In this document: positions 1 through 64,000 of the stretch, one piece after another
Layout: each line of letters opens with the position of its first letter
Numbering within the stretch: the stretch's first letter is position 1
Assembly (NCBI RefSeq): GCF_019204025.1
Contig: NZ_JAGSPB010000001.1
Span: 186,001 to 250,000, forward strand
DNA from: Erythrobacter ani
Lineage (GTDB): Bacteria; Pseudomonadota; Alphaproteobacteria; Sphingomonadales; Sphingomonadaceae
Direction: 5' to 3'
DNA: 64,000 nucleotides
Made by a program: the position numbers and the translations under genes
The notes under the pieces: generated by a model
Told to the model about the DNA's origin: nothing
Databases searched by the model: none
What the model saw: only the letters and a program-made list of their open reading frames with translations

Positions 1-624
1 CGTGACCTTGTCATCAGTCCCGAACATACGGCTTTCATAGATGCCGGGGCGCGATTTCACTTCGTTCGATGCACCCCAGAACGTTTCGAAAATCGTCTCC
101 GACCAGTGGCGGTACGTGAAGCTCGCTCCGCCGTCATTGAAACCGAAATCGTGATCGTCCCACGTGATCATCATGGGAACTTGCGCGCGAAATGCGGCCA
201 GCTCAGGCGTTTCCGCCTGTGTCTGGTAGGCTTGACGCAAAGTGGTCAGCGCAGCGTCGCCATCCCAGCCCTGATCGCCGTAATTGTTATCGCCGATGAA
301 GAGGAACAACTCGGGATTGGTAGCAGCAATCTGCGCCCACATATGCTGCGAGCGCGACTGATGATTGCAGCTTCCAAAAGCCAGCCGGGTGATGACGGTT
401 TCCGGCGCAATTGCTGTGTTCGGCGGCGCGACGGGCAGATCGACCTGGTCTTCAAGCTGCGCGTAGTACGGTGCCAGCAAATCCTCTGCCGACACAGAAA
501 CATGTGTATCTCCGTGCAAACGATCGGGCTGTTCGAGATGTGCGCCGTGCTGATCCGCGATGACGGGTCCGGCTGAGAGACCTGCCGCGGCGGCTGTAAG
601 AGCGAGAAGCGAAAGTCGGCGCAT
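1..624 (-). CDS. PhoD-like (alkaline phosphatase D family) metallophosphatase, cut by the left window edge
   Basis: The first 208 residues are visible; the C-terminus lies outside the window. The N-terminus (MRRLSLLALTAAAAGLSAGP) is a typical Sec signal peptide, so the protein should be periplasmic or secreted. Metal-site motifs of PhoD-like phosphatases follow in order: FGSCNHQ at about residue 80, FIGDNNYGD at about 110, and WDDHDFGFNDGG at about 157. Family members hydrolyse phosphomono- or diesters with a binuclear metal centre. The protein has no dedicated partner in view; the next gene on the strand is an outer-membrane barrel. The family call is firm but the substrate is unknown, because the C-terminal half is missing. 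Confidence 0.85.
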   Translation of the reverse strand, partial: MRRLSLLALTAAAAGLSAGPVIADQHGAHLEQPDRLHGDTHVSVSAEDLLAPYYAQLEDQVDLPVAPPNTAIAPETVITRLAFGSCNHQSRSQHMWAQIAATNPELFLFIGDNNYGDQGWDGDAALTTLRQAYQTQAETPELAAFRAQVPMMITWDDHDFGFNDGGASFTYRHWSETIFETFWGASNEVKSRPGIYESRMFGTDDKVT

Positions 625-723
625 GTGCGAGTCCCCTGGATTGTGCTGTGCCTCTATTTGCACAACCCATAGGATCACACCATTACGGTATCACGACTTT
701 CGCCCAACTCTCGCGATCAGGCT

Positions 724-1497
724 TCAGAAGCGGTAGCGCACACCGGCCAGGACGTTGATCGTCTCGAACCGGCCATCGAGGTCCGCGTTGAACAGGTCGG
801 CACCGCCGCCGACGAAGCGCCGTTCAAAATCGAGCCCGGTGATGCGCTGATAGCGCACGCGGGTTTGCAGCTCGATATTATCGGACAGAACGTACTGGAT
901 ACCGATATTGCTCTGCAAAGACAGGCCCGTGTCGCCGCCGGTCACGGCGAATGTCGGCGCAGTCGCAATGCCATCGGCGGGGAAGTAGTTCGCGTTGTGA
1001 TCGACATCGGCGATACCGATGCCACCGCCGATGAACGGGATGAAGCGCTGCTCGTTGGACCACCGGAAATCCGTCTGGTAATTGAGCGAGACCGTGTGCA
1101 CTTCGACATCGCCGTCAAACCTCTGGATACCGCCGTTGAAGCTGCCGCCGCTGACATCGGCTTCGGAATAGGCATATTCGATTTCTACGCTCGGCTGCAG
1201 AAGGCCGAACACGGCCCTGGGAAGGCGATATCCGATCGCGGCGGTTCCATTGAAGCCTTCGTCGTATTCCACCTCTACCTGAGCCGGAGCGCCTGCCACT
1301 CCAGGTGATCCCGCGACCGGGTCCTGTATTCCGTCGAAAGTCTCATCCGTCGGCGAGGAAACACCGGCCTGGACGGACACGTAGAAACCGCCTTCCGGGT
1401 TGAACTCCGATGATTGCGCCGAAGCGGAAGAGGCGAATGCCGCCGCAGGAAGCGTGAGCGCCAATGCGATCGTGCGAGGAGCGTTTATCTTGATCAT
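724..1497 (-). CDS. Outer-membrane beta-barrel protein (OmpA/OmpW-like porin family)
   Basis: This 257-residue protein has a Sec signal peptide ending near ASSASAQ (residue 28). Alternating hydrophobic strands and a terminal phenylalanine (GVRYRF) follow, the usual C-terminal signature recognised by the BAM complex. Glycine-rich barrel strands such as FIPFIGGGIGIA (about 152-163) and a late strand GVRYRF support a small eight-stranded barrel. There is no periplasmic OmpA peptidoglycan-binding domain. It is transcribed alone between a phosphatase and folP. A second barrel of the same general type lies at 2985-3770, but the two are too diverged to call a recent tandem duplication. The ligand or transport role is unknown. 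Confidence 0.8.
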   Translation of the reverse strand: MIKINAPRTIALALTLPAAAFASSASAQSSEFNPEGGFYVSVQAGVSSPTDETFDGIQDPVAGSPGVAGAPAQVEVEYDEGFNGTAAIGYRLPRAVFGLLQPSVEIEYAYSEADVSGGSFNGGIQRFDGDVEVHTVSLNYQTDFRWSNEQRFIPFIGGGIGIADVDHNANYFPADGIATAPTFAVTGGDTGLSLQSNIGIQYVLSDNIELQTRVRYQRITGLDFERRFVGGGADLFNADLDGRFETINVLAGVRYRF

Positions 1498-1590
1498 CGG
1501 AAGGCAACCCTTTTTACCGTTATGGATACCTCCCGTTCGCCGCGTTTTTCGGTTCGGTTACACTGCCTTCGTTTTCTTTTCCCGTTTCGA

Positions 1591-2718
1591 TCAATCCATT
1601 GGTAATTGGGCGAAATCGGTGAGCGCTGCATCGCGCAGACCGCGCCATACATTGCGCGCCTGAACGGTCTCTTTCACATCGTGGACACGGAGCATGTGGA
1701 CGCCTGCATCCATGCCGCGCATCGCCAGCGCAAGCGACCCACCGAGCCGGTCGTGAGCCGCCTCCTCATGCGAGAGCGCACCAATCAGACGCTTGCGGCT
1801 GACGCCCAGCAGCAGCGGCGACCCCAGCGCGTGAAACAGCGGCAGCGCGTTCAGCAAAGCGAGGTTGTCCGCCAGGCTCTTGCCGAAACCGATGCCGGGA
1901 TCGAGCATGATGCGATCCTCTGCGATGCCGCCTGCAATGGCGCGCTCTCGCGCATCTTTGAGGAAGTCGAACACGTCGCTGACCACATCGTCGTATTCGC
2001 CGCCATCATGCAGGTCATCGCCGCTTCCCGGAGCATGCATCAGGATCACAGGACATCCTGCATTGGCCGCGAGCTCGGCCGAGCGCGGATCGTAACGCAG
2101 CGCGGACACGTCGTTGGCGATGTGCGCTCCTGCCTGCAATGCCGCCTCGAGCACGCCTGCGCGCCGCGTATCCACACTGATCGCCGCGCCCATTGCGGCG
2201 CAATACTCGACAGCGGGCAGCACCCGCTCCTTCTCGTCTCCCTCCCACGTGGCAGCAGCACCGGGCCGCGTGCTTTCGCCGCCAATGTCGATAACCGCCG
2301 CACCCGCCTCCAGCATTGCAGCGGCATGGGCTTTGCCAGCATCTGGGCGCTCGAGGAAGTCGCCGCCATCGGAGAAGCTGTCGGGCGTCACATTGAGCAC
2401 ACCCATCACCTGCGGCTGATCGAAGCGTATGGTTCGCTCGCCAGCCTGCAGCGGAGCATGCGCTTTCTGCAGGTTGCCCCATTGCCGCCGCGCTTCCGTT
2501 TCGAGCGCGGCATCGAGATCGCCGAGCGCGCTTTCGAACTCGCGTACTCCGAACAGAGACCGGCGTACCGCTACTGCTCCCTCGCGTGTGACGAGCGCGA
2601 ACCGGCTGGCATACACCATCGAACCGGCCAAACGGATAGCTGCCCCGTCCTCCGCCTGCGGGCCAGTAGCGAACGCGATCGGGTGGATATACACCCCAGC
2701 GCCGACCGCCCCGCTCAT
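1591..2718 (-). CDS. folP: Dihydropteroate synthase with N-terminal extension
   Basis: The enzyme condenses p-aminobenzoate with dihydropterin pyrophosphate in folate synthesis. The DHPS TIM barrel fills roughly residues 100-370. It shows MGVLNVTPDSFSDGG (pterin/Mg loop), DIGGESTRPGA and a late GVSRKRLIG phosphate-binding segment. About 100 residues precede the barrel, making 375 residues against about 280 in a stand-alone DHPS; the extension carries no motif I recognise. I use the ATG at 2718; a GTG three codons upstream is possible and neither has a good Shine-Dalgarno sequence. The neighbours on both sides are outer-membrane proteins, so it is probably monocistronic. Confidence 0.93.
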   Translation of the reverse strand: MSGAVGAGVYIHPIAFATGPQAEDGAAIRLAGSMVYASRFALVTREGAVAVRRSLFGVREFESALGDLDAALETEARRQWGNLQKAHAPLQAGERTIRFDQPQVMGVLNVTPDSFSDGGDFLERPDAGKAHAAAMLEAGAAVIDIGGESTRPGAAATWEGDEKERVLPAVEYCAAMGAAISVDTRRAGVLEAALQAGAHIANDVSALRYDPRSAELAANAGCPVILMHAPGSGDDLHDGGEYDDVVSDVFDFLKDARERAIAGGIAEDRIMLDPGIGFGKSLADNLALLNALPLFHALGSPLLLGVSRKRLIGALSHEEAAHDRLGGSLALAMRGMDAGVHMLRVHDVKETVQARNVWRGLRDAALTDFAQLPMD

Positions 2719-2924
2719 GGGATACACCGAGACATGGACCGCATGTTACACGGTCCCGAGCATGAAATCTCTGAGCGTTCTACGTCCGCAATGGTGGAGT
2801 GATGGGAGCTGGGTCCAGAGGGGTGATGTGTCATGCCGATCTCGATAGCGTCTCGCTTGCGAGTAGGACAGCACCGCTCGGCCCGCTGTTAACAGCCGGA
2901 TCGCAGAAAACGGCATCCACATGC

Positions 2925-2956
2925 AAAAAAGGGGCCGCGCATCGCTGCGCAGCCCC
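2925..2956 (-). terminator. Rho-independent terminator downstream of the outer-membrane barrel gene
   Basis: Read on the minus strand, a GC-rich stem (GGGGCTGCGCA paired with TGCGCGGCCCC, one mismatch) is followed directly by six T residues. It lies 29 bases after the stop codon of the barrel gene at 2985-3770 and well upstream of folP, so it should separate the two transcripts. Confidence 0.85.
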
Positions 2957-2984
2957 TCTCTAGTCAAAGCCGGAAATCGGCGGA

Positions 2985-3770
2985 TTATTGTCCCAGCTGG
3001 AACCGCACGCCCAGCGACAGGATCGACTGTGACGAATCCACACCCAAGGTCGCAGGCAGGAGGGTGAGCGGGATTTCCGCATCTTCTGTCGTGTCGCGGT
3101 AGGTGTACTGTCCGAACACGTCGAATCCAGGCGACACTTCGAAGCTGGCACCAGCCATTAATTGATAGGAAAATGCGCTGTCATCATCGTCGGCGACAGC
3201 CACGCCGGACGGGCTGAAATCGACGTCGACCCACTGATACCCGATGCCCGCACCAATGTAAGGCTTGAACGCACTGCCGGTATTGATGTCGTAATACACG
3301 TTGCCGAACACGCCGAAGTTGGAAACATCGCCCTGACCATCGGCGATCACGGTTCCGACAGTCGGATTGGCGACATCGGGCACACCGCGGGTCAGCACCG
3401 CAACGTCCGCACCGTCGATATTGGTTCCGCCAACGGTCAGGCCGCTGTGCGTATCGACATCATATTCGGAATAGGCAGCTTCGAGTTCGAGGCGGAAGCC
3501 ATTGTCGAATGCGTAACCGGCCTGCCCGCTGATTGCGAAACCGGTATCAAATTCGGTTTCCCAGCCGAGGTCGGTCCCGGCAGCGATTGCGCCGAAATCG
3601 TCGGTGGCCGGAACATCGAGATCGAACTCACCCGAATTGGAGCTGTCTTCTGGCAGGGCAACGCCGCCGCTGACGCCGATATACGGACCATCGGCCAAGG
3701 CTGCGGAGGGCGCCGCCAGTGCCGCGATCGCTGCCGCGGGAACCAGGCTACGTTTGAATACTGTAATCAT
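2985..3770 (-). CDS. Outer-membrane beta-barrel protein (opacity/OmpW-like)
   Basis: This is a 261-residue barrel with signal peptide MITVFKRSLVPAAAIAALAA and predicted cleavage after SAALA. Barrel strands include GPYIGVSGGVALPE, FKPYIGAGIGYQWVDVDF (about 170) and a C-terminal SLGVRFQL. Acidic loops (VADDDDSAF) suggest surface-exposed, possibly cation-binding turns. I chose the ATG at 3770 because GAGGAAG lies just upstream and the signal peptide begins exactly there; an in-frame extension to 3851 would bury the signal sequence. It is a single-gene transcript ending in the strong terminator at 2925-2956. The function is that of a generic outer-membrane protein. Confidence 0.82.
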   Translation of the reverse strand: MITVFKRSLVPAAAIAALAAPSAALADGPYIGVSGGVALPEDSSNSGEFDLDVPATDDFGAIAAGTDLGWETEFDTGFAISGQAGYAFDNGFRLELEAAYSEYDVDTHSGLTVGGTNIDGADVAVLTRGVPDVANPTVGTVIADGQGDVSNFGVFGNVYYDINTGSAFKPYIGAGIGYQWVDVDFSPSGVAVADDDDSAFSYQLMAGASFEVSPGFDVFGQYTYRDTTEDAEIPLTLLPATLGVDSSQSILSLGVRFQLGQ

Positions 3771-3944
3771 GTCTTCCTCATTCATTTCTGGACGACAAGC
3801 GCTTTGGGGGATGCGCCCGTCCGAGCCCATGAACGAGGGAGATTGCGTCAAGTTTCAGGCACTTGCGACCAACTGTTCGCTTGCCGCGACAGAATGTTGC
3901 GCGTGAATGTTATAAACGACGAGCTGAGGATGCCTTGCCCTGCG

Positions 3945-5144
<1,200 letters not shown>

Positions 5145-5153
5145 TTATCCACA
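5145..5153 (+). promoter_or_regulatory. DnaA-box sequence TTATCCACA upstream of ccrM
   Basis: TTATCCACA matches the consensus TTATNCACA exactly and lies 31 bases upstream of the chosen ccrM start. DnaA acts as a transcription factor for cell-cycle genes in Caulobacter, so a site here is plausible, but one isolated 9-mer can occur by chance. Confidence 0.45.
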
Positions 5154-5157
5154 GGGT

Positions 5158-5320
5158 GAGTCCATCGGGACTCCCCGTCAAGCAAAGATTCTGGAGGCTT
5201 ATGGTTAATGCACCGTAAAGCACGTCGTGCTTCACACGGAACGAAAGGTGACCGCCACAAGATGTTGAGTCCCTGAACAAATTGGGGACTCGATATGGAG
5301 GGGTGTGTTCGCGAAGACTC
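5158..5320. promoter_or_regulatory. Cluster of six GANTC (CcrM target) sites in the ccrM upstream region
   Basis: By reading the bases I find GAGTC at 5158, GACTC at 5169, GATTC at 5187, GAGTC at 5267, GACTC at 5287 and GACTC at 5316. That is six palindromic CcrM sites in 163 bases, where a random sequence would carry about one per 256. They lie entirely in the non-coding gap between ccrM and the exchanger gene. Methylation-state control of ccrM transcription, probably with GcrA, is the obvious inference. Confidence 0.7.
5201..5219 (-). promoter_or_regulatory. CtrA-like binding site upstream of ccrM
   Basis: On the minus strand the sequence reads TTTACGGTGCATTAACCAT. It contains TTAACCAT, an exact CtrA half-site of the type described in Caulobacter, and fits TTAA-N7-TTAA with one mismatch (TTTA). 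It lies about 87 bases upstream of the chosen start codon. CtrA activates ccrM in Caulobacter, so the position makes sense, but binding is inferred. Confidence 0.55.
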
Positions 5321-5331
5321 GGTGGCGGTAT

Positions 5332-6255
5332 TTAATTGAAGACGAGCACCACATTAGCGGCGAACGCGGCAACGAGGCCCGCTCCGAGAAGCCGCCCAAT
5401 TACCTTCCCGCGCCATAGCAGCCCGAGCAGCAAAAGCGCACTCCCGGTCAGCAGCGTCATCTGCAGGCCGACCAGCTCAATTGGCAACGCGAAGGGCGCG
5501 ATGCTCATCGTCGCCCCTCCGATCAACAGGATGTTGTAGATGTTCGAGCCGACCACATTGCCAAGCGCAAGGCCTGGCTTTCCGCGCAGCGCCGCTGCGA
5601 TCGAGGCTGCGAGTTCGGGCAAGGACGTGCCGACTGCAACCACCGTCAGACCGATCACCGTCTCCGGCACCTTGAAGATCGTCGCCAGCGAAATCGCTCC
5701 GGTAACCAGCGCATTACCGCCAGCGATCAGAATGCCGAGGCCGACGAGGAACAGCAGGACCGCGATCACCGTGTTGGAGGGGCCGTCCGTGTCTTCCTCC
5801 TCGATCTGAGCGGCGCCGGGGTGGCGATAACGCCAGACAATGTATACCAAGATGCCCACAAGCAGAGCGATCCCGATCCAACGCTCACCCCATTGCGACC
5901 AGACAAGCGCCCAAAGCAGCAGCGTCGCACCAAGCGCCACAACCGCGTCTCGCCTGCCGGTGCCGGTCAACACGATCGGCATGACCAAAGCGGAGACGCC
6001 AAGGATCAGGAGAGTGTTCGCTAGGTTCGATCCGACGATATTGCCCCATGCAATCTCCGGCGATCCGGCAAGAGCAGCCTGCACGCTCGCAACCATTTCC
6101 GGCATCGAGGTGGCGAAACCGACAATGACAAGACCGGTAAACAACGTCGAGACGCCCAGTTTCTGTGCGATACCCACCGCCCCGCGCACCAGCAGCTCAC
6201 CGCCAATGGCAAGGCCGACCAGTCCGGCTAGGCTCAGGAGAATCGCATTCAGCAT
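5332..6255 (-). CDS. Calcium/sodium antiporter (YrbG-like, CaCA superfamily)
   Basis: This 307-residue inner-membrane protein is built from two homologous halves of about five helices each, as in Na+/Ca2+ exchangers. The first alpha-repeat contains GFATSMPEM (about 47-55) and GNIVGSNLANTLLILG (about 71-86). The second contains VAVGTSLPEL and GNVVGSNIYNILLIGG. The acidic residues within these repeats coordinate the transported cation. A short acidic loop (QIEEEDTDGPS) joins the halves. The gene sits between ccrM and rnhB on the same strand but is separated from ccrM by the 200-base regulatory gap, so it is likely an independent unit. Cation specificity cannot be told from sequence. Confidence 0.9.
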   Translation of the reverse strand: MLNAILLSLAGLVGLAIGGELLVRGAVGIAQKLGVSTLFTGLVIVGFATSMPEMVASVQAALAGSPEIAWGNIVGSNLANTLLILGVSALVMPIVLTGTGRRDAVVALGATLLLWALVWSQWGERWIGIALLVGILVYIVWRYRHPGAAQIEEEDTDGPSNTVIAVLLFLVGLGILIAGGNALVTGAISLATIFKVPETVIGLTVVAVGTSLPELAASIAAALRGKPGLALGNVVGSNIYNILLIGGATMSIAPFALPIELVGLQMTLLTGSALLLLGLLWRGKVIGRLLGAGLVAAFAANVVLVFN

Positions 6256-6280
6256 GGGCGGCGCTTAGGGCAAGCGGGCC

Positions 6281-6901
6281 CTATAGCAAAGTCGCTTGCG
6301 CGACGGGAGCAAAGCTTCGGCGGTGCAAGGGTGTCGGTCCATGGAGGCGCAACGCTTCCATGTGCTCTCTCGTTCCATACCCCTTGTTCCGTTCCCAACC
6401 GTAATGCGGGTGCAAGGCGGCGGCTTCGATCATCATCCGGTCGCGGCACTCCTTCGCGATGATCGAGGCTGCGCTGATCGCAGGCTCGATCCCGTCCCCG
6501 CCAATGATAGCGCGCGCGTGCCAGCGCCAGCCCTCGCGCCGACCGGCAGGCGTCATGTTGCCATCGATCAGAACCTCGCAATTGTCGCCGGTTTGTTCGG
6601 CCAGTTCCGCCACACAGCGCGTCATCGCCTCCATCGTCGCCTGGAAGATATTGAGCCGATCGATCTCGTCCGGCTCTACTAAAGCCACCGCCCAGCGGCA
6701 TGTGCGGCGGATATCTTTGTCGAGTAAAGCCCGCCGTTTGGCCGATAATTTCTTGGAATCATCGAGCCCTGCCGGTACGTCTTCGCCCAGCACCACCGCA
6801 GCGGCCACGACCGGCCCCGCCAACGGTCCGCGTCCGGCTTCATCGACTCCGATCACGGCGGGCCGGGCACCGAACTTACCAACGGGAGTTACTTCAACCA
6901 T
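6281..6901 (-). CDS. rnhB: Ribonuclease HII
   Basis: RNase HII cuts RNA in RNA-DNA hybrids and starts removal of misincorporated ribonucleotides. The 206-residue protein has the catalytic segment DEAGRGPLAGP (20-30; Asp20, Glu21). It also has DSKKLSAKRR, DEIDRLNIFQATMEAM, LIDGN and AASIIAKECRDRMM, and ends with HYGWERNKGYGTREHMEALRLHGP, all standard for the family. I place the start at the ATG at 6901; the in-frame reading continues upstream but that stretch is antisense to the sugar dehydrogenase and does not resemble RNase HII. The start codon overlaps that of the divergent gene in a single CATG at 6899-6902. Confidence 0.94.
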   Translation of the reverse strand: MVEVTPVGKFGARPAVIGVDEAGRGPLAGPVVAAAVVLGEDVPAGLDDSKKLSAKRRALLDKDIRRTCRWAVALVEPDEIDRLNIFQATMEAMTRCVAELAEQTGDNCEVLIDGNMTPAGRREGWRWHARAIIGGDGIEPAISAASIIAKECRDRMMIEAAALHPHYGWERNKGYGTREHMEALRLHGPTPLHRRSFAPVAQATLL

Positions 6902-8072
6902 GACACACGCATCCAAGCTTCCGCTCGCACTTTCCCTTTCCGTCTTCGCGCTCGCAAGCTGCGCCGCCGCCGAAACCGGGGATAGTGCTGATTCCGCAGA
7001 CAACACCGAGATTGCTTTCGAAGTCACCGATATGGGCACGTTCGATGAACCTTGGGCGATCGAGTTCGCGCCGGGCAGCGCGTTGTTGTTCATCACCGAA
7101 AAGGAAGGCTCGCTCAAATTCATCGACACCGCCGCCAATGATGGCGCGGGCCGGATGGGCACGGTTACGGGCGTCCCGGAAGTTGCATATGGCGGACAAG
7201 GCGGCTTCGGCGATATTGCCTTTCTCGCGTCCGAAGCATCCGACACCTTCGACAGCCGAACGGTCTATCTCAGCTGGGCAGAAGCCGGTGAAGGCGACAC
7301 GCGCGGCGCAGTGGTCGGCCGCGGCACGATGGTCTGCGAAGAAGCCGATGCGTGCGCGATCGAGGATCTGAATGTCATCTGGAGGCAAGCGCCGAAAGTG
7401 ACCGGACAGGGCCACTATTCGCACCGCATCACCTTCTCGCCGGACGAACAATACATGTTCATCGCCAGCGGTGATCGGCAGAAACTCGAACCGGCTCAGG
7501 ATATCTCGAACACGCTCGGAACCATTGTCCGGCTCAATCTCGACGGGACGCCAGCAGACGGTAACCCAATGGCGGATCAAGGCGGTAACACCGCTGAGAT
7601 ATGGTCTTATGGACACCGCAATATCCTCGGGATGGACTGGGATGCCGAGGGGCGGCTTTGGGACGTGGAGCACGGCCCTGCAGGCGGCGATGAGCTTAAC
7701 CTTGTGGCTGCGGGCGCGAATTATGGCTGGCCGTCGCGCTCATACGGCAACCACTACAACGGCGACCCTATCGAGGATCATTCCGCCGATGACGGATTTA
7801 CGAAGCCGGCGGCGACCTGGACACCGGTAATCGCGCCGGGCGACATGATTATCTATTCCGGCGACATGTTCGGCCCTTGGAAGGGCGATGCGCTGATCGC
7901 AGGGCTGAGCAGCCAGGCGGTGGTTCATGTCGCAATCGACGGCGACGAAGCATCTGAGGTCGCTCGCTATGATATGGAGGGCCGCATCCGGTCGATCGAG
8001 GAAGGGCCGGATGGCAGCATATGGGTTGCCGAAGACGGTCCAGAGGGCCGCGTGCTGAAACTGAGCATGTGA
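6900..8072 (+). CDS. PQQ-dependent aldose sugar dehydrogenase-like lipoprotein (YliI family)
   Basis: The 390-residue protein starts with a lipoprotein signal peptide and lipobox (ALASC), so it should be membrane-anchored in the periplasm. The rest is a six-bladed beta-propeller of the soluble aldose sugar dehydrogenase family. Recognisable segments are AYGGQGGFGDIAF, GHYSHRITFSPD, YGHRNILGMDWD and WDVEHGPAGGDELN followed by GANYGWP, which form the PQQ/Ca2+ site in homologues. No PQQ synthesis gene is in view. GGGAG lies 11 bases upstream of the ATG at 6900. The ATG overlaps the rnhB start on the other strand, so its promoter must lie inside rnhB. Confidence 0.88.
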   Translation: MTHASKLPLALSLSVFALASCAAAETGDSADSADNTEIAFEVTDMGTFDEPWAIEFAPGSALLFITEKEGSLKFIDTAANDGAGRMGTVTGVPEVAYGGQGGFGDIAFLASEASDTFDSRTVYLSWAEAGEGDTRGAVVGRGTMVCEEADACAIEDLNVIWRQAPKVTGQGHYSHRITFSPDEQYMFIASGDRQKLEPAQDISNTLGTIVRLNLDGTPADGNPMADQGGNTAEIWSYGHRNILGMDWDAEGRLWDVEHGPAGGDELNLVAAGANYGWPSRSYGNHYNGDPIEDHSADDGFTKPAATWTPVIAPGDMIIYSGDMFGPWKGDALIAGLSSQAVVHVAIDGDEASEVARYDMEGRIRSIEEGPDGSIWVAEDGPEGRVLKLSM

Positions 8073-8118
8073 TTTTTTAATGGGCATAGCGCGCCAAACC
8101 GCTTAAGCGCGCCGGCCC

Positions 8119-8676
8119 ATGTCAGATCACGCTGCGACCCTTATACCGTTATCTGCCGTCGACCCTGCAATGGTCGACGAATTGCTCGACCGTGCGTTCG
8201 GGAAAGACCGTCATGCACGCACGGCGTATCGCATTCGTGCCGGCATGGCTCCGCTCGACGCGCTCAGTTTCGCGGCGCTCGACGAAGACGAGATGCTCGT
8301 TGCCACAATCCAATGCTGGCCGATTGCACTGATCGATGACGACGCGCGCGCTGTGCCGCTCGTCATGGTCGGTCCGGTAGCAGTGCTGCCCGAACGCCAG
8401 GGCGAAGGGTTCGGCATGGGTTTGATGGCCGCGATGCTGGATGCCGATACGCGCCTCGCCGAAACCGGATCGCCCTCGTTCCCGCAAGTTCTGATAGGCG
8501 ACGCGGATTATTACGGGCGCTGGGGATTTTCTTCTTCGGTCACCGGCGGTTGGCGATGTCCCGGCCCGTTCGAGCCCGAGCGCCTGCTCGCGCGCGGTGC
8601 GGCCCTTTCTGCGATGCCATCCAGAGGCATGCTAGGCCCATGGAATCCCGCAGGCGGGATCGCCGGACGCGATTAG
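8119..8676 (+). CDS. GNAT-family N-acetyltransferase
   Basis: This 185-residue protein resembles YhbS-type acetyltransferases. The acetyl-CoA motif A is VGPVAVLPERQGEGFGMGLMAAML (about 88-111), with the expected Q-x-x-G-x-G-like pattern (RQGEGFGMG). The later segment LIGDADYYGRWGF matches the conserved D-x-x-Y-Y-x-x-F/W-G-F ending seen in this subgroup. It probably acetylates a small molecule or an N-terminus, but the substrate cannot be inferred. It follows the sugar dehydrogenase by 46 bases on the same strand and precedes the DUF1285 gene, so co-transcription is possible. Confidence 0.82.
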   Translation: MSDHAATLIPLSAVDPAMVDELLDRAFGKDRHARTAYRIRAGMAPLDALSFAALDEDEMLVATIQCWPIALIDDDARAVPLVMVGPVAVLPERQGEGFGMGLMAAMLDADTRLAETGSPSFPQVLIGDADYYGRWGFSSSVTGGWRCPGPFEPERLLARGAALSAMPSRGMLGPWNPAGGIAGRD

Positions 8677-8729
8677 AATTTCGCTCGACTTGGCGGGAAC
8701 GCAGAGTTCTGGCATCGCATTAAAGTCTT

Positions 8730-9290
8730 ATGCCTTACGAACCGCCCCCATACCTCGCCGAACTCACCCTCGCCCAAATTGCGGAGCAAGTTGAGAACCG
8801 CAAGCTTCCCCCGGTCGAAGGATGGGCTCCGCAGCAGATCGGTGAAAGCGAAATGCGCATCGCCGCGGACGGCACCTGGTATCATGAAGGCGATCCGATA
8901 CGCCGTCCCGCCATGGTGCGCGCTTTTTCAGGACTGCTGACCCGTGACGACAAAGCGCAGCATTGGCTCGTCACGCCGTTCGAAAAGCTCAGTATAGAGG
9001 TGGACGATGCAGCCTTTATCGCGGTCGATTGCGTCATGCGCGACGGCGAAATCGCTTTCCGGCTGAACACCGACGAGCTGGTTGTCGCTGGCCCCGACAA
9101 TGCGATCCGCGCAGCGGGCGATCCAGATACCCCTGCGATCTATCTTCATGTGCGGCGCGGCTGCGAGGCGCGGCTCAACCGGTCAACCTATGCGCAATTG
9201 GCCGATATCGCGATGGAGACGAGCGGCGACGATATCGAACAGGGCCTGATGGTGACGAGCCAGGGCGCGATTTTCTCGCTGCTTCCCTGA
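8730..9290 (+). CDS. DUF1285 domain protein
   Basis: The 186-residue cytoplasmic protein matches the DUF1285 pattern: an N-terminal LPPVEGWAPQ segment, then IAADGTWYHEGDPIRRPAMVRAF, then WLVTPFEKLSIEVDDAAFIA. Its function is not known. In many alphaproteobacteria this gene precedes a NUDIX CoA pyrophosphatase and the CCA-adding enzyme, and the same order is seen here, so it probably belongs to that transcript. There is no signal peptide, membrane segment or catalytic motif that I can name. The start at 8730 fits the family's usual N-terminus, although no strong Shine-Dalgarno sequence precedes it. Confidence 0.85.
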   Translation: MPYEPPPYLAELTLAQIAEQVENRKLPPVEGWAPQQIGESEMRIAADGTWYHEGDPIRRPAMVRAFSGLLTRDDKAQHWLVTPFEKLSIEVDDAAFIAVDCVMRDGEIAFRLNTDELVVAGPDNAIRAAGDPDTPAIYLHVRRGCEARLNRSTYAQLADIAMETSGDDIEQGLMVTSQGAIFSLLP

Positions 9291-9307
9291 AGGAACGCGC
9301 AGGCTGC

Positions 9308-9907
9308 ATGAGCACTGTTTTCACCTCCCTAAAAGCGGCATTCGAGGCGGGGCATTCCCGCGACATGCCCGATCTTCTGACCGACGCGGAATTTGCCGAT
9401 GGCCGCTCCACCCCTGCCGCCGTTCTGATCGCTGTCACCGATGTGGAGGAGGATCCGCAGGTCATCCTGACCCAGCGGCCACGCGGCATGCGCGATCATC
9501 CAGGCCAGGTCGCCTTTCCCGGTGGCAAGCTCGACCCCGGCGAAGATGCCGTAACCGCTGCGCTGCGTGAAGCGGAGGAAGAACTTTCGCTGCCCCGCGA
9601 CAAAGTGCGCGTGATCGGCACAAGCGACGAGTACCAGACCGGCACGGGGTTCTGTGTTACGCCTGTGCTGGGCGTGGTGCCGTCGGGAATGGAGCTTGTG
9701 CCCAACCCTTCCGAAGTCGAAGCATGGTTCGAAGCGCCACTTGCACTGCTGCTCGAACGCAGTAACTGGTCGGTCAACGAAGTGTACTGGCGGGGGGCGA
9801 ACCGGCGTTATCTGGAAATGGATTACCAAGGCTATCGGATCTGGGGCGTGACTGCTGCGATCATCGCGAACCTTTCGCGTCGTATTTCTTTCGAGCAATC
9901 GGCATGA
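9308..9907 (+). CDS. NUDIX hydrolase, CoA pyrophosphatase type
   Basis: This 199-residue enzyme probably hydrolyses coenzyme A or acyl-CoA to 4'-phosphopantetheine and 3',5'-ADP. The NUDIX box is clear: GGKLDPGEDAVTAALREAEE followed by ELSL (about residues 74-97). It is preceded by the CoA-subfamily signature LTQRPRGMRDHPGQVAFPGG (about 55-75). The ATG at 9308 has GAAGGA upstream and lies 17 bases after the DUF1285 stop. The end overlaps the cca start by ATGA, implying translational coupling. CoA specificity is inferred from the signature, not proven. Confidence 0.9.
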   Translation: MSTVFTSLKAAFEAGHSRDMPDLLTDAEFADGRSTPAAVLIAVTDVEEDPQVILTQRPRGMRDHPGQVAFPGGKLDPGEDAVTAALREAEEELSLPRDKVRVIGTSDEYQTGTGFCVTPVLGVVPSGMELVPNPSEVEAWFEAPLALLLERSNWSVNEVYWRGANRRYLEMDYQGYRIWGVTAAIIANLSRRISFEQSA

Positions 9908-11097
9908 CCGGACCGGGTTTTCCCGGCTCGCTTGGTGCTGCAGAATGGCCGAAGCGTGCTGGGCTGCAGACACTGACCGACACATTGGGCGCAGAGAATA
10001 TTCGCTGGGTCGGGGGAGCGATCCGCGATACTTTGCTGGGCTCACCCGTGAGCGATGTCGATTGCGCCACCACGCATCTACCCGACGCCATCATCGATCG
10101 TTGCCGCGAGGCGGGCATCCGGACCGTCCCAACTGGCATCGATCACGGCACCGTCACTGCGCTGCTGGAAGATGGACCGGTCGAAATAACCACCTTGCGC
10201 CGCGACGTCTCGACTGACGGCCGACGCGCCACGGTCGCCTTCGCAAGCGATTGGCGCGAGGATGCGGCGAGGCGCGATTTCACCATCAATGCGCTCTATG
10301 CACATCCTGAAACGCTTGAGATATCGGACTATTTCGGGGGCCTGGAAGACCTTGTACCGCGCCGCGTACGCTTCATTGGCGATGCCAGACAGCGGATCGC
10401 GGAAGATCACCTGCGTATCCTGCGATATTACCGGTTCCAGGCACGGTTTGGCGCCGAACTCGACCAGGAAGCCGAGGAGGCGTGCGCCGCCCTTGCCGAT
10501 ACGATGAAGGGTCTGAGCCGCGAACGCGTGGCCGATGAATTGCTTAAACTGCTGGCGCTGCCCGATCCGGGTGACACGGTCGAACGTATGTTCAACCGCG
10601 CCGTGCTGCGGGTGATCCTGCCCGAGAGTGCCCTCCCGCATGTAGAACTGATGCGTGACGTCATCGAGCGAGAAAGGCAGTATGGATATGCGCCCGATCC
10701 GCTGCGCCGCCTCGCCGCCCTGCTCCCGCCCTCGCCTGACGTCGCAGAGATCGTAGCGGCACGCCTGCGGCTGTCCAAGGCTCAGCGCAGCGTGCTGGTC
10801 GGCACTGCGAAACGTCTGCAAAGCGACCGGTTCCACCCAAAGGCGCTGTCCTATGACGAAGGTACGGATATCGCGGTGAACCGGCTCATCCTGCTTGGCG
10901 ACAGCGCGAGCGAGATCAGGGATTGGGACATCCCCACCTTTCCGCTCAAGGGCGGAACGATCGTTGCGCGCGGGGTCGATGCCGGGCCCGAAGTCGCGCG
11001 CATTCTTCGCGCGGTGGAAAGGCGCTGGGTCGAAGAGGGATTCCCGGACGAAGACCGCGTCGCGCAGATCCTCGATGAGGAACTGAGAGCCTCTTAA
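9904..11097 (+). CDS. cca: CCA tRNA nucleotidyltransferase
   Basis: The enzyme adds or repairs the 3'-CCA end of tRNAs, or only part of it in species that split the activities. The 397-residue class II nucleotidyltransferase shows RWVGGAIRDTLLG (about 34-46), the metal-binding DVDCATTH (about 51-58), and DFTINALYAHP with DYFGGLEDL. RIAEDHLRILRYYRFQARFG (poly(A) polymerase/CCA RNA-binding region) follows. The gene starts within the stop codon of the NUDIX gene (ATGA). tRNA genes that already encode CCA exist here (see tRNA-Val), so the main role may be repair. Its stop codon overlaps an inverted repeat at 11094-11109. Confidence 0.93.
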   Translation: MTGPGFPGSLGAAEWPKRAGLQTLTDTLGAENIRWVGGAIRDTLLGSPVSDVDCATTHLPDAIIDRCREAGIRTVPTGIDHGTVTALLEDGPVEITTLRRDVSTDGRRATVAFASDWREDAARRDFTINALYAHPETLEISDYFGGLEDLVPRRVRFIGDARQRIAEDHLRILRYYRFQARFGAELDQEAEEACAALADTMKGLSRERVADELLKLLALPDPGDTVERMFNRAVLRVILPESALPHVELMRDVIERERQYGYAPDPLRRLAALLPPSPDVAEIVAARLRLSKAQRSVLVGTAKRLQSDRFHPKALSYDEGTDIAVNRLILLGDSASEIRDWDIPTFPLKGGTIVARGVDAGPEVARILRAVERRWVEEGFPDEDRVAQILDEELRAS

Positions 11098-11109
11098 CGT
11101 TTACGTTAA
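11094..11109. repeat. Inverted repeat TTAACGT-TT-ACGTTAA at the cca stop codon
   Basis: Two perfect 7-base arms are separated by two bases, and the left arm overlaps the cca TAA codon. It is too short and AT-rich for a terminator and lacks a T-run. It could be an operator for the downstream secreted-protein gene, whose start is about 235 bases away. It resembles a CtrA box but has eight rather than seven bases between the TTAA halves. Confidence 0.4.
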
Positions 11110-11343
11110 GGTTCGCTTCACCTGCGATTCGTCATACGAGACTAACAGGTCGCCCGGTTGAAATGCGCTTCGTCCCTGTCTAGGGGAACTTCCTGCGCGT
11201 TTCGCACATTGGTCGGGTGCGCGCATTTCATCGCTGTTGGCGTCGACATTGTTGGCCCTCTCGGGTCCGATGCCAAACATGCGTGCGCTGCCCTTCCGTT
11301 ATGCGGCGGCCCTTACGAGTTTGATCAACGGAGACTTAATCTT

Positions 11344-11922
11344 ATGAAGTTTGCAAAGCTGGCAATTCTGGCCACCGCAATGACCGCGGCCCCGTTCGCA
11401 GCATCCGCGCAGGATGCAGGCGCAACCGTATACGGCAATGACGACGCGCCGATCGGCACTGTTGAAAGCAATGCCGATGGCATTGTGACCGTCGACACTG
11501 GCGCGCACAAAGCTCCGCTGCCCGCAAACCTGCTTGCCGAACGTGAAGGCAAATGGACCGTCAACGCGACCAAAGACCAGATCAACAGCATGCTCGACGC
11601 GCAGAAGGCCGAAGCCGATGCAAAGCGTGATGCCGCCCTCGTCGCAGGTGCGGCGGTCATCAGCGCGGACGGAATGCCCGCTGGCACCGTATACACCGTG
11701 GACAGCGAAGACACGGCCATCGTCAAGAGCGATGCCGGTATCATCACGCTCAAGCGCGAATCCTTCGTCATCGATCCCGACGGTGCCCTGATGGTGCTGT
11801 TCTCGGCTCAGGACATCGCAGCGAACACCGTCGAAGTCCCCGAAGGCGCGGAAATCCTTACCCCGGCGCAAGCCGCTGCAAAGCAGGCTGAAACCGAAGA
11901 GGAAGCTGCAGACGCAGGCTAA
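11344..11922 (+). CDS. Secreted protein with two internal repeats (unknown function)
   Basis: The 192-residue product has a clean signal peptide (MKFAKLAILATAMTAAPFAASAQ). The mature part holds two related units. The first begins VYGNDDAPIGTVES (about 28-41) and the second begins VISADGMPAGTVYTV (about 101-115). Each has a V-x(2)-D/G-x-P-x-G-T-V core followed by a short beta-rich segment and a helix, reminiscent of PRC-barrel-like folds. The C-terminus is Ala/Glu-rich. GGAGACTTAATCTT precedes the chosen ATG at 11344; a longer in-frame reading from 11158 would destroy the signal peptide. It is monocistronic with a terminator right after it. I cannot name the function. Confidence 0.75.
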   Translation: MKFAKLAILATAMTAAPFAASAQDAGATVYGNDDAPIGTVESNADGIVTVDTGAHKAPLPANLLAEREGKWTVNATKDQINSMLDAQKAEADAKRDAALVAGAAVISADGMPAGTVYTVDSEDTAIVKSDAGIITLKRESFVIDPDGALMVLFSAQDIAANTVEVPEGAEILTPAQAAAKQAETEEEAADAG

Positions 11923-11935
11923 ACTCGACTAATTC

Positions 11936-11982
11936 AAAAAAGGGGCCGCGAGTGTCATTGCGACATTCGCGGCCTTTTTTGT
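11936..11982. terminator. Bidirectional rho-independent terminator
   Basis: A 13-base stem (GGCCGCGAGTGTC with GACATTCGCGGCC, one wobble) is flanked by an A-run on the left and a T-run on the right. It lies between the convergent secreted-protein gene and parC, and can stop transcription from both sides. Confidence 0.88.
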
Positions 11983-12017
11983 TTCTGCGGAACAGCGGGC
12001 GCCCGGGCTCAGGCCGT

Positions 12018-14312
12018 TCAGTCGAAAGTGTTATCCTTCGGAAAGCCCTGCGGCGGTAGTCGTCCGGCCGCACTGCGCGCGACCTTCCACTGCCAGATGT
12101 CGGTTTCAGTGCGAGTCCGATCGCCCGATCCGCCCATTTTCCAGCTCAGCCCATCTGCCAGCCTTAACGTCGTCGCATCGGACAGTCCGCCATCGCGGTA
12201 ACGTTGCAGCATGACCCCCTGACCGCGCGCCATGACCGGCATCTCTTCAAGGTTGAAAACGATGAGCTTGCGGTTGTCGCCCACGCAGGCGACGTGATCA
12301 TGCTCTTCGGGAATTTCGCGGATGACCTGCAGCTTCGCATCGCCCTTGAGGTTTACCACCTGCCTGCCCTTTCGGGTTTCGGCGAGCAGTTCGTTTGTTT
12401 CCGCCACGAACCCTTTGCCGATCGAAGATGCCAGCAAAAGCCGCCCGCCCGGCCGGTGGACGATCATGCTCGCGATCGCGGTATCCGCCTCCAGATCGAT
12501 CATTGTGCGCACGGGTTCCCCAAAACCGCGCGCGCCAGGCAGCTTATCGCAGCCCAGCGTATAGAACCGCCCGTTATGCGCCGCGATCAGCAGCTTGTCG
12601 GTGGTCTGCGCGTGAAGGATGTTGGCGAGTGAATCGCCTTCCTTGTACTTGAATTCCTGATCGAGTGGGACGTGGCCCTTGGCCGCACGAATCCAGCCCT
12701 TCTGGCTCAGGATCACGGTGATCGGCTCTTTCTCGATCATCGCATCCATCGAGAATTCGACAGCCGGCTCCGCCTCCTCGATGCGGGTGCGGCGTGCGCC
12801 TAGCGCGGTATCCTCGCCGTAATCCTTGCGCAGGGCGCGTAGATCTTTCTTGAGCCGGGTCCGCTGGCGCGCCGGACTATCGAGCAGCTTTTGCAGGTCA
12901 TCCTGCTCTGCCAGCAGGTTATCCTTTTCCTGCTTGAGCTCCATTTCCTCAAGTTTGCGCAGGCTTCGCAGCCGCATATTGAGGATCGCTTCGGCCTGTC
13001 GGTCGGAGAGGCTGAATTCCGCCATCATCACCGCCTTCGGCTCGTCCTCGTATCGGATGATCTCGATCACCCGGTCCAGGTTGAGAAAGGCGATGATATA
13101 GCCTTCGACGAGCTCCAACCGCCGGGCAATCTGGTCCAGCCGATGCTGCGTGCGGCGCTGGAGGATCTCGATCTGGGCCGCCGTCCAGTTGGCCAGCAAT
13201 TCCTTGAGCCCCATCACCATCGGCGTCCGGCTCGCATCGAGCACATTGAGGTTCAGCCCAAACCGCGTTTCCATATCGGTAAGCTTGAAAATGCTTTCCT
13301 TCAGCAATTCGGGATCGACATTCCGGCTCTTGGGAACGAGCACGATGCGGATCGTCTCGTCGCTTTCATCGCGTACGTCTTCGAGAATAGGCAGTTTCTT
13401 GTCGGCAATCGCCTGCGCGATCTGTTCGATCAGCTTTCCCTTGGCGACCTGATAGGGAATTTCGGAAATGACGAGCTGCCATTGGCCGCCGCCCAACCGC
13501 TCAAGCCCTGCTGCCTTGTCCTCCGCCTTATCGGCTTCGGGCGCTTCGAATACGCCGCGCACCCGGAACGAGCCGCGCCCGGTTGCATAGGCTTCGGAGA
13601 TGATGTCCTTGCTGTCGATGACCTGCCCGCCGGTGGGTAAGTCGGGACCGTGGAACAGCTCCATCAAACGGGCATGTTCGACATGCGGATTGTCGATCAG
13701 CTCCAGCGTCGCATCGATGATTTCGGCAACATTGTGGCTGGGAATGTTCGTCGCCATGCCGACTGCGATCCCGCTCGCGCCATTAGCCAGCAGATTGGGG
13801 AACAGACCCGGCATCAATTCGGGTTCCTGCTCTTCGCCGTTATACGTCGGAATGAAATCGACCGTGCCGGCGTCGAGCCCATCCATCAATTGCATCGCTG
13901 TCTTGGTCAGGCGCGCTTCGGTATAACGGTATGCAGCCGCGTTATCGCCGTCGATATTGCCAAAGTTTCCTTGCCCTTCGACCAGCGGATAGCGCAGCGA
14001 GAAATCCTGCGCGAGCCGAACCATTGCATCGTACGCAGCAGTATCGCCATGCGGATGATACTTGCCGATCACTTCGCCCACGACCCGGGCCGATTTCTTG
14101 AAAGTGTTGGACGGGTCTAGTTTGAGCTGACGCATGGTCCACAGCAGCCGCCGGTGAACCGGCTTCAACCCGTCGCGCAGATCCGGCAGCGAACGCGCAG
14201 TGATCGTGGAAAGGGCATACACGAGATACCGCTCGGACAATGCAGCATCGAACGGTGCATCGACAATTGCGTCAAATGGATCAGAATCGTGTTCGGTATC
14301 GGTCTCGGACAT
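12018..14312 (-). CDS. parC: DNA topoisomerase IV subunit A
   Basis: ParC, with ParE, decatenates sister chromosomes. The 764-residue protein has the type IIA breakage-reunion domain. It shows [17 protein letters not shown] (41-57), [19 protein letters not shown] (84-102, equivalent to the quinolone-resistance region) and the active-site tyrosine Tyr130 in [12 protein letters not shown]. The GNFGNIDGD segment and a long coiled-coil region (about 430-490) follow, then a C-terminal beta-pinwheel region. The call of ParC over GyrA rests on the shorter pinwheel and the absence of a clear GyrA box (QRRGGKG). parE is not in the window. The start at 14312 is an ATG. Confidence 0.92.
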
Positions 14313-14469
14313 GCGTCCCGCTTAGCAACGCACGCCGTGCGCGGGGAGAGGCGTTTCCACAGGAATGGGTCGAAAGCGCTCCTCGGTCCTTGATCTTGCC
14401 ATTGCGTCCGATGTCTGTCTAGAACCCCTGCAGAGCTGGTCGCATCGGTTCCTTCCCGATTGGAAACAT

Positions 14470-15717
14470 ATGAAACTGAGCGATTGGCAACGGGCGGCTG
14501 GTCCCGGACTTGTATTTTCAGGCTCGGCAATCGGCGTCTCGCACCTCGTCCAATCCACCCGTGCCGGAGCGATGTTCGGCCTGGCGCTGATTGTCGTGAT
14601 CGTCACCATCAACGTACTCAAATATCCGGCTTTCCGCTTCGGCATGGATTACGCTCACTCCACCCGCCGAACGATCATAGGCGGTTACCGCGAGCTGGGC
14701 GTTTGGGCCGTCATTCTATACGCGGTTACATCGTTGACGATCGCACCTATCGGCCTTGCCGCAGTCAGTGCGACAACAGCCGCAATTCTTGCCGCTTTGA
14801 CCGGCATCGACTTGCCGATTCTGGCGCTTGCAGGGATAGCAATGGCGGCGACGGTCGCCCTCTTGCTCGTCGGCGGATATGGCTGGCTCGACCGGGTGAA
14901 CAAACTGCTGATCGCATTTCTCACGGTCGCGACGATCACTGCATCGGCCTTGGCGCTCCCACGTGTCCAATGGGCGAGCTTCACCAGCGTGGACTGGGCG
15001 TTGGACCCGCTCGCGCTGTTATTCGTGGTGGCTCTGGCCGGGTTCATGCCAAGCCCAGTAGGTCAATCGGTGCAGATCTCGCTCTGGACATTGAAATCGC
15101 AAGAGACCGACGCAGAAGGCGACCGTCTAAGCCCCGAAACAATGCGTAAGGGCTTTTTGGCGTCATATCTGTTGACCGGCTTTCTTGCGCTGTGTTTCTG
15201 CGTCATGGGCGCCGGTGTTATGCATTCAGGCGGGATCGCGCCAGAAACCGGCGCAGCAGAGCTGGCTTCGCAAGTCATCGACCTGTACCGTCAAACCCTT
15301 GGAACAATCCCAGCCTATCTGGCGGCTATCGCTGCCCTGTGCGTCATGGCGACGACAATGATCGCGTCGTTCGACGGAGCGGCCCGCGGGTACGGCGCCA
15401 TCCATCAGGAATATCTCGGCAATGTTGGTGGCAGAGCCTCCACCCGGACATACGCAGTTTTCCTGTCGATCATTGCTGCGCTCAGCTACGTCATCTTGGC
15501 CACAATGATGGGCAATTTCGCCGTCTTTATCGATCTTGTCACTTCGATTTACTTTGTCGTCGGACCGGTGATCGCCCTCTTGAATCATTTGGTCATCACT
15601 CGCTGTGGGATGCCTGAAGAAGATCGGCCTGGCGCAGCTATGAAGACGCTCAGTATCGCAGGCATAACCATCATGTCTGCGATGGCGGTCATGTTCTTTG
15701 TCCTGAAAGCTGGATGA
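14470..15717 (+). CDS. Nramp-like divalent metal (Mn2+/Fe2+) transporter
   Basis: The 415-residue inner-membrane protein has about eleven transmembrane helices. The N-terminal GPGLVFSGSAIGVSHLVQST (about 11-30) and the following RAGAMFGLALI correspond to the first helices of Nramp-like carriers. The canonical DPGN metal motif of helix 1 is replaced by GSAIGVSH, as in a divergent bacterial subgroup. Later segments include ATTMIASFDGAARGYGAIHQ. The ATG at 14470 places the start just before the first helix; the in-frame reading upstream to 14365 is not needed. It is divergent from parC and convergent with the sodium channel gene. Substrate assignment is tentative given the altered metal site. 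Confidence 0.75.
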   Translation: MKLSDWQRAAGPGLVFSGSAIGVSHLVQSTRAGAMFGLALIVVIVTINVLKYPAFRFGMDYAHSTRRTIIGGYRELGVWAVILYAVTSLTIAPIGLAAVSATTAAILAALTGIDLPILALAGIAMAATVALLLVGGYGWLDRVNKLLIAFLTVATITASALALPRVQWASFTSVDWALDPLALLFVVALAGFMPSPVGQSVQISLWTLKSQETDAEGDRLSPETMRKGFLASYLLTGFLALCFCVMGAGVMHSGGIAPETGAAELASQVIDLYRQTLGTIPAYLAAIAALCVMATTMIASFDGAARGYGAIHQEYLGNVGGRASTRTYAVFLSIIAALSYVILATMMGNFAVFIDLVTSIYFVVGPVIALLNHLVITRCGMPEEDRPGAAMKTLSIAGITIMSAMAVMFFVLKAG

Positions 15718-15779
15718 TGCGCGCGGCGTAGTCGGCGGATCATCGTCTCCGTAGTCTGGTTCGGCGTGGGCAAGCGCTC

Positions 15780-16556
15780 CTATGGCTGCCCGCGATCCCG
15801 CAAGGCCACAACCTCCTGCCTCAAGGCTCTCAGCTCCTCGATTATCATCTCGCGCTCGTCATGCGCTTCTTCATCGGTGGCCTCGGCCATGGCGTTGACG
15901 ATCACACCGATGAAGAGGTTCAGCACGATGAAGCTGGTGACGAGGATAAACGGGACGAAGAACGTCCACGCCCACGGATACACCTCCATCACAGGTCGCA
16001 CGATACCCATGGACCAGCTTTCGAGTGTCATGATCTGGAACAGCGAATACAGTGAGGCACCGAGAGTGCCGAACCATTCGGGAAATGCGGTGCCGAACAG
16101 CTTCGTCGCCATGACAGCACTGATGTAGAAAAGCAGCAGCAGCATCACGATGACGGTGGCGATGCTGGGTATCGCGCTGAATAGGCCGACGATTACCTTG
16201 CGCATGCTCGGGACGACAGAAACCAGGCGTAATGCGCGTAGAATGCGCAGCGCGCGCAACACCGAGAATTGCTCGCCCGCTGGCACCAGTGCCGCACCGA
16301 CGATCGCGAGGTCGAAAACATTCCAGCCATTGCGGAAGAATGCGAGCCGGTACGCGAACAGCTTCAACGCGAGCTCGACCACGAAGATCGCAATCGCAAT
16401 CTGGTCAAGCCGGCGGATCAGACCGCCGGCCTGCTCCATCGCAGCAGGCGACGTTTCCAGTCCCAGACCGATCGCATTGATCACGATCACAGTGACTATG
16501 AAACGTTCGAACCAGCGCGCTTCGACCAGGCCCCGCGCACGTTCCTGAATTGTCAT
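15780..16556 (-). CDS. Bacterial voltage-gated sodium channel (NavBac)
   Basis: This 258-residue one-domain (6-TM) channel subunit forms homotetramers. S1-S4 span about residues 17-125; the S4 voltage sensor carries Arg101, Arg104, Arg107 and Arg110 at three-residue spacing (LRALRILRALR). The pore has the selectivity filter TLESWSM (177-183), the NavAb filter as I recall it, with Glu179 as the ion-selective carboxylate. S6 (about 196-225) is followed by an acidic and coiled-coil C-terminus (about 228-255) that would hold the tetramer together. I chose the ATG at 16556 because GGAG lies nine bases upstream. It is a single gene between an Nramp-like transporter and a PfpI-type gene. Confidence 0.92.
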   Translation of the reverse strand: MTIQERARGLVEARWFERFIVTVIVINAIGLGLETSPAAMEQAGGLIRRLDQIAIAIFVVELALKLFAYRLAFFRNGWNVFDLAIVGAALVPAGEQFSVLRALRILRALRLVSVVPSMRKVIVGLFSAIPSIATVIVMLLLLFYISAVMATKLFGTAFPEWFGTLGASLYSLFQIMTLESWSMGIVRPVMEVYPWAWTFFVPFILVTSFIVLNLFIGVIVNAMAEATDEEAHDEREMIIEELRALRQEVVALRDRGQP

Positions 16557-16713
16557 TCGTGAATTCTCCGAAAGCCCGCAGGTGCCCGAGCGAAATGGTG
16601 CCGGGGCGGACAATTACAACTCGCCTTACCATCGCAACGGCTCGGCGGCTATCGCGGAACGATCGAGGGTCTCATTCGTAGGATTATCAAAGCAATTACA
16701 AGGAGATATATCT

Positions 16714-17268
16714 ATGGCACGCGTTCTGATCATCGCTACTGACGGGTTTGAACAGTCTGAACTGATGGAACCGAAATCACTGCTGGAAGATGCCGGTGCC
16801 GACATCACCATCGCCAGCCTCGAAGATGGTGAAATCAAGGGCTGGAAGGACGGAAACTGGGGCGACAGCGTCAAGGTCGATCTGACGGTCGAGGAAGTGT
16901 CCGAAGGCGATTACGACGCGCTGCTGCTTCCGGGCGGACAAATCAACCCGGACGTGCTGCGGATGAACCACACTGTAATCGACCTGGTCAAGCAGTTCGA
17001 TGGGGCGAACAAGCCGATCGCCGCGATCTGTCATGCGCCATGGCTTCTCGCAGAAGCCGATATAATCGACGGCAAGACCGTAACGGGATGGCCTTCGATC
17101 CGGACTGACCTCGAAAATGCAGGCGGCGACATCGTCGACAAGACGGTCGCACTCGACGGCAACCTCATCACCAGCCGCAATCCCGACGATATCCCGGCCT
17201 TTACGGCGACGCTGATGAGCGCGCTCGAAATGGCAGGAGATATGGATCGGGTTCCGGAAAACGCCTGA
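16714..17268 (+). CDS. PfpI/DJ-1 family protein (type 1 glutamine amidotransferase-like)
   Basis: The 184-residue protein has the DJ-1/PfpI fold. It shows MARVLIIATDGFEQSELMEP with the conserved acidic residue (Glu14 in GFEQSEL), DYDALLLPGGQINPD, the nucleophile elbow AICHAPWLLAEA (Cys in position about 107, followed by His), and VTGWPSIRTDLENAGG. Members act as proteases, deglycases or chaperones, usually in stress protection; which applies here is unknown. The start is well defined by AAGGAGATATATCT immediately before the ATG. It is divergent from the sodium channel gene and followed by a hairpin terminator. Confidence 0.9.
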   Translation: MARVLIIATDGFEQSELMEPKSLLEDAGADITIASLEDGEIKGWKDGNWGDSVKVDLTVEEVSEGDYDALLLPGGQINPDVLRMNHTVIDLVKQFDGANKPIAAICHAPWLLAEADIIDGKTVTGWPSIRTDLENAGGDIVDKTVALDGNLITSRNPDDIPAFTATLMSALEMAGDMDRVPENA

Positions 17269-17336
17269 TATCCGCGATTTACACCGCCGGGCGGGGCTCA
17301 ATCCTCCTACAGACCTGTCCCGGCCGGCAATCCAGT

Positions 17337-17374
17337 CCCGCCACGTCTTTTGTCATGACGTGGCGGGATTTGTG
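17337..17374 (+). terminator. Hairpin terminator after the PfpI-type gene
   Basis: A perfect 11-base stem (CCCGCCACGTC with GACGTGGCGGG) with a nine-base loop is followed by a weak T-rich tract (ATTTGTGTTT). It lies 69 bases after the stop codon and before the convergent c-di-GMP gene. Confidence 0.7.
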
Positions 17375-17399
17375 TTTCTAGCGCAGGAGCGCGCTAATT

Positions 17400-19604
17400 C
17401 TAGCTCAGCTCGAGTTGGGTAAATTTGGGTACGCTCATCGCCCCCAAGAGCAGCTTCTCCATTGGATAAGCACCCGATCCCAAGGCTGCGAGCGGCATTC
17501 CTGCTTCGGCGAGCACATAAGGAGAAATCCGATTGCGCGTGACCAGGCCGTTATATCCATCGCTGACCAGCGGTACTTCAAATTCTACGCCCTGAGTTCC
17601 ATCCTCGGAATGAATGACTTTGCTGACCACCAGCTGACCGCCGCCAAGATCGAGAACAACTTCCTCACCCTGTGGAACCCCCGCAAGACCTTCGATCCGC
17701 GCACCGGTCTTCGACAGGTTACGCAGCATGACGTCGTAGTAGTGATCTTCATGGATCAGCCCGATCTTGCGGAAAACGGTCATGCGATCGGCCCGATAGC
17801 GCGGCGGGCCGTTTGGCCGGAAAACGAGATTTCCGTTTTCGAGGCGTTCGAGAACCTGTTCGTGGGTCAGAGGCCGTGAGTAAATGTAGCCTTGGACGAA
17901 GTCCGCTCCCCGGTCTTTCACAAGTTTCAGCTCGTCCATCGCCTCCACTCCTTCGGCAACGGTTTCCATTTCGAGCGATTTTGCGAGCGAAACGATGGCG
18001 GTGATGATGGCCGGATTGGTGTCACCACCCTCGGTGCATCCATGAACGAAGCTCTGGTCGATCTTGATCTTGTCGAAGGGCGCGCGCTTCAGATAGCCAA
18101 GCGAGGAATACCCCGTTCCGAAATCATCCATCGCCATGCGCACGCCCAACCGTTTGAGCGAAGCGAAGGTCTTGTCGACATGTTCGACATCGCCGACAAA
18201 GACGCTTTCCGTGATCTCCAGCTCAAGCCGCGCGGGGGGCAATTCGCTCGCAGCCAGCGCTGAGGCTACGCTCTTGCGGAAGTCGCTCGACATGAACTGC
18301 TTGGCTGATACGTTCACCGCTACGCGCGCGTCGCCTGGCCATCGGGCCGCATCCATGCAGGCCTGCCGCAAGGCCCAATCGCCAAGCTTGATGATGAGGT
18401 CGGTCTGTTCAGCGATCGGTATGAAAAGGCTCGGCGAGATCGGCCCTTCGTCGGGATGCTGCCAGCGCATCAGTGCTTCGAAGCTCTTCACTGTATCGCT
18501 CTTCGGATCAACCAGAGGTTGATAATTGAGCGTCAGCTCGCCGCGATGCAGCGCATCACGCAGGCCTTCTTCAATTCGCACACCGCGCGATGCGTCGTCC
18601 TTTAGATCGGCGGTATAAAAACGGAATGCCCCCTTCCCGCTCTCCTTGGCCGCGTACAGCGCAAGGTCGGCGGCGGCGTGGATTTCATCGACATCGACTC
18701 CATCATAGGGGGCTATTGCGATTCCGACCGACGTCCCGATCTGCGCGCGCCGCCCATTGATCGAATAAGGTTGAGACAGCATCTGGATTATGCGGCGTGA
18801 CAGCTCGCCAAGCTCGTTGCGATCATCCATGTCCGGCAAGAGGATCTGAAATTCATCGCCGCCCATGCGGCCCACTTCGCCGCGATCCTTGATCAGGGCC
18901 TGAAGACGCTGCGCCACCTGTTTGAGCAACTCATCGCCTGCCGGATGACCCAGAGTATCGTTCACCTGCTTGAACCGATCGAGATCGAGCATCAGCAACG
19001 CGCACGAACGCCCTGATGTCTTGAAAGAGTTCAGCATGGTCGACAATTTGTGGCCAATGCGCCGGCGGTTGGCGAGACCGGTCAGCTCGTCATACTGCGA
19101 TTGCTTGGCGATGCTTTGCTGATGGCGAAATTCGCTCGTGATATCCGTTGCAACTCCGCGATATCCGATGAGGCCGCCGACCCGATCCATTTTCGGGCGG
19201 GCCGTGATGCGCCACCAATAATGCTTGGACGGGTCGTCCCTGCCAGCTTCGTTCAGATTGATCTCGACAATCTGGTGGTCGATCTTGCCGTTAGCCTTCA
19301 TTCGCAATTTTATCGAACGGCCGGAATATTCTCCCGCTTCGATCGAAGCTTCGGTGAAGACAGAGGACAGCTGCTGGCCAATGAGGCTCTCACCCCCATC
19401 ACCCAAGGAGTCCAGCGCTTGCGTTGAAAGGTAGGAAAGCTCGCCCTTCTTGTTGGTCGCCCAAAAGAGTCCGATTCCGACATCCTCGATATCGCGTAGC
19501 ACATCGGTGCGGCGCGGAGGCGAGTTGGATTCTTCCGCCGCTTGCTGGTTCTCGGCTTCCTCTTTCCAGCCGCGACTCATTCGATTGAGCAATCCGAATG
19601 CCAA
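17400..19604 (-). CDS. PAS-GGDEF-EAL-PilZ cyclic-di-GMP signalling protein
   Basis: The 734-residue cytoplasmic protein has four domains: PAS (about 38-160), GGDEF (about 170-335; RMGGDEF with GGDEF at 248-252), EAL (about 350-600) and PilZ-like (about 620-715). The EAL domain keeps FEALMRW, LEITESV, DDFGTGYSSLGYLK and AEGVE, so phosphodiesterase activity is likely. The GGDEF signature is intact, but there is no RxxD inhibitory site just upstream. The C-terminal segment, with YRADR and NLSKTGARIEG, fits a PilZ c-di-GMP receptor. The start is a TTG at 19604 with GGGGA seven bases upstream; ATG 19580 is the alternative. No membrane segment is seen. Confidence 0.9.
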   Translation of the reverse strand: MAFGLLNRMSRGWKEEAENQQAAEESNSPPRRTDVLRDIEDVGIGLFWATNKKGELSYLSTQALDSLGDGGESLIGQQLSSVFTEASIEAGEYSGRSIKLRMKANGKIDHQIVEINLNEAGRDDPSKHYWWRITARPKMDRVGGLIGYRGVATDITSEFRHQQSIAKQSQYDELTGLANRRRIGHKLSTMLNSFKTSGRSCALLMLDLDRFKQVNDTLGHPAGDELLKQVAQRLQALIKDRGEVGRMGGDEFQILLPDMDDRNELGELSRRIIQMLSQPYSINGRRAQIGTSVGIAIAPYDGVDVDEIHAAADLALYAAKESGKGAFRFYTADLKDDASRGVRIEEGLRDALHRGELTLNYQPLVDPKSDTVKSFEALMRWQHPDEGPISPSLFIPIAEQTDLIIKLGDWALRQACMDAARWPGDARVAVNVSAKQFMSSDFRKSVASALAASELPPARLELEITESVFVGDVEHVDKTFASLKRLGVRMAMDDFGTGYSSLGYLKRAPFDKIKIDQSFVHGCTEGGDTNPAIITAIVSLAKSLEMETVAEGVEAMDELKLVKDRGADFVQGYIYSRPLTHEQVLERLENGNLVFRPNGPPRYRADRMTVFRKIGLIHEDHYYDVMLRNLSKTGARIEGLAGVPQGEEVVLDLGGGQLVVSKVIHSEDGTQGVEFEVPLVSDGYNGLVTRNRISPYVLAEAGMPLAALGSGAYPMEKLLLGAMSVPKFTQLELS

Positions 19605-19740
19605 GTTTCATTCCCCAACGTACCGTTCTGCGCGTCTGTTGATCAACGGTATGACCCGCCAACCAAGTGCGCGCTTGCACGGCAATATGACGGGAATGGC
19701 TTAGGAAGTGATTAACCGCTCGAAATACCGGTGATGGAGT

Positions 19741-20076
19741 TCAAATTCGGCGTGCGTCGATGCTTTCAGCCGGAACATTAACTGTAAGTCCATCGTGATC
19801 TTGGGTGAGTTCGATTTGACAGGAGAGCCTGCTGGTACGCCGCACCCCGGCGGCGAAGTCGAGCATGTCCTCCTCTTCCTCGCTTGCCTCGGTCAGCTCG
19901 TCGAACCATTCGGCGGCGACGATCACGTGGCAGGTTGAACAGGCCATCTGACCTTCACACGTGCCCTCGAGCGGAAGTCCCGCGGCCTGCCCCGCACGCA
20001 GCAGGGTGTCGCCTTGCTCAGCACTCGCAACGACGCGCGCTCCGCGCGGATCAATGAAAGTGACTGATATGCTCAC
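19741..20076 (-). CDS. [2Fe-2S] ferredoxin (adrenodoxin/ISC type)
   Basis: The 111-residue ferredoxin carries cluster ligands in the pattern C-x5-C-x2-C (CEGQMACSTC, about 40-49) plus a fourth Cys in LSCQIEL (about 86). This is the vertebrate/adrenodoxin-like arrangement used in iron-sulfur assembly and P450 chains. It begins with a GTG that overlaps the stop codon of the upstream cysteine desulfurase gene (GTGA). It should therefore be translationally coupled to it, and may supply electrons for cluster assembly. There is no scaffold (iscU/sufB) gene in this window. Confidence 0.92.
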   Translation of the reverse strand: MSISVTFIDPRGARVVASAEQGDTLLRAGQAAGLPLEGTCEGQMACSTCHVIVAAEWFDELTEASEEEEDMLDFAAGVRRTSRLSCQIELTQDHDGLTVNVPAESIDARRI

Positions 20077-21146
20077 AGGCCCTGATCCTTCGCCGCCTGA
20101 TTGATCGCGCCAGCGGCCTTATCCAGATCGGCCAGCCGGGTGTAGCGACCGAAACCGAGCCGGATAGATGATTTGGCCTGAGCCTTGGACAGGCCGATCG
20201 CTTCGAGCACGTGGCTCGTCCGGCCTGACCCGCTCGCGCAGGCGCTGCCCGCCGAAAACATCACATTGCGGCAATCACTCATCAGGCGATTGACGTCCAG
20301 ACCGTCGCGGCGAATGTTGAGATTGCCATGCCAGCGCGCATCCGCGCTGCCGTTGAGTTCCCATCCGGAAAAAAGCTCGCGCGCGCGGTTCCAAAGATCC
20401 TCGGTATGGGCTGCGTCTTCGCTGCGGACTTCCTTCGCGAGGTGCGCAGCTGCGCCCATTCCGGCGATCAGCGCGGGCGACAACGTGCCGGATCGCACGC
20501 CTTCCTGAAGTCCGCCCGTCACTTGCGGCTCAAGCTCGATCCCGTCGCGGATCCAAAGCGCGCCGATGCCCTTCGGACCGTGGAACTTGTGGGCCGAGAT
20601 CGCGATCATGTCTGCGCCGGTGACTTCCATCTTCCCGTATGCCTGCACCGCGTCGATCAGGAACAGCGCATTGTTCTCTTTCGCCTTGCGATGCCAGTCG
20701 ATGGTCGGCTGGATCGTGCCGATCTCGTTATTGACCTGCATCACCGCGATCAGCCGCACATCCGCGGGCACATCCTGGGCGGTGTTGCACTGTCCCTCTT
20801 TCGAAACGTTGAGGATGTGGGCTCCGCCGACCGCTTTTGCGGTGTCGAGCACGGCGGCGTGTTCGATCGCGGAAACCGAAACACTGCCCTTTGTCCCGCT
20901 CCCCCGAATCGCGAGATTCAGCGCTTCGGTCGCGCCGCTGGTGAAGATGACCTGCCCGCCTGCCGGGAACAGCGCGGCCACGCGATCGCGCGCGAGTTCG
21001 ATCGCTGCCGCCGCCTGCCGTCCCATCCGATGCGGTGAATGGGGATTGCCGAAGCCCGTGCCTTCCGGACCATCGAGCCAGCGGAGCATGGCATCGCGCG
21101 ATTCTGGCGCGAGCGGGGTGGTTGCTTGATAGTCGAGATAGATCAT
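20073..21146 (-). CDS. Cysteine desulfurase family protein (second of tandem pair)
   Basis: This 357-residue PLP enzyme of the NifS/IscS fold mobilises sulfur from cysteine. Motifs are YLDYQATTPL at the N-terminus, SGATEALNLAI, QVNNEIGTIQP, DAVQAYGK, the PLP lysine in SAHKFHGPKG (about 190), and the persulfide loop AGSACASGSGRTSHVLEAIG (Cys about 316). The start is the ATG at 21146, which overlaps the upstream gene's TGA as ATGA; an earlier in-frame codon at 21167 would lie inside that gene. It is the middle gene of a three-gene operon ending in a [2Fe-2S] ferredoxin. It is clearly paralogous to, but diverged from, its upstream neighbour. Confidence 0.9.
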   Translation of the reverse strand: MIYLDYQATTPLAPESRDAMLRWLDGPEGTGFGNPHSPHRMGRQAAAAIELARDRVAALFPAGGQVIFTSGATEALNLAIRGSGTKGSVSVSAIEHAAVLDTAKAVGGAHILNVSKEGQCNTAQDVPADVRLIAVMQVNNEIGTIQPTIDWHRKAKENNALFLIDAVQAYGKMEVTGADMIAISAHKFHGPKGIGALWIRDGIELEPQVTGGLQEGVRSGTLSPALIAGMGAAAHLAKEVRSEDAAHTEDLWNRARELFSGWELNGSADARWHGNLNIRRDGLDVNRLMSDCRNVMFSAGSACASGSGRTSHVLEAIGLSKAQAKSSIRLGFGRYTRLADLDKAAGAINQAAKDQGL

Positions 21147-22201
21147 TGGGCTGCTAGCTCTATCCATGTGTCGGCGAACCGTTCCACGTCAGCGCGCGTG
21201 GTCGACCAGCCGACGCTCACCCGGATCGTGTTGGCTGCGACATTGTGAACCAGACCCATTGCCTCAAGCACGTGACTCGTCTTCATCGTTCCGCTCGAAC
21301 AGGCGCTGCCCTGCGATATGGCGATACCGGCCATGTCGAAACGCATGACCTGCGCGCTTCCGGACATATTGGGCATCGCGATGGCGTAAATATATGGGCT
21401 CGGATCGGAAAGCTGGTGGGAAAGCCAGGTGCCGCCCATCTCTTCGCACCGCGCCGCCAATTGCTGGAACGGTCCCAGTACCTCGGGCGCCAGATATGTC
21501 CCGCCTGCCGTCTCAAGCGCCGCCGCCATGCCCAGCGCTCCGGGCAGGTTCTCGGTCCCGCGCCTGTACCCTCGTTCATGCCCACCGCTCGGTTCGAGCA
21601 TGGCGTAATCTCTCACAAGGAGCGCCCCGATGCCGATCGGACCTCCGAATTTGTGTGCCGAGACGATAGCCATATCGCAGTCCGGCAACGCGAGTTTACC
21701 TGCGCTCTGTGAGCAATCGGCTAGCAGCCAGCCTTCCGCATCGCGGACGAGCGCGGCGACTGCGTCCAATGGCTGCGCAGTGCCGGTTTCGGAATTGATG
21801 TGTTGGACAGCGACCAGTGGACGTTCGCGCTGAACCGCTTCTGCCAAGGTATCGAGATCGAGCGCACCGTCGCTACCCACGGGCAGACGCTCTGCCTGCG
21901 GTGCAGCCTTGAGCACAGCGTCATGCTCCGTCGCGCCCACCAGTCGCGCACCGGCCTTTGCCGATTTCAGGGCAAGGTCTGCCGCCTCGCTCGCGCCGCT
22001 GGTGAAGATCAGTTCGCCGTTCCAGCCCAGCGCCGCCTTGATCCGCTCACGCGCCTCCTCAAGCGCGGCCTTGGCCTTGCGTCCCTCCGCATGAGGCGAA
22101 GACGGGTTCGCCCAGATGCGAAAACCCTCTTCCATCGCAGCGCGTGCTTCGGGTCGCAGCGGCGAGGTCGCGGCATGATCGAGATAGATGCGATCAGGAA
22201 T
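21143..22201 (-). CDS. Cysteine desulfurase family protein (first of tandem pair), apparent ATT start
   Basis: This NifS/IscS-fold PLP enzyme has SGASEAADLAL, QHINSETGTAQPL, DCSQSAGK, the PLP lysine in SAHKFGGPIG, and the persulfide loop QGSACSSGTMKTSHVLEAMG. The conserved family N-terminus (PDRIYLDHAATSPLRPEARA) is fully encoded but upstream of the first ATG (22135). Between that ATG and the in-frame TAG at 22211-22213 there is no ATG, GTG or TTG. An ATT at 22201, preceded by AGAGG at six bases, gives exactly the expected start before PDRIYLDHAAT and 352 residues. Starting at 22135 would lose 22 conserved residues. ATT initiation is inferred. It heads the operon with the second desulfurase and the ferredoxin. 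Confidence 0.8.
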   Translation of the reverse strand: MPDRIYLDHAATSPLRPEARAAMEEGFRIWANPSSPHAEGRKAKAALEEARERIKAALGWNGELIFTSGASEAADLALKSAKAGARLVGATEHDAVLKAAPQAERLPVGSDGALDLDTLAEAVQRERPLVAVQHINSETGTAQPLDAVAALVRDAEGWLLADCSQSAGKLALPDCDMAIVSAHKFGGPIGIGALLVRDYAMLEPSGGHERGYRRGTENLPGALGMAAALETAGGTYLAPEVLGPFQQLAARCEEMGGTWLSHQLSDPSPYIYAIAMPNMSGSAQVMRFDMAGIAISQGSACSSGTMKTSHVLEAMGLVHNVAANTIRVSVGWSTTRADVERFADTWIELAAQ

Positions 22202-22308
22202 AGGACGCCTCTACAAAAAATTGCGAATTCTGCATCCGACCCTATATAGAGCCCGCTTTCGCGCACGCCACCCGGCGCGCGAACACCATATTAGCGCAAG
22301 GTCCGTTC

Positions 22309-22965
22309 ATGCCATCAGTCATCTTCCCCGGCCCCGAAGGCCGTCTTGAAGGTCGTTTCTCCCCTCCCCCGCGCCCGCGTGCGCCTGTCGCGATGATCCT
22401 GCATCCGCATCCGGAGGGCGGTGGAACGATGAACGACCGGATCGTCCAGCGGCTTTACAAGACATTTGCCGACCGCGGCTTTGCGGTTCTGCGCTTCAAC
22501 TTTCGCGGCGTCGGCCGCAGCCAGGGAAGCTTCGACAATGGGATTGGTGAATTGTCCGATGCGGCGAGCGCGCTCGACTGGGTGCAATCTATCCATCCCG
22601 AGGCGCAAACGACCTGGGTTGCAGGCTATTCGTTCGGCGCGCTGATCGGCATGCAATTGCTGATGCGCCGCCCCGAAGTGCGCGGCTTCATCTCTGTCGC
22701 ACCGCCTGCAAACATGTACGATTTCAGCTTCCTCGCGCCGTGCCCGGCCAGCGGGATCTTCGTGCAGGGCGCAGCCGATACCGTGGTTCAGCCAACCGCC
22801 GTGCAGAAGCTCGTCGACAAATTGCGCACGCAGAAACACATCACAATTCATCACGACGAAATCCCCCGCGCGAACCATTTCTTCGAAAATGAAATGGACG
22901 ATATGATGTTGTCGGTCGACAATTACCTCGACTTCCGCCTCTCGCCGGATTGCCCAATCAAGTAG
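22309..22965 (+). CDS. Alpha/beta hydrolase
   Basis: The 218-residue protein matches a small alpha/beta-hydrolase family common in alphaproteobacteria. It shows the oxyanion segment LHPHPEGGGTMNDRIV (about 30-45), FNFRGVGRSQG, the nucleophile elbow AGYSFGAL (Ser about 109), and a late histidine in RANHFF. There is no signal peptide, so it is cytoplasmic. It is divergent from the cysteine desulfurase operon, with about 107 bases between the starts that must hold both promoters. Its substrate is unknown; a role linked to iron-sulfur metabolism can only be guessed from proximity. Confidence 0.85.
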   Translation: MPSVIFPGPEGRLEGRFSPPPRPRAPVAMILHPHPEGGGTMNDRIVQRLYKTFADRGFAVLRFNFRGVGRSQGSFDNGIGELSDAASALDWVQSIHPEAQTTWVAGYSFGALIGMQLLMRRPEVRGFISVAPPANMYDFSFLAPCPASGIFVQGAADTVVQPTAVQKLVDKLRTQKHITIHHDEIPRANHFFENEMDDMMLSVDNYLDFRLSPDCPIK

Positions 22966-23153
22966 GCAACGATTCGGCGTATTTGCGTCCGATCCGCTGA
23001 TGACGAAAACCAGAGCTTTAGCCGCGTCCGGGCAGGATTGCGCTCGCTTGGGGTGCGCCACAAAACGCGTCATCACCCGGCGCGACGGGCGCGTTCGTCT
23101 ACGGAAACCAGGAAAGGTATTGAAAAGAAACGCGAAAGTGCTTTCATTACCTC

Positions 23154-23168
23154 TGTTATGTTGTAACA
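23154..23168. promoter_or_regulatory. Zur/Fur-like palindrome upstream of the TonB-like gene
   Basis: TGTTATGTTGTAACA has arms TGTTA and TAACA and resembles the alphaproteobacterial Zur-type pattern TGTTATANTATAACA as I recall it, with two differences. It lies 86 bases before the start codon, in a 288-base gap that otherwise holds no gene I can support. Binding is an inference. Confidence 0.35.
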
Positions 23169-23253
23169 TTGCGACTGAGAGGTGCCGGTTTCGATTATCC
23201 ACCCCCCTCGTTGCTGGCGCCGCTCACCTGATAAGTGAGAGAGGAGCCTTGAT

Positions 23254-23937
23254 ATGAGCTACGCGCAATCCGCCAACAGAGCGAACCCTGTGGCAGCGCT
23301 GGGTGCACTGGGAGTGCCAGCCGCCTTCGGCGCCATGCTGGTCATCGGCCTTGCGGTGAAAGGTGTGATCCCCGACATCGTGGAAAACCCGGACGTGTTC
23401 GACGTCACCCCGATCGAGCCTGAAATCGAGCCGCCGGTGGAACAGACCGAGCAGCAACCCGCGCAGTCTCGCGAAGTCACCCCCAATTACGAGACGACGG
23501 TCGAAACGCCGTTCGATTTCGAATTCGACCCCGGCCCCAGCGCGCCGATCGACACATTGCCCGACCTTGGAACCGGAACCATCGGCCCGGTCGACGTCGG
23601 CGGCCCCATCGGCAACGCTACCCCCACCTCCGCTTTGCCCGACCCGATCACGGCATCTCCACGGGGTAATCCCGGCCGATGGGTGACCGACAGCGACTAT
23701 CGTAGCCGCTGGGTGCGTGAGGAGCTTTCAGGCGTGGTCAGCTTCGCCCTCACCATCGACCGCGATGGCAAGGTGAGCGACTGCACGATCACGAAGTCGA
23801 CCGGACACGCGCAGCTTGACGAGGCAACCTGCAGACTGATCGAGCGCCGGGCCCGGTTTGATCCGGCCAAGGACAGCTATGGCAATCCGATATCCGGCAC
23901 CTATCGCAATTCGGTAAACTGGAAACTGCCCGAATGA
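23254..23937 (+). CDS. TonB-like energy-transducing protein
   Basis: The 227-residue protein has a single N-terminal transmembrane segment (about 15-38), then a proline- and acid-rich periplasmic linker (IEPEIEPPVEQTEQQPAQ, about 52-70, continuing to 140). The C-terminal TonB domain (about 145-227) has GVVSFALTIDRDGKVSDCTI and LDEATCRLIERRARFDPA. Such proteins couple the inner-membrane proton gradient to outer-membrane TonB-dependent receptors. The start is supported by GAGAGGAGCCTTGAT before the ATG. No exbB/exbD or receptor gene adjoins it. A Zur/Fur-like palindrome upstream suggests metal control. The two Cys in the TonB domain (about 171 and 190) might form a disulfide. Confidence 0.85.
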   Translation: MSYAQSANRANPVAALGALGVPAAFGAMLVIGLAVKGVIPDIVENPDVFDVTPIEPEIEPPVEQTEQQPAQSREVTPNYETTVETPFDFEFDPGPSAPIDTLPDLGTGTIGPVDVGGPIGNATPTSALPDPITASPRGNPGRWVTDSDYRSRWVREELSGVVSFALTIDRDGKVSDCTITKSTGHAQLDEATCRLIERRARFDPAKDSYGNPISGTYRNSVNWKLPE

Positions 23938-23959
23938 TCGGCCCGCGGCTGGCGGGGTA

Positions 23960-24166
23960 TTACCCGCCGGCCTGTTCGGCCCGCTCGATTGGCGAGCTCC
24001 CGTCAGATGTCGGCACGGTCCAGATCAGCACATTCGCGATCGCGATCCCCGCCAGCAGCACCATCAGCGCGGGCTGCTTCAGCTCTCCAGTGCGGCGCCA
24101 ATAGACGAAAGCGCCCGCCAACAGGGCGAACGCTGCGAGCATCACGATGGAAAGAACGATATCCAT
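23960..24166 (-). CDS. Small two-helix membrane protein (unknown)
   Basis: The 68-residue product has two predicted transmembrane helices (about 3-22 and 34-51) joined by a short basic loop (YWRRTGELKQ). It ends in a Ser/Glu-rich tail. GAGG lies about ten bases upstream of the ATG. It is convergent with the TonB-like gene and divergent from the DUF3597 gene. I do not recognise a family. The hydrophobic pattern and positive-inside loop favour a real small membrane protein over a chance reading frame, but confidence is moderate. Confidence 0.55.
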   Translation of the reverse strand: MDIVLSIVMLAAFALLAGAFVYWRRTGELKQPALMVLLAGIAIANVLIWTVPTSDGSSPIERAEQAGG

Positions 24167-24267
24167 GAACGAATAGCCTCGTCGAACGTTGGTTGCATGA
24201 AGTGTCGGTTCGGTGTGACATGCACATGCGGGCGCAACACTTGCAAGATCATAACGAGGAGGAATGC

Positions 24268-24633
24268 ATGGGTATTTTCAGTTCAATCAAAAACGCGATT
24301 TTCGGGGACGACGACAAGGAAGAGATCAAGGGCAACCCCCAGCCTACGGCGACATCCGGTCCAAAAGAGCGCGCGCCGATCAGCCAGGAAGAGGTCGAGA
24401 AACGCATCGCCAATATCCCCGGCGCAGAGGATCTCAACTGGCGCACTTCGATCGTCGACCTGATGAAACTGGTCAAAATCGATCCCAGCTACGAAAACCG
24501 GAAAGAGCTCGCCCAGGAAATGGGTAACGCGGGTTATTCGGGTTCAGCGGAAGACAATATCAAGCTGCACCGCGATGTCATGGACGAGATCGCCAAGGCT
24601 GGCGGCGTCGTGCCCGGCGAACTCAAGAACTGA
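24268..24633 (+). CDS. DUF3597 domain protein
   Basis: The 121-residue protein begins MGIFSSIKNAIFGDDDKEE and ends with DIVMDEIAKAGG-like sequence (RDVMDEIAKAGGVVPGELK), the layout of DUF3597. Its second half (about 40-115) is helical and contains LNWRTSIVDLMKLVKIDPSYENRKELA. A strong GAGGAGGA precedes the chosen ATG at 24268. A related fold in mycobacteria and other groups has no assigned function. The charged, small, soluble product has no signal peptide. It is followed by the DUF885 lipoprotein gene after 37 bases, so the two may share a transcript. Confidence 0.82.
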   Translation: MGIFSSIKNAIFGDDDKEEIKGNPQPTATSGPKERAPISQEEVEKRIANIPGAEDLNWRTSIVDLMKLVKIDPSYENRKELAQEMGNAGYSGSAEDNIKLHRDVMDEIAKAGGVVPGELKN

Positions 24634-24670
24634 TTTGACAGCTTTCAGGCGGACGGTAACACCGGTCGCC

Positions 24671-26524
24671 ATGAGAGAGACAAACCAGAACATCACACGC
24701 CGTCAGGCCCTTTATGGGCTTGGCGGCGTTTCCGCCTTGGCGCTCATCCCCGGCTGTGCAGGAGCAAGCTATTCTGCCGCAGATGCACTGCCACCAGCTT
24801 CGCTGTCGCCCGACGCAATGCTGGACCGCATCGCTTACGCAATGCTCGAACATGAACCGGCTCGTGCGACCGGCCTGGGTGTCGACACCGGGGAATATGC
24901 GGCATGGCGCGGCACTATGGGCGCCGCAGGTGAGGAAGGGCGCGAGGCGTATAAAGCGACCCTCGAGCGACTATTGGCAGATGCCCGCGCCTATCCGAAA
25001 GACAACCTGACAGCCGATCAACAAGTCGGCTTCGACGTTGTTGAAAGCGCGTTTTCCAAGGCTATCGAGGGCATGAACCTGCCCTATGGCGATGTGGCAG
25101 TCGGCAGCTGGCGCAACGCACCTTATGTCGTGATCCAGAATGTCGGCGGATATATCGATTTCCCGCGCTTCTTCGGCGCGACCCAGCCCCTTCGCGACAG
25201 TGCAGACGTCGATCATTATCTGAGCCGGATTGCCGAAGTGCCCAAGGTGCTGAACGGTGAGCTGGAGCGAATGCAGCAAGCCCGCGCGTTCGGCGTTGTC
25301 CCGCCAGACTTCCTGCTCGACAAGGCGATCGGCCAGATGCGCACTGCACTCAAGGACGCGATGGAAGGTGGATCGCTGGTCGAACCTCTCCAAAGCTCCG
25401 ATCTTGGCAGTGCCGATGCCGGCGCAGCGCTGGCCGATACGCTCGTACAAAAGGAAGTCGCCCCGGCATTGGAAGCGCAGCTCGCCGAACTTTACTCGAT
25501 GCGCAAGGTAGCCGATTCGGATCCGGGCATGTGGTCTCAGCCGGAAGGCGAAGCGTGGTATTCGTGGGCCACGAGCGCGTCTACGACCACCTCGCTCAGC
25601 CCCGACGAGATTCACCGGCAAGGGCTGGACGAGCTCGCCGAACTGCATGGCCGCATGGACCCGATCTTGCGCGAAGTCGGCTACACGACCGGCAGCGTCG
25701 GGGAACGGATGCAGGCGCTTTCCCAAGATCCGCGGTACAAGTTCGCCGAAGGTGATCCGGGTCGCGAGGAGATCTTCGAATTCATCGATGAACGGATCGA
25801 CTGGATCAAGGGACAGATGCCGCGCGCCTTCAACCAATTGGTGGACCCGAACATGGAAGTGCGGCGCATACCCATTAACGAAGAACCGGGCGCGCCCGGT
25901 GCCTATGGCGGTGCGGGCAGCAAGGACGGCTCGATCCCCGGCCGCTTCTGGATCAATTTGCGGACCACCGACCTGCACCGAAAATACGACCTGCCCGATC
26001 TCACATTCCACGAAGCCATCCCTGGCCACGTATGGGAAGGCGAATATTCGAACCGCCTGCCCCTCATCCGCTCGATCCTTGCCTTTGGCGCATTCAGCGA
26101 AGGTTGGGCATTGTACGGCGAGCAGCTCGCCGATGAGCTTGGCGCGTATGACGATTTCAAGGTCGGGCGACTTGGATATTTGCAAAGCCTTGCCTTCCGA
26201 GCCTGCCGCCTCGTCGTGGATACCGGGCTGCATTCAAAACGCTGGAGCCGCGAACAGGCTCGCCAGTTCTTTGTCGAGCGTAACGGATCGAAATACGAAG
26301 AAGTCGCCAGTGAGGTCGATCGGTATTGCAGCTGGCCCGGACAGGCTTGCAGTTACAAGATCGGCCATAGCGAGATCGTGCGACAACGCGCGAGAGCCGA
26401 AGCGGAGCTGGGCTCCGCCTACGACTTCAAGGCTTTCAACACCGCAGTCATTCTCGGCGGGAACGCGCCGCTTGATGTCGTCGATAAAACGGTCTCGCGC
26501 TACATTGCAGGTGCACGCGCCTGA
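24671..26524 (+). CDS. DUF885 family putative metallopeptidase, Tat-type lipoprotein
   Basis: The 617-residue protein has a twin-arginine-like N-terminus (TRRQALYGLGGVSALALIPGC) whose lipobox cysteine suggests a Tat-exported lipoprotein. The DUF885 body contains the zinc-peptidase-like motif FHEAIPGHVWEGEY (about 453-466), with HEAIPGH replacing the classic HExxH. A downstream FSEGWALYGEQLADELG (about 485-500) supplies a likely third ligand. Family members are usually annotated as uncharacterised or carboxypeptidase-like enzymes. The chosen ATG at 24671 begins the signal sequence. It lies 37 bases upstream of the cyclic-nucleotide/TrxR-like fusion gene on the same strand. Confidence 0.85.
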   Translation: MRETNQNITRRQALYGLGGVSALALIPGCAGASYSAADALPPASLSPDAMLDRIAYAMLEHEPARATGLGVDTGEYAAWRGTMGAAGEEGREAYKATLERLLADARAYPKDNLTADQQVGFDVVESAFSKAIEGMNLPYGDVAVGSWRNAPYVVIQNVGGYIDFPRFFGATQPLRDSADVDHYLSRIAEVPKVLNGELERMQQARAFGVVPPDFLLDKAIGQMRTALKDAMEGGSLVEPLQSSDLGSADAGAALADTLVQKEVAPALEAQLAELYSMRKVADSDPGMWSQPEGEAWYSWATSASTTTSLSPDEIHRQGLDELAELHGRMDPILREVGYTTGSVGERMQALSQDPRYKFAEGDPGREEIFEFIDERIDWIKGQMPRAFNQLVDPNMEVRRIPINEEPGAPGAYGGAGSKDGSIPGRFWINLRTTDLHRKYDLPDLTFHEAIPGHVWEGEYSNRLPLIRSILAFGAFSEGWALYGEQLADELGAYDDFKVGRLGYLQSLAFRACRLVVDTGLHSKRWSREQARQFFVERNGSKYEEVASEVDRYCSWPGQACSYKIGHSEIVRQRARAEAELGSAYDFKAFNTAVILGGNAPLDVVDKTVSRYIAGARA

Positions 26525-26561
26525 CCCCATCTAGGCCTTGGCGATCATTCAGGAGGCTCGC

Positions 26562-28184
26562 ATGGAACAACTCGGTGAAGATCTCGAAACCATGCGGCGC
26601 GTGCCGCTGGCCGATGCTCATGTAGACGCCATCTGCGAGATCGGCGAAGAAAAGACCTATCCAAAAGGGCACTGGTTCGCGCGCAGCGGTGATCCGATGG
26701 ACACCTTCGTCTATGTGCTCGAAGGCGAGATCGAAGTCGTCGACCCCTATTCGAAAGAGCGACTCTTCGATGCAGCGCTCGGACCGACGCAGTTCATGGG
26801 CGAAATCGGTTTCATGAACCGGGGCACCTGGTTCCTGCCGATGCGCGCGGCGCAGGAAACCCGCGTGATCGAAGCACCGCGGACGGCAATGCTCGACCTG
26901 ATGAGCCGAATTCCCGAACTCTCCGATCACATCATCACTGTGTTCGCTGCGCGGCGTCGGCGGCAGTTCGAGCTGAAGAATTCATCCGTCAAGGTTATCG
27001 GCGCAGACCGTGATCCGGACGTGCAAGCCGTCGAACGGTTCCTCTCGCGCAATCGCATTCCCTTCCAGAGCTATGACATGGATGCCTCGGACAGTGAGAC
27101 CGCGCAGGTGTGCGACCTTACCGGGCACCAGCCCTCGGTCGTGCTGGATTCCGACCGTAAACTCGACGATCCGACTCCGCGCAAGGTCGCGCAATATCTC
27201 GGGCTCGATCTCGACATCTGTTCGCAGCGCGAATTCGACTTGCTCATTGTCGGCGGCGGACCTGCCGGGGTGGCTGCGGCGGTCTATGCCGGGTCCGAAG
27301 GGCTCGACGCCCTCGTGATCGAGGACACAGCAGTCGGCGGGCAAGCGGGCACTTCGAGCCGCATCGAAAACTACATGGGCTTTCCTACCGGCATCAGCGG
27401 CACCGATCTGACCTATCGCGGCCAGATTCAGGCGCTCAAATTCGGCACACGTTTCGTCATGCCTCGGCGGGTCGTCGGGCTGATCAAGCGAGACGATGGC
27501 AGCTTCTGCGCCACGCTGGATGACGGTGACGAGCTTTGCGCAGGGTCCATCCTGGTGAGCACGGGCGTCCAGTATAATCGCCTACCGCTCGACAATCTCG
27601 AACGGCTCGAGGGAGCCGGAATCTTTTATTCCGCCACCGAGATGGAAGCCCGGTTCTGCGGTGGTACGGAGGCAGTCGTGATCGGCGGCGGCAATTCAGC
27701 TGGACAGGCAGCGATGTTCCTGTCGCGAACAGCGGCGCATGTTCATCTCGTCGTGCGGTCGGGAAGTCTGGCTGCATCGATGTCCAGCTACCTCAGCCAA
27801 AGGCTGGAAGCCGACCCCAAGGTAACAATCCACTATCACACCGAAGTGACGGCGCTCCACGGTGAAGACTGGTTGGAAGCTGTGACCTTCAAGACCAAGG
27901 ACGGTGAGCGCCGCGTCGACACACGAGCGCTGTTCATCATGATCGGGGCGGCGCCAAACACAGAATGGCTTTCCGGCCTGGTGGAAACGGATGACAAGGG
28001 ATACGTACTCACCGGAGCGCAAGTCGGCCGCGAAACCCCATTCGAAACGGGAACGGACGGCATCTTCGCTGTAGGAGACGTGCGATCCGGTTCGATCAAG
28101 CGAGTGGCCAGCGCAGTCGGCGAAGGGTCCGTAGTCGTCAGCCGGATCTGGACCTATCTGGACGAGCGCCGACGAGCTGAGTGA
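26562..28184 (+). CDS. Cyclic nucleotide-binding domain fused to thioredoxin reductase-like flavoprotein
   Basis: The 540-residue protein has three parts: a cyclic-nucleotide-binding domain (about 15-135, with GEIGFMNRGTWFLPMRA in the phosphate-binding cassette position), a glutaredoxin-like middle domain (about 142-215, without CxxC), and a TrxR-like flavoprotein (about 225-540). FAD and NADPH sites are GGGPAGVAAAVYAGSEGL (231-248), VVIGGGNSAGQAAMF and the C-terminal GIFAVGDVR. The redox CxxC of thioredoxin reductases is missing: the site reads FYSATEMEA. The start is set by AGGAGG five bases before the ATG. It may be a small-molecule-gated NAD(P)H oxidoreductase; no adenylate cyclase is nearby. 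Confidence 0.88.
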   Translation: MEQLGEDLETMRRVPLADAHVDAICEIGEEKTYPKGHWFARSGDPMDTFVYVLEGEIEVVDPYSKERLFDAALGPTQFMGEIGFMNRGTWFLPMRAAQETRVIEAPRTAMLDLMSRIPELSDHIITVFAARRRRQFELKNSSVKVIGADRDPDVQAVERFLSRNRIPFQSYDMDASDSETAQVCDLTGHQPSVVLDSDRKLDDPTPRKVAQYLGLDLDICSQREFDLLIVGGGPAGVAAAVYAGSEGLDALVIEDTAVGGQAGTSSRIENYMGFPTGISGTDLTYRGQIQALKFGTRFVMPRRVVGLIKRDDGSFCATLDDGDELCAGSILVSTGVQYNRLPLDNLERLEGAGIFYSATEMEARFCGGTEAVVIGGGNSAGQAAMFLSRTAAHVHLVVRSGSLAASMSSYLSQRLEADPKVTIHYHTEVTALHGEDWLEAVTFKTKDGERRVDTRALFIMIGAAPNTEWLSGLVETDDKGYVLTGAQVGRETPFETGTDGIFAVGDVRSGSIKRVASAVGEGSVVVSRIWTYLDERRRAE

Positions 28185-28213
28185 TTGGCCAGAAGTCGCG
28201 AAACGCCGATATT

Positions 28214-28257
28214 CGGATGGGAACGGCGCAGCCGATAAGCCGCGCCGTTCCCATCCG
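28214..28257. repeat. 15-bp perfect inverted repeat between convergent genes
   Basis: The arms CGGATGGGAACGGCG and CGCCGTTCCCATCCG pair perfectly around a 14-base loop. It lies between the fusion gene end (28184) and the DUF937 gene end (28266), so a bidirectional transcription stop is likely, although there is no T-run on either side. Confidence 0.65.
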
Positions 28258-28265
28258 ATCGCGAC

Positions 28266-28787
28266 TTACCGTTTCATCATCCCGCCGACAATCGATCCGA
28301 GGATCCCGCCAAGCGGGTTCTGCGAAGGTGCAGCGCTTCCTGCGCCACCGCCAGTGGCCTGCTTTGCCATGTAACCAGCGACAGCCATTGCGAGGATCGG
28401 GAGCATCTTCTTGAGAAGCCCCTCGTCCAGACCCGTCATCGAGGCGACTTCGCCCGCGACCGAACGGCTTACATCCTTGCTGCCGAATATATTGCCGAGA
28501 ATATCGTTGCCCGGCGCCGTTGGCGTTGGGCTGCCGCCCAGTACCGCATCGAGCAGGCCGCCAGCAGACGACCCGCCACCGCCGAGGATCGCGCCTGCAA
28601 GGCTGCCGAGGCCGCCCATCGGATCGGGTGTCGTCGAACCGCCAGTGGCACTGCGCCCCATCCCAGCGACGATCGCAGGAAGAAGCGCGCCCGCCGCTGT
28701 TTTCGCGGTCCCTTCATCGACGCCGAGTTCTCTCGCCATCGAACTGATCGCGCCGGTCTGTTGCAGCATTTGAGCAAGGCTCATCAT
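28266..28787 (-). CDS. DUF937 domain protein
   Basis: The 173-residue protein has the DUF937 layout. An N-terminal helical segment LGVDEGTAKTAAGALLPAIV (about 22-41) is followed by a low-complexity Gly/Ser/Pro region (about 50-90). A second helical segment (SMTGLDEGLLKKMLPILAMAVAGYMAKQA) and a glycine-rich end GGILGSIVGGMMKR complete it. Function is unknown. Two adjacent ATG codons at 28787 and 28784 both follow a good GGAGAGAT-type ribosome site. A second, smaller protein of similar build lies directly upstream (28819-29139), so the two likely form a pair. Confidence 0.8.
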   Translation of the reverse strand: MMSLAQMLQQTGAISSMARELGVDEGTAKTAAGALLPAIVAGMGRSATGGSTTPDPMGGLGSLAGAILGGGGSSAGGLLDAVLGGSPTPTAPGNDILGNIFGSKDVSRSVAGEVASMTGLDEGLLKKMLPILAMAVAGYMAKQATGGGAGSAAPSQNPLGGILGSIVGGMMKR

Positions 28788-28818
28788 ATCTCTCCTGAAT
28801 GTGGGAGCGCTGTCGCGC

Positions 28819-29139
28819 TTATTTCTTACCGAACAGGCCCGACGCCATATCGGTGATATCGTTCAGCGGGTTACCGTCATGGTCTTGGTCAAGCAATTGC
28901 ATGAAACCGGTCAGCGAACCCTCACCGCCGACATGTGCCATCACTTGCGAAAGGATGTTCTGATCGAGACCGCTTTTCGCCGAGGCCACCTCCAACGTGT
29001 CGCCATCCGCCTGATGACCGTCGGTCAGGGCGGCGATAGCCTTTTCTGCAACCGACTGATCGATGCCAAGTTTATCAGCCATGTTTTTCACGGTCGGGTG
29101 GTTGTGGGCCGCGCCCAGGATTTGATCGAAAAGGCTCAT
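28819..29139 (-). CDS. Small DUF937-like protein with EF-hand-like loop
   Basis: The 106-residue protein has the helical pattern of the DUF937 group (HPTVKNMADKLGIDQSVAEKAIAAL, then LDQNILSQVMAHVGG). Near the end it has an EF-hand-like loop DQDHDGNPLNDI (84-95) with the D-x-D-x-D-G spacing. It lies 31 bases upstream of the larger DUF937 gene on the same strand and is probably co-transcribed with it. There is no signal peptide or membrane helix. Calcium binding is possible but unproven; similar loops occur in other family members. Confidence 0.75.
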   Translation of the reverse strand: MSLFDQILGAAHNHPTVKNMADKLGIDQSVAEKAIAALTDGHQADGDTLEVASAKSGLDQNILSQVMAHVGGEGSLTGFMQLLDQDHDGNPLNDITDMASGLFGKK

Positions 29140-29207
29140 TGATCTGCTCTCCAGTCTCTTAAGTATCCCTGTCCCTAATCAGACGTATCAGCACAGCTTT
29201 CGTGCCG

Positions 29208-29250
29208 AAAAAAGCCCCGCCCGGCGCAGATGCACCGGACGGGGCTTTTC
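29208..29250 (-). terminator. Rho-independent terminator of pckA
   Basis: The stem AAAAGCCCCG / CGGGGCTTTT is extended by CCGG pairing and followed on the minus strand by six T residues. It lies 23 bases beyond the pckA stop codon. Confidence 0.87.
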
Positions 29251-29272
29251 CTCTCCAGCTTGTAAAGCGCAA

Positions 29273-30889
29273 TCAGGCGGCAATGGGCGCAGCAGGTGCG
29301 GCCTGGCGCACGCCTTCGTCCACATGCGGCGCGAACTCGGCAAAATTGTCGATGAAAAGCTGCACCAGCTTGTGCGCGGTCCGGTCATATTCGGATTTGT
29401 CGTCCCAGGTGCTGCGCGGGTCGAGGATCGTCTGATCGATCCCCTGCTCCGCTAGGACTGGGACATGGACCGGCACTTCGAAACCGAAATTGCCATCCTT
29501 GCGATATTCGACATTGTCGAGATCGCCGTCGAGAGCCGCGTTCAGAAGCGCACGCGTTGCCTTGATCGGCATGCGGTTGCCGGTGCCGTACTTGCCGCCG
29601 GTCCAGCCGGTGTTGAGCAGCCAACACTGGACCTGCCCCTTGGCGATGCGTTCTTTCAGCAGGTTGCCGTAAACGCTCGGATGACGCGGCATGAACGGCG
29701 CGCCGAAACATGTGCTGAAAGTGGCTTCCGGCTCGGTCACGCCGATTTCAGTCCCTGCAACCTTTGCAGTGTATCCAGAAAGGAAGTGATACATCGCCTG
29801 ATCGGGCGTCAACCGCGCAATCGGAGGCAGCACGCCAAATGCATCGGCGGTCAGCATCACGACATTGCTTGGAACCGGGCCGAGATTATCCTCGCTGGTA
29901 TTGGGGATATAGTCGATCGGGTACGCGCCGCGCGTGTTTTCAGCGAGCGAGTTGTCGTCGAAATCGAGTTCACGCGTCTGCGGGTCCATCACGACGTTTT
30001 CAAGCACGGTGCCAAATCGGCGCGTGGTCGCGTAGATCTCTGGCTCGGCCTCTTCCGACAGGCGGATCATCTTGGCGTAGCAACCACCTTCGAAATTGAA
30101 GACCGCGGTGTCCGACCAGCCGTGCTCGTCATCGCCGATCAGCGTGCGCGATGCGTCTGCCGAAAGCGTGGTCTTGCCCGTTCCCGACAGACCGAAAAAC
30201 ACTGCGGTCTTGCCATCTTCGCTAATATTGGCCGAGCAATGCATCGGCATGACACCCTTAACCGGCAGCAGGTAGTTGAGGATGCCGAAGACGCTCTTCT
30301 TCATCTCGCCGGCATATTTGGTGCCGCCAATCAGGATCAGTTTTTCAGTGAGGTTGACCGCAATCACGGTTTCGCTGTTCGTGCCGTGGCGCGCCGGGTC
30401 AGCCTTGAAACTGGGAAGGTCGATGATTGTGTATTCAGGCGCAAAGTCGGCCAGCTCTTCCGTGGTCGGACGAACCAGCAAAGTGCGGATGAACAGGTTG
30501 TGCCAAGCGAGTTCATTGATGACGCGCACATTCACGCGGTGCTCCGGCTGCGAACCGCCGAAAAGGTCAGCCACATATAGTGTTTCCTTGCCCCCTAAAG
30601 CTGTCATGAAGTCCGCTTTGAGATTGGCGAAGTGTTCGGGTGTCATCGCCGCATTGACCTTGCCCCACCACACCGTGTCTTCGGTGGTTTCATCACGAAC
30701 GATGAACTTGTCTTTCGCGCTGCGGCCGGTCTTTGCGCCGGTCTGAACCACGAGGGCACCATGCTTTGACAACGCGCCCTCTTCGGCGGCGAGCGACGCC
30801 TCGACCAGCGCGGGCGTGCCAAGATTGGGGTGGATTTCCGCTCGGGTTTCGATCCCCTGACTGGTCAGCGATTGGGCAAGAGGCGTCAA
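29273..30889 (-). CDS. pckA: Phosphoenolpyruvate carboxykinase (ATP)
   Basis: PckA converts oxaloacetate to phosphoenolpyruvate, the first step of gluconeogenesis. The roughly 540-residue protein shows the substrate site [12 protein letters not shown], the P-loop [24 protein letters not shown] (metal-binding), [11 protein letters not shown] and [10 protein letters not shown]. It has a TTG start: TTG at 30889 has GGAG eight bases upstream, while a TTG at 30895 is closer than usual to that GGAG. There is no ATG in a usable position. The gene is divergent from chvI. In other alphaproteobacteria pckA adjoins chvI-chvG and is under ChvI control, which fits this layout. Confidence 0.95.
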
Positions 30890-30895
30890 CGTCAA

Positions 30896-31207
30896 ATCTC
30901 CATCAAAGGACTGGCTTCATTTCATACGGAAGCAGGCAGTTCCCAGCGATTCATGCACCGGTATGCACGGTGAAGCGCAATAGCCTGCAGAAAGGGCAAA
31001 AATATGCCCGCAGAATCCGTCTAATCCCATTTTTTATCTCGCATATATCCCCACTCTGCGCACGTCAAACGCGCACACGGCCATTAACCCAAAGAGGTAA
31101 CGTGCACTCAACTGGCCGCATAAACTGGGCTCCGTTGTCTCTCGTTCTCATACGCGCTAATCGTCTGGAAACGCGGCTGTACCCCCGCAAGCCGCAGGAG
31201 AGTAAGT
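30896..31207. other. Divergent intergenic region between pckA and chvI
   Basis: This 312-base gap holds the promoters of two divergent units. I see no gene, terminator or clear operator. AT-rich stretches (ATTTTTTATCTCGCATATATCC around 31030) are plausible promoter elements. CCGCAGGAGAGTAAGT before 31208 provides the chvI ribosome-binding site. Confidence 0.5.
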
Positions 31208-31990
31208 ATGACCGATACGATGGAAGGCGCCACCGGCGATGAGGGTTCGCAGGCGTCCCCGGTCGCCTCGGAAGACGCACCGGTAATCGCTCTCGTGGAT
31301 GATGATCGTAACATCCTGACAACCGTTTCTATCGCGTTGCAGGCGGAAGGTTTCGTGACAAGGCTGTATTCCGACGGCGAAACCGCGCTCAAGGCGCTGA
31401 TCGAAAACCCGCCCGCGCTCGGCGTGTTCGATATCAAGATGCCGAAACTGGATGGTCTGGAACTGCTCAAGCTGGTGCGCGAGCATGTCCCCCTTCCCGT
31501 GATCTTCCTTACGTCGAAGGATGATGAGGAAGATGAGGAAGCCGGCCTTGAACTCGGCGCCGACGACTATATCGCCAAACCCTTCAGCCAGCGTCTTCTG
31601 ATCGCGCGCATCCGCGCCATCCTGCGCCGCGCCGACCCCGTGCGGGAGCTTGGCGGAGAAGATACCGGTACAGGAGAAGCTGCGCACCAGAGCCTGGAGC
31701 GCGGACGGTTGCAGATGGATCCTGCCCGGCATCACGTGACATGGGATGGACGTCCGGTCAGCCTGACCGTCACCGAATTCCTGATCCTCGAAGCGCTCGC
31801 CGCGCGTCCGGGCGTCATCAAGAGCCGCAATCAGTTGATGGACGCGGCCTATCCCGACGACATTTTCGTAGATGATCGCACTGTCGACAGCCACATCAAG
31901 CGGATGCGGCGCAAATTCCGCAGCGCCGATCCGCAATTCAGCGCGATCGATACGCTATACGGCGCAGGCTACAGCTTCAACGATGGCTGA
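31208..31990 (+). CDS. chvI: Response regulator ChvI
   Basis: The 260-residue OmpR-type regulator has a receiver domain (about 25-145). Its acidic pocket is LVDDDRNIL, its phospho-acceptor is Asp79 in GVFDIKMPK, and Lys-Pro in [12 protein letters not shown] is conserved. The C-terminal winged helix (about 165-258) contains [22 protein letters not shown] and [16 protein letters not shown]. ChvI with ChvG is the alphaproteobacterial envelope/acid-responsive system. Its partner gene starts eight bases before its stop. The downstream hprK-rapZ-EIIA-ptsH genes and divergent pckA match the typical arrangement, which supports the assignment to ChvI rather than another OmpR regulator. Confidence 0.93.
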
Positions 31991-33566
31991 AGACGCTTAC
32001 CAAAGCGCCAGTCTGGAGACGCCGCAGGTCGGCAGCGGCAGCGAAACATTGAGCGGGGGCGGACGGTTCTCGCTCACTGCGCGTATTCTGGTGGTGAACA
32101 TCCTGCCGCTCGCATTGCTGGGCGGGGGTCTGTTCTACATCGATAGCTACCGCACTCAGCTCATCAACGAACGGTTCAAGCTGGCCCGGATCGAGGCGCA
32201 GATTACCGCCGAGGCGCTCGCCGGTGCCACTCGTGAGAGACAAGAGGCCCTGCTCGTTCAGATCGGCAAGGAGCAGGGAATGCGGCTGCGCATGTTCGAT
32301 GCCGAGGGGCTGCTTTGGGCGGACAGCTTCGCACTCGATGAACCTTCGTTCGAATTCGATGACATCAGCGACGATACGTGGGATCAGCAATTCGCGCGCT
32401 GGCTCGATCGTACGGTCGATACAATCGTCAGTGCTGAGGCCGTAACCGATTATGTCGAACCCGAAGCGCAAACCGCAGATGCATGGCCCGAGCTCGTCCG
32501 CGCGCGCGAAGAACGCCTTAGCCAGATCACCCTTTACGATTGGGAAGATGGTACGCCAGTCATCACCGCCGCTGCTCCGGTTGGCCTAAACGGCGCCACA
32601 TTGCTGACTGTACGTAACGCCGTGGACATCACCGCGACCGTTCGCGCCGCCCGGACTACGCTTGTTACTGCGGTTCTCCTGGTGTTGTTCGCCTCTGCAA
32701 TGCTGTCGCTTTATCTTGCGCGCACGATTGTCACTCCGCTGCGAGAGCTTGCCCGCGCCGCAATCAAGGTGCGTCAGGGGCGCGAGCGGGACGTCGAGGT
32801 GCCGCGACTGCCAGAGCGCAGCGACGAGATCGGACTGCTCGCCCGTGCGGTTTCCGATATGACCGGCGCCCTGCGGCAGCGGATTGACGCGGTTGACAGT
32901 TTTGCCGCCGACGTTGCCCATGAAATCAAAAACCCGCTCGCCAGCCTGCGGAGCGCGATCGAATCCCTGCCCCGCGTGAAAGACGCCGAGACCCGCCGGG
33001 AACTGGAACAGATTGCTACGCATGATGTACGCCGCATCGACCGCCTCGTTTCGGAAATATCGGACGCCAGCCGGATCGATGCGGAAATGTCGCGCGCCAC
33101 TTTGGAACGGATCGACATGGTCAGCCTGGTGCGGGAAATCATCGGCAGCCGAGAGCACCGGGCAGAGAATCTCGACCATCGCATCGAACTCAACACTCGT
33201 GGTTTCGCGGCGCATGTGCTTGGCGTGGGCGCACGGCTGGAACGCGTGGTCGAGAACCTGCTCGACAATGCCGTATCCTTCTCCCCGCCCGAAGCCCCAA
33301 TCGAGGTCACGATCGATAATGATGGCAGCTGCGTGACTGTCGTCGTTTGCGATTCTGGCCCGGGAATACCTGAAAATTCGCGGGAAAAGGTGTTTCACCG
33401 CTTCCATTCGGTCCGCCCCGAAGAAGAAGACTTCGGCAATCATTCAGGCTTGGGACTGGCGATCGCTCGAGCCATCGCAGAAGCCCACGATGGATCACTG
33501 GCGGCGGAAGCTCGCCCGGATGGGAAAAGCGGTGCGTGCTTGCGTTTCAAGCTTCCTGCTGCATGA
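31983..33566 (+). CDS. chvG: Sensor histidine kinase ChvG
   Basis: The 527-residue inner-membrane sensor kinase has two transmembrane segments (about 32-52 and 220-245) flanking a periplasmic sensing domain. A HAMP linker follows, then HisKA with the phospho-accepting histidine in [18 protein letters not shown]. The ATPase domain has [25 protein letters not shown] and [14 protein letters not shown]. The ATG at 31983 overlaps the end of chvI by eight bases. The last codon overlaps the hprK start (ATGA). It phosphorylates ChvI; the kinase is probably held inactive in the periplasm by an inhibitor such as ExoR in relatives, but no such gene is visible. Confidence 0.92.
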
Positions 33567-34000
33567 CAGGCGCCCGGTCGATGACATTCCGGGGCACTGG
33601 TGTCGCGATTGGCAGCCGAGCCCTGTTGCTGGAAGGGGTCCCAGGCACCGGTAAATCCAGTCTTGCTCTCGCACTCATAGACCGAGGCGCGCAGCTGATC
33701 GGTGATGACGGTGTGACACTGGAGCGGCACGGCGAAGAGGTTATCGCTACGCCGCCTCCAAATATTGCGGGGCTTCTCGAAGTGCGCGGCGTAGGTCTGG
33801 TGGAATTGCCGACCGCGCAAGCCGTGCCGGTCGCACTGATCCTCACCTTGGGCGAAAAAGGCGACCGGCTGCCCGAACGGGTTGCAATTCGTGATCTGCT
33901 TGGCGTTTCGGTGCCTGTGCTGCCCTTCCTCCCGGGCGAGATCGCTCCGGCCCAGCGCGCCGAGCTGGCGCTGGCAAGGCACGGTCTGAGTGGCATCTAG
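33563..34000 (+). CDS. hprK: HPr kinase/phosphorylase, short alphaproteobacterial form
   Basis: HprK phosphorylates or dephosphorylates a serine in HPr. This 145-residue form lacks the N-terminal domain of the Firmicute enzyme. The P-loop is GVPGTGKSS (25-33), followed by LIGDDGVTLER (about 46-56), and the family motif EVRGVGLVELP (about 73-83). The ATG at 33563 overlaps the chvG stop codon. The target HPr is encoded three genes downstream and retains the corresponding serine (Ser50). In related bacteria HprK adjusts the PTS-Ntr state in response to metabolites; that role is inferred here. Confidence 0.92.
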   Translation: MTGARSMTFRGTGVAIGSRALLLEGVPGTGKSSLALALIDRGAQLIGDDGVTLERHGEEVIATPPPNIAGLLEVRGVGLVELPTAQAVPVALILTLGEKGDRLPERVAIRDLLGVSVPVLPFLPGEIAPAQRAELALARHGLSGI

Positions 34001-34070
34001 CGTCTGCCAATCCACAACCCTTGCAAAAAACGCGCTTTCCATTCCGGCGCAATCTCGCGAAAACGAAGCC

Positions 34071-35012
34071 ATGGATACTGCGCATCCTGCCAACAACCCT
34101 GCTGCCGAACCCGGCCCGCAACGCATTCTCCTCGTGACCGGACTTTCTGGTGCAGGGAAATCGACGACACTCGATGTGCTCGAAGACCTCGGCTGGGAAA
34201 CGATCGACAATTTCCCGGTCCGTATGCTTGAACGACTGGTCGCGCCGGGTGATGAGCCGATCGACGAGCAACGCGGCCCGCTCGCTATAGGTTTCGATTC
34301 GCGCACCCGGGGGTTCGTGCCGGCGGACATTATCGAGCTGTTGGGCAAACTCGCCGACCGGCCCGATCTTTCGGTCAGCTTCATGTTCATCGATTGCGCC
34401 GATATCGAGCTTGAACGCCGGTACAACGAAACGCGCCGCCGCCATCCCATGACCCGCGGAAGACCGCTGCTCGAAGGGATCGCAGCCGAACGCGATCTGC
34501 TCGAACAGCTACGCCACAGAGCGGACACGGTCATCGACACGACCTCGCTCGCCACGAATGAGCTGCAAGGTCACGTGCGTGATCTGTTCGACATTACCGA
34601 GGCCAGCGATGCCACGCTCACCATCTCGAGCTTCGGTTTCGCCCGGGGCATGCCTCCGCTGGCCGACTTGGTTTTCGATATGCGGTTTCTGGACAATCCG
34701 CACTGGGTCGATGGGCTGCGTGAACTAACGGGGCGCGACGCGCCGGTCGGCGACCATATCGAGAAAGACCCCGCCTTCCACGCCGCCTTCGAGCAGATAC
34801 GCGACCTCTTGCTGACCCTCCTTCCGCGATACCAGGCTCAGGGAAAGGCATATGTGCACGTCGCTTTCGGATGTACCGGGGGGAGACACCGTTCGGTTTT
34901 CACCGCCGAACGCATGGCGCAAGGCTTGCGTGAGGCAGGATTTTCGCCCACTGTCCGGCATCGAAATTTGGGCTCGCGTGCCGCCGATGAAATCGAGCGT
35001 GTGCCGGGTTAG
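34071..35012 (+). CDS. rapZ: RapZ/YvcJ nucleotide-binding protein
   Basis: The 313-residue protein has Walker A GLSGAGKST (24-32), DLGWETIDNFPV, FIDCADIELERRYNETRRRHP and the C-terminal AFGCTGGRHRSVFTAERMA, all diagnostic of RapZ/YvcJ (P-loop nucleotide-binding, RNase adaptor). In enterics it controls glmS through small RNAs; in alphaproteobacteria the target is not established. I chose the ATG at 34071; an in-frame GTG at 33990 would overlap hprK and add a non-conserved tail. It sits in the hprK-rapZ-EIIA-ptsH series, which links it to the regulatory PTS. Confidence 0.93.
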   Translation: MDTAHPANNPAAEPGPQRILLVTGLSGAGKSTTLDVLEDLGWETIDNFPVRMLERLVAPGDEPIDEQRGPLAIGFDSRTRGFVPADIIELLGKLADRPDLSVSFMFIDCADIELERRYNETRRRHPMTRGRPLLEGIAAERDLLEQLRHRADTVIDTTSLATNELQGHVRDLFDITEASDATLTISSFGFARGMPPLADLVFDMRFLDNPHWVDGLRELTGRDAPVGDHIEKDPAFHAAFEQIRDLLLTLLPRYQAQGKAYVHVAFGCTGGRHRSVFTAERMAQGLREAGFSPTVRHRNLGSRAADEIERVPG

Positions 35013-35037
35013 GTAACTTACGGACGTGACTTCCCGC

Positions 35038-35463
35038 ATGATTGGCTTGATCCTGGTCACCCATGGCCGCCTCGCGGACCAGTTTGTCGAAGCGATGGAG
35101 CACGTTGTCGGCAAACAGTCCGGCATTGAGACCGTCTGTATCGGCCCCAGCGACGACATGGAGCAACGCCGCGCCGATATCGCCGCGGCAATCGAAACCG
35201 TCGATACCGGTAGCGGTGTGATCATCCTCACCGACCTCTTTGGCGGCACTCCGTCCAATCTTGCGATATCCCTGCTCGAAATCGGGCGTGTGGAGGTCAT
35301 TGCCGGGATCAATCTGCCGATGCTCATCCGCCTCGCCGGGGCGCGCGGCAAGATGCACGTGGTCGAGGCGGTCGAAGCCGCCCAGCAGGCGGGCCGCAAT
35401 TACATTACCGTGGCCAGCGAACTTCTCGGCGAGGATGCCGGGCAGACCGCTGCGAAGGCGTGA
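35038..35463 (+). CDS. PTS EIIA protein, mannose-family type
   Basis: The protein of about 141 residues has the ManX-type EIIA fold. The phospho-accepting histidine is His9 in ILVTHGRLAD, followed by GVIILTDLFGGTPSNLA (about 60-76). There are no sugar-permease genes nearby, so it belongs to a regulatory PTS rather than a transporter. It precedes ptsH by ten bases. The ATG at 35038 fits the usual family start (MIGLILVTHG); an in-frame GTG at 35026 is also possible and no Shine-Dalgarno sequence settles it. Phosphate from HPr presumably passes to this protein for regulatory use. Confidence 0.88.
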   Translation: MIGLILVTHGRLADQFVEAMEHVVGKQSGIETVCIGPSDDMEQRRADIAAAIETVDTGSGVIILTDLFGGTPSNLAISLLEIGRVEVIAGINLPMLIRLAGARGKMHVVEAVEAAQQAGRNYITVASELLGEDAGQTAAKA

Positions 35464-35473
35464 GGTCGCCCGG

Positions 35474-35752
35474 ATGAGCGAACTTCGCCGCAATGTCACC
35501 ATCGTCAACAAGCGGGGGCTCCACGCTCGCGCCAGCGCGAAGTTCGTCGGCGCGGTCGCGGCGCTGCCGGATGGTGTAGATGTGCGCGTTGCGAAGGACG
35601 GGCACGAAGCAGCGGGCGGTTCGATCCTGGGATTGATGATGCTCGGCGCGGCCAAAGGCGACAGTGTCGATGTCATCGTCGGCGGGAACGATGCCGAGAA
35701 CGTGCTCGGGGAGCTGGTCGGGCTGATTGAAAACGGGTTCGGCGAAGAATAG
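35474..35752 (+). CDS. ptsH: HPr phosphocarrier protein
   Basis: The 92-residue HPr carries the EI-phosphorylated His18 in GLHARASAKFV and the HprK target Ser50 in GGSILGLMMLGAAKG. Both are needed for the regulatory PTS. It is the last PTS gene in the cluster; EI (ptsP or ptsI) is not in the window. The ATG at 35474 follows the EIIA gene by ten bases and is in the same transcript. Conserved secondary structure (beta-alpha-beta) fits the known fold along the whole length, so the call is firm. Confidence 0.95.
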   Translation: MSELRRNVTIVNKRGLHARASAKFVGAVAALPDGVDVRVAKDGHEAAGGSILGLMMLGAAKGDSVDVIVGGNDAENVLGELVGLIENGFGEE

Positions 35753-35763
35753 CGCAGCCGGAT

Positions 35764-36558
35764 ATGCGCAAACAGATCACCGGGTTTTCCAATCCGACCG
35801 TCAAATATCTGCGGTCCCTGCGAGACAAGAAGCACCGCAAACGCGCCGGGCAATTCCTTGTCGAAGGTTTGCGCCTGCTTGAAGATGCTCGCGAAAGCGG
35901 GCGACTGCCGCGCCAGCTCGTCATGGCGGAAAACCGCGACGCGCACCCGCTGCTTTCACGCCTTGAAACCGAGGTGTCGGGTGCAGGCGGCGAAATCATC
36001 GAAACCTCGGCCGATATCCTCACGAAGATCACCGGCAAATCGAACGCGCAGAGCGTCGTCGGCGTTTTCGATGAATGGGAGACGGCGCTTGACCGATTGG
36101 ACCGCGACGCCGCGCCGATCTGGCTGGTTGCGCAGGCGCTGCGCGATCCCGGCAATCTCGGTACGATGCTGCGCACCGGAGACGCCGTGGGCGCAGGCGG
36201 TCTGATCCTGATCGACGATTGCGCCGATCCGTTCAGCGCAGAGGCTGTGCGGGCGAGCATGGGCGCGGTCTTTACACAAGGCGTGGCACAGGCGCGGTGG
36301 GAGGATTTCGTCCCATGGCTGCGCGGCGGGGCAGGACAGCTTGTCGCGGCAAGCCTGCGCGATGCCGTTCCCTATCGCGGTGCCCCTTATGCATCACCGT
36401 GCTTCGTTCTGGTCGGCAACGAATCCCAAGGACTGCCCGAAGCATACGAAGCCGAATGCGATCTGCGGGTGACAATGCCGATGCGCGGACGCGCCGATTC
36501 GCTGAATGCCGCGGTTGCGGGTGCGGTGCTGGCCTATGAGGTGCTGGACAGCCTGTAG
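35764..36558 (+). CDS. TrmH-family (SpoU) RNA methyltransferase
   Basis: The 264-residue protein has an N-terminal substrate-binding segment (residues 1-100; ITGFSNPTVKYLRSLRDKKHRKR and FLVEGLRLLEDA) and a SpoU knot domain. SpoU motifs are LRDPGNLGTMLRTGDAVGAGG (motif 1, about 127-147), FVLVGNESQGLP (motif 2, about 220-231) and [20 protein letters not shown] (motif 3, about 240-259). It probably 2'-O-methylates rRNA or tRNA; the exact nucleotide is not predictable here. It lies 11 bases after ptsH, so it may be the last gene of the same transcript. Confidence 0.92.
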   Translation: MRKQITGFSNPTVKYLRSLRDKKHRKRAGQFLVEGLRLLEDARESGRLPRQLVMAENRDAHPLLSRLETEVSGAGGEIIETSADILTKITGKSNAQSVVGVFDEWETALDRLDRDAAPIWLVAQALRDPGNLGTMLRTGDAVGAGGLILIDDCADPFSAEAVRASMGAVFTQGVAQARWEDFVPWLRGGAGQLVAASLRDAVPYRGAPYASPCFVLVGNESQGLPEAYEAECDLRVTMPMRGRADSLNAAVAGAVLAYEVLDSL

Positions 36559-36929
36559 GGAAAGGGTGACACATTACGCAAAGTGTCATGCATCTCCTAC
36601 AGATGGTTATCGCCTGTTTTCAGACTGTTACAAATGTAGGATACGGGTGACACTTGTCCAACAGGGACGCACGCGAAGCGGTCGATGAGAGCCGCACCGG
36701 TGGGGAGCCGACAATATGAAAGAGCCGCTCGCAAGGTGACGCTTTTCGTCGGAGTAGGAAAGCAGTCGCCGATTTGGATGTCTGTGATGGGGTGGTAGGT
36801 GGAAGGTCTGGTTTTGGCGCTGAATGCCTTGAAAGCGGACACTGTTCTCGCATTAGCCTGGGTTCCAGCCTTTGACCTAATCTCAGACTTGGCAATCAAC
36901 CCTTCAGAATTTCTTGCTATCGACGCCGT
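36559..36929. other. Gap with direct and inverted repeats before the orphan gene
   Basis: This 371-base gap has no supportable gene. I see GGGTGACAC twice (about 36565 and 36645), the hairpin TGACAC-N10-GTGTCA (about 36567-36588), and inverted arms TCCTACA (36595-36601) and TGTAGGA (36635-36641). The stretch is less GC-rich than its neighbours. These may be the remains of an integration boundary or a regulatory region for the orphan gene. Confidence 0.4.
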
Positions 36930-38489
36930 ATGCTTCGTTGGATTGCCTCCTGCACACTAGCCACCATGATGCTGGTTGGACCACAGCCAGCAGCGTCCAA
37001 AAATGCACCGTGTTACAGCGCAAGACCAATCACCATTGAGAGAGTCGCAGCCTCGAAGCCGTATTCACGATCACAGGGTCCCTCGAAACTGAAGTTTGCT
37101 TTTGAAGCAACGACACCTTTACTAAGCGATAATGTCAAAGATCCGCCCGACGCCAGTAAACATTACCTTCGAGAGGTGTTTTGGCACATTCAGCCGGACT
37201 ATCGACTCGTTGGTCCGATCAACGTCCCCGACCATCTAGTTCTAGGGACGGACGGCCATTTCATATACCTTCGCGAAAGCAAGCATCTCGCTGGTGGCTA
37301 CGAAGAGTTTGTGGGGCGAACTCGCGAAGATCGCATCTGGTCTTTAGCTCCTGATGGTCAGATGGAGCTTGTCGAAGGTCCCTGGACCGAGGAGAGGTGG
37401 GCGCTTTCAGTTGAGAACGCGCAGTCTGGTTTGGGCAAGGTTTTTCTTGTTGGGTGGCCCCAAGAACCAAGAAGCTCGACCCGTCAAACCTACTTTGCGC
37501 TCAAAGAAGGTCGCGTTGAATTTTGGGGTGAGGATAGACCATTCATCCCGAAGAAGAGCTTCCCAGAATTTAATTTTGCTGTTCAAGATGATGGACATGG
37601 TCTCTCTCTGAAATCCAGTAAGAGTGAGGAGACTCATGCGCTATCCTTGCCGCATACGATGGAGCATGGTTGGTGGGAAAGTCTGAACATTGATCGCTAC
37701 GGGTGGCTGTTTGCGGAAGGCTACGGCAACGACTACGCAATTAAGCTGAATTTGGAGAAAAGTCTGAATGTTGACCAGGTCCATCGCTTCACCGGCCGTA
37801 GTTGGTTTGGGCGGCTAGCCGAATGGTTATTCGGTATCGGACCAGAAACCGACATATCCTCAACGCAATGGTCGTCGCAGTGCGCGGATTTCAGTCCGAC
37901 ACTGCGCCTCACACTCTTTTGCGATCCCGCGAAGGTGCTGCGCGAAGGAGTGCTGCAGGACTTCCCGCAGCACTCCGGTGAGCTGGATCGCTATCTGGGT
38001 GATGCTTCAGGCCTAGAGGTTGCGCTTATTAAAGGGCCTCAGAACGAACTCTATGCCTTCGATGGGGAAGCCATCCAACTAGTCTCAGATAGCCTGGGAA
38101 GCTTTGTCAAAGCGCATGATGTGCCGGAAGCAAAACGGACCTTTGTCACAGGCGGAAGCGGAGGATATGAACTTACGGGGTCTTTCCCAAATTTGGCCTT
38201 GGTAAAGCTCGCAGATCGAACCAGTCGTGTCGAAGGTTCATACGAGACTGAAGGCCTGAATCAGGCATTCCGCAGAATGACTTTCATGTCAGCGCCCGGC
38301 TCAGGAGGGGTCCTGGGTATTAATCGAAATAGTGTTTGGCATATTGGCGAAGGATCGAATGACCTGATCTGGCAAGCCTCAAATGCTCGAATCTTGACCA
38401 GTGAAATTGCACCAGTAGCGGACTGGGATGGACTGATATTCCTGACAGAAGATAGTCGAGCCAACCTCATCAAGCGGTGCTCCGAATAG
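36930..38489 (+). CDS. Secreted protein of unknown function, atypical composition
   Basis: The 519-residue protein starts with a signal-peptide-like segment (MLRWIASCTLATMMLVGPQPAAS). The rest is beta-rich with tryptophan- and glycine-containing strands (FIYLRESKHLAGGYEEFVGR, DRIWSLAPDGQMELVEGPW, NIDRYGWLFAEGYGND). It resembles a propeller-like or repeat beta fold, but I recognise no family. Codon use differs from neighbours, with more TTG, AGG, GTT and A/T-ending codons, which suggests recent transfer. There is no ribosome site of the usual strength before the ATG at 36930. It sits alone between a TrmH gene and the convergent rmuC, and has no visible partner. Confidence 0.7.
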   Translation: MLRWIASCTLATMMLVGPQPAASKNAPCYSARPITIERVAASKPYSRSQGPSKLKFAFEATTPLLSDNVKDPPDASKHYLREVFWHIQPDYRLVGPINVPDHLVLGTDGHFIYLRESKHLAGGYEEFVGRTREDRIWSLAPDGQMELVEGPWTEERWALSVENAQSGLGKVFLVGWPQEPRSSTRQTYFALKEGRVEFWGEDRPFIPKKSFPEFNFAVQDDGHGLSLKSSKSEETHALSLPHTMEHGWWESLNIDRYGWLFAEGYGNDYAIKLNLEKSLNVDQVHRFTGRSWFGRLAEWLFGIGPETDISSTQWSSQCADFSPTLRLTLFCDPAKVLREGVLQDFPQHSGELDRYLGDASGLEVALIKGPQNELYAFDGEAIQLVSDSLGSFVKAHDVPEAKRTFVTGGSGGYELTGSFPNLALVKLADRTSRVEGSYETEGLNQAFRRMTFMSAPGSGGVLGINRNSVWHIGEGSNDLIWQASNARILTSEIAPVADWDGLIFLTEDSRANLIKRCSE

Positions 38490-38576
38490 TCCTCAGTGTC
38501 TGCTTCTGGCGAAATCGAAAGTTCGAAGTTCCGTCCCCAAATGGGATCGACTCCCGCCAACCCGCACCCAAGCACC

Positions 38577-39995
38577 CTATTCCGCCGCGTCGCGCCCTAT
38601 TCGGTTCGCGTTTTCCAACGCATCTACCTCACCCGCATCGGCGGCGTTGTAGTTTGGAGTGCTTTCGACCAGCGGGACTTCCTCGATTTCGGCCTTGCCG
38701 ATCTCGATGCCCTTGTCCGCCAGCCGCTTGCCCGATGACAGCACGTTGCGTTCAAAGCTGCCGACGAATTTGTTGTAGTTCTTGACTGCGCTATCCAGCC
38801 CCCCGCCGACGCGTTTCAAATGCTCGGCGGCGACGCGCAGGCGGTCGTACAGCTCTGCACCCATCTTGCCGATCTCCTGCGCTTCTTCCGCCATCTTGTC
38901 CTGCCGCCAAACTTGCGCGACCGTCCGTGCGATGGCGACGAGGTTGGTCGGGGTCGCGAGCAGCACCTTGTTACGGAAAGCGAAATCCCACAGTTCGGGA
39001 TCGTGCTCGAGCGCGGCGGCCACGAAATGCTCGCCCGGAACAAACATTACGACGTAATCGGGCGCGTCTTCGAACTGGCTCTGATAGCTTTTCGACCCGA
39101 GCGTCTGGACATGGTTGCGCATCGATTTGGCGTGGAGGTCGAGGTGAGTGATGCGTTCGGCATCGTCGTCCGCCTCGAACGCGGCCTGATAGGCATTCAG
39201 CGAAACCTTCGCGTCGATCACCAATTGTTTCTGGCCCGGCACATTGACGATCGCATCGGGACGCTGGCGGCCAGCATCGGTATCGACCGACTGTTCGAGG
39301 TGGAAATCGGTATGTTCGGCCAGCCCGCATTGCTCGAGCACGTTCTGCAACGCCCGCTCGCCCCAGCGCCCGCGCGCTTTTGGCGCATTGGTCAGCGAAT
39401 TGCCGAGCCGCTGGGCCTCGCGCCGAACCTCTTCCTGCCCTTCGCGCATCGACTGGATCAGTCCATGGAGCTGTCCGAACGCATCCTTGCGCTGGTTTTC
39501 GAGCGTTTCGACCTGCTGTTCGTATTTCGCCAGCCGCTCGCCGACCGGAGAAAGCAGCGCCTTGATCTTTTGCTCGCCCGCTTCCTCCGACTGTTTGAAC
39601 CGCTCGTCGGCGCGGCGCAGAAACGCCTCCTGCGCTTTTCCCAGCACCTGCGCGCCGGTGTTTTCAAACTCCTTGAGCAATGCGCCGCGCGATTCTTCGA
39701 GCAGGCGCTTCTGCTCGGCGAACCCGGCACGCTCCGCTTTGAACGAAGCGTTCTCGGCGCGCGCGGCCTCCAGCTCCTTGGCCAGAGCATCGGCCCTCGC
39801 TGCGCGCTCATTCGCTGCCGAAAGGTCGATCTTCGCCTCGCCAAGCTCCGCAATCGCCGTCTTGAACTCGCTTTCACGCTCGCCCAGGCGCTCGCGCAAT
39901 TCGCCGGCCGGCCTACCGCCCAGAAACCAGCCAACGCCGAGCCCGATGAGCAAGGCCAGAACACCCACAGCAGCGATCACAACATTTGCATCCAT
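38577..39995 (-). CDS. rmuC: RmuC-family DNA recombination protein
   Basis: The 472-residue protein begins with an N-terminal membrane anchor (NVVIAAVGVLALLIGLGVGWF). A long alpha-helical coiled coil (about 30-210) follows, then the RmuC nuclease-like domain (about 210-440). RmuC signatures include APKARGRWGERALQNVLEQC (about 202-221), QKQLVIDAKVSLNAY, and DYVVMFVPGEHFVAAALEHDP. The family limits inversion at short repeats in E. coli. The ATG at 39995 gives the anchor right at the start; an earlier in-frame codon (40079) would add an atypical 28 residues. It is convergent with the orphan gene and divergent from the cysteine-rich helical-bundle gene. Confidence 0.9.
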   Translation of the reverse strand: MDANVVIAAVGVLALLIGLGVGWFLGGRPAGELRERLGERESEFKTAIAELGEAKIDLSAANERAARADALAKELEAARAENASFKAERAGFAEQKRLLEESRGALLKEFENTGAQVLGKAQEAFLRRADERFKQSEEAGEQKIKALLSPVGERLAKYEQQVETLENQRKDAFGQLHGLIQSMREGQEEVRREAQRLGNSLTNAPKARGRWGERALQNVLEQCGLAEHTDFHLEQSVDTDAGRQRPDAIVNVPGQKQLVIDAKVSLNAYQAAFEADDDAERITHLDLHAKSMRNHVQTLGSKSYQSQFEDAPDYVVMFVPGEHFVAAALEHDPELWDFAFRNKVLLATPTNLVAIARTVAQVWRQDKMAEEAQEIGKMGAELYDRLRVAAEHLKRVGGGLDSAVKNYNKFVGSFERNVLSSGKRLADKGIEIGKAEIEEVPLVESTPNYNAADAGEVDALENANRIGRDAAE

Positions 39996-40099
39996 CAGCG
40001 GAACATAGCTGGAACGAAGCCGCAGGCCAAGCGTGAAAGCCGGCATTTCGGAACCAATCCCCAGCCCCGTTCGCTCCACTTACAAAGGAGAGCAATTCG

Positions 40100-40504
40100 A
40101 TGTCGATCAAGGAAATGATTCAGGATCACCCGCACGTGGGGGACGATTACAATTCGGACCTGGGCGAGGCCGTGAAGCACGCCATGTACGGCGCTGCTAT
40201 CATCAATTCGTGCGCCGATGCCTGCCTCGCGGAAGACGATGCAAAAGAGCGCGCCGAATGCATCCGCCGCTGTCTCGATGCGTCGGACGCGTGCACGGCG
40301 TTCTACCGGATGGGGTCACGCCGCACGGGACAGAACGTCATCGCGATCCGGGCCATGGGCCTTGCGACGATTGTTGCCTGCGAACAATGCCTTGAGCACT
40401 GCTCGATGCACGATGACCGGCATTGCAAGCGCTGCGTGCAGATGTGCGAAGAGGTGATCCGCGACGTGAAAAAAGCGGTCGGCCGAATGAAGACCGAGGG
40501 ATGA
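40100..40504 (+). CDS. Cysteine-rich four-helix bundle protein (Csp/DUF326-like copper binder)
   Basis: The 134-residue soluble protein holds 11 cysteines in helical spacing, including NSCADACLA, AECIRRCLDASDAC and CEQCLEHCSMHDDRHCKRCVQMC. This is the pattern of four-helix-bundle copper storage proteins (Csp) and DUF326 relatives, in which Cu(I) is bound inside the bundle. No signal peptide is present, so a cytosolic Csp3-type role in copper buffering is the likely reading. AAAGGAGAGCAATTCG precedes the ATG. A hairpin at 40519-40538 follows the stop. No copper exporter or copper regulator adjoins it. Confidence 0.85.
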   Translation: MSIKEMIQDHPHVGDDYNSDLGEAVKHAMYGAAIINSCADACLAEDDAKERAECIRRCLDASDACTAFYRMGSRRTGQNVIAIRAMGLATIVACEQCLEHCSMHDDRHCKRCVQMCEEVIRDVKKAVGRMKTEG

Positions 40505-40518
40505 GAGATCTTGGTTTG

Positions 40519-40543
40519 CGCACGCCATCCGGCGTGCGATTTC
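40519..40543 (+). terminator. Hairpin after the Csp-like gene
   Basis: The stem CGCACGCC / GGCGTGCG with an ATCC loop is followed by ATTTCC. It is short but GC-rich and 14 bases after the stop codon. The T-run is weak, so this is a likely rather than certain terminator. Confidence 0.5.
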
Positions 40544-40670
40544 CTCGCTCATGCGACCTGAAGTTCGCGTCGCTGCGGGCGGGCGGTCGCCCTTGCACCG
40601 CCTCCGGCGCTGATTCGTTCAGACAGCATCGACAAGGTCGCTGCGCCCTGCATATGAGCGCGAAGCGAAA

Positions 40671-41261
40671 CTAAGCCGCCTGGCGCAGTTTCTTCAGCTT
40701 CTTCAGCGCCATCTGCCGTTTCAACCGCGAAAGGTGGTCGATGAATAGGATCCCTTCGAGGTGGTCCATTTCATGCTGGAGGCACGTTGCAAGCAACCCT
40801 TCGAGATTTTCCTCATGGCTGTTGCCGTCGAGGTCCTGATACCGCACCGTGCAGGTCGCTGGGCGATCCACATCGGCGTAGATTTCGGGAACCGAGAGGC
40901 ACCCTTCCTGATAGGTTGAAAGCTCTTCGGCCGGATCGACGATCACCGGGTTGATGAAGATGCGCGGCTCTTTCTTGGTCGGCTGATGCGTGTGCTTGTG
41001 CCCGTCATGCCCATGGTCGTGATCACATTCGACGGGTTCCGCGTCGGGATCGTCGGGCTGAAGATCAATCACCAGCACCCGCTTGGGGACGCCGACCTGG
41101 ATCGCCGCAAGGCCGATGCCTGGCGCGTCGTACATCGTTTCGAACATGTCATCGACGAGCTGCTTGAGATCGTCGTTGAACTCGTCCGCTTCGACGGGGA
41201 CGGATACTGTTTTGAGCCGGGGATCCGGCACTTCGAGGATTTCGCGAATAGCCATTTGCAT
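40671..41261 (-). CDS. def: Peptide deformylase with histidine-rich insertion
   Basis: Def removes the formyl group from nascent proteins. The 196-residue enzyme has GIGLAAIQVG (48-57), EGCLSVP with metal ligand Cys121 (119-125), and QHEMDHLEG with His163 and His167 (162-170). Between strands, at residues 79-92, there is an unusual stretch CDHDHGHDGHKHTH with six His and one Cys; a typical Def has only a short loop there. It may bind metal. ATG 41261 and ATG 41255 are both possible starts. It forms a folding/initiation neighbourhood with fmt and recR, but is transcribed away from fmt. Confidence 0.93.
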   Translation of the reverse strand: MQMAIREILEVPDPRLKTVSVPVEADEFNDDLKQLVDDMFETMYDAPGIGLAAIQVGVPKRVLVIDLQPDDPDAEPVECDHDHGHDGHKHTHQPTKKEPRIFINPVIVDPAEELSTYQEGCLSVPEIYADVDRPATCTVRYQDLDGNSHEENLEGLLATCLQHEMDHLEGILFIDHLSRLKRQMALKKLKKLRQAA

Positions 41262-41317
41262 AATTTAGTACGCACAAGCGGTGCTCGCAAGCGCGAGGCT
41301 TCGATGACGGTGATCGT

Positions 41318-41743
41318 TTATGGTTTAGGTCGCAATCGGTAGTAGGCCCGGCCTGCCTCAATGCATTCACACTCGAGCCCTTTGCGCTCATAGAATCGGC
41401 GCGCGCCGGTGTTGCTTTCATCTGTTCGCAGCCAGAAACCAAAGGGCATCTCGCGCTGCGCAAGTTCAAACATTCGGCGCCCGATTGTGCGATTCTGAAA
41501 TTCAGGAGCGACAAAGAGCTGGCTCAGGCAGGCATCCTTGCGGTCGATGGCGAGGAATGCAGCGACCTTGGCGTCCAATCGCGCCACCCAGATATCCCAG
41601 GGCTCGCCGCGCAAGCGTCGTTCCAGGACGTCTGGAGTCACTCCCTCGCCGTGTTCCGCCCCGGTTGAAAGCCAGCTTTGATACCAGAGATCGGCAACGT
41701 CGCGAAAGTCGCCGTCAGCCAACACCTCGATCTGTAGCGTCAT
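41318..41743 (-). CDS. GNAT-family N-acetyltransferase
   Basis: The 141-residue protein shows the GNAT motif A at LFVAPEFQNRTIGRRMFELA (about 76-95) and the C-terminal segment NTGARRFYERKGLECE, typical of motif B. The start is a perfect TAATG overlap with the end of recR, so the two genes are translationally coupled. No substrate can be named. The Q-x-x-x-I-G variant (QNRTIG) of the acetyl-CoA loop is within normal variation. There is no membrane segment. Confidence 0.85.
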   Translation of the reverse strand: MTLQIEVLADGDFRDVADLWYQSWLSTGAEHGEGVTPDVLERRLRGEPWDIWVARLDAKVAAFLAIDRKDACLSQLFVAPEFQNRTIGRRMFELAQREMPFGFWLRTDESNTGARRFYERKGLECECIEAGRAYYRLRPKP

Positions 41744-42336
41744 TAGACCGGCCGCCGTGCCCTCAGCGCCTGCGCCAACGTGCCTTCGTCGAGATAATCC
41801 AGCTCTCCGCCTACCGGCAGGCCGTGGGCGAGCTGGGTGATGCGCAAGTTGTGCGGCTCCAGCCGTTCGGCAAGGTAGTGCGCGGTGGTCTGGCCCTCCA
41901 GCGTGGCGTTCATGGCGAGCACGACTTCGTCAACGCGGCCGTCGGCCACTCGCTCCAGCAGACCCGCTATGTTCAGATCTTCCGGCCCCACCCCGTCGAG
42001 CGCGGAGAGCCTTCCGCCCAGGACATGATACCGCCCCTGGAACAGCCGCGCCCGGTCCAGCGCCCAGACGTCAGCGACATCCTCGACCACGCAAATCGCC
42101 TTGGCATCGCGCTTCACATCGGCGCAGATCCCGCAGGGATTGCGCGTGTCGACATTGCCGCAAGTGGCGCATTCGACCAGCGTTTCCGACACGGCATCGA
42201 GCGCTTCGAGCAATGCGGGCAGAGCCTGTTCGCGGTTCTTCACCAGCCACAGCACGGCACGCCGCGCACTGCGCGGTCCGAGGCCGGGAAGCCGGGCCAA
42301 TGCGCCCGAAAGCGCTTCGATCTCTTGCGATGCCAT
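41743..42336 (-). CDS. recR: Recombination protein RecR
   Basis: RecR joins RecF and RecO in loading RecA at gaps. The 197-residue protein has the helix-hairpin-helix [18 protein letters not shown] (about 13-30), the Cys4 zinc finger [16 protein letters not shown] (about 57-72), and the Toprim segment with [13 protein letters not shown] and [19 protein letters not shown]. It also has [19 protein letters not shown]. The length fits the family. It is divergent from fmt with about 50 bases between the starts. The gene downstream (GNAT) is coupled to it. Confidence 0.95.
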
Positions 42337-42389
42337 GAGGGGAGAGATAGGGGCTGGCGCGTGATCGAGAAAGGCCGGGGCGAAGCGTC

Positions 42390-43295
42390 ATGCGCATAAT
42401 TTTCATGGGAACGCCCGATTTCGCGGTGCCTGCGCTGTCCGCCATCCATGCAGCCGGTCATGAGATCGCATGCGTCTACACGCAGCCCCCGCGTCCGGCC
42501 GGGCGAGGCAAGAAGCTGCGCCCCTCCCCCGTGCAGGCAAAGGCGGAAGCGCTGGGCATTCCCGTGCGCTCGCCAAAATCGCTAAAGGGCGAAGAAGCAC
42601 AGGCTGACTTTGCTGCGCTCAAAGCCGACGCGGCAGTGGTGGCGGCTTACGGTCTGATCCTGCCGCAAGCGGTGCTGGATGCACCGGCCCATGGCTGCCT
42701 AAACATCCATGCCTCGATCCTGCCGCGCTGGCGCGGGGCTGCGCCGATCCACCGTGCGGTCATGGCAGGCGACGAAGAGACGGGCGTCACGATCATGCAG
42801 ATGGAAGCCGGGCTGGATATAGGCCCCATGCTGCACATCGCGCGCACTCCGATCGAGGACAAGACGACCGGCGAATTGACCGAAGAGCTGGCGGAGCTCG
42901 GCGCAAGCGCGATGGTCGAAGTGCTTGCCGATCTCGGTGGCTATGCTGCACAGCCGCAGGATGAAGCAAACGCCACCTACGCGCCAAAGATCGACAAGGC
43001 GGAGGCGCGAATCGACTGGTCGCGCCCGGCAGGCGAGTTGGTCCGTCATGTGCACGGCCTCGCGCCATTTCCCGGTGCGTGGTTCGATCTCGCGGGAGAT
43101 CGAGTGAAGTTGCTCAAGGCCGAAGCGCGTGATGGCTCCGGCAATCCGGGCACTGTGCTGGACGACGAATTGACGATCGCTTGCGGGGCCGGCGCGCTGC
43201 AACCGCTTCGGCTCCAGCGCGCGGGTAAACCGGCAATGGACCGCAGCGACTTTCTGCGAGGGCGCGCAGTAACCGAAGGGGCAGTACTTTCTTGA
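42390..43295 (+). CDS. fmt: Methionyl-tRNA formyltransferase
   Basis: Fmt formylates initiator Met-tRNA. The 301-residue protein has [10 protein letters not shown] (about 6-15), the catalytic region [20 protein letters not shown] with the conserved Asn and His, then [25 protein letters not shown]. The C-terminal OB-like domain (about 205-301) recognises the tRNA. Its stop codon overlaps the truA TTG start (TTGA). The order recR, fmt, truA and the nearby def is typical of the group, with def and fmt acting as the formylation/deformylation pair. Confidence 0.95.
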
Positions 43296-44062
43296 CCCGC
43301 TTCGCGCTCACTTACGAATTCGACGGCACGCCGTATCAAGGCCTCCAGCGGCAGAAGCACGGGCCGAGCGTGCAGCAGGCCATCGAGGACGCGCTGCATG
43401 CGATCACCGGTGAGGATGCGGTGCTTCATTCGTCAGGCCGTACCGACGCCGGGGTGCACGCGCTCGCCATGCGCAGCCATGTCGATCTGGAGCGTGATAT
43501 CGCCCCCTTCCGGCTAATGGGAGCGATCAACGCGCATCTCCGGCCGCAACCGATTGCGGTGAATGCGTGCGCAATCGTGTCCGAGGATTGGCATGCGCGG
43601 TTTTCCTGCGTCGGTCGCAAGTACCTTTACCGCATCGTCAACCGCCGCGCCCCACTGGCGCTGGCAAAGAACCGCGCATGGCAAGTCGCGCCAAAGCTCG
43701 AGATCGAGGCGATGCAACAAGCTGCAAAATCGCTGATCGGTGAACACGATTTCACCACCTTCCGATCGGTCAAATGTCAGGCGAAGGATCCGGTCAAAAC
43801 GCTCGACCGGCTCGATGTCACGACAGCGGAGGGCCCCTACGGCCCGGAAATCCACATCCATGCCGAAGCGCGCAGTTTCCTGCATCACCAGGTGCGCTCA
43901 ATGGTCGGCTGTCTGAAATTTGTGGGAGCCGGAACTTGGGAGATCGGGCAGGTCGCAGAAGCGCTGGCCGCACGCGATCGTCAGCGATTAGGGCTTAACG
44001 CCCCTCCCCAAGGCCTCTACTTCGTCGAAGCGATCTATCCCGACTCAGGAGAAGAAGAATAA
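43292..44062 (+). CDS. truA: tRNA pseudouridine(38-40) synthase TruA
   Basis: TruA makes pseudouridine at positions 38-40 of many tRNAs. The 256-residue protein has [17 protein letters not shown] (about 4-20), the catalytic aspartate in [13 protein letters not shown] (about 50-62), and [16 protein letters not shown] and [13 protein letters not shown]. The start is TTG at 43292, overlapping the fmt stop codon; no ATG or GTG lies nearby in frame, and GAAGGGG is about ten bases upstream. The end overlaps the oxidoreductase gene as TAATG. Confidence 0.94.
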
Positions 44063-45174
44063 TGACCACGACCGGCAAACAGCTTTTCACCACGCTCGAC
44101 AAGGGCGGAAAACTTACTCTCGAGATCAGCGAGGAAAGCTTCCCGCAGCCCACCGGCAACCAGGTCCTGGTCAAAATGGAGGCCGCGCCGATCAATCCGT
44201 CGGACCTTGCGATCCTCACCAGCGCTGCGGATTTTGACAATGCCGATTACTCTTCCGGCAAAGTCATCGCCGAGATGCCCGAGCCATTCCTTTCAGGACA
44301 GAAGAACCGCCATGGCCAGCGCCTGCCTGCAGGCAATGAAGGGGCCGGTGAAGTGGTCGCGACCGGCGATGGCGACATGGCGAAAGCGCTGATGGGTCAG
44401 CGCGTCGCATGTGTGCCGGGAAATGCGTTCAGCCAGTATGCCATCGCCGATGCGATGATGTGCCTGCCGCTGGGCGATCATTCGAGCGAGGTTGGCGCGT
44501 CCAGCTTCGTCAATCCGATGACAGCATTGGGCTTCGTCGAAACTGCGAAGATGGAAGGGCACGACGCCATCGTGCACCTCGCTGCGGCTTCCAACCTCGG
44601 CCAGATGCTCAACAAGATCGCGCTCGAAGACGGAATGAAGATCGTGAATGTGGTGCGCAAGCAGGAGCATGGCGACCTGCTCAAGGGCATCGGCGCAACC
44701 CACATCGTGAATTCGTCCGACGACGATTACATGAAACAGCTTCGCAGCGCGATCAAGGAAACCGGGGCGTTTCTCGGCTTCGACCCGATCGGCGGCGGTC
44801 AGGCGAGCGACAACGTGCTGAAGGCGATGGAACAGGTCGCAGCGTCGCAAATGGACGAATATTCGCGTTATGGCTCCACGCAGGACAAGAAGATGTACAT
44901 GTACGGGCGGCTCGATCTCAGCCCGACCATCCTGACTCCCAGCTATGGCCTGCAATGGGGCATTTCCGGCTGGCTGCTGACGCCGTTCCTGCAGAAGGCC
45001 GGCATGGAGACCGTCGTCAAAATGCGCACCCGCGTACAGCAGAACCTGACCACGACATTCGCCTCGCATTACAAGGCGAAGGTCAATCTCGAGGAAATGC
45101 TGACCAAGGATGCGATCACGGATTATCGCCAGATGAAAACCGGCGAGAAATATCTGGTCACGCCCTGGGCGTAG
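44062..45174 (+). CDS. Medium-chain dehydrogenase/reductase (zinc-type alcohol dehydrogenase fold)
   Basis: The 370-residue protein has the MDR fold: an N-terminal GroES-like domain (about 20-160; NQVLVKMEAAPINPSDLAIL, GNEGAGEVVATG) and a nucleotide-binding domain (about 170-300; HDAIVHLAAASNLGQMLNKIAL in the glycine-rich position). It lacks the clear catalytic zinc Cys/His set of alcohol dehydrogenases, so it may be a quinone-reductase-like enzyme. Its ATG overlaps the truA stop (TAATG). It is convergent with the asparaginase gene seven bases on. The substrate cannot be determined. Confidence 0.8.
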   Translation: MTTTGKQLFTTLDKGGKLTLEISEESFPQPTGNQVLVKMEAAPINPSDLAILTSAADFDNADYSSGKVIAEMPEPFLSGQKNRHGQRLPAGNEGAGEVVATGDGDMAKALMGQRVACVPGNAFSQYAIADAMMCLPLGDHSSEVGASSFVNPMTALGFVETAKMEGHDAIVHLAAASNLGQMLNKIALEDGMKIVNVVRKQEHGDLLKGIGATHIVNSSDDDYMKQLRSAIKETGAFLGFDPIGGGQASDNVLKAMEQVAASQMDEYSRYGSTQDKKMYMYGRLDLSPTILTPSYGLQWGISGWLLTPFLQKAGMETVVKMRTRVQQNLTTTFASHYKAKVNLEEMLTKDAITDYRQMKTGEKYLVTPWA

Positions 45175-45181
45175 ATTTGTT

Positions 45182-46168
45182 CTAAGGGTTATCGAAAGCG
45201 GCCTGGATTTCTTCCAGGTCGCTTACCCCTTCGCCGAGCAGCAGTTTGAGCAGGATCCGCGATTTCTGCGGATTGAGCGCGCGGGCCGCGACAAAGCGAT
45301 TCGCATCGTCTTCGCCTTCTTCGCGGTCGACGAGCCCTTCATCGACGCGGCTAGCGCGAACGACGACCAAGCCCCGCTGCGCATGTTCAGCCAGTCGCCG
45401 ACGCACGTTTTCGGGCATGTTGCCTTCCCCGGCCCCGGCGACGATAATCCCCTTTGCATCGTCCCCGAGAATTCGATCGACGAGATCCGGCCCGATCCCG
45501 GCAGCCACGTACAGGATTGGCACTTCCGGCAGGTCTTCGCGGTAGCCGAAACGCGCGCCCTCGCCTTCGCGCCATGGATTGCCGAACCATTCCAGAGCGC
45601 TTGGCGTTACCAGAGCGATGCCGCCCCTCGGAAAACCGCGAAACGCATCATCGGTGCCGCGGGTGCGCACCTTTCGCACATCACGGGCGGCAAGCACTCG
45701 GTCACCCATGACGACCAGCACCCCGCGACCGCTCGCACCTGCATCTCCGGCAACGCGCACCGCGTTCACGAAATTGCGCATCCCGTCGCTACCGACAACG
45801 TCCGCGGGGCGCATAGCCCCGACGAGCACTACCGGCTTCGTTGCGGGCAATGTCAGGTCGAGCAGGAATGCGGTTTCTTCGGCCGTATCGGTCCCGTGGG
45901 TAACGATGATCCCATCGACCGCATCATCGGCCATCGCGGCGGTAATCTCGCTATGAAGGCGGGTCCAGATTGCGGGCCCGATATCTTCCGAGCCGATATT
46001 GGCAATTTGCTTGCCGGTAAGCTCCGCCGAAAGCCCGAACTCAGCCGCATCGGCAAGCCAGTCTTCGATGGCGATCTGCCCGGGGCGGTAATCGTGGCGA
46101 GTGGCCGCGCCTGCGATACCGGCAATGGTTCCGCCAGTGGCGAGGACGAGGAGATTGGGTGCGCTCAT
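45182..46168 (-). CDS. Asparaginase-family protein
   Basis: The 328-residue protein matches bacterial L-asparaginase/glutaminase. It shows VLATGGTIAG (about 7-16; catalytic Thr) and VTHGTDTAEETAFLLDLT (about 89-106; second catalytic Thr-Asp pair), then VLVGAMRPADVVGSDGMRN. There is no signal peptide, which fits the cytoplasmic type I or a group-specific form. The reaction would be asparagine to aspartate and ammonia. Whether it prefers asparagine or glutamine is not clear. It is convergent with the oxidoreductase and divergent from the small DUF1328 membrane protein gene. Confidence 0.9.
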   Translation of the reverse strand: MSAPNLLVLATGGTIAGIAGAATRHDYRPGQIAIEDWLADAAEFGLSAELTGKQIANIGSEDIGPAIWTRLHSEITAAMADDAVDGIIVTHGTDTAEETAFLLDLTLPATKPVVLVGAMRPADVVGSDGMRNFVNAVRVAGDAGASGRGVLVVMGDRVLAARDVRKVRTRGTDDAFRGFPRGGIALVTPSALEWFGNPWREGEGARFGYREDLPEVPILYVAAGIGPDLVDRILGDDAKGIIVAGAGEGNMPENVRRRLAEHAQRGLVVVRASRVDEGLVDREEGEDDANRFVAARALNPQKSRILLKLLLGEGVSDLEEIQAAFDNP

Positions 46169-46286
46169 CCGTCCAGCCTTAACGTTGAGCCCCGCATTTC
46201 ACTACCGACAATGTCGCTCCCTCACCCGGTGCGGAACCTTCATGGCGGCCACCAGTTTAAGGCTCTGTCTCTAAAGGAGAATTCCA

Positions 46287-46442
46287 ATGCTGAAATGGGC
46301 CATCATCTTCTTCGTCATCGCCATCGTCGCCGCGATAGTTGGATTCGGAGGTATTGCGGGCGCTGCCACTAACATCGCTTACGTTTTGTTCGTGATCTTC
46401 CTGATCCTTGCGGTGATCGCTTTCCTGCGCCGCGCGACCTGA
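46287..46442 (+). CDS. DUF1328 small membrane protein (YtjA-like)
   Basis: This 51-residue protein reads [19 protein letters not shown] followed by [19 protein letters not shown] and [13 protein letters not shown]. It has two transmembrane helices and the GFGGIAGAA core that marks DUF1328 proteins. These are inner-membrane proteins of unknown role, often linked to envelope or general stress. AAAGGAGAATTCC precedes the ATG, an unusually clear ribosome site. The gene lies alone between the asparaginase gene and tRNA-Val. Confidence 0.9.
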
Positions 46443-46561
46443 CCGCATACATCTGGGCCGTCCTCGATCGCGAGGGCGGTCCAAAACATTACATCAGCGA
46501 TTGCTTTTGCGTTTTTAGCCGCTAGATAGCGCTTTCGCCCGGTCAAGGGCGCCCGTGGTTG

Positions 46562-46637
46562 GGGCGATTAGCTCAGTTGGTAGAGCATCTCGTTTACACC
46601 GAGAGGGTCGGCAGTTCGAGCCTGTCATCGCCCACCA
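46562..46637 (+). tRNA. tRNA-Val (anticodon TAC)
   Basis: The 76-base cloverleaf has acceptor stem GGGCGAT/ATCGCCC, D-arm AGCTCAGTTGGTAGAGC, and anticodon stem TCTCG/CGAGA enclosing TTTACAC, so the anticodon is TAC (46595-46597). The T-arm contains GTTCGAG. The 3' end encodes CCA. The neighbours are core genes and no integrase is adjacent. Confidence 0.95.
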
Positions 46638-46695
46638 CGTTTTTCCAGAAAGTTCTCGATTCGCGTCCTCTGGCGCAAAGCGCGCCGCGATGGGA

Positions 46696-47295
46696 TCATT
46701 CGCCGCCGCCGGAGGATCCGATTGCTTCGGAAATCTGCGCGACCGCTTCCTCGCTGTCCCATTCATATCCGCCCGCGACCCGAAACAGTTCCTTGCCCTC
46801 GCCATCGAACAGGATTGTTAGCGGCATGAGACCGTCTTCGTTCAGGGCCGCATTCAGCGTCGCGTCTTCATCGAGCCATTGTTCGAGATTGGCAAAATCG
46901 CGCTGGGCAAAAAACGGCTCGACCAGCTCCGCCCCGCGCACGTCCTGGCTCACGGTCAGCACTTTCAGATCGTCACCCATCTCGGTTGCGAGCGCGTCCA
47001 GCGTCGGCATCTCGATCACACAGGGTGCGCACCATGTCGCCCACAAATTGAGCAGGACCGGCGTGCCTTTGAGATCGCTCAGGCTCAGCTCAGCCCCGCC
47101 GGGATCAGTAAAGCTGAGGTCCGGCAGCTCCGTCCCCGCCTTGAACCGCACGATCTGACCCGGCAGTGGCGGCGGGGTTGGCGCGCCTCCATTGGCCTCT
47201 GCCGCGTTACCGCGTTGCGCAGTTTCCTCTGGCGCACTATCGCACCCGGCAAGAGCAAGCGCCGAAGCAGCCAAAACGAGTGAAATCCGGATCAT
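46696..47295 (-). CDS. TlpA-like thioredoxin-fold lipoprotein
   Basis: The 199-residue protein has a signal peptide with lipobox ALAGC (cysteine 18), so it should be a periplasm-facing lipoprotein. The thioredoxin-like domain (about 50-190) carries the redox site [17 protein letters not shown] with a C-x-x-C. Such proteins reduce apocytochromes or other periplasmic disulfides. The Ala/Pro-rich linker after the lipid anchor is typical. GAGGAG lies six bases upstream of the ATG. The start shares a CATG with the divergent argH start at 47293-47296, so its promoter must lie within argH. Confidence 0.88.
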
Positions 47296-48712
47296 GAGCG
47301 ACTCCTCAGACAACGCCGATACCCAGTCGAACACGATGTGGGGCGGCAGGTTCGCCGAAGGGCCTAGCGCGATCATGCGCGAAATCAATGCCTCGATCCC
47401 CTTCGACAAGGCGTTGTGGCGGCAGGATATTGCGGCATCGCAGGCGCATGTCGCGATGCTCGCGGCGCAAGGGATCGTCAGTCCCGAGGACGCCAAGTCG
47501 ATTTCGGATGGCCTGTCCGACATCGCTGCAGAGTATGAAAAGAATGGTGTGCCCGAAGACTGGGACCTTGAAGACATCCACATGACGACCGAGGCGCGGC
47601 TGTCCGATCTCATCGGTCCGGCCGCGGGGCGCCTGCACACCGCGCGGAGCCGCAACGACCAGGTCGCCACCGATTTTCGGCTCTGGGTTCGTGAAGCGAT
47701 CGATCAAATGGATTCCGGCCTCGAGGCGCTGCAACGCGCACTGGTCACTCGGGCGGGCGAGCATTCCAGCACCATCATGCCGGGCTTCACTCACCTGCAA
47801 ACCGCGCAGCCCGTGACCCTCGGCCATCACCTGATGGCGTATTACGAGATGATCCGGCGCGACCGTTCGCGGCTGGCGGGAACGCGCGAGCGGCTCAATG
47901 AAAGCCCGCTGGGCAGCGCCGCGCTTGCCGGAACCGGCTTTCCCATAGACCGCGATGCGACTTCGAGCGCGCTCGGCTTCGACCGACCGACCGCCAACTC
48001 GCTCGATGCTGTATCGGACCGCGATTTCGCGATGGATTACCTGTATGCGGCGAGCGTTTGCGCATTACACCTCTCGCGCTTTGCCGAAGAGCTCATCATC
48101 TGGGCAAGCCAGCCCTATGGCTTCGTCCGGATGCCCGATACCCTTTCGACCGGCAGTTCGATCATGCCGCAGAAGAAGAACCCCGATGCGGCCGAACTCG
48201 TACGCGGGCATGCGGGACGCGTCATTGGCTGCCACACCGCGCTGATGATCACGATGAAGGGCCTTCCCCTCGCCTATTCGAAAGACATGCAGGACGACAA
48301 GCCGCCCGTTTTCGAAGCCGCCGGTCTGATGGCGCTCAGCATCGCGGCGATGACGGGCATGGTCGCGGAAAGCACTTTCAACGCCGATCGGATGCACGAG
48401 GCAGCAGAGCTGGGATATGCAACCGCGACGGATCTTGCCGATTGGCTCGTGACGGACGCTGACATTCCCTTTCGCGAGGCGCATCATATCACCGGCGCGG
48501 CAGTGAAGCTCGCGGAAAAACGCGGATGCGCACTCGATGAACTGCCACTCGCCGACTTGCAGGAAATCGACAGCCGGATCGACAGCCGCGTGTTCGATGC
48601 GCTGAGCGTGGATGCCTCCGTTGCGGCGCGCGCAAGCTATGGCGGAACCGCCCCGGAGCAGGTAGACAGGCAGGTGAAGCGCGCCCGCGCCGAGCTTGGA
48701 ATGGACAGATGA
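47294..48712 (+). CDS. argH: Argininosuccinate lyase
   Basis: ArgH makes arginine and fumarate from argininosuccinate. The 472-residue protein has [20 protein letters not shown] near its start, [17 protein letters not shown], and the fumarase/ASL signature [19 protein letters not shown] (about 292-310), then [15 protein letters not shown]. The start at 47294 overlaps the divergent tlpA-like start. The end overlaps the small lipoprotein gene (ATGA), forming an argH-lipoprotein-lysA transcript. Confidence 0.95.
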
Positions 48713-48948
48713 TGCGTACGGTTTTGCTTTTGGGAATGGGTTTGGCGCTCGCCGCATGCGGTTCGCGGACGCAGCTGACGCCGGTCGAGGGCGCAAGCCT
48801 TCCGGTTGCACCCTACGGCGCGCCCGATCAGCCGACCGCCGAAGAATTGCTTGAACTCAGCACCCTCGCCGCTCCTGAACGCAGTGTCGAATTACGCCGG
48901 CGCAGCGAAGAACGCGAAGACGATCCGTTCGATCTTCCTCCCGAATAA
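48709..48948 (+). CDS. Small lipoprotein between argH and lysA (LptM/YifL-like)
   Basis: The 79-residue protein has a lipoprotein signal with lipobox LALAAC (cysteine at about 17) and a short hydrophilic, acidic tail (about 40-79). In E. coli a small lipoprotein, LptM (YifL), precedes dapF and helps LptD assembly; here the same kind of protein precedes lysA. Similarity is in size, lipobox and genomic setting, not in a motif I can align. The first ATG overlaps the argH stop (ATGA); a second ATG follows at once. Hence it is probably co-translated with argH and lysA. Confidence 0.75.
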
Positions 48949-48960
48949 ACGAGAATAGCC

Positions 48961-50220
48961 TTGGATCACTTTGCCCTGAAGGACGGCGTGATGCACGCCG
49001 AAGACGTACCGCTGCCACAGATCGCGGAGCAGGTGGGAACGCCCGTTTACGTCTATTCGCGTGCCACGCTGGAACGGCATGCCCGCGTGTTTCGCGAGGC
49101 GCTCAGCGAAGTGCCAGACAAGCTAATCGCCTTCGCGGTCAAATCGAACCCGAACCTCGCGGTGCTCAAAGTGCTGCAAAAACAGGGATATGGCGCCGAT
49201 TGCGTGTCCGTCGGCGAAATGCGCCGCGCGCTGGCAGCCGGAATGGCTCCGGAAATGATCGTTTTCTCGGGCGTCGGCAAGACCGCACGCGAGCTTGCCG
49301 AGGCGCTCGATGCAGGCATTGGCCAGTTCAACATCGAAAGCGAGGAAGAAGGTCTCGAACTCGCGGAAATCGCCGCCAGTATGGGAAAGACCGCTCAATG
49401 TGCCTTGCGCATCAACCCCGACGTCGATGCCGGCACGCATGACAAGATTTCGACCGGCAAGGCGGACAACAAATTCGGAGTCCCCATCGATCAGGCCGGT
49501 CAGATCTTCGGGATGCTCGCGAGCAAGCCCAGCGTGAAACTGCGCGGTGTCGCGGTGCATATCGGCAGCCAGCTTGGCGAACTCGCGCCGCTCGAACGGG
49601 CATTCGAAAAACTCGGCACCCTGGTCAAATCCCTTCGCGGGGCAGGCCATACGATCAGCCATGTCGATCTCGGCGGAGGCCTCGGCGTGCCTTACAAGCG
49701 CGGCGACGAGATGCCCTCGCCTGCCGAGTACGGCGCCATGGTTGCACGCGTCACCAGGGAATGGGGCGTTTCGCTCATCTTCGAGCCCGGCCGTATCATC
49801 GCCGGGAATGCGGGCGTGTTGCTGACCCGCGTAATCCGCGTGAAGCGCGGGCTCAACAATCCGTTCGTGATCGTCGATGCGGCGATGAACGATCTGGCGC
49901 GCCCTGCGCTCTATGGGGCGTATCACGATTTTGCAGCGGTTCAGCCCCGCGGCGCGCAGATGACAGCCAACATCGTCGGCCCGATCTGCGAAACCGGCGA
50001 TACCTTTGCGATGGGCCGCGAATGCGACCTACTTGAAGGAGGCGATCTTGCTGTATTCCGCACAGCCGGGGCCTATGGCGCAACCATGGCGTCCAGCTAC
50101 AATTCGCGCGGCTTCGTCGCCGAGGTGCTTGTCGATGGCGACAAGTTCGCAGTGGTTGCCGACAGGATCGAGGCAAGCGCGATCATGGATGCAGAGCGCG
50201 TGCCCGACTGGCTCGTATGA
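48961..50220 (+). CDS. lysA: Diaminopimelate decarboxylase
   Basis: LysA makes lysine from meso-diaminopimelate with PLP. The 419-residue alanine-racemase-fold protein has the PLP lysine in FAVKSNPNLAVLKVL (about 59-73), SVGEMRRAL, NIESEEEGLEL, HIGSQ, DLGGGLGVPY, the PLP phosphate-binding EPGRIIAGNAGVLLTRV, and CETGDTFA (catalytic Cys). The start is TTG at 48961; no ATG is suitably placed, and the product length matches the family. Its end overlaps the siroheme-related gene (ATGA). Confidence 0.95.
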   Translation: MDHFALKDGVMHAEDVPLPQIAEQVGTPVYVYSRATLERHARVFREALSEVPDKLIAFAVKSNPNLAVLKVLQKQGYGADCVSVGEMRRALAAGMAPEMIVFSGVGKTARELAEALDAGIGQFNIESEEEGLELAEIAASMGKTAQCALRINPDVDAGTHDKISTGKADNKFGVPIDQAGQIFGMLASKPSVKLRGVAVHIGSQLGELAPLERAFEKLGTLVKSLRGAGHTISHVDLGGGLGVPYKRGDEMPSPAEYGAMVARVTREWGVSLIFEPGRIIAGNAGVLLTRVIRVKRGLNNPFVIVDAAMNDLARPALYGAYHDFAAVQPRGAQMTANIVGPICETGDTFAMGRECDLLEGGDLAVFRTAGAYGATMASSYNSRGFVAEVLVDGDKFAVVADRIEASAIMDAERVPDWLV

Positions 50221-51092
50221 GCGGACCGCGACCAGAGATCGGCAGCCTCCCGCTGTTCCACCAGATCGCAGGTCAGAAGGTATTGGTGCTGGGCGAAGGC
50301 GAGACGGCTGAACCCAAGCGGAGACTGGTTCAGCGCGCCGGAGGCATCGTTGTGGACGATATCCAACGCGCGATCGACGAGGGCGTGCGGATCGCTTTTG
50401 TCGCTTATTACGATGCCAAGGCGTGCGAGGCAGCGGCGATCAACCTGCGATGTGCGGGGATGATCGTGAATGTCGTCGACCGGCCGGAACTGTGCGATTT
50501 CACCACACCGAGTATTCTCGACCGAGACCCGCTGCTGATCGCGGTGGGGACCGGAGGAGCGTCGGCGGGCCTCGCGAAGCACATCCGCTTGCGGCTCGAA
50601 CGGCTGCTGCCGCAATCTCTGGGTGCGCTGGCCGAGGCTCTGAAGCGGCTCCGTCCGACCCTGCGCGAGCGCCTTCCCGATGGCGGCGAGCGGCGCAGGG
50701 CCATCGATGCGGCGCTGCGCGAAGGCGGTGCGCTCGACCCGTTCGACCCGGACTCAGCCGAAAGGGCTGACCATTGGGCATCCGGTGAACTCGATAGCGG
50801 CCTCGGCGAAACCGTGGAGTTTGCCATCCGGAGCTCCGACCCCGAAGACTTGACCATAAAGCAGGCGCGCTTGCTGGGAGAGGCCGACGCTGTATGCTGT
50901 GACGGCGACGTTCCGAGCGAAATCATGGCCCGCGCACGAGCTGATGCCGAACGGCTCGTCTGCGAGGGAACCCGCTGCCGGGAAGCGCGAGAGGGAAGCC
51001 GGCAGGCGCATTGCATGCGGTCATCCAGCGCCGCCGAGCAAAATCGCCTGACCGTCATCCTCCGATGGCAGGGTGAAGACCGGCAAGCCTGA
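50217..51092 (+). CDS. Truncated CysG-like siroheme protein (precorrin-2 dehydrogenase/ferrochelatase with SUMT remnant)
   Basis: The 291-residue protein begins with the NAD-binding siroheme-synthase domain: SLPLFHQIAGQKVLVLGEGETAEPKRR (about 10-36) and VDRPELCDFTTPSILDRDPLLIAVGTGGAS (about 88-116). The end (about 197-252) resembles the start of a SUMT methyltransferase domain (SSDPEDLTIKQARLLGEADAV). It is only about 60 residues long, without the GAGPGD glycine-rich loop or the rest of the fold. So dehydrogenase and ferrochelatase activity may remain but SUMT activity is unlikely. It is coupled to lysA by ATGA. Confidence 0.72.
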   Translation: MSGPRPEIGSLPLFHQIAGQKVLVLGEGETAEPKRRLVQRAGGIVVDDIQRAIDEGVRIAFVAYYDAKACEAAAINLRCAGMIVNVVDRPELCDFTTPSILDRDPLLIAVGTGGASAGLAKHIRLRLERLLPQSLGALAEALKRLRPTLRERLPDGGERRRAIDAALREGGALDPFDPDSAERADHWASGELDSGLGETVEFAIRSSDPEDLTIKQARLLGEADAVCCDGDVPSEIMARARADAERLVCEGTRCREAREGSRQAHCMRSSSAAEQNRLTVILRWQGEDRQA

Positions 51093-51094
51093 GG

Positions 51095-52069
51095 CTACGC
51101 CGCCTGCGCCAGCGGGATTTCGACCTCGGCAAAATAACGCGCCATCGCTTCGACCGAACGCTCGCTCAAGGCGATGAACGCACGCCGTTTATCCGATCTG
51201 TCCGCGACCCGTTCGAAGATACCGCTTTCGACCATCTGCTTGACCCAGCGCAGCGCAGTGGTCGCCGGAACACCCGCTGCGATGCAGAGGGACGTTACCG
51301 ATACCCGCTTGTGCTCCGCGTGCGCTGCCGTGAGGTCGAGCAGCATATCCCACGCCGGGTCTGCAAACAGCTCTCCATCGAAAAACCGCGCGCGTGCCTG
51401 CCGCGCCGCGAGCATCTGCCGGACCATGCGCGGGTCGGGCAGCGGCGGATAAGCAGACCTGGCACCCAAACCCTTGTCGCCGGGCAGCGGTTCGCCCGCA
51501 CCGCGAAATTCGCGCTTGTAATCGCTCAGACGCTGCGGTTTCGGCGCATCGGACAGGGATATCCGGTCAAGTTCCTGCGCAATGCCATCCACCTGCTGTG
51601 ATAGCCGCAGCAACGCCATCCTATCTTCCTCGCTCATTTCGCGCGCGCGCGAACCCGAAACATTCGCGAGGGTTCGGCCCACGGCGACCACGCGTTCGGC
51701 CCGGCTTGGCTCGACCAGTATCTGCGGCCGTGACTGATCGAGGACCGCAAAAATATCGTCCAGCGCCTCAAGCGAAGTGACCACGATCAATTCCGCACCG
51801 GATCGCGCAATTCGCATATCGAGCCGCGCCAAGGATGCGAGCACACTGCCATCCAGCACCGGGCAATCGACCATCACCACATCGCCCAGCAAGGTGATCG
51901 GTCCATCGAGTAGCGCGGCAATCTCCCCGCCATCAACGGTGCGAAACCCGGCTCCTGTCAGATCCTCCGCGATTTCCGCCCGCATTCGAGGCCGGTCGGC
52001 GAAAATCGCGACCCGCGCAGGCAACCCAGCGGAATCCCGCGCCACATCATACGTAAAATCGTCTGCCAT
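51095..52069 (-). CDS. Winged-helix regulator with receiver-like N-terminal domain
   Basis: The 324-residue product has an N-terminal receiver-like fold (VAIFADRPRMRAEIAEDLTGAGFRTVDGGE, about 18-47) without a clear phospho-acceptor aspartate. A helical linker follows, then a winged-helix DNA-binding segment of MarR type near the C-terminus (KRVSVTSLCIAAGVPATTALRWVKQMVESG and RRAFIALSERS, about 250-310). GAGG is eight bases upstream of the ATG at 52069, better placed than earlier in-frame codons at 52087 and 52123. It is convergent with the CysG-like gene and divergent from the ECF sigma gene. Family name and ligand are not assigned. Confidence 0.7.
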   Translation of the reverse strand: MADDFTYDVARDSAGLPARVAIFADRPRMRAEIAEDLTGAGFRTVDGGEIAALLDGPITLLGDVVMVDCPVLDGSVLASLARLDMRIARSGAELIVVTSLEALDDIFAVLDQSRPQILVEPSRAERVVAVGRTLANVSGSRAREMSEEDRMALLRLSQQVDGIAQELDRISLSDAPKPQRLSDYKREFRGAGEPLPGDKGLGARSAYPPLPDPRMVRQMLAARQARARFFDGELFADPAWDMLLDLTAAHAEHKRVSVTSLCIAAGVPATTALRWVKQMVESGIFERVADRSDKRRAFIALSERSVEAMARYFAEVEIPLAQAA

Positions 52070-52213
52070 CGCGTTCGCCTCGCCCATCGAATCATCACCG
52101 CTAAGGGAACGAGAGTAGAACAAAGAGGGATCAGGTCAAGTAAATCGTGGAATTTCCGCGCTGTCTGGCATCGCAATTGAACCAATTGCGCCTAACACCC
52201 GACTACACTTGTG

Positions 52214-52783
52214 ATGACCGAAAAATCTTGCCCTCCTGCGCCGAAACCCGGCATTCTGTTCGACGAATTGCTCGTCGTGATGGTGCAGCAGGGTGACCGC
52301 CACGCTTTACAGCGGCTGCATGCTCGCTGGAACGCACGGCTGGTGCGCGCTGCATATCGCTTCACCGGTGATAGCGATCTCGCGCGCGATCTGGCGCAGG
52401 AATGCTGGATCGGGATCTGGAAGGGAATCGGCAAACTGCGCGATCCGGCGCTGTTTCGCAGCTATGCCTTTGCGATCCTGCACCGGCGCGGGGCCGATCA
52501 CCTGCGCGGCCAACGTCGCATTCCGCAAACCCACGGCAGTGATCCTCCGGAACCATCAGAGCAGGCCGTCCAGGGTGAAGCGCTCGCGCTGCGAGAAGCC
52601 TTTGCCGCCCTGCCACCGGACCAGCGTCTCGCAGCGCACCTTCACTTCGTCGAGGGCTTCACTCTCGCAGAAATCGCTGCGGTTCAGGGCATCCCCACAG
52701 GCACCGCCAAGAGCCGCCTGTTCCACGCACGCCGCAAGTTGAAAGCGGCGCTGACCGAGACTTCACAAGGAGAAACGACATGA
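52214..52783 (+). CDS. ECF-type RNA polymerase sigma factor
   Basis: The 189-residue protein has sigma region 2 (LQRLHARWNARLVRAAYRFTGDSDLARDLAQECWIGIWKGI, about 34-74) and region 4 (AFAALPPDQRLAAHLHFVEGFTLAEIAAVQGIPTGTAKSRLFHARRKLKAAL, about 127-178). Regions 1.1 and 3 are absent, as in ECF sigma factors. The start is ATG 52214; a GTG immediately upstream is also possible. It overlaps the DUF6768 gene (ATGA). No anti-sigma with a typical zinc motif is adjacent, so the DUF6768 membrane protein may serve that role; this is inference. Confidence 0.88.
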   Translation: MTEKSCPPAPKPGILFDELLVVMVQQGDRHALQRLHARWNARLVRAAYRFTGDSDLARDLAQECWIGIWKGIGKLRDPALFRSYAFAILHRRGADHLRGQRRIPQTHGSDPPEPSEQAVQGEALALREAFAALPPDQRLAAHLHFVEGFTLAEIAAVQGIPTGTAKSRLFHARRKLKAALTETSQGETT

Positions 52784-53163
52784 TAACCCCCGATGATCGC
52801 ATCAAAGATGCGCTGAGCGATGATGACTATGAGTTCCTGAATGCCCTCGAAGGCGATCGCGGGCTTTTCCAGCAGATCGGCGATACCTGGAAAGGGCCGC
52901 TGGGCGGCTGGGCGAAACTGATCTTCGGCTTCACCGTGGCGATGGGAATCCTGTTCCTGTTCGTTATCTGGCAAGTCGCGCATTCTGCCGACCATCCGGT
53001 CGTTCACGCGCTATGGGCGATTGCCGGCGTCGCTTTGCTGATCATCATTGGCTTCGCAAAGGAATTTATGTTCGCGCGCATGAACATGCTGACGATCCTG
53101 CGCGAAGTGAAGAAACTTCAGGTGCAGGTCGCTTTGCTTTCGGAGGAGAAGGATCACGATTGA
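52780..53163 (+). CDS. DUF6768-like membrane protein partner of the ECF sigma factor
   Basis: The 127-residue protein has a soluble acidic N-terminus (DDRIKDALSDDDYEFLNALEGDRGLFQQ, about 5-32), two transmembrane helices (about 43-67 and 75-96) and a coiled-coil-like tail (TILREVKKLQVQVALLSEEK). In similar genomes this type of gene follows an ECF sigma factor with a short overlap, as here (ATGA). It could be an anti-sigma anchor or another regulator. It is convergent with purA. Confidence 0.78.
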   Translation: MITPDDRIKDALSDDDYEFLNALEGDRGLFQQIGDTWKGPLGGWAKLIFGFTVAMGILFLFVIWQVAHSADHPVVHALWAIAGVALLIIIGFAKEFMFARMNMLTILREVKKLQVQVALLSEEKDHD

Positions 53164-53165
53164 GC

Positions 53166-53193
53166 CGGCGGCGCGTATCACCCAACGCCGCCG
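53166..53193. terminator. Hairpin between the DUF6768-like gene and purA
   Basis: The eight-base stem CGGCGGCG / CGCCGCCG encloses 12 bases between convergent gene ends. There is no T-run, so it may be a weak bidirectional stop. Confidence 0.4.
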
Positions 53194-53202
53194 CATATGT
53201 GG

Positions 53203-54492
53203 TCAATCGACGAATGGATCGCGCATCAGGATCGTGTCGTCCCGCTCAGGGCTGGTGGATACCAACGCAACCGGGCATTCGATCAGTTCCTGCACGCGCT
53301 GGATGTACTTGATCGCATTGGCAGGCAGGTCGGCAAAGCTGCGCGCGCCTGCCGTGCTTTCGCTCCAGCCTTCCATTTCTTCGTAGATCGGTTCGACTTC
53401 GGCCTGTTCGCCGGCGTGGCTCGGCAGATAATCGTAGACATTGCCGCGCAGGCGATATCCGGTGCAGATCTTCACCGTGTCGAGCCCATCGAGCACGTCG
53501 ATCTTGGTAAGGGCGATGCCGGTCACGCCGCTGATCGCACAAGTCTGGCGAACGATGACGGCATCGAACCAGCCGACCCGGCGCTGACGCCCGGTGACAG
53601 TGCCGAATTCATGGCCCCGCTCGCCAATACCCTGTCCGACCTCATCATCGAGTTCGGTTGGAAACGGGCCGGACCCGACGCGCGTGGTGTATGCCTTGAC
53701 GATGCCGAGCACGAAGCCAGTCGAATTGGGGCCCAGGCCGGAGCCGCTCGCCGCCGTCCCGCTGACCGTGTTCGAACTGGTGACGAACGGATAGGTGCCG
53801 TGATCGACATCAAGCAGCACGCCCTGCGCACCTTCGAACAGGATCTTCGCGCCGGCCTTGCGGACTTTCTTCAATCGCTTCCACACCGGCTGCGCGAACC
53901 GCTGAACGAAGTCGGCGATGTCGCGCAATTCCTCGATCAAAGCCTCACGGTCCACCGGCGGCTGGTCGAAACCTGCCCGCAGCGCATCGTGATGCGCGCA
54001 TAGCCGGTCAAGCTGCGGGTCGAGGCTGTCGAGATGAGCAAGATCGCAGACCCGAATGGCGCGGCGCCCGACCTTGTCTTCGTAAGCGGGTCCGATACCG
54101 CGTCCGGTGGTCCCGATCTTGCCCTTGCCAGCCGCAGCCTCGCGCAAGCCATCGAGATCCCGGTGCATGGGCAGGATCAGCGGGCAATTGTCGGCAATCG
54201 CCAGGTTATCGTCATTGATGACAACGCCCTGCCCTTCGAGCTTTTCGACCTCGTCGCGCAGCGCCCATGGATCGAGCACGACGCCATTTCCGATCATGCT
54301 CATCGTGCCTGAGACGATCCCGGATGGCAGCAGGCTGAGCTTGAACACTTTCCCGTCGATGACCAGCGTGTGCCCGGCATTGTGGCCGCCCTGAAACCGG
54401 ACGACGACATCGGCGCGGCTGGCAAGCCAATCGACGATCTTGCCCTTGCCCTCATCGCCCCACTGGGCGCCGATCACGGTGACGTTGGCCAT
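53203..54492 (-). CDS. purA: Adenylosuccinate synthase
   Basis: PurA commits IMP to AMP synthesis. The 429-residue protein has [20 protein letters not shown] (about 8-27), [14 protein letters not shown] (about 35-48), [44 protein letters not shown] and [17 protein letters not shown], all standard. The length is that of the bacterial enzyme. The gene is transcribed alone, convergent with the sigma/DUF6768 pair and divergent from the alpha/beta hydrolase gene. HisZ lies downstream of that hydrolase on the same strand as purA, a common neighbourhood. Confidence 0.95.
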
Positions 54493-54676
54493 TCAAAAGC
54501 TTTCTTTACGGGTATACAAACGGCGCGGGCGTAGGCGGTTGGAAGGGTAAGGGCAAGCTGCTTGCGATGAGCCTGTGAAAAGCATCTAATACATTTCGCG
54601 ACACGGTTTCTCTTGGCCTGGTGTTCGCTTCGGTCGAGACAGGGGGATGGCGGTGCAGCATCGCGGGAGAATCGGT

Positions 54677-55702
54677 TTGAAATATGCAAGATCAGCCCTT
54701 GCCGCCTTCACTGTCTCAGCGCTTGTGGCAGCGCCGATCTTCGCCCAGCAACGCGACCGGCCATCACGTGAGTGCATTCGCGAAATCACCGAGCTGTGCG
54801 GGCGCGATCGATCCGTGATCAGGGCGTGCATGCGCGAGAATGCGGCGCAGCTTTCTGACGAATGCTCGGGCGAACTGCGCGGCCGCGCGCAACAACGCAG
54901 GGAAGCGCGCAGCGGCCCTCCTCCCCAGGCGCAAATCCGCGCAGACCGAACGGTAATTTATGGCAATGACCAGCGTCAGCAGGTCGACGTCTTCGAACCG
55001 GAAGGCGCTGTCGATGAGTTGCCACTGGTGCTCCACATCCACGGCGGCGGATGGTCGGCGGGCAATCACAAACTGGTGCAATCCAAACCGAGGCATTTCA
55101 CCGGTCAGGATTATTACTTCGCCTCGACTGGTTACCGTCTGCTCCCTGGCGTTACGGTTGAAGATCAGGCCGCCGATATCGGGGCGGCCATCCAGGCGCT
55201 CAGCGGGCAGGCCTCGGCTATAGGGTTCGATGCCGACCGGATCGTCATTATGGGTCACAGCGCGGGCGCTCACCTCGCCGCGCTGATCGGAACCGATCCG
55301 AAGTACGCCGGCGCTGCATTCGAGGCCATACGCGGCGTCATTCTACTGGACAGCGCCGGTTACGACATTCCGAAGAATATCGCTGAAGCAGCTTCGCGCA
55401 CACGGCACCTGTATCTCGATGTGTTCGGTGACGATCCTGCGCGGCAACGCGCGCTTTCGCCGGTGACATATGTTGGCGCGCCGGACGCTCCCAGCTGGCT
55501 CGCGCTTTACGTCGCGGACCGGGAGCGCTCGGCCGGGCAGGCGCAATTGCTGGCAAGCGAACTCACCGCCGCCGGAGCGAATGTGCAGGCGGTCCCGATC
55601 CCGAACACCGATCATGGACGCCTCAACCGCGAAATCGGCACCGAGGCAGGGGCCGCGCAAACGCAGGCGATCGATGCTTTCCTGAAGGACGTCTTCGGTT
55701 AA
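54677..55702 (+). CDS. Secreted alpha/beta hydrolase with N-terminal Cys-rich segment
   Basis: The 341-residue protein has a signal peptide (about 1-24), then a Cys-rich segment with Cys33, Cys41, Cys51 and Cys63 (ECIREITELCGRDRSVIRAC and LSDECSGEL) resembling a cysteine-rich GLG1-type repeat. An esterase/lipase domain follows (about 95-341). It has the oxyanion motif HIHGGGW, the nucleophile elbow GHSAGAHLAAL and a late TDHGRLN histidine. It is likely exported and hydrolyses esters. The TTG at 54677 has GGGAG seven bases upstream; ATG 54647 is an alternative with a poorer ribosome site. Its stop overlaps the RidA stop on the other strand by four bases. Confidence 0.82.
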   Translation: MKYARSALAAFTVSALVAAPIFAQQRDRPSRECIREITELCGRDRSVIRACMRENAAQLSDECSGELRGRAQQRREARSGPPPQAQIRADRTVIYGNDQRQQVDVFEPEGAVDELPLVLHIHGGGWSAGNHKLVQSKPRHFTGQDYYFASTGYRLLPGVTVEDQAADIGAAIQALSGQASAIGFDADRIVIMGHSAGAHLAALIGTDPKYAGAAFEAIRGVILLDSAGYDIPKNIAEAASRTRHLYLDVFGDDPARQRALSPVTYVGAPDAPSWLALYVADRERSAGQAQLLASELTAAGANVQAVPIPNTDHGRLNREIGTEAGAAQTQAIDAFLKDVFG

Positions 55703-56088
55703 GCCGACGCGATCACGTCGATTTCGACGAGCAGTTCGGGCAGCGCCAGCGAGCTGACCTCGACGGTCGTATCCGCCGGATAAGGCGGCGTGAAATGCTT
55801 CTTGCGCGCTTCCACGATTTTCGGGAAGTTTGCCATGTCGGTCAGGTAGATCGTCACTTTTACAATTTTGGACAGATCGCTTCCCGCGGCCTCGAGCACG
55901 CGCTCGATATTGGCGAGCGTCTGGCCGAGCTGGAGATCGAAATCATTCTCTCCGACGATCGAGCCATCCTCGGCAAGGGCTGCCTGCCCCGAAAGAAAAA
56001 CGAGGTCACCCACGCGCCATGCCGGGGCCAGCGCGTAGGGTTTCAGCGGGTCCGGATCGATCGAAACAGGCACCGGCTTTTCACTCAT
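55699..56088 (-). CDS. RidA/YjgF-family reactive intermediate deaminase
   Basis: The 129-residue protein has the RidA fold. GDLVFLSGQAALAEDGSIVG (about 25-44) and LGQTLANIERVLEAAGSDLSKIVKVTIYLTD (about 54-84) mark the family. The substrate-binding arginine is expected near the C-terminus, but the end here reads PADTTVEVSSLALPELLVEIDVIASA, with Thr-Thr rather than the usual R-x-x-V, so activity might differ. AAGAGGA precedes the ATG at 56088. It lies just downstream of hisZ on the same strand. Confidence 0.85.
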   Translation of the reverse strand: MSEKPVPVSIDPDPLKPYALAPAWRVGDLVFLSGQAALAEDGSIVGENDFDLQLGQTLANIERVLEAAGSDLSKIVKVTIYLTDMANFPKIVEARKKHFTPPYPADTTVEVSSLALPELLVEIDVIASA

Positions 56089-56108
56089 CGCACATCCTCT
56101 TCGGCAGT

Positions 56109-57215
56109 TTAAAGTTCGGCGGGTTCGCCATTCTCGAGCACGTGCGAACATCCAAGCGCGCGCGGGTCCTCGTGTTCCGATAGCTGTTCCAGCGTCCTCC
56201 ATCCCGCGCTTCGCAATTGCTCCGCCTTGCTCGCATCGAAACCGAGCGGGAGGTAAACGGTCCGCGGCGTTTCGGGCTGAGGCGCCGCTTCGGCCACGGC
56301 GTCGACGTAAATGGTAAAGCCGGTGGCCGCCTCATCACGGCCGCCGATCTGATACGTGCCTCCCCGCCCCGCCGCACCGCGCACACCGTGCGCGTAGAGG
56401 GTAAATCCGAACCAGCTCTGATATTCGAAGCCGTGGCGTTCCGTCGGGTCGAGCGTGATACGGGCAGTGTCACCGATCCGCGATGCAACCGCTTCGAGAC
56501 CTTCGAGGCGACTTTTTAGCGCACCGCCCGCATCGAGCTCGCGCAGCTTCGCCATCGCGTCTTCGAATGGCCCGGTGGCATAGAGCAAGGGCAGATAGGC
56601 CTCGCCGCCAGCGGCCTTCAGTCCGCCCGCATCCTTCGTATCCAGTTCGCGGCGCACCTGCTCGACCGTAGCGGGTGCGAGCGGCATCGCCTTCGCTGCG
56701 AGCGTGTCCACTAGATCAGGTAGAGTGAAATCGACCGAAATGCCCGTCAGCCCGGCGGCGCGAAGGGCACGTACCGCAAGAGCAACGACCTCGCCTGCGG
56801 CAGCTGCGGTGTCGGCTCCGATCAATTCGGCCCCGAGCTGCAGGCGCTCTCGTGCGGGATCGAGCTGGCTCGCACGGATCAGCGCGGTGTCGCCGCAATA
56901 GGCAAGACGCAGCGGGCGCGGCGCATTCGCCATGCTCGTCGCAGCAATCCGTCCGATCTGCGGAGTGATATCGCTGCGCAATGCCAGCGTGCGCAGGCTC
57001 GCCGGGTCGACAAAGCGGAACATCGACCGCGTGGTGATCCCCTGCATCCGATGCTCAAGCGAGCCTTCGAATTCGAGCAGGGGTGGGCGCACCCGGTCGT
57101 ATCCGTGATTGTCGAGCACATCGAGGCAGGCCCGCATCGCGGTGTTGATGCGCGCAGCCGAAGCAGGGAGGCGGTCTTCCAGCCCTTCCGGAAGGAGATC
57201 GGATGTATCAGTCAT
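56109..57215 (-). CDS. hisZ: ATP phosphoribosyltransferase regulatory subunit
   Basis: HisZ is the catalytically inactive HisRS paralogue that pairs with short HisG. The 368-residue protein has the HisRS-like core (about 10-330), with RVRPPLLEFEGSL, MFRFVDPASLRTLALRSDITPQIGRI, RLAYCGDTALIR and ERLQLGAELIG. The ends of the HisRS motif 3 are weak, as expected. Its position near serA and serC and divergent purA is typical of the group. No hisG is in the window. The ATG at 57215 fits the family start. Confidence 0.9.
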   Translation of the reverse strand: MTDTSDLLPEGLEDRLPASAARINTAMRACLDVLDNHGYDRVRPPLLEFEGSLEHRMQGITTRSMFRFVDPASLRTLALRSDITPQIGRIAATSMANAPRPLRLAYCGDTALIRASQLDPARERLQLGAELIGADTAAAAGEVVALAVRALRAAGLTGISVDFTLPDLVDTLAAKAMPLAPATVEQVRRELDTKDAGGLKAAGGEAYLPLLYATGPFEDAMAKLRELDAGGALKSRLEGLEAVASRIGDTARITLDPTERHGFEYQSWFGFTLYAHGVRGAAGRGGTYQIGGRDEAATGFTIYVDAVAEAAPQPETPRTVYLPLGFDASKAEQLRSAGWRTLEQLSEHEDPRALGCSHVLENGEPAEL

Positions 57216-57287
57216 TTCGAAACGCCGGTGCGGCGATAGCGTCCCCGGGTCAAGCCCCCAAAGGCCAAACCCGAGGACGCGCTATTT

Positions 57288-58871
57288 TCAAAAGGCCAGC
57301 GATTTGACCAATTTCACCCCTTCGAGGTTTTCAGCGTCGGTGAGCGTTTCTGCGCTCAATGGCTGGTCGAGACTCAGCAGCAGTACAGCCTCGCCGCCCG
57401 CGTCCCGCCGACCGAGGTTGAACGTGCCGATATTGATACCGCGCTCACCCAGCAGCGACCCGATCCGGCCGATGAAGCCCGGTTTGTCATCATTCACGAT
57501 GTAGAGCATGTCGCCATCGAGATCGGCTTCGATGCCAATGCCGAAAATCTCGACCAGGCGCGGCTTATCCGCACCGAACAAAGTGCCCGCAACCGAACGC
57601 GGTCCGGCGTCCGTTTCGACCGTCACGCGGATCAGCGTGTTGAACGCGCCATCGCGCTCATGCCGGATTTCGCTGACATCGAGCCCGCGCTCTTTCGCCA
57701 GATAGGGCGCGTTGACCATGTTCACAGTGTCGGAATACCGCCGCATGAACCCGGCCAGCACCGCACCTGTGATCGGCTTGCCATTGAGCTGGGCCGCAGC
57801 GCCTTCGCGCTCGATGCTGATCTTGGTGAGATTGCCGTGGGCGAGCTGACCGACGAGCGAACCGAGGCTTTCGGCGAGCGCCATGTAAGGTTTGAGCTTG
57901 GGCGCTTCCTCCGCGCTGAGCGAAGGCATGTTGAGCGCGTTGGTGACGCCGCCATTCACCAGATAATCGGCCATCTGCTCTGCTACCTGCAGCGCGACGT
58001 TGACCTGCGCTTCGGTTGTCGATGCACCAAGATGCGGTGTGCAAATGAAATTGGGTGCACCGAACAGAGGGTTTTGCGTGGCGGGTTCCTCGGCAAACAC
58101 GTCCAGCGCTGCACCTGCAACCTGGCCGCTTTCCAGGCAATCCTTGAGCGCGACCTCGTCGATCAACCCGCCGCGCGCGCAATTGACGATGCGGATGCCC
58201 GGCTTGGCGTTCTCCAGCCGCTCACGCGACAGGATGTTGCGGGTCTGATCGGTTAGCGGGGTGTGGAGCGACACGAAGTCTGCGCGCGACAGCAGGTTAT
58301 CGAGGTCGACCTTTTCGACCCCGATTTCAACCGCCCGTTCTTCGGTAAGGAAAGGATCGTAAGCGATCACTTTCATCTTGATGCCCTGCGCGCGCGCGGC
58401 GACGATCCCGCCAATGTTGCCGGCACCGATAAGGCCCAGGGTTTTTCCCGTGACCTCAACGCCCATGAAATCCTTTTTCGGCCATTCGCCCGCTTGCGTG
58501 CGGGTGTTTGCCGCGGGGATCATCCGGGCGAGCGCCATGATCATCGCAATCGCGTGCTCTGCAGTCGTGATCGAGTTTCCAAACGGGGTGTTCATCACGA
58601 CCACACCCTTGCCGCTGGCATAAGGTATATCGACATTGTCGACGCCGATGCCGGCGCGGCCAATAACCTTGAGGTTGGTCGCAGCGTCGAGAATTTCCGG
58701 CGTGACCTTGGTCGACGAACGGATCGCAAGACCGTGATATTCGCCGATGCGGGCCTTCAGTTCTTCGGGTGTCTCGCCGGTGATGACATCGACCTCGCAG
58801 CCCCGCTCTTCGAAAATGCGCGCAGCGTTGGGGTCCATCTTGTCGGAGATGAGTACTCTGGGTTTGCTCAT
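57288..58871 (-). CDS. serA: D-3-phosphoglycerate dehydrogenase
   Basis: SerA starts serine synthesis from 3-phosphoglycerate. The 527-residue protein has the type I arrangement: substrate/NAD domain (about 1-310), an intervening ASB domain (about 320-445) and an ACT domain (about 450-527) for allosteric control by serine. Signatures are GRAGIGVDNVDIPYA, GKTLGLIGAGNIGGIVAARAQG, NCARGGLIDEVALKDCLESG, and FICTPHLGASTTEAQ. The ACT domain ends GRIGSLLGERGINIGTFNLGR. serC lies directly upstream on the same strand, but a strong terminator (58948-58980) separates the two genes. Confidence 0.95.
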   Translation of the reverse strand: MSKPRVLISDKMDPNAARIFEERGCEVDVITGETPEELKARIGEYHGLAIRSSTKVTPEILDAATNLKVIGRAGIGVDNVDIPYASGKGVVVMNTPFGNSITTAEHAIAMIMALARMIPAANTRTQAGEWPKKDFMGVEVTGKTLGLIGAGNIGGIVAARAQGIKMKVIAYDPFLTEERAVEIGVEKVDLDNLLSRADFVSLHTPLTDQTRNILSRERLENAKPGIRIVNCARGGLIDEVALKDCLESGQVAGAALDVFAEEPATQNPLFGAPNFICTPHLGASTTEAQVNVALQVAEQMADYLVNGGVTNALNMPSLSAEEAPKLKPYMALAESLGSLVGQLAHGNLTKISIEREGAAAQLNGKPITGAVLAGFMRRYSDTVNMVNAPYLAKERGLDVSEIRHERDGAFNTLIRVTVETDAGPRSVAGTLFGADKPRLVEIFGIGIEADLDGDMLYIVNDDKPGFIGRIGSLLGERGINIGTFNLGRRDAGGEAVLLLSLDQPLSAETLTDAENLEGVKLVKSLAF

Positions 58872-58947
58872 GGGATTATTCCTTGGGTCAGCCGCGCGCC
58901 TCGGGGATCGCGCAGCTCATACAGTTCAATGTGGCAGTTCGATCTGG

Positions 58948-58980
58948 AAAAAAGGTGGCGGTCCGGCAGGCGGACCGCCC
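58948..58980 (-). terminator. Rho-independent terminator of serC
   Basis: On the minus strand a nine-base stem (GGCGGTCCG / CGGACCGCC) with a five-base loop is followed by ACC and six T residues. It lies four bases past the serC stop and before serA, so much transcription should end here before serA. Confidence 0.88.
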
Positions 58981-58984
58981 GGCA

Positions 58985-60163
58985 TCAGCCGTTCTTGACG
59001 GTCTCGTAAGCCCATTCGATCCACGGCAGCAGGCGTTCGATGTCTTCCGCCTCGACCGTGCCGCCGCACCAGATGCGCAGGGACGGCGGAGCGTCGCGGT
59101 AGCCGTTGAAATCGTAACCGACATTGCGCTCTTCGAGCAGCTTGACGATTTTCTTTGGCACAGCGGCTTTGTCTTCGTCCGAAAGACCGTCGTACCATTC
59201 GCCCTGGAACATCATGCACACGCCGGTATTGGTGCGCTGCGCCGGGTCGGAGACCATGTTGCGCAGCCAAGGCTTCGCCTCGATCCAGTTCTTCACCGTG
59301 TCGGCGTTTTTATTCGCACGTTCGAACAGCGTTTGTCGACCGCCGATCGACTTCGCCCATTCGAGAGCCGCGATATAGTCTTCGGTTGCGAGCAGCGAAG
59401 GCGTGTTGATCGTCGCGCCTTCGAAGATTCCGCGATTGAGCTTGTCGCCCTTTTTCATCCGGAACAGCTTGGGCAGCGGCCACGGGGGATCATAGCTTTC
59501 GATGCGCTCGACCGCCTTGGGCGAAAGGATGAGCATGCCGTGCTGAGCCTCGGACCCCATGACTTTCTGCCAACTGAAGGTCGTGGCATCGAGCTTTGCC
59601 CAGTCCATCTCCATCGCGAAGATCGCGCTGGTCGCATCGTTGATCGTGATGCCCTCACGCCCCGGCTCCAGCCAGTCGGTGTTGGGTATCATCGCGCCAC
59701 TGGTCGTGCCGTTCCAGGTGAACACCACGTCATTGCGCTGCGGGATGGTCGAAAGATCAGGGATCTCGCCATAATCGGCAGAAAGCGTCTGCAGGTTGGG
59801 CAGCTTCAGCTGCTTCACCGCATCCTGAATCCACACATTGCCAAAGCTTTCCCACGCAGCGACCGTTGCCGGGCGCGCAGGATCGAGCATCGTCCACATC
59901 GCAGCTTCGAGCGCCCCGGTATCCGATGCGGGCATGATGCCGACAATGTAGTCGTCGGGGATGCCGAGCAATTCCTTCGTCAGGTCGATGGCATATTTCA
60001 GCCGCGCCTTGCCCACAGCCGAGCGGTGGGAGCGTCCGAGCGATTCGGTTTTTAACTTGTCGAGGGACCATCCGGGGAACTTGACCGTCGGGCCGGATGA
60101 AAATTGAGGACGCTCAGGCTTGAGCGGCGGCTCATGGCTGAGCCCACGTGCATATTCAGTCAT
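58985..60163 (-). CDS. serC: Phosphoserine transaminase
   Basis: SerC makes O-phosphoserine from 3-phosphohydroxypyruvate. The 392-residue PLP enzyme begins MTEYARGLSHEPPLKPERPQF and shows FSSGPTVKFPG, IVGIMPASDTGALEAAMW, FTWNGTTSGAMIP, INDATSAIFAMEMDW and SWQKVMGSEAQHGML with the PLP lysine. This is the serC form typical of alphaproteobacteria. The ATG at 60163 follows AAGGAGAG at a good distance. The leader upstream looks like the serC RNA motif (separate entry). Confidence 0.93.
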   Translation of the reverse strand: MTEYARGLSHEPPLKPERPQFSSGPTVKFPGWSLDKLKTESLGRSHRSAVGKARLKYAIDLTKELLGIPDDYIVGIMPASDTGALEAAMWTMLDPARPATVAAWESFGNVWIQDAVKQLKLPNLQTLSADYGEIPDLSTIPQRNDVVFTWNGTTSGAMIPNTDWLEPGREGITINDATSAIFAMEMDWAKLDATTFSWQKVMGSEAQHGMLILSPKAVERIESYDPPWPLPKLFRMKKGDKLNRGIFEGATINTPSLLATEDYIAALEWAKSIGGRQTLFERANKNADTVKNWIEAKPWLRNMVSDPAQRTNTGVCMMFQGEWYDGLSDEDKAAVPKKIVKLLEERNVGYDFNGYRDAPPSLRIWCGGTVEAEDIERLLPWIEWAYETVKNG

Positions 60164-60226
60164 GTATTCTCTCCTTACAGAGAGCTCGCGCGGCGTTGGG
60201 ACCGCGTGGCCCGTTGGCCGCTCTAG
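60164..60226 (-). ncRNA. serC-motif-like structured leader upstream of serC
   Basis: On the minus strand the leader has an outer stem AGAGC/GCTCT enclosing two hairpins, GGCC-AACG-GGCC and CGCGG-TCCCAACG-CCGCG. The AAGGAGAG ribosome-binding site follows at once, and CTCTC before it can pair with GAGAG. The loops and position match what I recall of the serC RNA motif described upstream of serC in alphaproteobacteria. A covariance-model search is needed to confirm it. Confidence 0.55.
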
Positions 60227-60320
60227 TGATGTCGTTTGAGGAGTCAACGCAGGAGGCAAAGAATTGTTGCCGCTCTTACCTCTCGCAATATTTGCGACAC
60301 TCGCTTAAACGTCGCTCGCA

Positions 60321-61508
60321 ATGCAGACTTCGGATCTTCGCATCGCCCTGTTCAGCGGCAACTACAACTACACCCGAGACGGCGCCAATCAGGCGCTCAA
60401 TCGATTGGTGGGATCGTTGCTGGGCAAAGGCGCAAACGTACGGGTGTATTCCCCGACAGTGGCCGAGCCTGCGTTCGAGCCGACCGGTGATCTTGTCAGC
60501 CTGCCCTCCGTCGGTTTCCCGTTCGGGCGCGGCGAATACCGGTTCCCGACGGGGCTCAACGGCCGGATCAAGCGCGATCTTCTGAAGTTCAAACCGAATG
60601 TCATGCACTTGTCATCACCGGATGTGGCGAGCCATGCCGCACTCAAATGGGCGCAGGATCACGATCTTCCAGTGCTCGGGTCGGTTCACACCCGGTTCGA
60701 AACCTATCCGCGCTATTACAAGATGGCGTTTCTCGAACCGATAGTGATTCGGATGCTCAGGCGGTTCTACAATCGCTGCGACGCGCTTGTCGCTCCGTCG
60801 GATAGCATGATCGAGGAATTGCTCGAGATGGACATGCACGACGACATCTCGCTGTGGTCGCGCGGGGTGGATCGCACGATCTTTTCCTCCGAGAAACGCG
60901 ATCTGGACTGGCGCCGGTCGATGGGTCTTGCCGATGACGATGTGGCGATCGTGTTCCTGGGACGTCTGGTCATGGAAAAGGGTCTCGATGTCTTTGCCGA
61001 AACCATCGTCCAGCTGCGTAAACGACAGGTCCCGCACAAGGTGTTGGTGATCGGCGATGGACCGGCCCGTCGGTGGTTCGAAGACATACTGCCGGGTGGC
61101 ATCTTTGCCGGATTCAAGACGGGTGAGGATCTTGGTCAGGCGTTGGCGAGCGGCGACGTTTTCTTCAACCCCTCGATCACTGAAACATTCGGCAACGTCA
61201 CACTCGAAGCGATGGCCAGCGGGCTTCCCGTCGTGGCAGCTGGCGCGACGGGGGCATCCAGCATCGTCAATAACGGGGTGACGGGCCGTCTGGTGCCTCC
61301 CGGCGATATCGCCGGTTATGCAGAGGCGATTGCGCCCTATTGCACCGATCCGGCGCTGCGCATGTCTCACGGCAATGCAGGCGAAGCGCGCAGCCGTGAA
61401 TATGGCTGGGAAGCGATCAACCAGGTTGTCGCCGACACTTATGTCCGGCTGATCGAAGATCGCCGCGCGCTGCAACTGGCCGACGAAACGCAGGCAGCAG
61501 CGGCGTAG
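60321..61508 (+). CDS. Family 4-type (GT-B) glycosyltransferase
   Basis: The 395-residue protein has an N-terminal domain (about 5-195) with RIALFSGNYNYTRDGANQAL and VHTRFETYPRYYK, and a C-terminal nucleotide-sugar-binding domain. The latter contains FLGRLVMEKGLDVFAETI, VIGDGPARRWFE and the E-x7-E motif in PSITETFGNVTLEAMASG (about 290-307). It is likely a cytoplasmic retaining glycosyltransferase making a glycolipid or polysaccharide, similar to SqdX/MgtA-type mannosyl- or sulfoquinovosyl-transferases. It is divergent from serC. Donor and acceptor are unknown. Confidence 0.87.
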   Translation: MQTSDLRIALFSGNYNYTRDGANQALNRLVGSLLGKGANVRVYSPTVAEPAFEPTGDLVSLPSVGFPFGRGEYRFPTGLNGRIKRDLLKFKPNVMHLSSPDVASHAALKWAQDHDLPVLGSVHTRFETYPRYYKMAFLEPIVIRMLRRFYNRCDALVAPSDSMIEELLEMDMHDDISLWSRGVDRTIFSSEKRDLDWRRSMGLADDDVAIVFLGRLVMEKGLDVFAETIVQLRKRQVPHKVLVIGDGPARRWFEDILPGGIFAGFKTGEDLGQALASGDVFFNPSITETFGNVTLEAMASGLPVVAAGATGASSIVNNGVTGRLVPPGDIAGYAEAIAPYCTDPALRMSHGNAGEARSREYGWEAINQVVADTYVRLIEDRRALQLADETQAAAA

Positions 61509-61511
61509 CGA

Positions 61512-61949
61512 TCAACGCAAGACGCCGGCGCGCTTCATACGGCTCGCATAAAAGAACAGACCGATGGTGATGATCCAGATCACGGCTGCGAAAACATCCT
61601 GCCCTGTGGTCTGCATCGAATCCGGCATGGCGGCCACAGCTCGTTGATAATACGTCGTTCCGAGTAAGCCGACGATCGAAATGCCGAACAGCCATACAGC
61701 CCACTTGCTACGGATCAGCAGCGCGAGCGATCCGAACAGGCAGCCCCACACGCCCAGTGCCCAGAACGCGACAGCCCAGGCAGGAAAGCCATAGAAATAA
61801 GCAAGCTGTTCGGGCGGAAAACCCAGCCCCTCCAGCATGCCGAGTTCCGTCATGGTGTAGCTCGCCGCACCGACCGCATTCCAGAGCAAGCTGACCACAC
61901 CAATCACCCAAAGGTGCCATGGTGTCCGCACATCGCCAATTCTGTTCAT
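61512..61949 (-). CDS. Four-helix integral membrane protein of unknown function
   Basis: The 145-residue protein has four predicted transmembrane helices (about 13-34, 51-75, 81-100 and 115-135). The start at ATG 61949 has GGAGG at the right distance; an earlier in-frame GTG (61961) lies on the wrong side of that site. The segment FPPEQLAYFYGFPAWAVAFWALGVWG is typical of a family often annotated only as membrane protein. It is convergent with the glycosyltransferase gene. Function unknown. Confidence 0.78.
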   Translation of the reverse strand: MNRIGDVRTPWHLWVIGVVSLLWNAVGAASYTMTELGMLEGLGFPPEQLAYFYGFPAWAVAFWALGVWGCLFGSLALLIRSKWAVWLFGISIVGLLGTTYYQRAVAAMPDSMQTTGQDVFAAVIWIITIGLFFYASRMKRAGVLR

Positions 61950-62073
61950 GTTCCCCTCCACGCAATGGGCGGCCTTATCGGCTGGCCGCTCCGATGCGGG
62001 GGAGACTAGGCGCGCAGACCGTTCGCCGCAAACGCGTTAACGATCGGCGTTGCAGCGACGCCGATGAAGGGCG

Positions 62074-62712
62074 TCAGAGCCGCTCGATCCGTTTTGCGAC
62101 CTCATCGATAATGTCGACGATTTCATTGATCGTCCCCTGGTCAAGCTTGCCAGCTTTGGCGCGGTTCTTGAGCACATTGGCAAGGTTACCCATGGCGCGG
62201 AAAAGGTCGGGAGATTTTTCCTTTACGCGTTCGGCTCGCTCGCCGTGCTCACCGAGACGGCCCATCAATTCGTCGACTTCCGAGGCGCGTTCTTCCAGTT
62301 CGGTCTTGCCCGATTTGGTCACCTTGAACGGCTTCTTTCCACCTGTCTCGCCGTCATCATCCTTGGGCTTGGCCTGTTTGATCTGACCTTCTTCTTCGAG
62401 CATTTGCAGGGTGGGATAGACCGCACCGGGGCTTGGCGCGTAGGCGCCGCCGGTCATGTCCTCGACCGCCCGGATCAATTCGTAGCCGTGACGCGGCTCT
62501 TCATTGATCAGCGCCAGCAACACGAGACGCAGTTCGCCCGTGCCGAACATCCGCCCTCGCCGTTTGGTCCGTTTGGGCCCATCCTGCCAGTTTCGCGAGC
62601 GGCGCGTTCGGCGCTCCCCGTCTTCCCAATCGCTAGCCGCCGAAGCCGCCATCATCGCAATCATGGGACCGAGGTTGTTCCAGCCGCCTTTGCCATATTT
62701 CTGCCAGGTCAT
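62074..62712 (-). CDS. PadR-family transcriptional regulator
   Basis: The 212-residue protein has a winged-helix PadR domain (about 55-130): LRLVLLALINEEPRHGYELIRAVEDMTGGAYAPSPGAVYPTLQMLEEEGQI is diagnostic. A long basic N-terminal extension (about 1-55; KRTKRRGRMFGTG) and a C-terminal helical effector/dimer segment (about 140-212) flank it. GGAG precedes the ATG at 62712. Palindromes just upstream (62725-62768) probably serve as its operator and may also affect the divergent rarA gene. The ligand is unknown. Confidence 0.9.
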   Translation of the reverse strand: MTWQKYGKGGWNNLGPMIAMMAASAASDWEDGERRTRRSRNWQDGPKRTKRRGRMFGTGELRLVLLALINEEPRHGYELIRAVEDMTGGAYAPSPGAVYPTLQMLEEEGQIKQAKPKDDDGETGGKKPFKVTKSGKTELEERASEVDELMGRLGEHGERAERVKEKSPDLFRAMGNLANVLKNRAKAGKLDQGTINEIVDIIDEVAKRIERL

Positions 62713-62724
62713 CCGTCTTCTCCA

Positions 62725-62768
62725 GATATCATTAGATAGGTCCAAGATATATCTTAGAGCTATCGATA
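62725..62768. promoter_or_regulatory. Cluster of AT-rich palindromes between PadR gene and rarA
   Basis: The sites are GATATC (62725-62730), the 12-base palindrome AAGATATATCTT (62744-62755) and TATCGATA (62761-62768). They sit 13-56 bases upstream of the PadR start codon and upstream of divergent rarA. PadR proteins often bind such AT-rich inverted repeats and repress their own genes. This is inferred from sequence only. Confidence 0.5.
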
Positions 62769-62816
62769 CAAGAGCGGATTGGTAATTTCCGACGAGCGGC
62801 TTATTTCGGTCCACGA

Positions 62817-64000
62817 ATGGCAGACCTGTTTGGAAATGATGCGCCTGCTCCCGCTCGGGACGACACCCCGCGTGATGACGCGCCCCTGGCCGATCGGCTG
62901 CGCCCGCGCGCGCTTGCCGAAATCATCGGTCAGGATCACCTGACCGGCCCAGAAGGCGCAATCGGGCGCATGGTCGCAGCGGGCAAGCTTTCCAGCATGA
63001 TCCTGTGGGGACCGCCCGGCACTGGCAAGACCAGCATTGCCCGCCTGCTCGCCGATGAAGTGAACATGCGGTTCGTGTCTATCAGCGCGGTCTTTTCAGG
63101 CGTCGCCGATCTCAAGAAAGCTTTCGCCGAAGCGGACAAGATGGCGCAGGCGGGCCAGCGCACGCTCTTGTTCGTAGATGAAATCCACCGATTCAACCGG
63201 GCGCAGCAGGACGGTTTTCTGCCCTTTGTCGAGCGTGGCACCGTCACACTGGTTGGCGCGACGACCGAGAACCCCAGCTTTGCGCTCAACGCCGCCTTGC
63301 TCAGCCGCGCCCAGGTCCTGATCCTTGAACGGCTCGATCACGCCGCGCTTGAAGCGCTGCTTACGCGCGCGGAACAGCTCGAAGGCCCCCTGCCCCTGAC
63401 CGAGGACGCGCGCGCCGCGCTGCTTGCTTCGGCCGACGGCGACGGACGTTTCCTGCTTGGCCAGGCGGAGACGCTTTACAATGCGTCTCTCAACCAGCCG
63501 CTCGATCCCGGCGCTCTGGGTGCGTTTCTGCAACGCCGTGTCGCCGTCTACGACAAGGACCGCGACGGACATTACAACCTGATCAGCGCGCTGCACAAAA
63601 GCCTGCGCGGCTCGGACCCGCAGGCTGCGCTCTATTACATGGCGCGAATGCTCACCGCCGGCGAAGAGCCGCTTTACGTACTGCGGCGCCTCGTGCGCTT
63701 TGCAAGCGAAGATATCGGCCTCGCCGATCCCCAGGCTCTCACACAATGCCTTGCAGCGAAAGACGCATATGAGTTTCTCGGCAGTCCCGAAGGTGAACTG
63801 GCGATAGTCCAGGCGTGCCTGTATTGCGCCACCGCGCCCAAGTCGAACGCGGCCTATGCCGCTCAGAAATCCGCGTTCAAGGCCGCCAGGGAGACTGGCA
63901 GCCTGAGGCCGCCCGCCAACATCCTCAATGCGCCGACCAAGCTGATGAAGGATATCGGTTACGGCGCGAACTACTCCTACGATCACAACGCCGAAGAAGG
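62817..64000 (+). CDS. rarA: Replication-associated recombination protein RarA (MgsA), cut by the right edge
   Basis: RarA is an AAA+ ATPase that acts at stalled forks. The visible 394 residues include an N-terminal MADLFGNDAPAPARDDTP, LADRLRPRALAEIIGQDHL, Walker A GPPGTGKTSIARLLADE, Walker B LLFVDEIHRFNRAQQD, sensor 1 GATTENPSFALNAALLSRAQV, and the family-specific YYMARMLTAGEEPLYVLRRLVRFASEDIGLADP. The C-terminus lies beyond the window. It is divergent from the PadR gene and the start follows a weak ribosome site. Confidence 0.92.
   Translation, partial: MADLFGNDAPAPARDDTPRDDAPLADRLRPRALAEIIGQDHLTGPEGAIGRMVAAGKLSSMILWGPPGTGKTSIARLLADEVNMRFVSISAVFSGVADLKKAFAEADKMAQAGQRTLLFVDEIHRFNRAQQDGFLPFVERGTVTLVGATTENPSFALNAALLSRAQVLILERLDHAALEALLTRAEQLEGPLPLTEDARAALLASADGDGRFLLGQAETLYNASLNQPLDPGALGAFLQRRVAVYDKDRDGHYNLISALHKSLRGSDPQAALYYMARMLTAGEEPLYVLRRLVRFASEDIGLADPQALTQCLAAKDAYEFLGSPEGELAIVQACLYCATAPKSNAAYAAQKSAFKAARETGSLRPPANILNAPTKLMKDIGYGANYSYDHNAEE

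Follow-up and report, generated by a model that had tools for sequence, protein, structure and literature searches.

The GANTC sites of the Caulobacter ccrM promoter and the restriction of its transcription to hemimethylated DNA are reportedly the subject of original work from the 1990s. In Caulobacter, GANTC is located in the ccrM promoter and transcription proceeds from hemimethylated DNA only, and shut-off of ccrM by methylation is given in the review and model text of the same source (PMC2217572, excerpts). That CcrM sites precede the ccrM gene of Caulobacter is also recorded in excerpts of PMC8865702. Caulobacter promoters carrying GANTC between the -35 and -10 elements are activated at 40-60 min, and in ctrA P1 the site is positioned at -28/-29 (PMC4287350, excerpts). 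The extended GcrA motif YGAKTCK was not confirmed for Brevundimonas (PMC7987155). NrdR binds box pairs with a 14-17 bp spacer, which places roughly three helical turns between the boxes, and spacers of 24-27 bp are also reported (PMC12051234, excerpts); the key conserved GC base pairs in its binding are positions 9 and 18, and overlap of its boxes with the site of RNA polymerase is frequent (PMC9110341, excerpts). A comparative study counted GANTC before ctrA, not ccrM (PMC8116508, excerpts). A scan of cell-cycle gene promoters for GANTC included ccrM, with no ccrM conclusion in its section 8, and the same work predicted DnaA control of ccrM for some alphaproteobacteria without CtrA sites there (PMC2877005, excerpts).

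In the window (the whole stretch of Erythrobacter ani DNA that was analyzed, 64,000 nucleotides), the ccrM product matched the Pfam domains N6_N4_Mtase and RAMA and, over near full length, the NCBIfam CcrM model with 600 bits, under the 830-bit cut-off. Its best solved relative was CcrM 6pbd (2e-152), and the mechanical open reading frame offers GTG 5129 as an alternative start. The preliminary description had listed six GANTC sites at 5158, 5169, 5187, 5267, 5287, and 5316, all non-coding, and all were found exactly there; they are non-coding because they are located between the ccrM start and the stop of the exchanger gene at 5332. The features of the locus are as follows.

3945-5114, minus strand: ccrM coding sequence; the product is an N6 adenine methyltransferase that includes a RAMA domain, and GTG 5114 is adopted as start from alignment with relatives
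5115-5331, minus strand: ccrM intergenic regulatory region, 217 bp, from the ccrM start to the stop of the upstream same-strand gene
5145-5153, plus strand: DnaA box TTATCCACA, perfect to what we take to be its consensus; overlaps the -10 element and the predicted transcription start
5153-5158, minus strand: predicted -10 element CACCCT (CANNNT), at 17-bp spacing
5158-5162, no strand: GANTC site 6, at about -17 (+19 from TTGAC) and in contact with the predicted -10 element (sequence comparison)
5169-5173, no strand: GANTC site 5, +8 from TTGAC, about -28 (sequence comparison)
5177-5181, minus strand: predicted -35 element TTGAC, present upstream in 81/81 loci (window and best 80 of 589)
5187-5191, no strand: GANTC site 4, with the boxes on one side and the core on the other (sequence, alignment)
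5205-5219, minus strand: CtrA-like site TTTA-N7-TTAA, one mismatch to TTAA-N7-TTAA, which we take to be the consensus
5255-5270, minus strand: NrdR-like box 2, gene sense ACTCAACATCTTGTGG (nrdA-trained matrix)
5267-5271, no strand: GANTC site 3, which forms the inner arm of NrdR-like box 2 (sequence and nrdA-trained matrix)
5287-5291, no strand: GANTC site 2, inner (3') arm of NrdR-like box 1 (sequence and nrdA-trained matrix)
5288-5303, minus strand: NrdR-like box 1, reading CCCCTCCATATCGAGT in gene sense, with a 3' arm that belongs to GANTC site 2 (nrdA-trained matrix)
5316-5320, no strand: GANTC site 1, the most distal; CGAGTCT on the minus strand
5332-6255, minus strand: sodium/calcium exchanger family gene upstream of ccrM, on the same strand (PF01699)

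The density of the sites, initially put at about nine times the random rate, was measured as 9.7 times the uniform expectation. GANTC was strongly depleted in the window (87 occurrences versus a mean of 345 in dinucleotide shuffles), so that the local enrichment of the six-site cluster (163 bp) reached 30 times the window's own rate. The Poisson P for the cluster was about 8e-8 per window position and about 3e-5 over the whole window, and positions 5130-5331 (202 bp) held at most two occurrences of any of the 15 remaining palindromic NN-N-NN pentamer classes. A GANTC count over 38 stretches and the window, corresponding to 824 kb or 26% of the genome, ranked the cluster as the densest and as the sole 163-bp span with 6 sites, the runners-up being five spans with 4 GANTC each. 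No second copy of the ccrM upstream region was found elsewhere in the genome. Further GANTC accumulations were observed at other loci. A GGDEF-EAL gene (17400-19604, minus strand) with weak PAS matches below cut-off carries a second cluster of the window at its 5' end, five sites in about 171 bp (19408-19578), and four GANTC packed into 37 bp (L099:12320-12356) precede an aspartyl-protease-like gene by about 135 bp. The hand-picked nrdAB locus carries five GANTC in about 80 bp before nrdB (L087:801-877) and many more before nrdA (upstream of L087:4055), where one NrdR box contains GATTC.

Conservation within the order was analyzed in 81 loci, namely, the window and the best 80 of 589 relatives found, the record titles of these 80 being almost all of Sphingomonadales genera or families and two unspecific. 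The GANTC cluster before ccrM was kept in 80/80 of these best relatives of the 589, with 3-10 GANTC per 270 bp, and one relative with just 205 bp of upstream sequence available had 5. Together with the window, the ccrM upstream region of the best 80 of 589 was strictly the densest of its locus in 76 of the 80 full-length cases, with 4 ties. An alignment of 25 sequences and the locus logos showed fixed GANTC positions and poorly conserved letters between them, and the distal block of GANTC, 28-31 bp, GANTC, about 20 bp, and GANTC was intact in 54/81 loci (window and best 80 of 589). In the order-level set, two more strings are conserved, GcCACACCcC between site 1 and box 1 and TTTCGTTC after box 2 (window positions 5230-5316).

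In the class Alphaproteobacteria, 142 genomes were searched and 117 gave a ccrM match, of which 90 were used, the own genome and 89 others; the 27 left out had weaker, fragmentary, or paralogous matches. Among the 89, G012 belongs to the same family as the window and the remaining 88 to different ones. The mean number of GANTC in the 300 bp before ccrM was 3.30, compared to 0.56 in neighboring windows, and the ccrM upstream region was strictly the densest window of its locus in 55/89 genomes. At least three sites were present in 57/89 and none in 13/89. Selection for GANTC at the ccrM promoter is well supported by these sequence comparisons, because the sites are kept in relatives (best 80 of 589), recur class-wide, and hold fixed positions in a sigma70-like core.

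This core contains two of the six GANTC in the arrangement TTGAC-N3-GANTC-N6-GANTC-ANNNT. TTGAC occurred upstream of ccrM in 73/89 class loci, and GANTC followed it at exactly 19 bp in 65/81 order-level loci (best 80 of 589 and window) and 35/89 class loci, and at +7 to +10 in 63/81 and 48/89, respectively. The background gave one TTGAC-N14-GANTC per 1.06 Mb and one per 0.51 Mb of strand sequence, from which 0.0003-0.0007 +19 cores are expected per region. The hexamer at 17-bp spacing was CANNNT in all 35 class loci with a +19 site and in 35 of the 65 order-level loci with one (best 80 of 589 and window). TTGAC is thus read as the -35 element, the GANTC as lying at about -28 and -17, and CANNNT as the -10 element, with transcription predicted to start at about 5145. 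A standard sigma70 and terminator scan of the region returned no match, and the proposed -10 element is weak. An exact genome search for CCACNNGATNTTGNG gave the ccrM site and one other, and the reversed control gave 2 matches; the +8 GANTC alone is not specific, because TTGACNNNGANTC gave 10 matches over the genome versus 5 for its control. An identical TTGAC-N3-GANTC-N6-GANTC core is located 50 bp before the ATG of ftsK (L241:18845-18895, C1:838845, plus strand); apart from these two, the 837 kb of own sequence held no +19 core. Of the single cluster put forward at the outset, the sites themselves stand, whereas their loose grouping gave way to a division between a core promoter and an NrdR-type box pair.

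The sequence around sites 2 and 3 resembles paired NrdR boxes as judged by what we take to be the NrdR consensus. A matrix was trained on nrdA upstream regions only, with the own genome excluded; of 29 genomes searched for nrdA, 28 had a match, with L236-L238 unused, and 16/27 loci were picked by the same presumed consensus, the criterion being a best pair 31-34 bp apart with at least 21/32 consensus matches. The locus test covered 72/81 loci (at least 6 kb) and the partner test 80/81 (window and best 80 of 589). The ccrM upstream region held the best matrix pair of its locus in 70/72 (from the window and best 80 of 589), with a mean pair score of 20.7 against a background mean of -2.9 and a 99.9th percentile of 13.9, and across 832 kb of own sequence nothing but the promoters of nrdA and ccrM came within one unit of the ccrM score. 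Retraining on 12 pairs, with GANTC-bearing boxes dropped, still gave 70/72 in the same selection (window and best 80 of 589), compared to a mean of 9.1/72 and a maximum of 49/72, reached by one matrix, for 40 column-permuted matrices. With GANTC masked, the ccrM pair was top in 15/72 only, because the box arms are GANTC. At wrong spacings, ccrM still came first in 44-64/72 loci, because box 2 alone is strong; box 1 is degenerate. Since this single-box signal carries the wrong spacings, pairing was tested separately: when the search for a partner (17-60 bp, either side) was anchored at the best box, the top-scoring one was located at 31-33 bp in 71/80 loci (best 80 of 589 set).

Boxes 1 and 2 are 33 bp apart from start to start, corresponding to a 17-bp spacer, which agrees with the published 14-17 bp. 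Positions 9 and 18 of PMC9110341, which by our mapping correspond to positions 4 and 13 of a box, are retained as C4 and G13 in both boxes (CCCC..GAGT and ACTC..GTGG) and fall on the outer C or G of the inner-arm GANTC, so that the methylated adenines are near neighbors of the key NrdR pairs. GANTC overlapped at least one box in 76/77 scored order-level loci and both in 53 (from the best 80 of 589); among nrdA promoters it overlapped one box in 6/24 scored. The ccrM pair shares with NrdR-box promoters of ribonucleotide reductase genes the paired 16-bp boxes, the 17-bp spacer, C4 and G13, and recognition by the nrdA-trained matrix. In contrast to them, the target here is a DNA methyltransferase, the inner arms are CcrM sites, and the predicted boxes (5255-5303) are located upstream of the predicted core, about 110-158 bp before the predicted start, and do not overlap it. 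Overlap with the polymerase site is no strict criterion, because the source says "often" (PMC9110341, excerpts).

In the own genome, nrdR was found at C3:111147-111587 (TIGR00244, over cut-off), and NrdR was found in 121/142 class genomes. A strong single NrdR box preceded ccrM in 23/89 class genomes, compared to 13/950 other windows. The pair was the best of its locus in 48/89 and outscored shuffles in 36 genomes at the 0.05 level and in 22 at the 0.005 level; among the distances listed, at least 22/89 had the best partner 31-33 bp away. At least three GANTC, a TTGAC-GANTC core at either offset, and a box pair occurred together in 26/89 class genomes, and 21/89 had none of the three. On this evidence, a promoter layout packed with CcrM sites, often with NrdR-like boxes, recurs widely over the class. 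The presence of NrdR and of the box pair were not significantly associated in the class genomes (35/82 versus 1/7, P 0.23), a comparison that is underpowered. Outside Sphingomonadales, GANTC overlapped a box in 11/22 strong cases, which by our estimate is about what site density alone would give, and GANTC within the boxes was not supported as a class-wide rule.

The 8-mer TTATCCAC was present before ccrM in 51/81 loci (53 copies; window and best 80 of 589) and had 2 copies elsewhere in 521 kb of the same loci, and the DnaA 9-mer occurred 33 times at 28-30 bp from TTGAC in the order-level set (best 80 of 589 and window). The CtrA-like site was patchy in relatives when the alignment was inspected by eye.

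For comparison with the Caulobacter family, 40 genomes were searched and loci were obtained from 30. The nearest genome encodes a CcrM 97% identical to the 6pbd chain, whose organism we take to be Caulobacter, and the family is presumably named accordingly. Its ccrM leader lacks TTGAC and has only two adjacent GANTC near the start, GACTC-at-GATTC; the remark in the preliminary description that the Caulobacter leader holds fewer GANTC was borne out, with two in this genome versus six here. Neither a TTGAC-GANTC core at either offset nor a strong single NrdR box before ccrM was found in any of the 30 family genomes, and at least three GANTC before ccrM were present in 4/30. Pair scores exceeded the local 99th percentile (6.3) in 2/30, at 7.0 in the near-Caulobacter genome, where the boxes are poor, and at 10.9 in another. 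Like the promoter described here, the CtrA-activated ccrM promoter of Caulobacter crescentus carries CcrM sites; it differs in that the 30 family genomes are without the TTGAC-GANTC core and the strong single NrdR box.

Our favored reading, held with moderate confidence, is that ccrM has a composite promoter under autoregulation, of which the cluster is the part that shows, and that this promoter is gated by its own methylation and probably also by NrdR. The preliminary description had suggested methylation feedback on ccrM, which is plausible as far as the sequence goes and fits the well-supported selection for GANTC, with fixed sites in a sigma70-like core. Replication would leave the promoter GANTC hemimethylated and thereby permit ccrM transcription, and accumulated CcrM would re-methylate its own promoter and close it, as reported for Caulobacter. 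Repression of ccrM by full methylation is put forward tentatively, at somewhat less than even confidence. NrdR, DNA-bound at high dATP, would act as a second brake on ccrM, and CcrM would therefore be made during DNA synthesis. In Sphingomonadales, methylation could tune NrdR directly, because the methylated adenines are close to key NrdR-binding base pairs; that NrdR itself is the methylation reader is nevertheless held to be rather unlikely. A broader proposal, in which ccrM would be a core member of the NrdR regulon over much of the Alphaproteobacteria, the NrdR of Sphingomonadales would read methylation, and the CtrA-driven promoter of Caulobacter would be a derived exception, is speculative and doubtful.

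Positive feedback through GcrA, in which the methylated spacer GANTC would recruit GcrA and sigma70-RNAP, CcrM would activate itself, and the NrdR-like boxes would be incidental, is an unlikely alternative in spite of several points in common. The gene gcrA is present in the own genome, the predicted sites at +8 and +19 both fall between -35 and -10, as in the class activated at 40-60 min in Caulobacter, and the -28/-29 site of ctrA P1 resembles the -28 site here, likewise in a sigma70-type promoter (PMC4287350, excerpts). Unlike ctrA P1 and other GcrA/CcrM promoters, ccrM has two spacer sites, and its core sites GGAGTCC and TGAGTCC do not fit YGAKTCK, which among the six is matched by site 1 alone (5316, outside the core). 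The +19 core occurred in 8/19 class genomes without a PF07750 match versus 27/70 with one (Fisher P 0.80), and at least three GANTC in 12/19 versus 45/70. GcrA is not clearly the methylation reader, because the core is equally common without detectable GcrA, and as an obligatory reader it is weakened and no more, because PF07750 may miss diverged copies. The nrdA-like box pair is left unexplained by GcrA-activated feedback. The GcrA Pfam model also matched in the control Sulfolobus acidocaldarius, an archaeon.

The boxes might instead be sites of another palindrome-binding factor, or of NrdR alone, with GANTC as mere box letters and methylation irrelevant, which is considered improbable. The middle base was nearly fixed at sites 1-3 (52/54 each in the intact-block loci of the window and best 80 of 589, with G at aligned site 1), and the constraint there therefore exceeds GANTC. 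Sites outside the fixed positions nevertheless used all four middle bases (C83 G77 T34 A32), the core -28 site varied as G30 C24 A3 and the core -17 site as C54 T7 A4, and the clusters persisted without a pair passing P 0.05, in 26 of the 57 class genomes with at least three GANTC. Chance or neutral clustering in AT-richer intergenic DNA, combined with recent common ancestry, could draw on the over-representation of GANTC in intergenic DNA of Alphaproteobacteria (PMC3973325, excerpts). It is nonetheless given almost no weight and is already contradicted by conservation; GANTC positions fixed amid otherwise poorly conserved sequence, class-wide recurrence, the Poisson P, and the top rank in the own-genome sample all speak against it.

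Detailed ccrM control was found in the literature mainly for Caulobacter. An Acinetobacter methyltransferase study mentions nrdR merely as a neighbor of methyltransferase genes (PMC10483419, excerpts), and excerpts of PMC12176259 cite that the NrdR of Acinetobacter may contact an adenine methyltransferase. In the main text of a large NrdR regulon survey, ccrM, methyltransferase, and methylation are absent (PMC5343134). The link between NrdR and the ccrM promoter may thus be new, barring a database entry such as RegPrecise. A promoter architecture found widely elsewhere in the class is missing from the 30 Caulobacter-family genomes, and the model family looks like an exception to the class-wide layout. 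Candidate methylation readers at the ccrM promoter are NrdR or direct effects at the -10 region. If NrdR were the reader, CcrM sites in both NrdR boxes would form a direct AND-gate of dNTP level and chromosome methylation, and the composite promoter names a testable link between nucleotide supply, through NrdR, and cell-cycle methylation.
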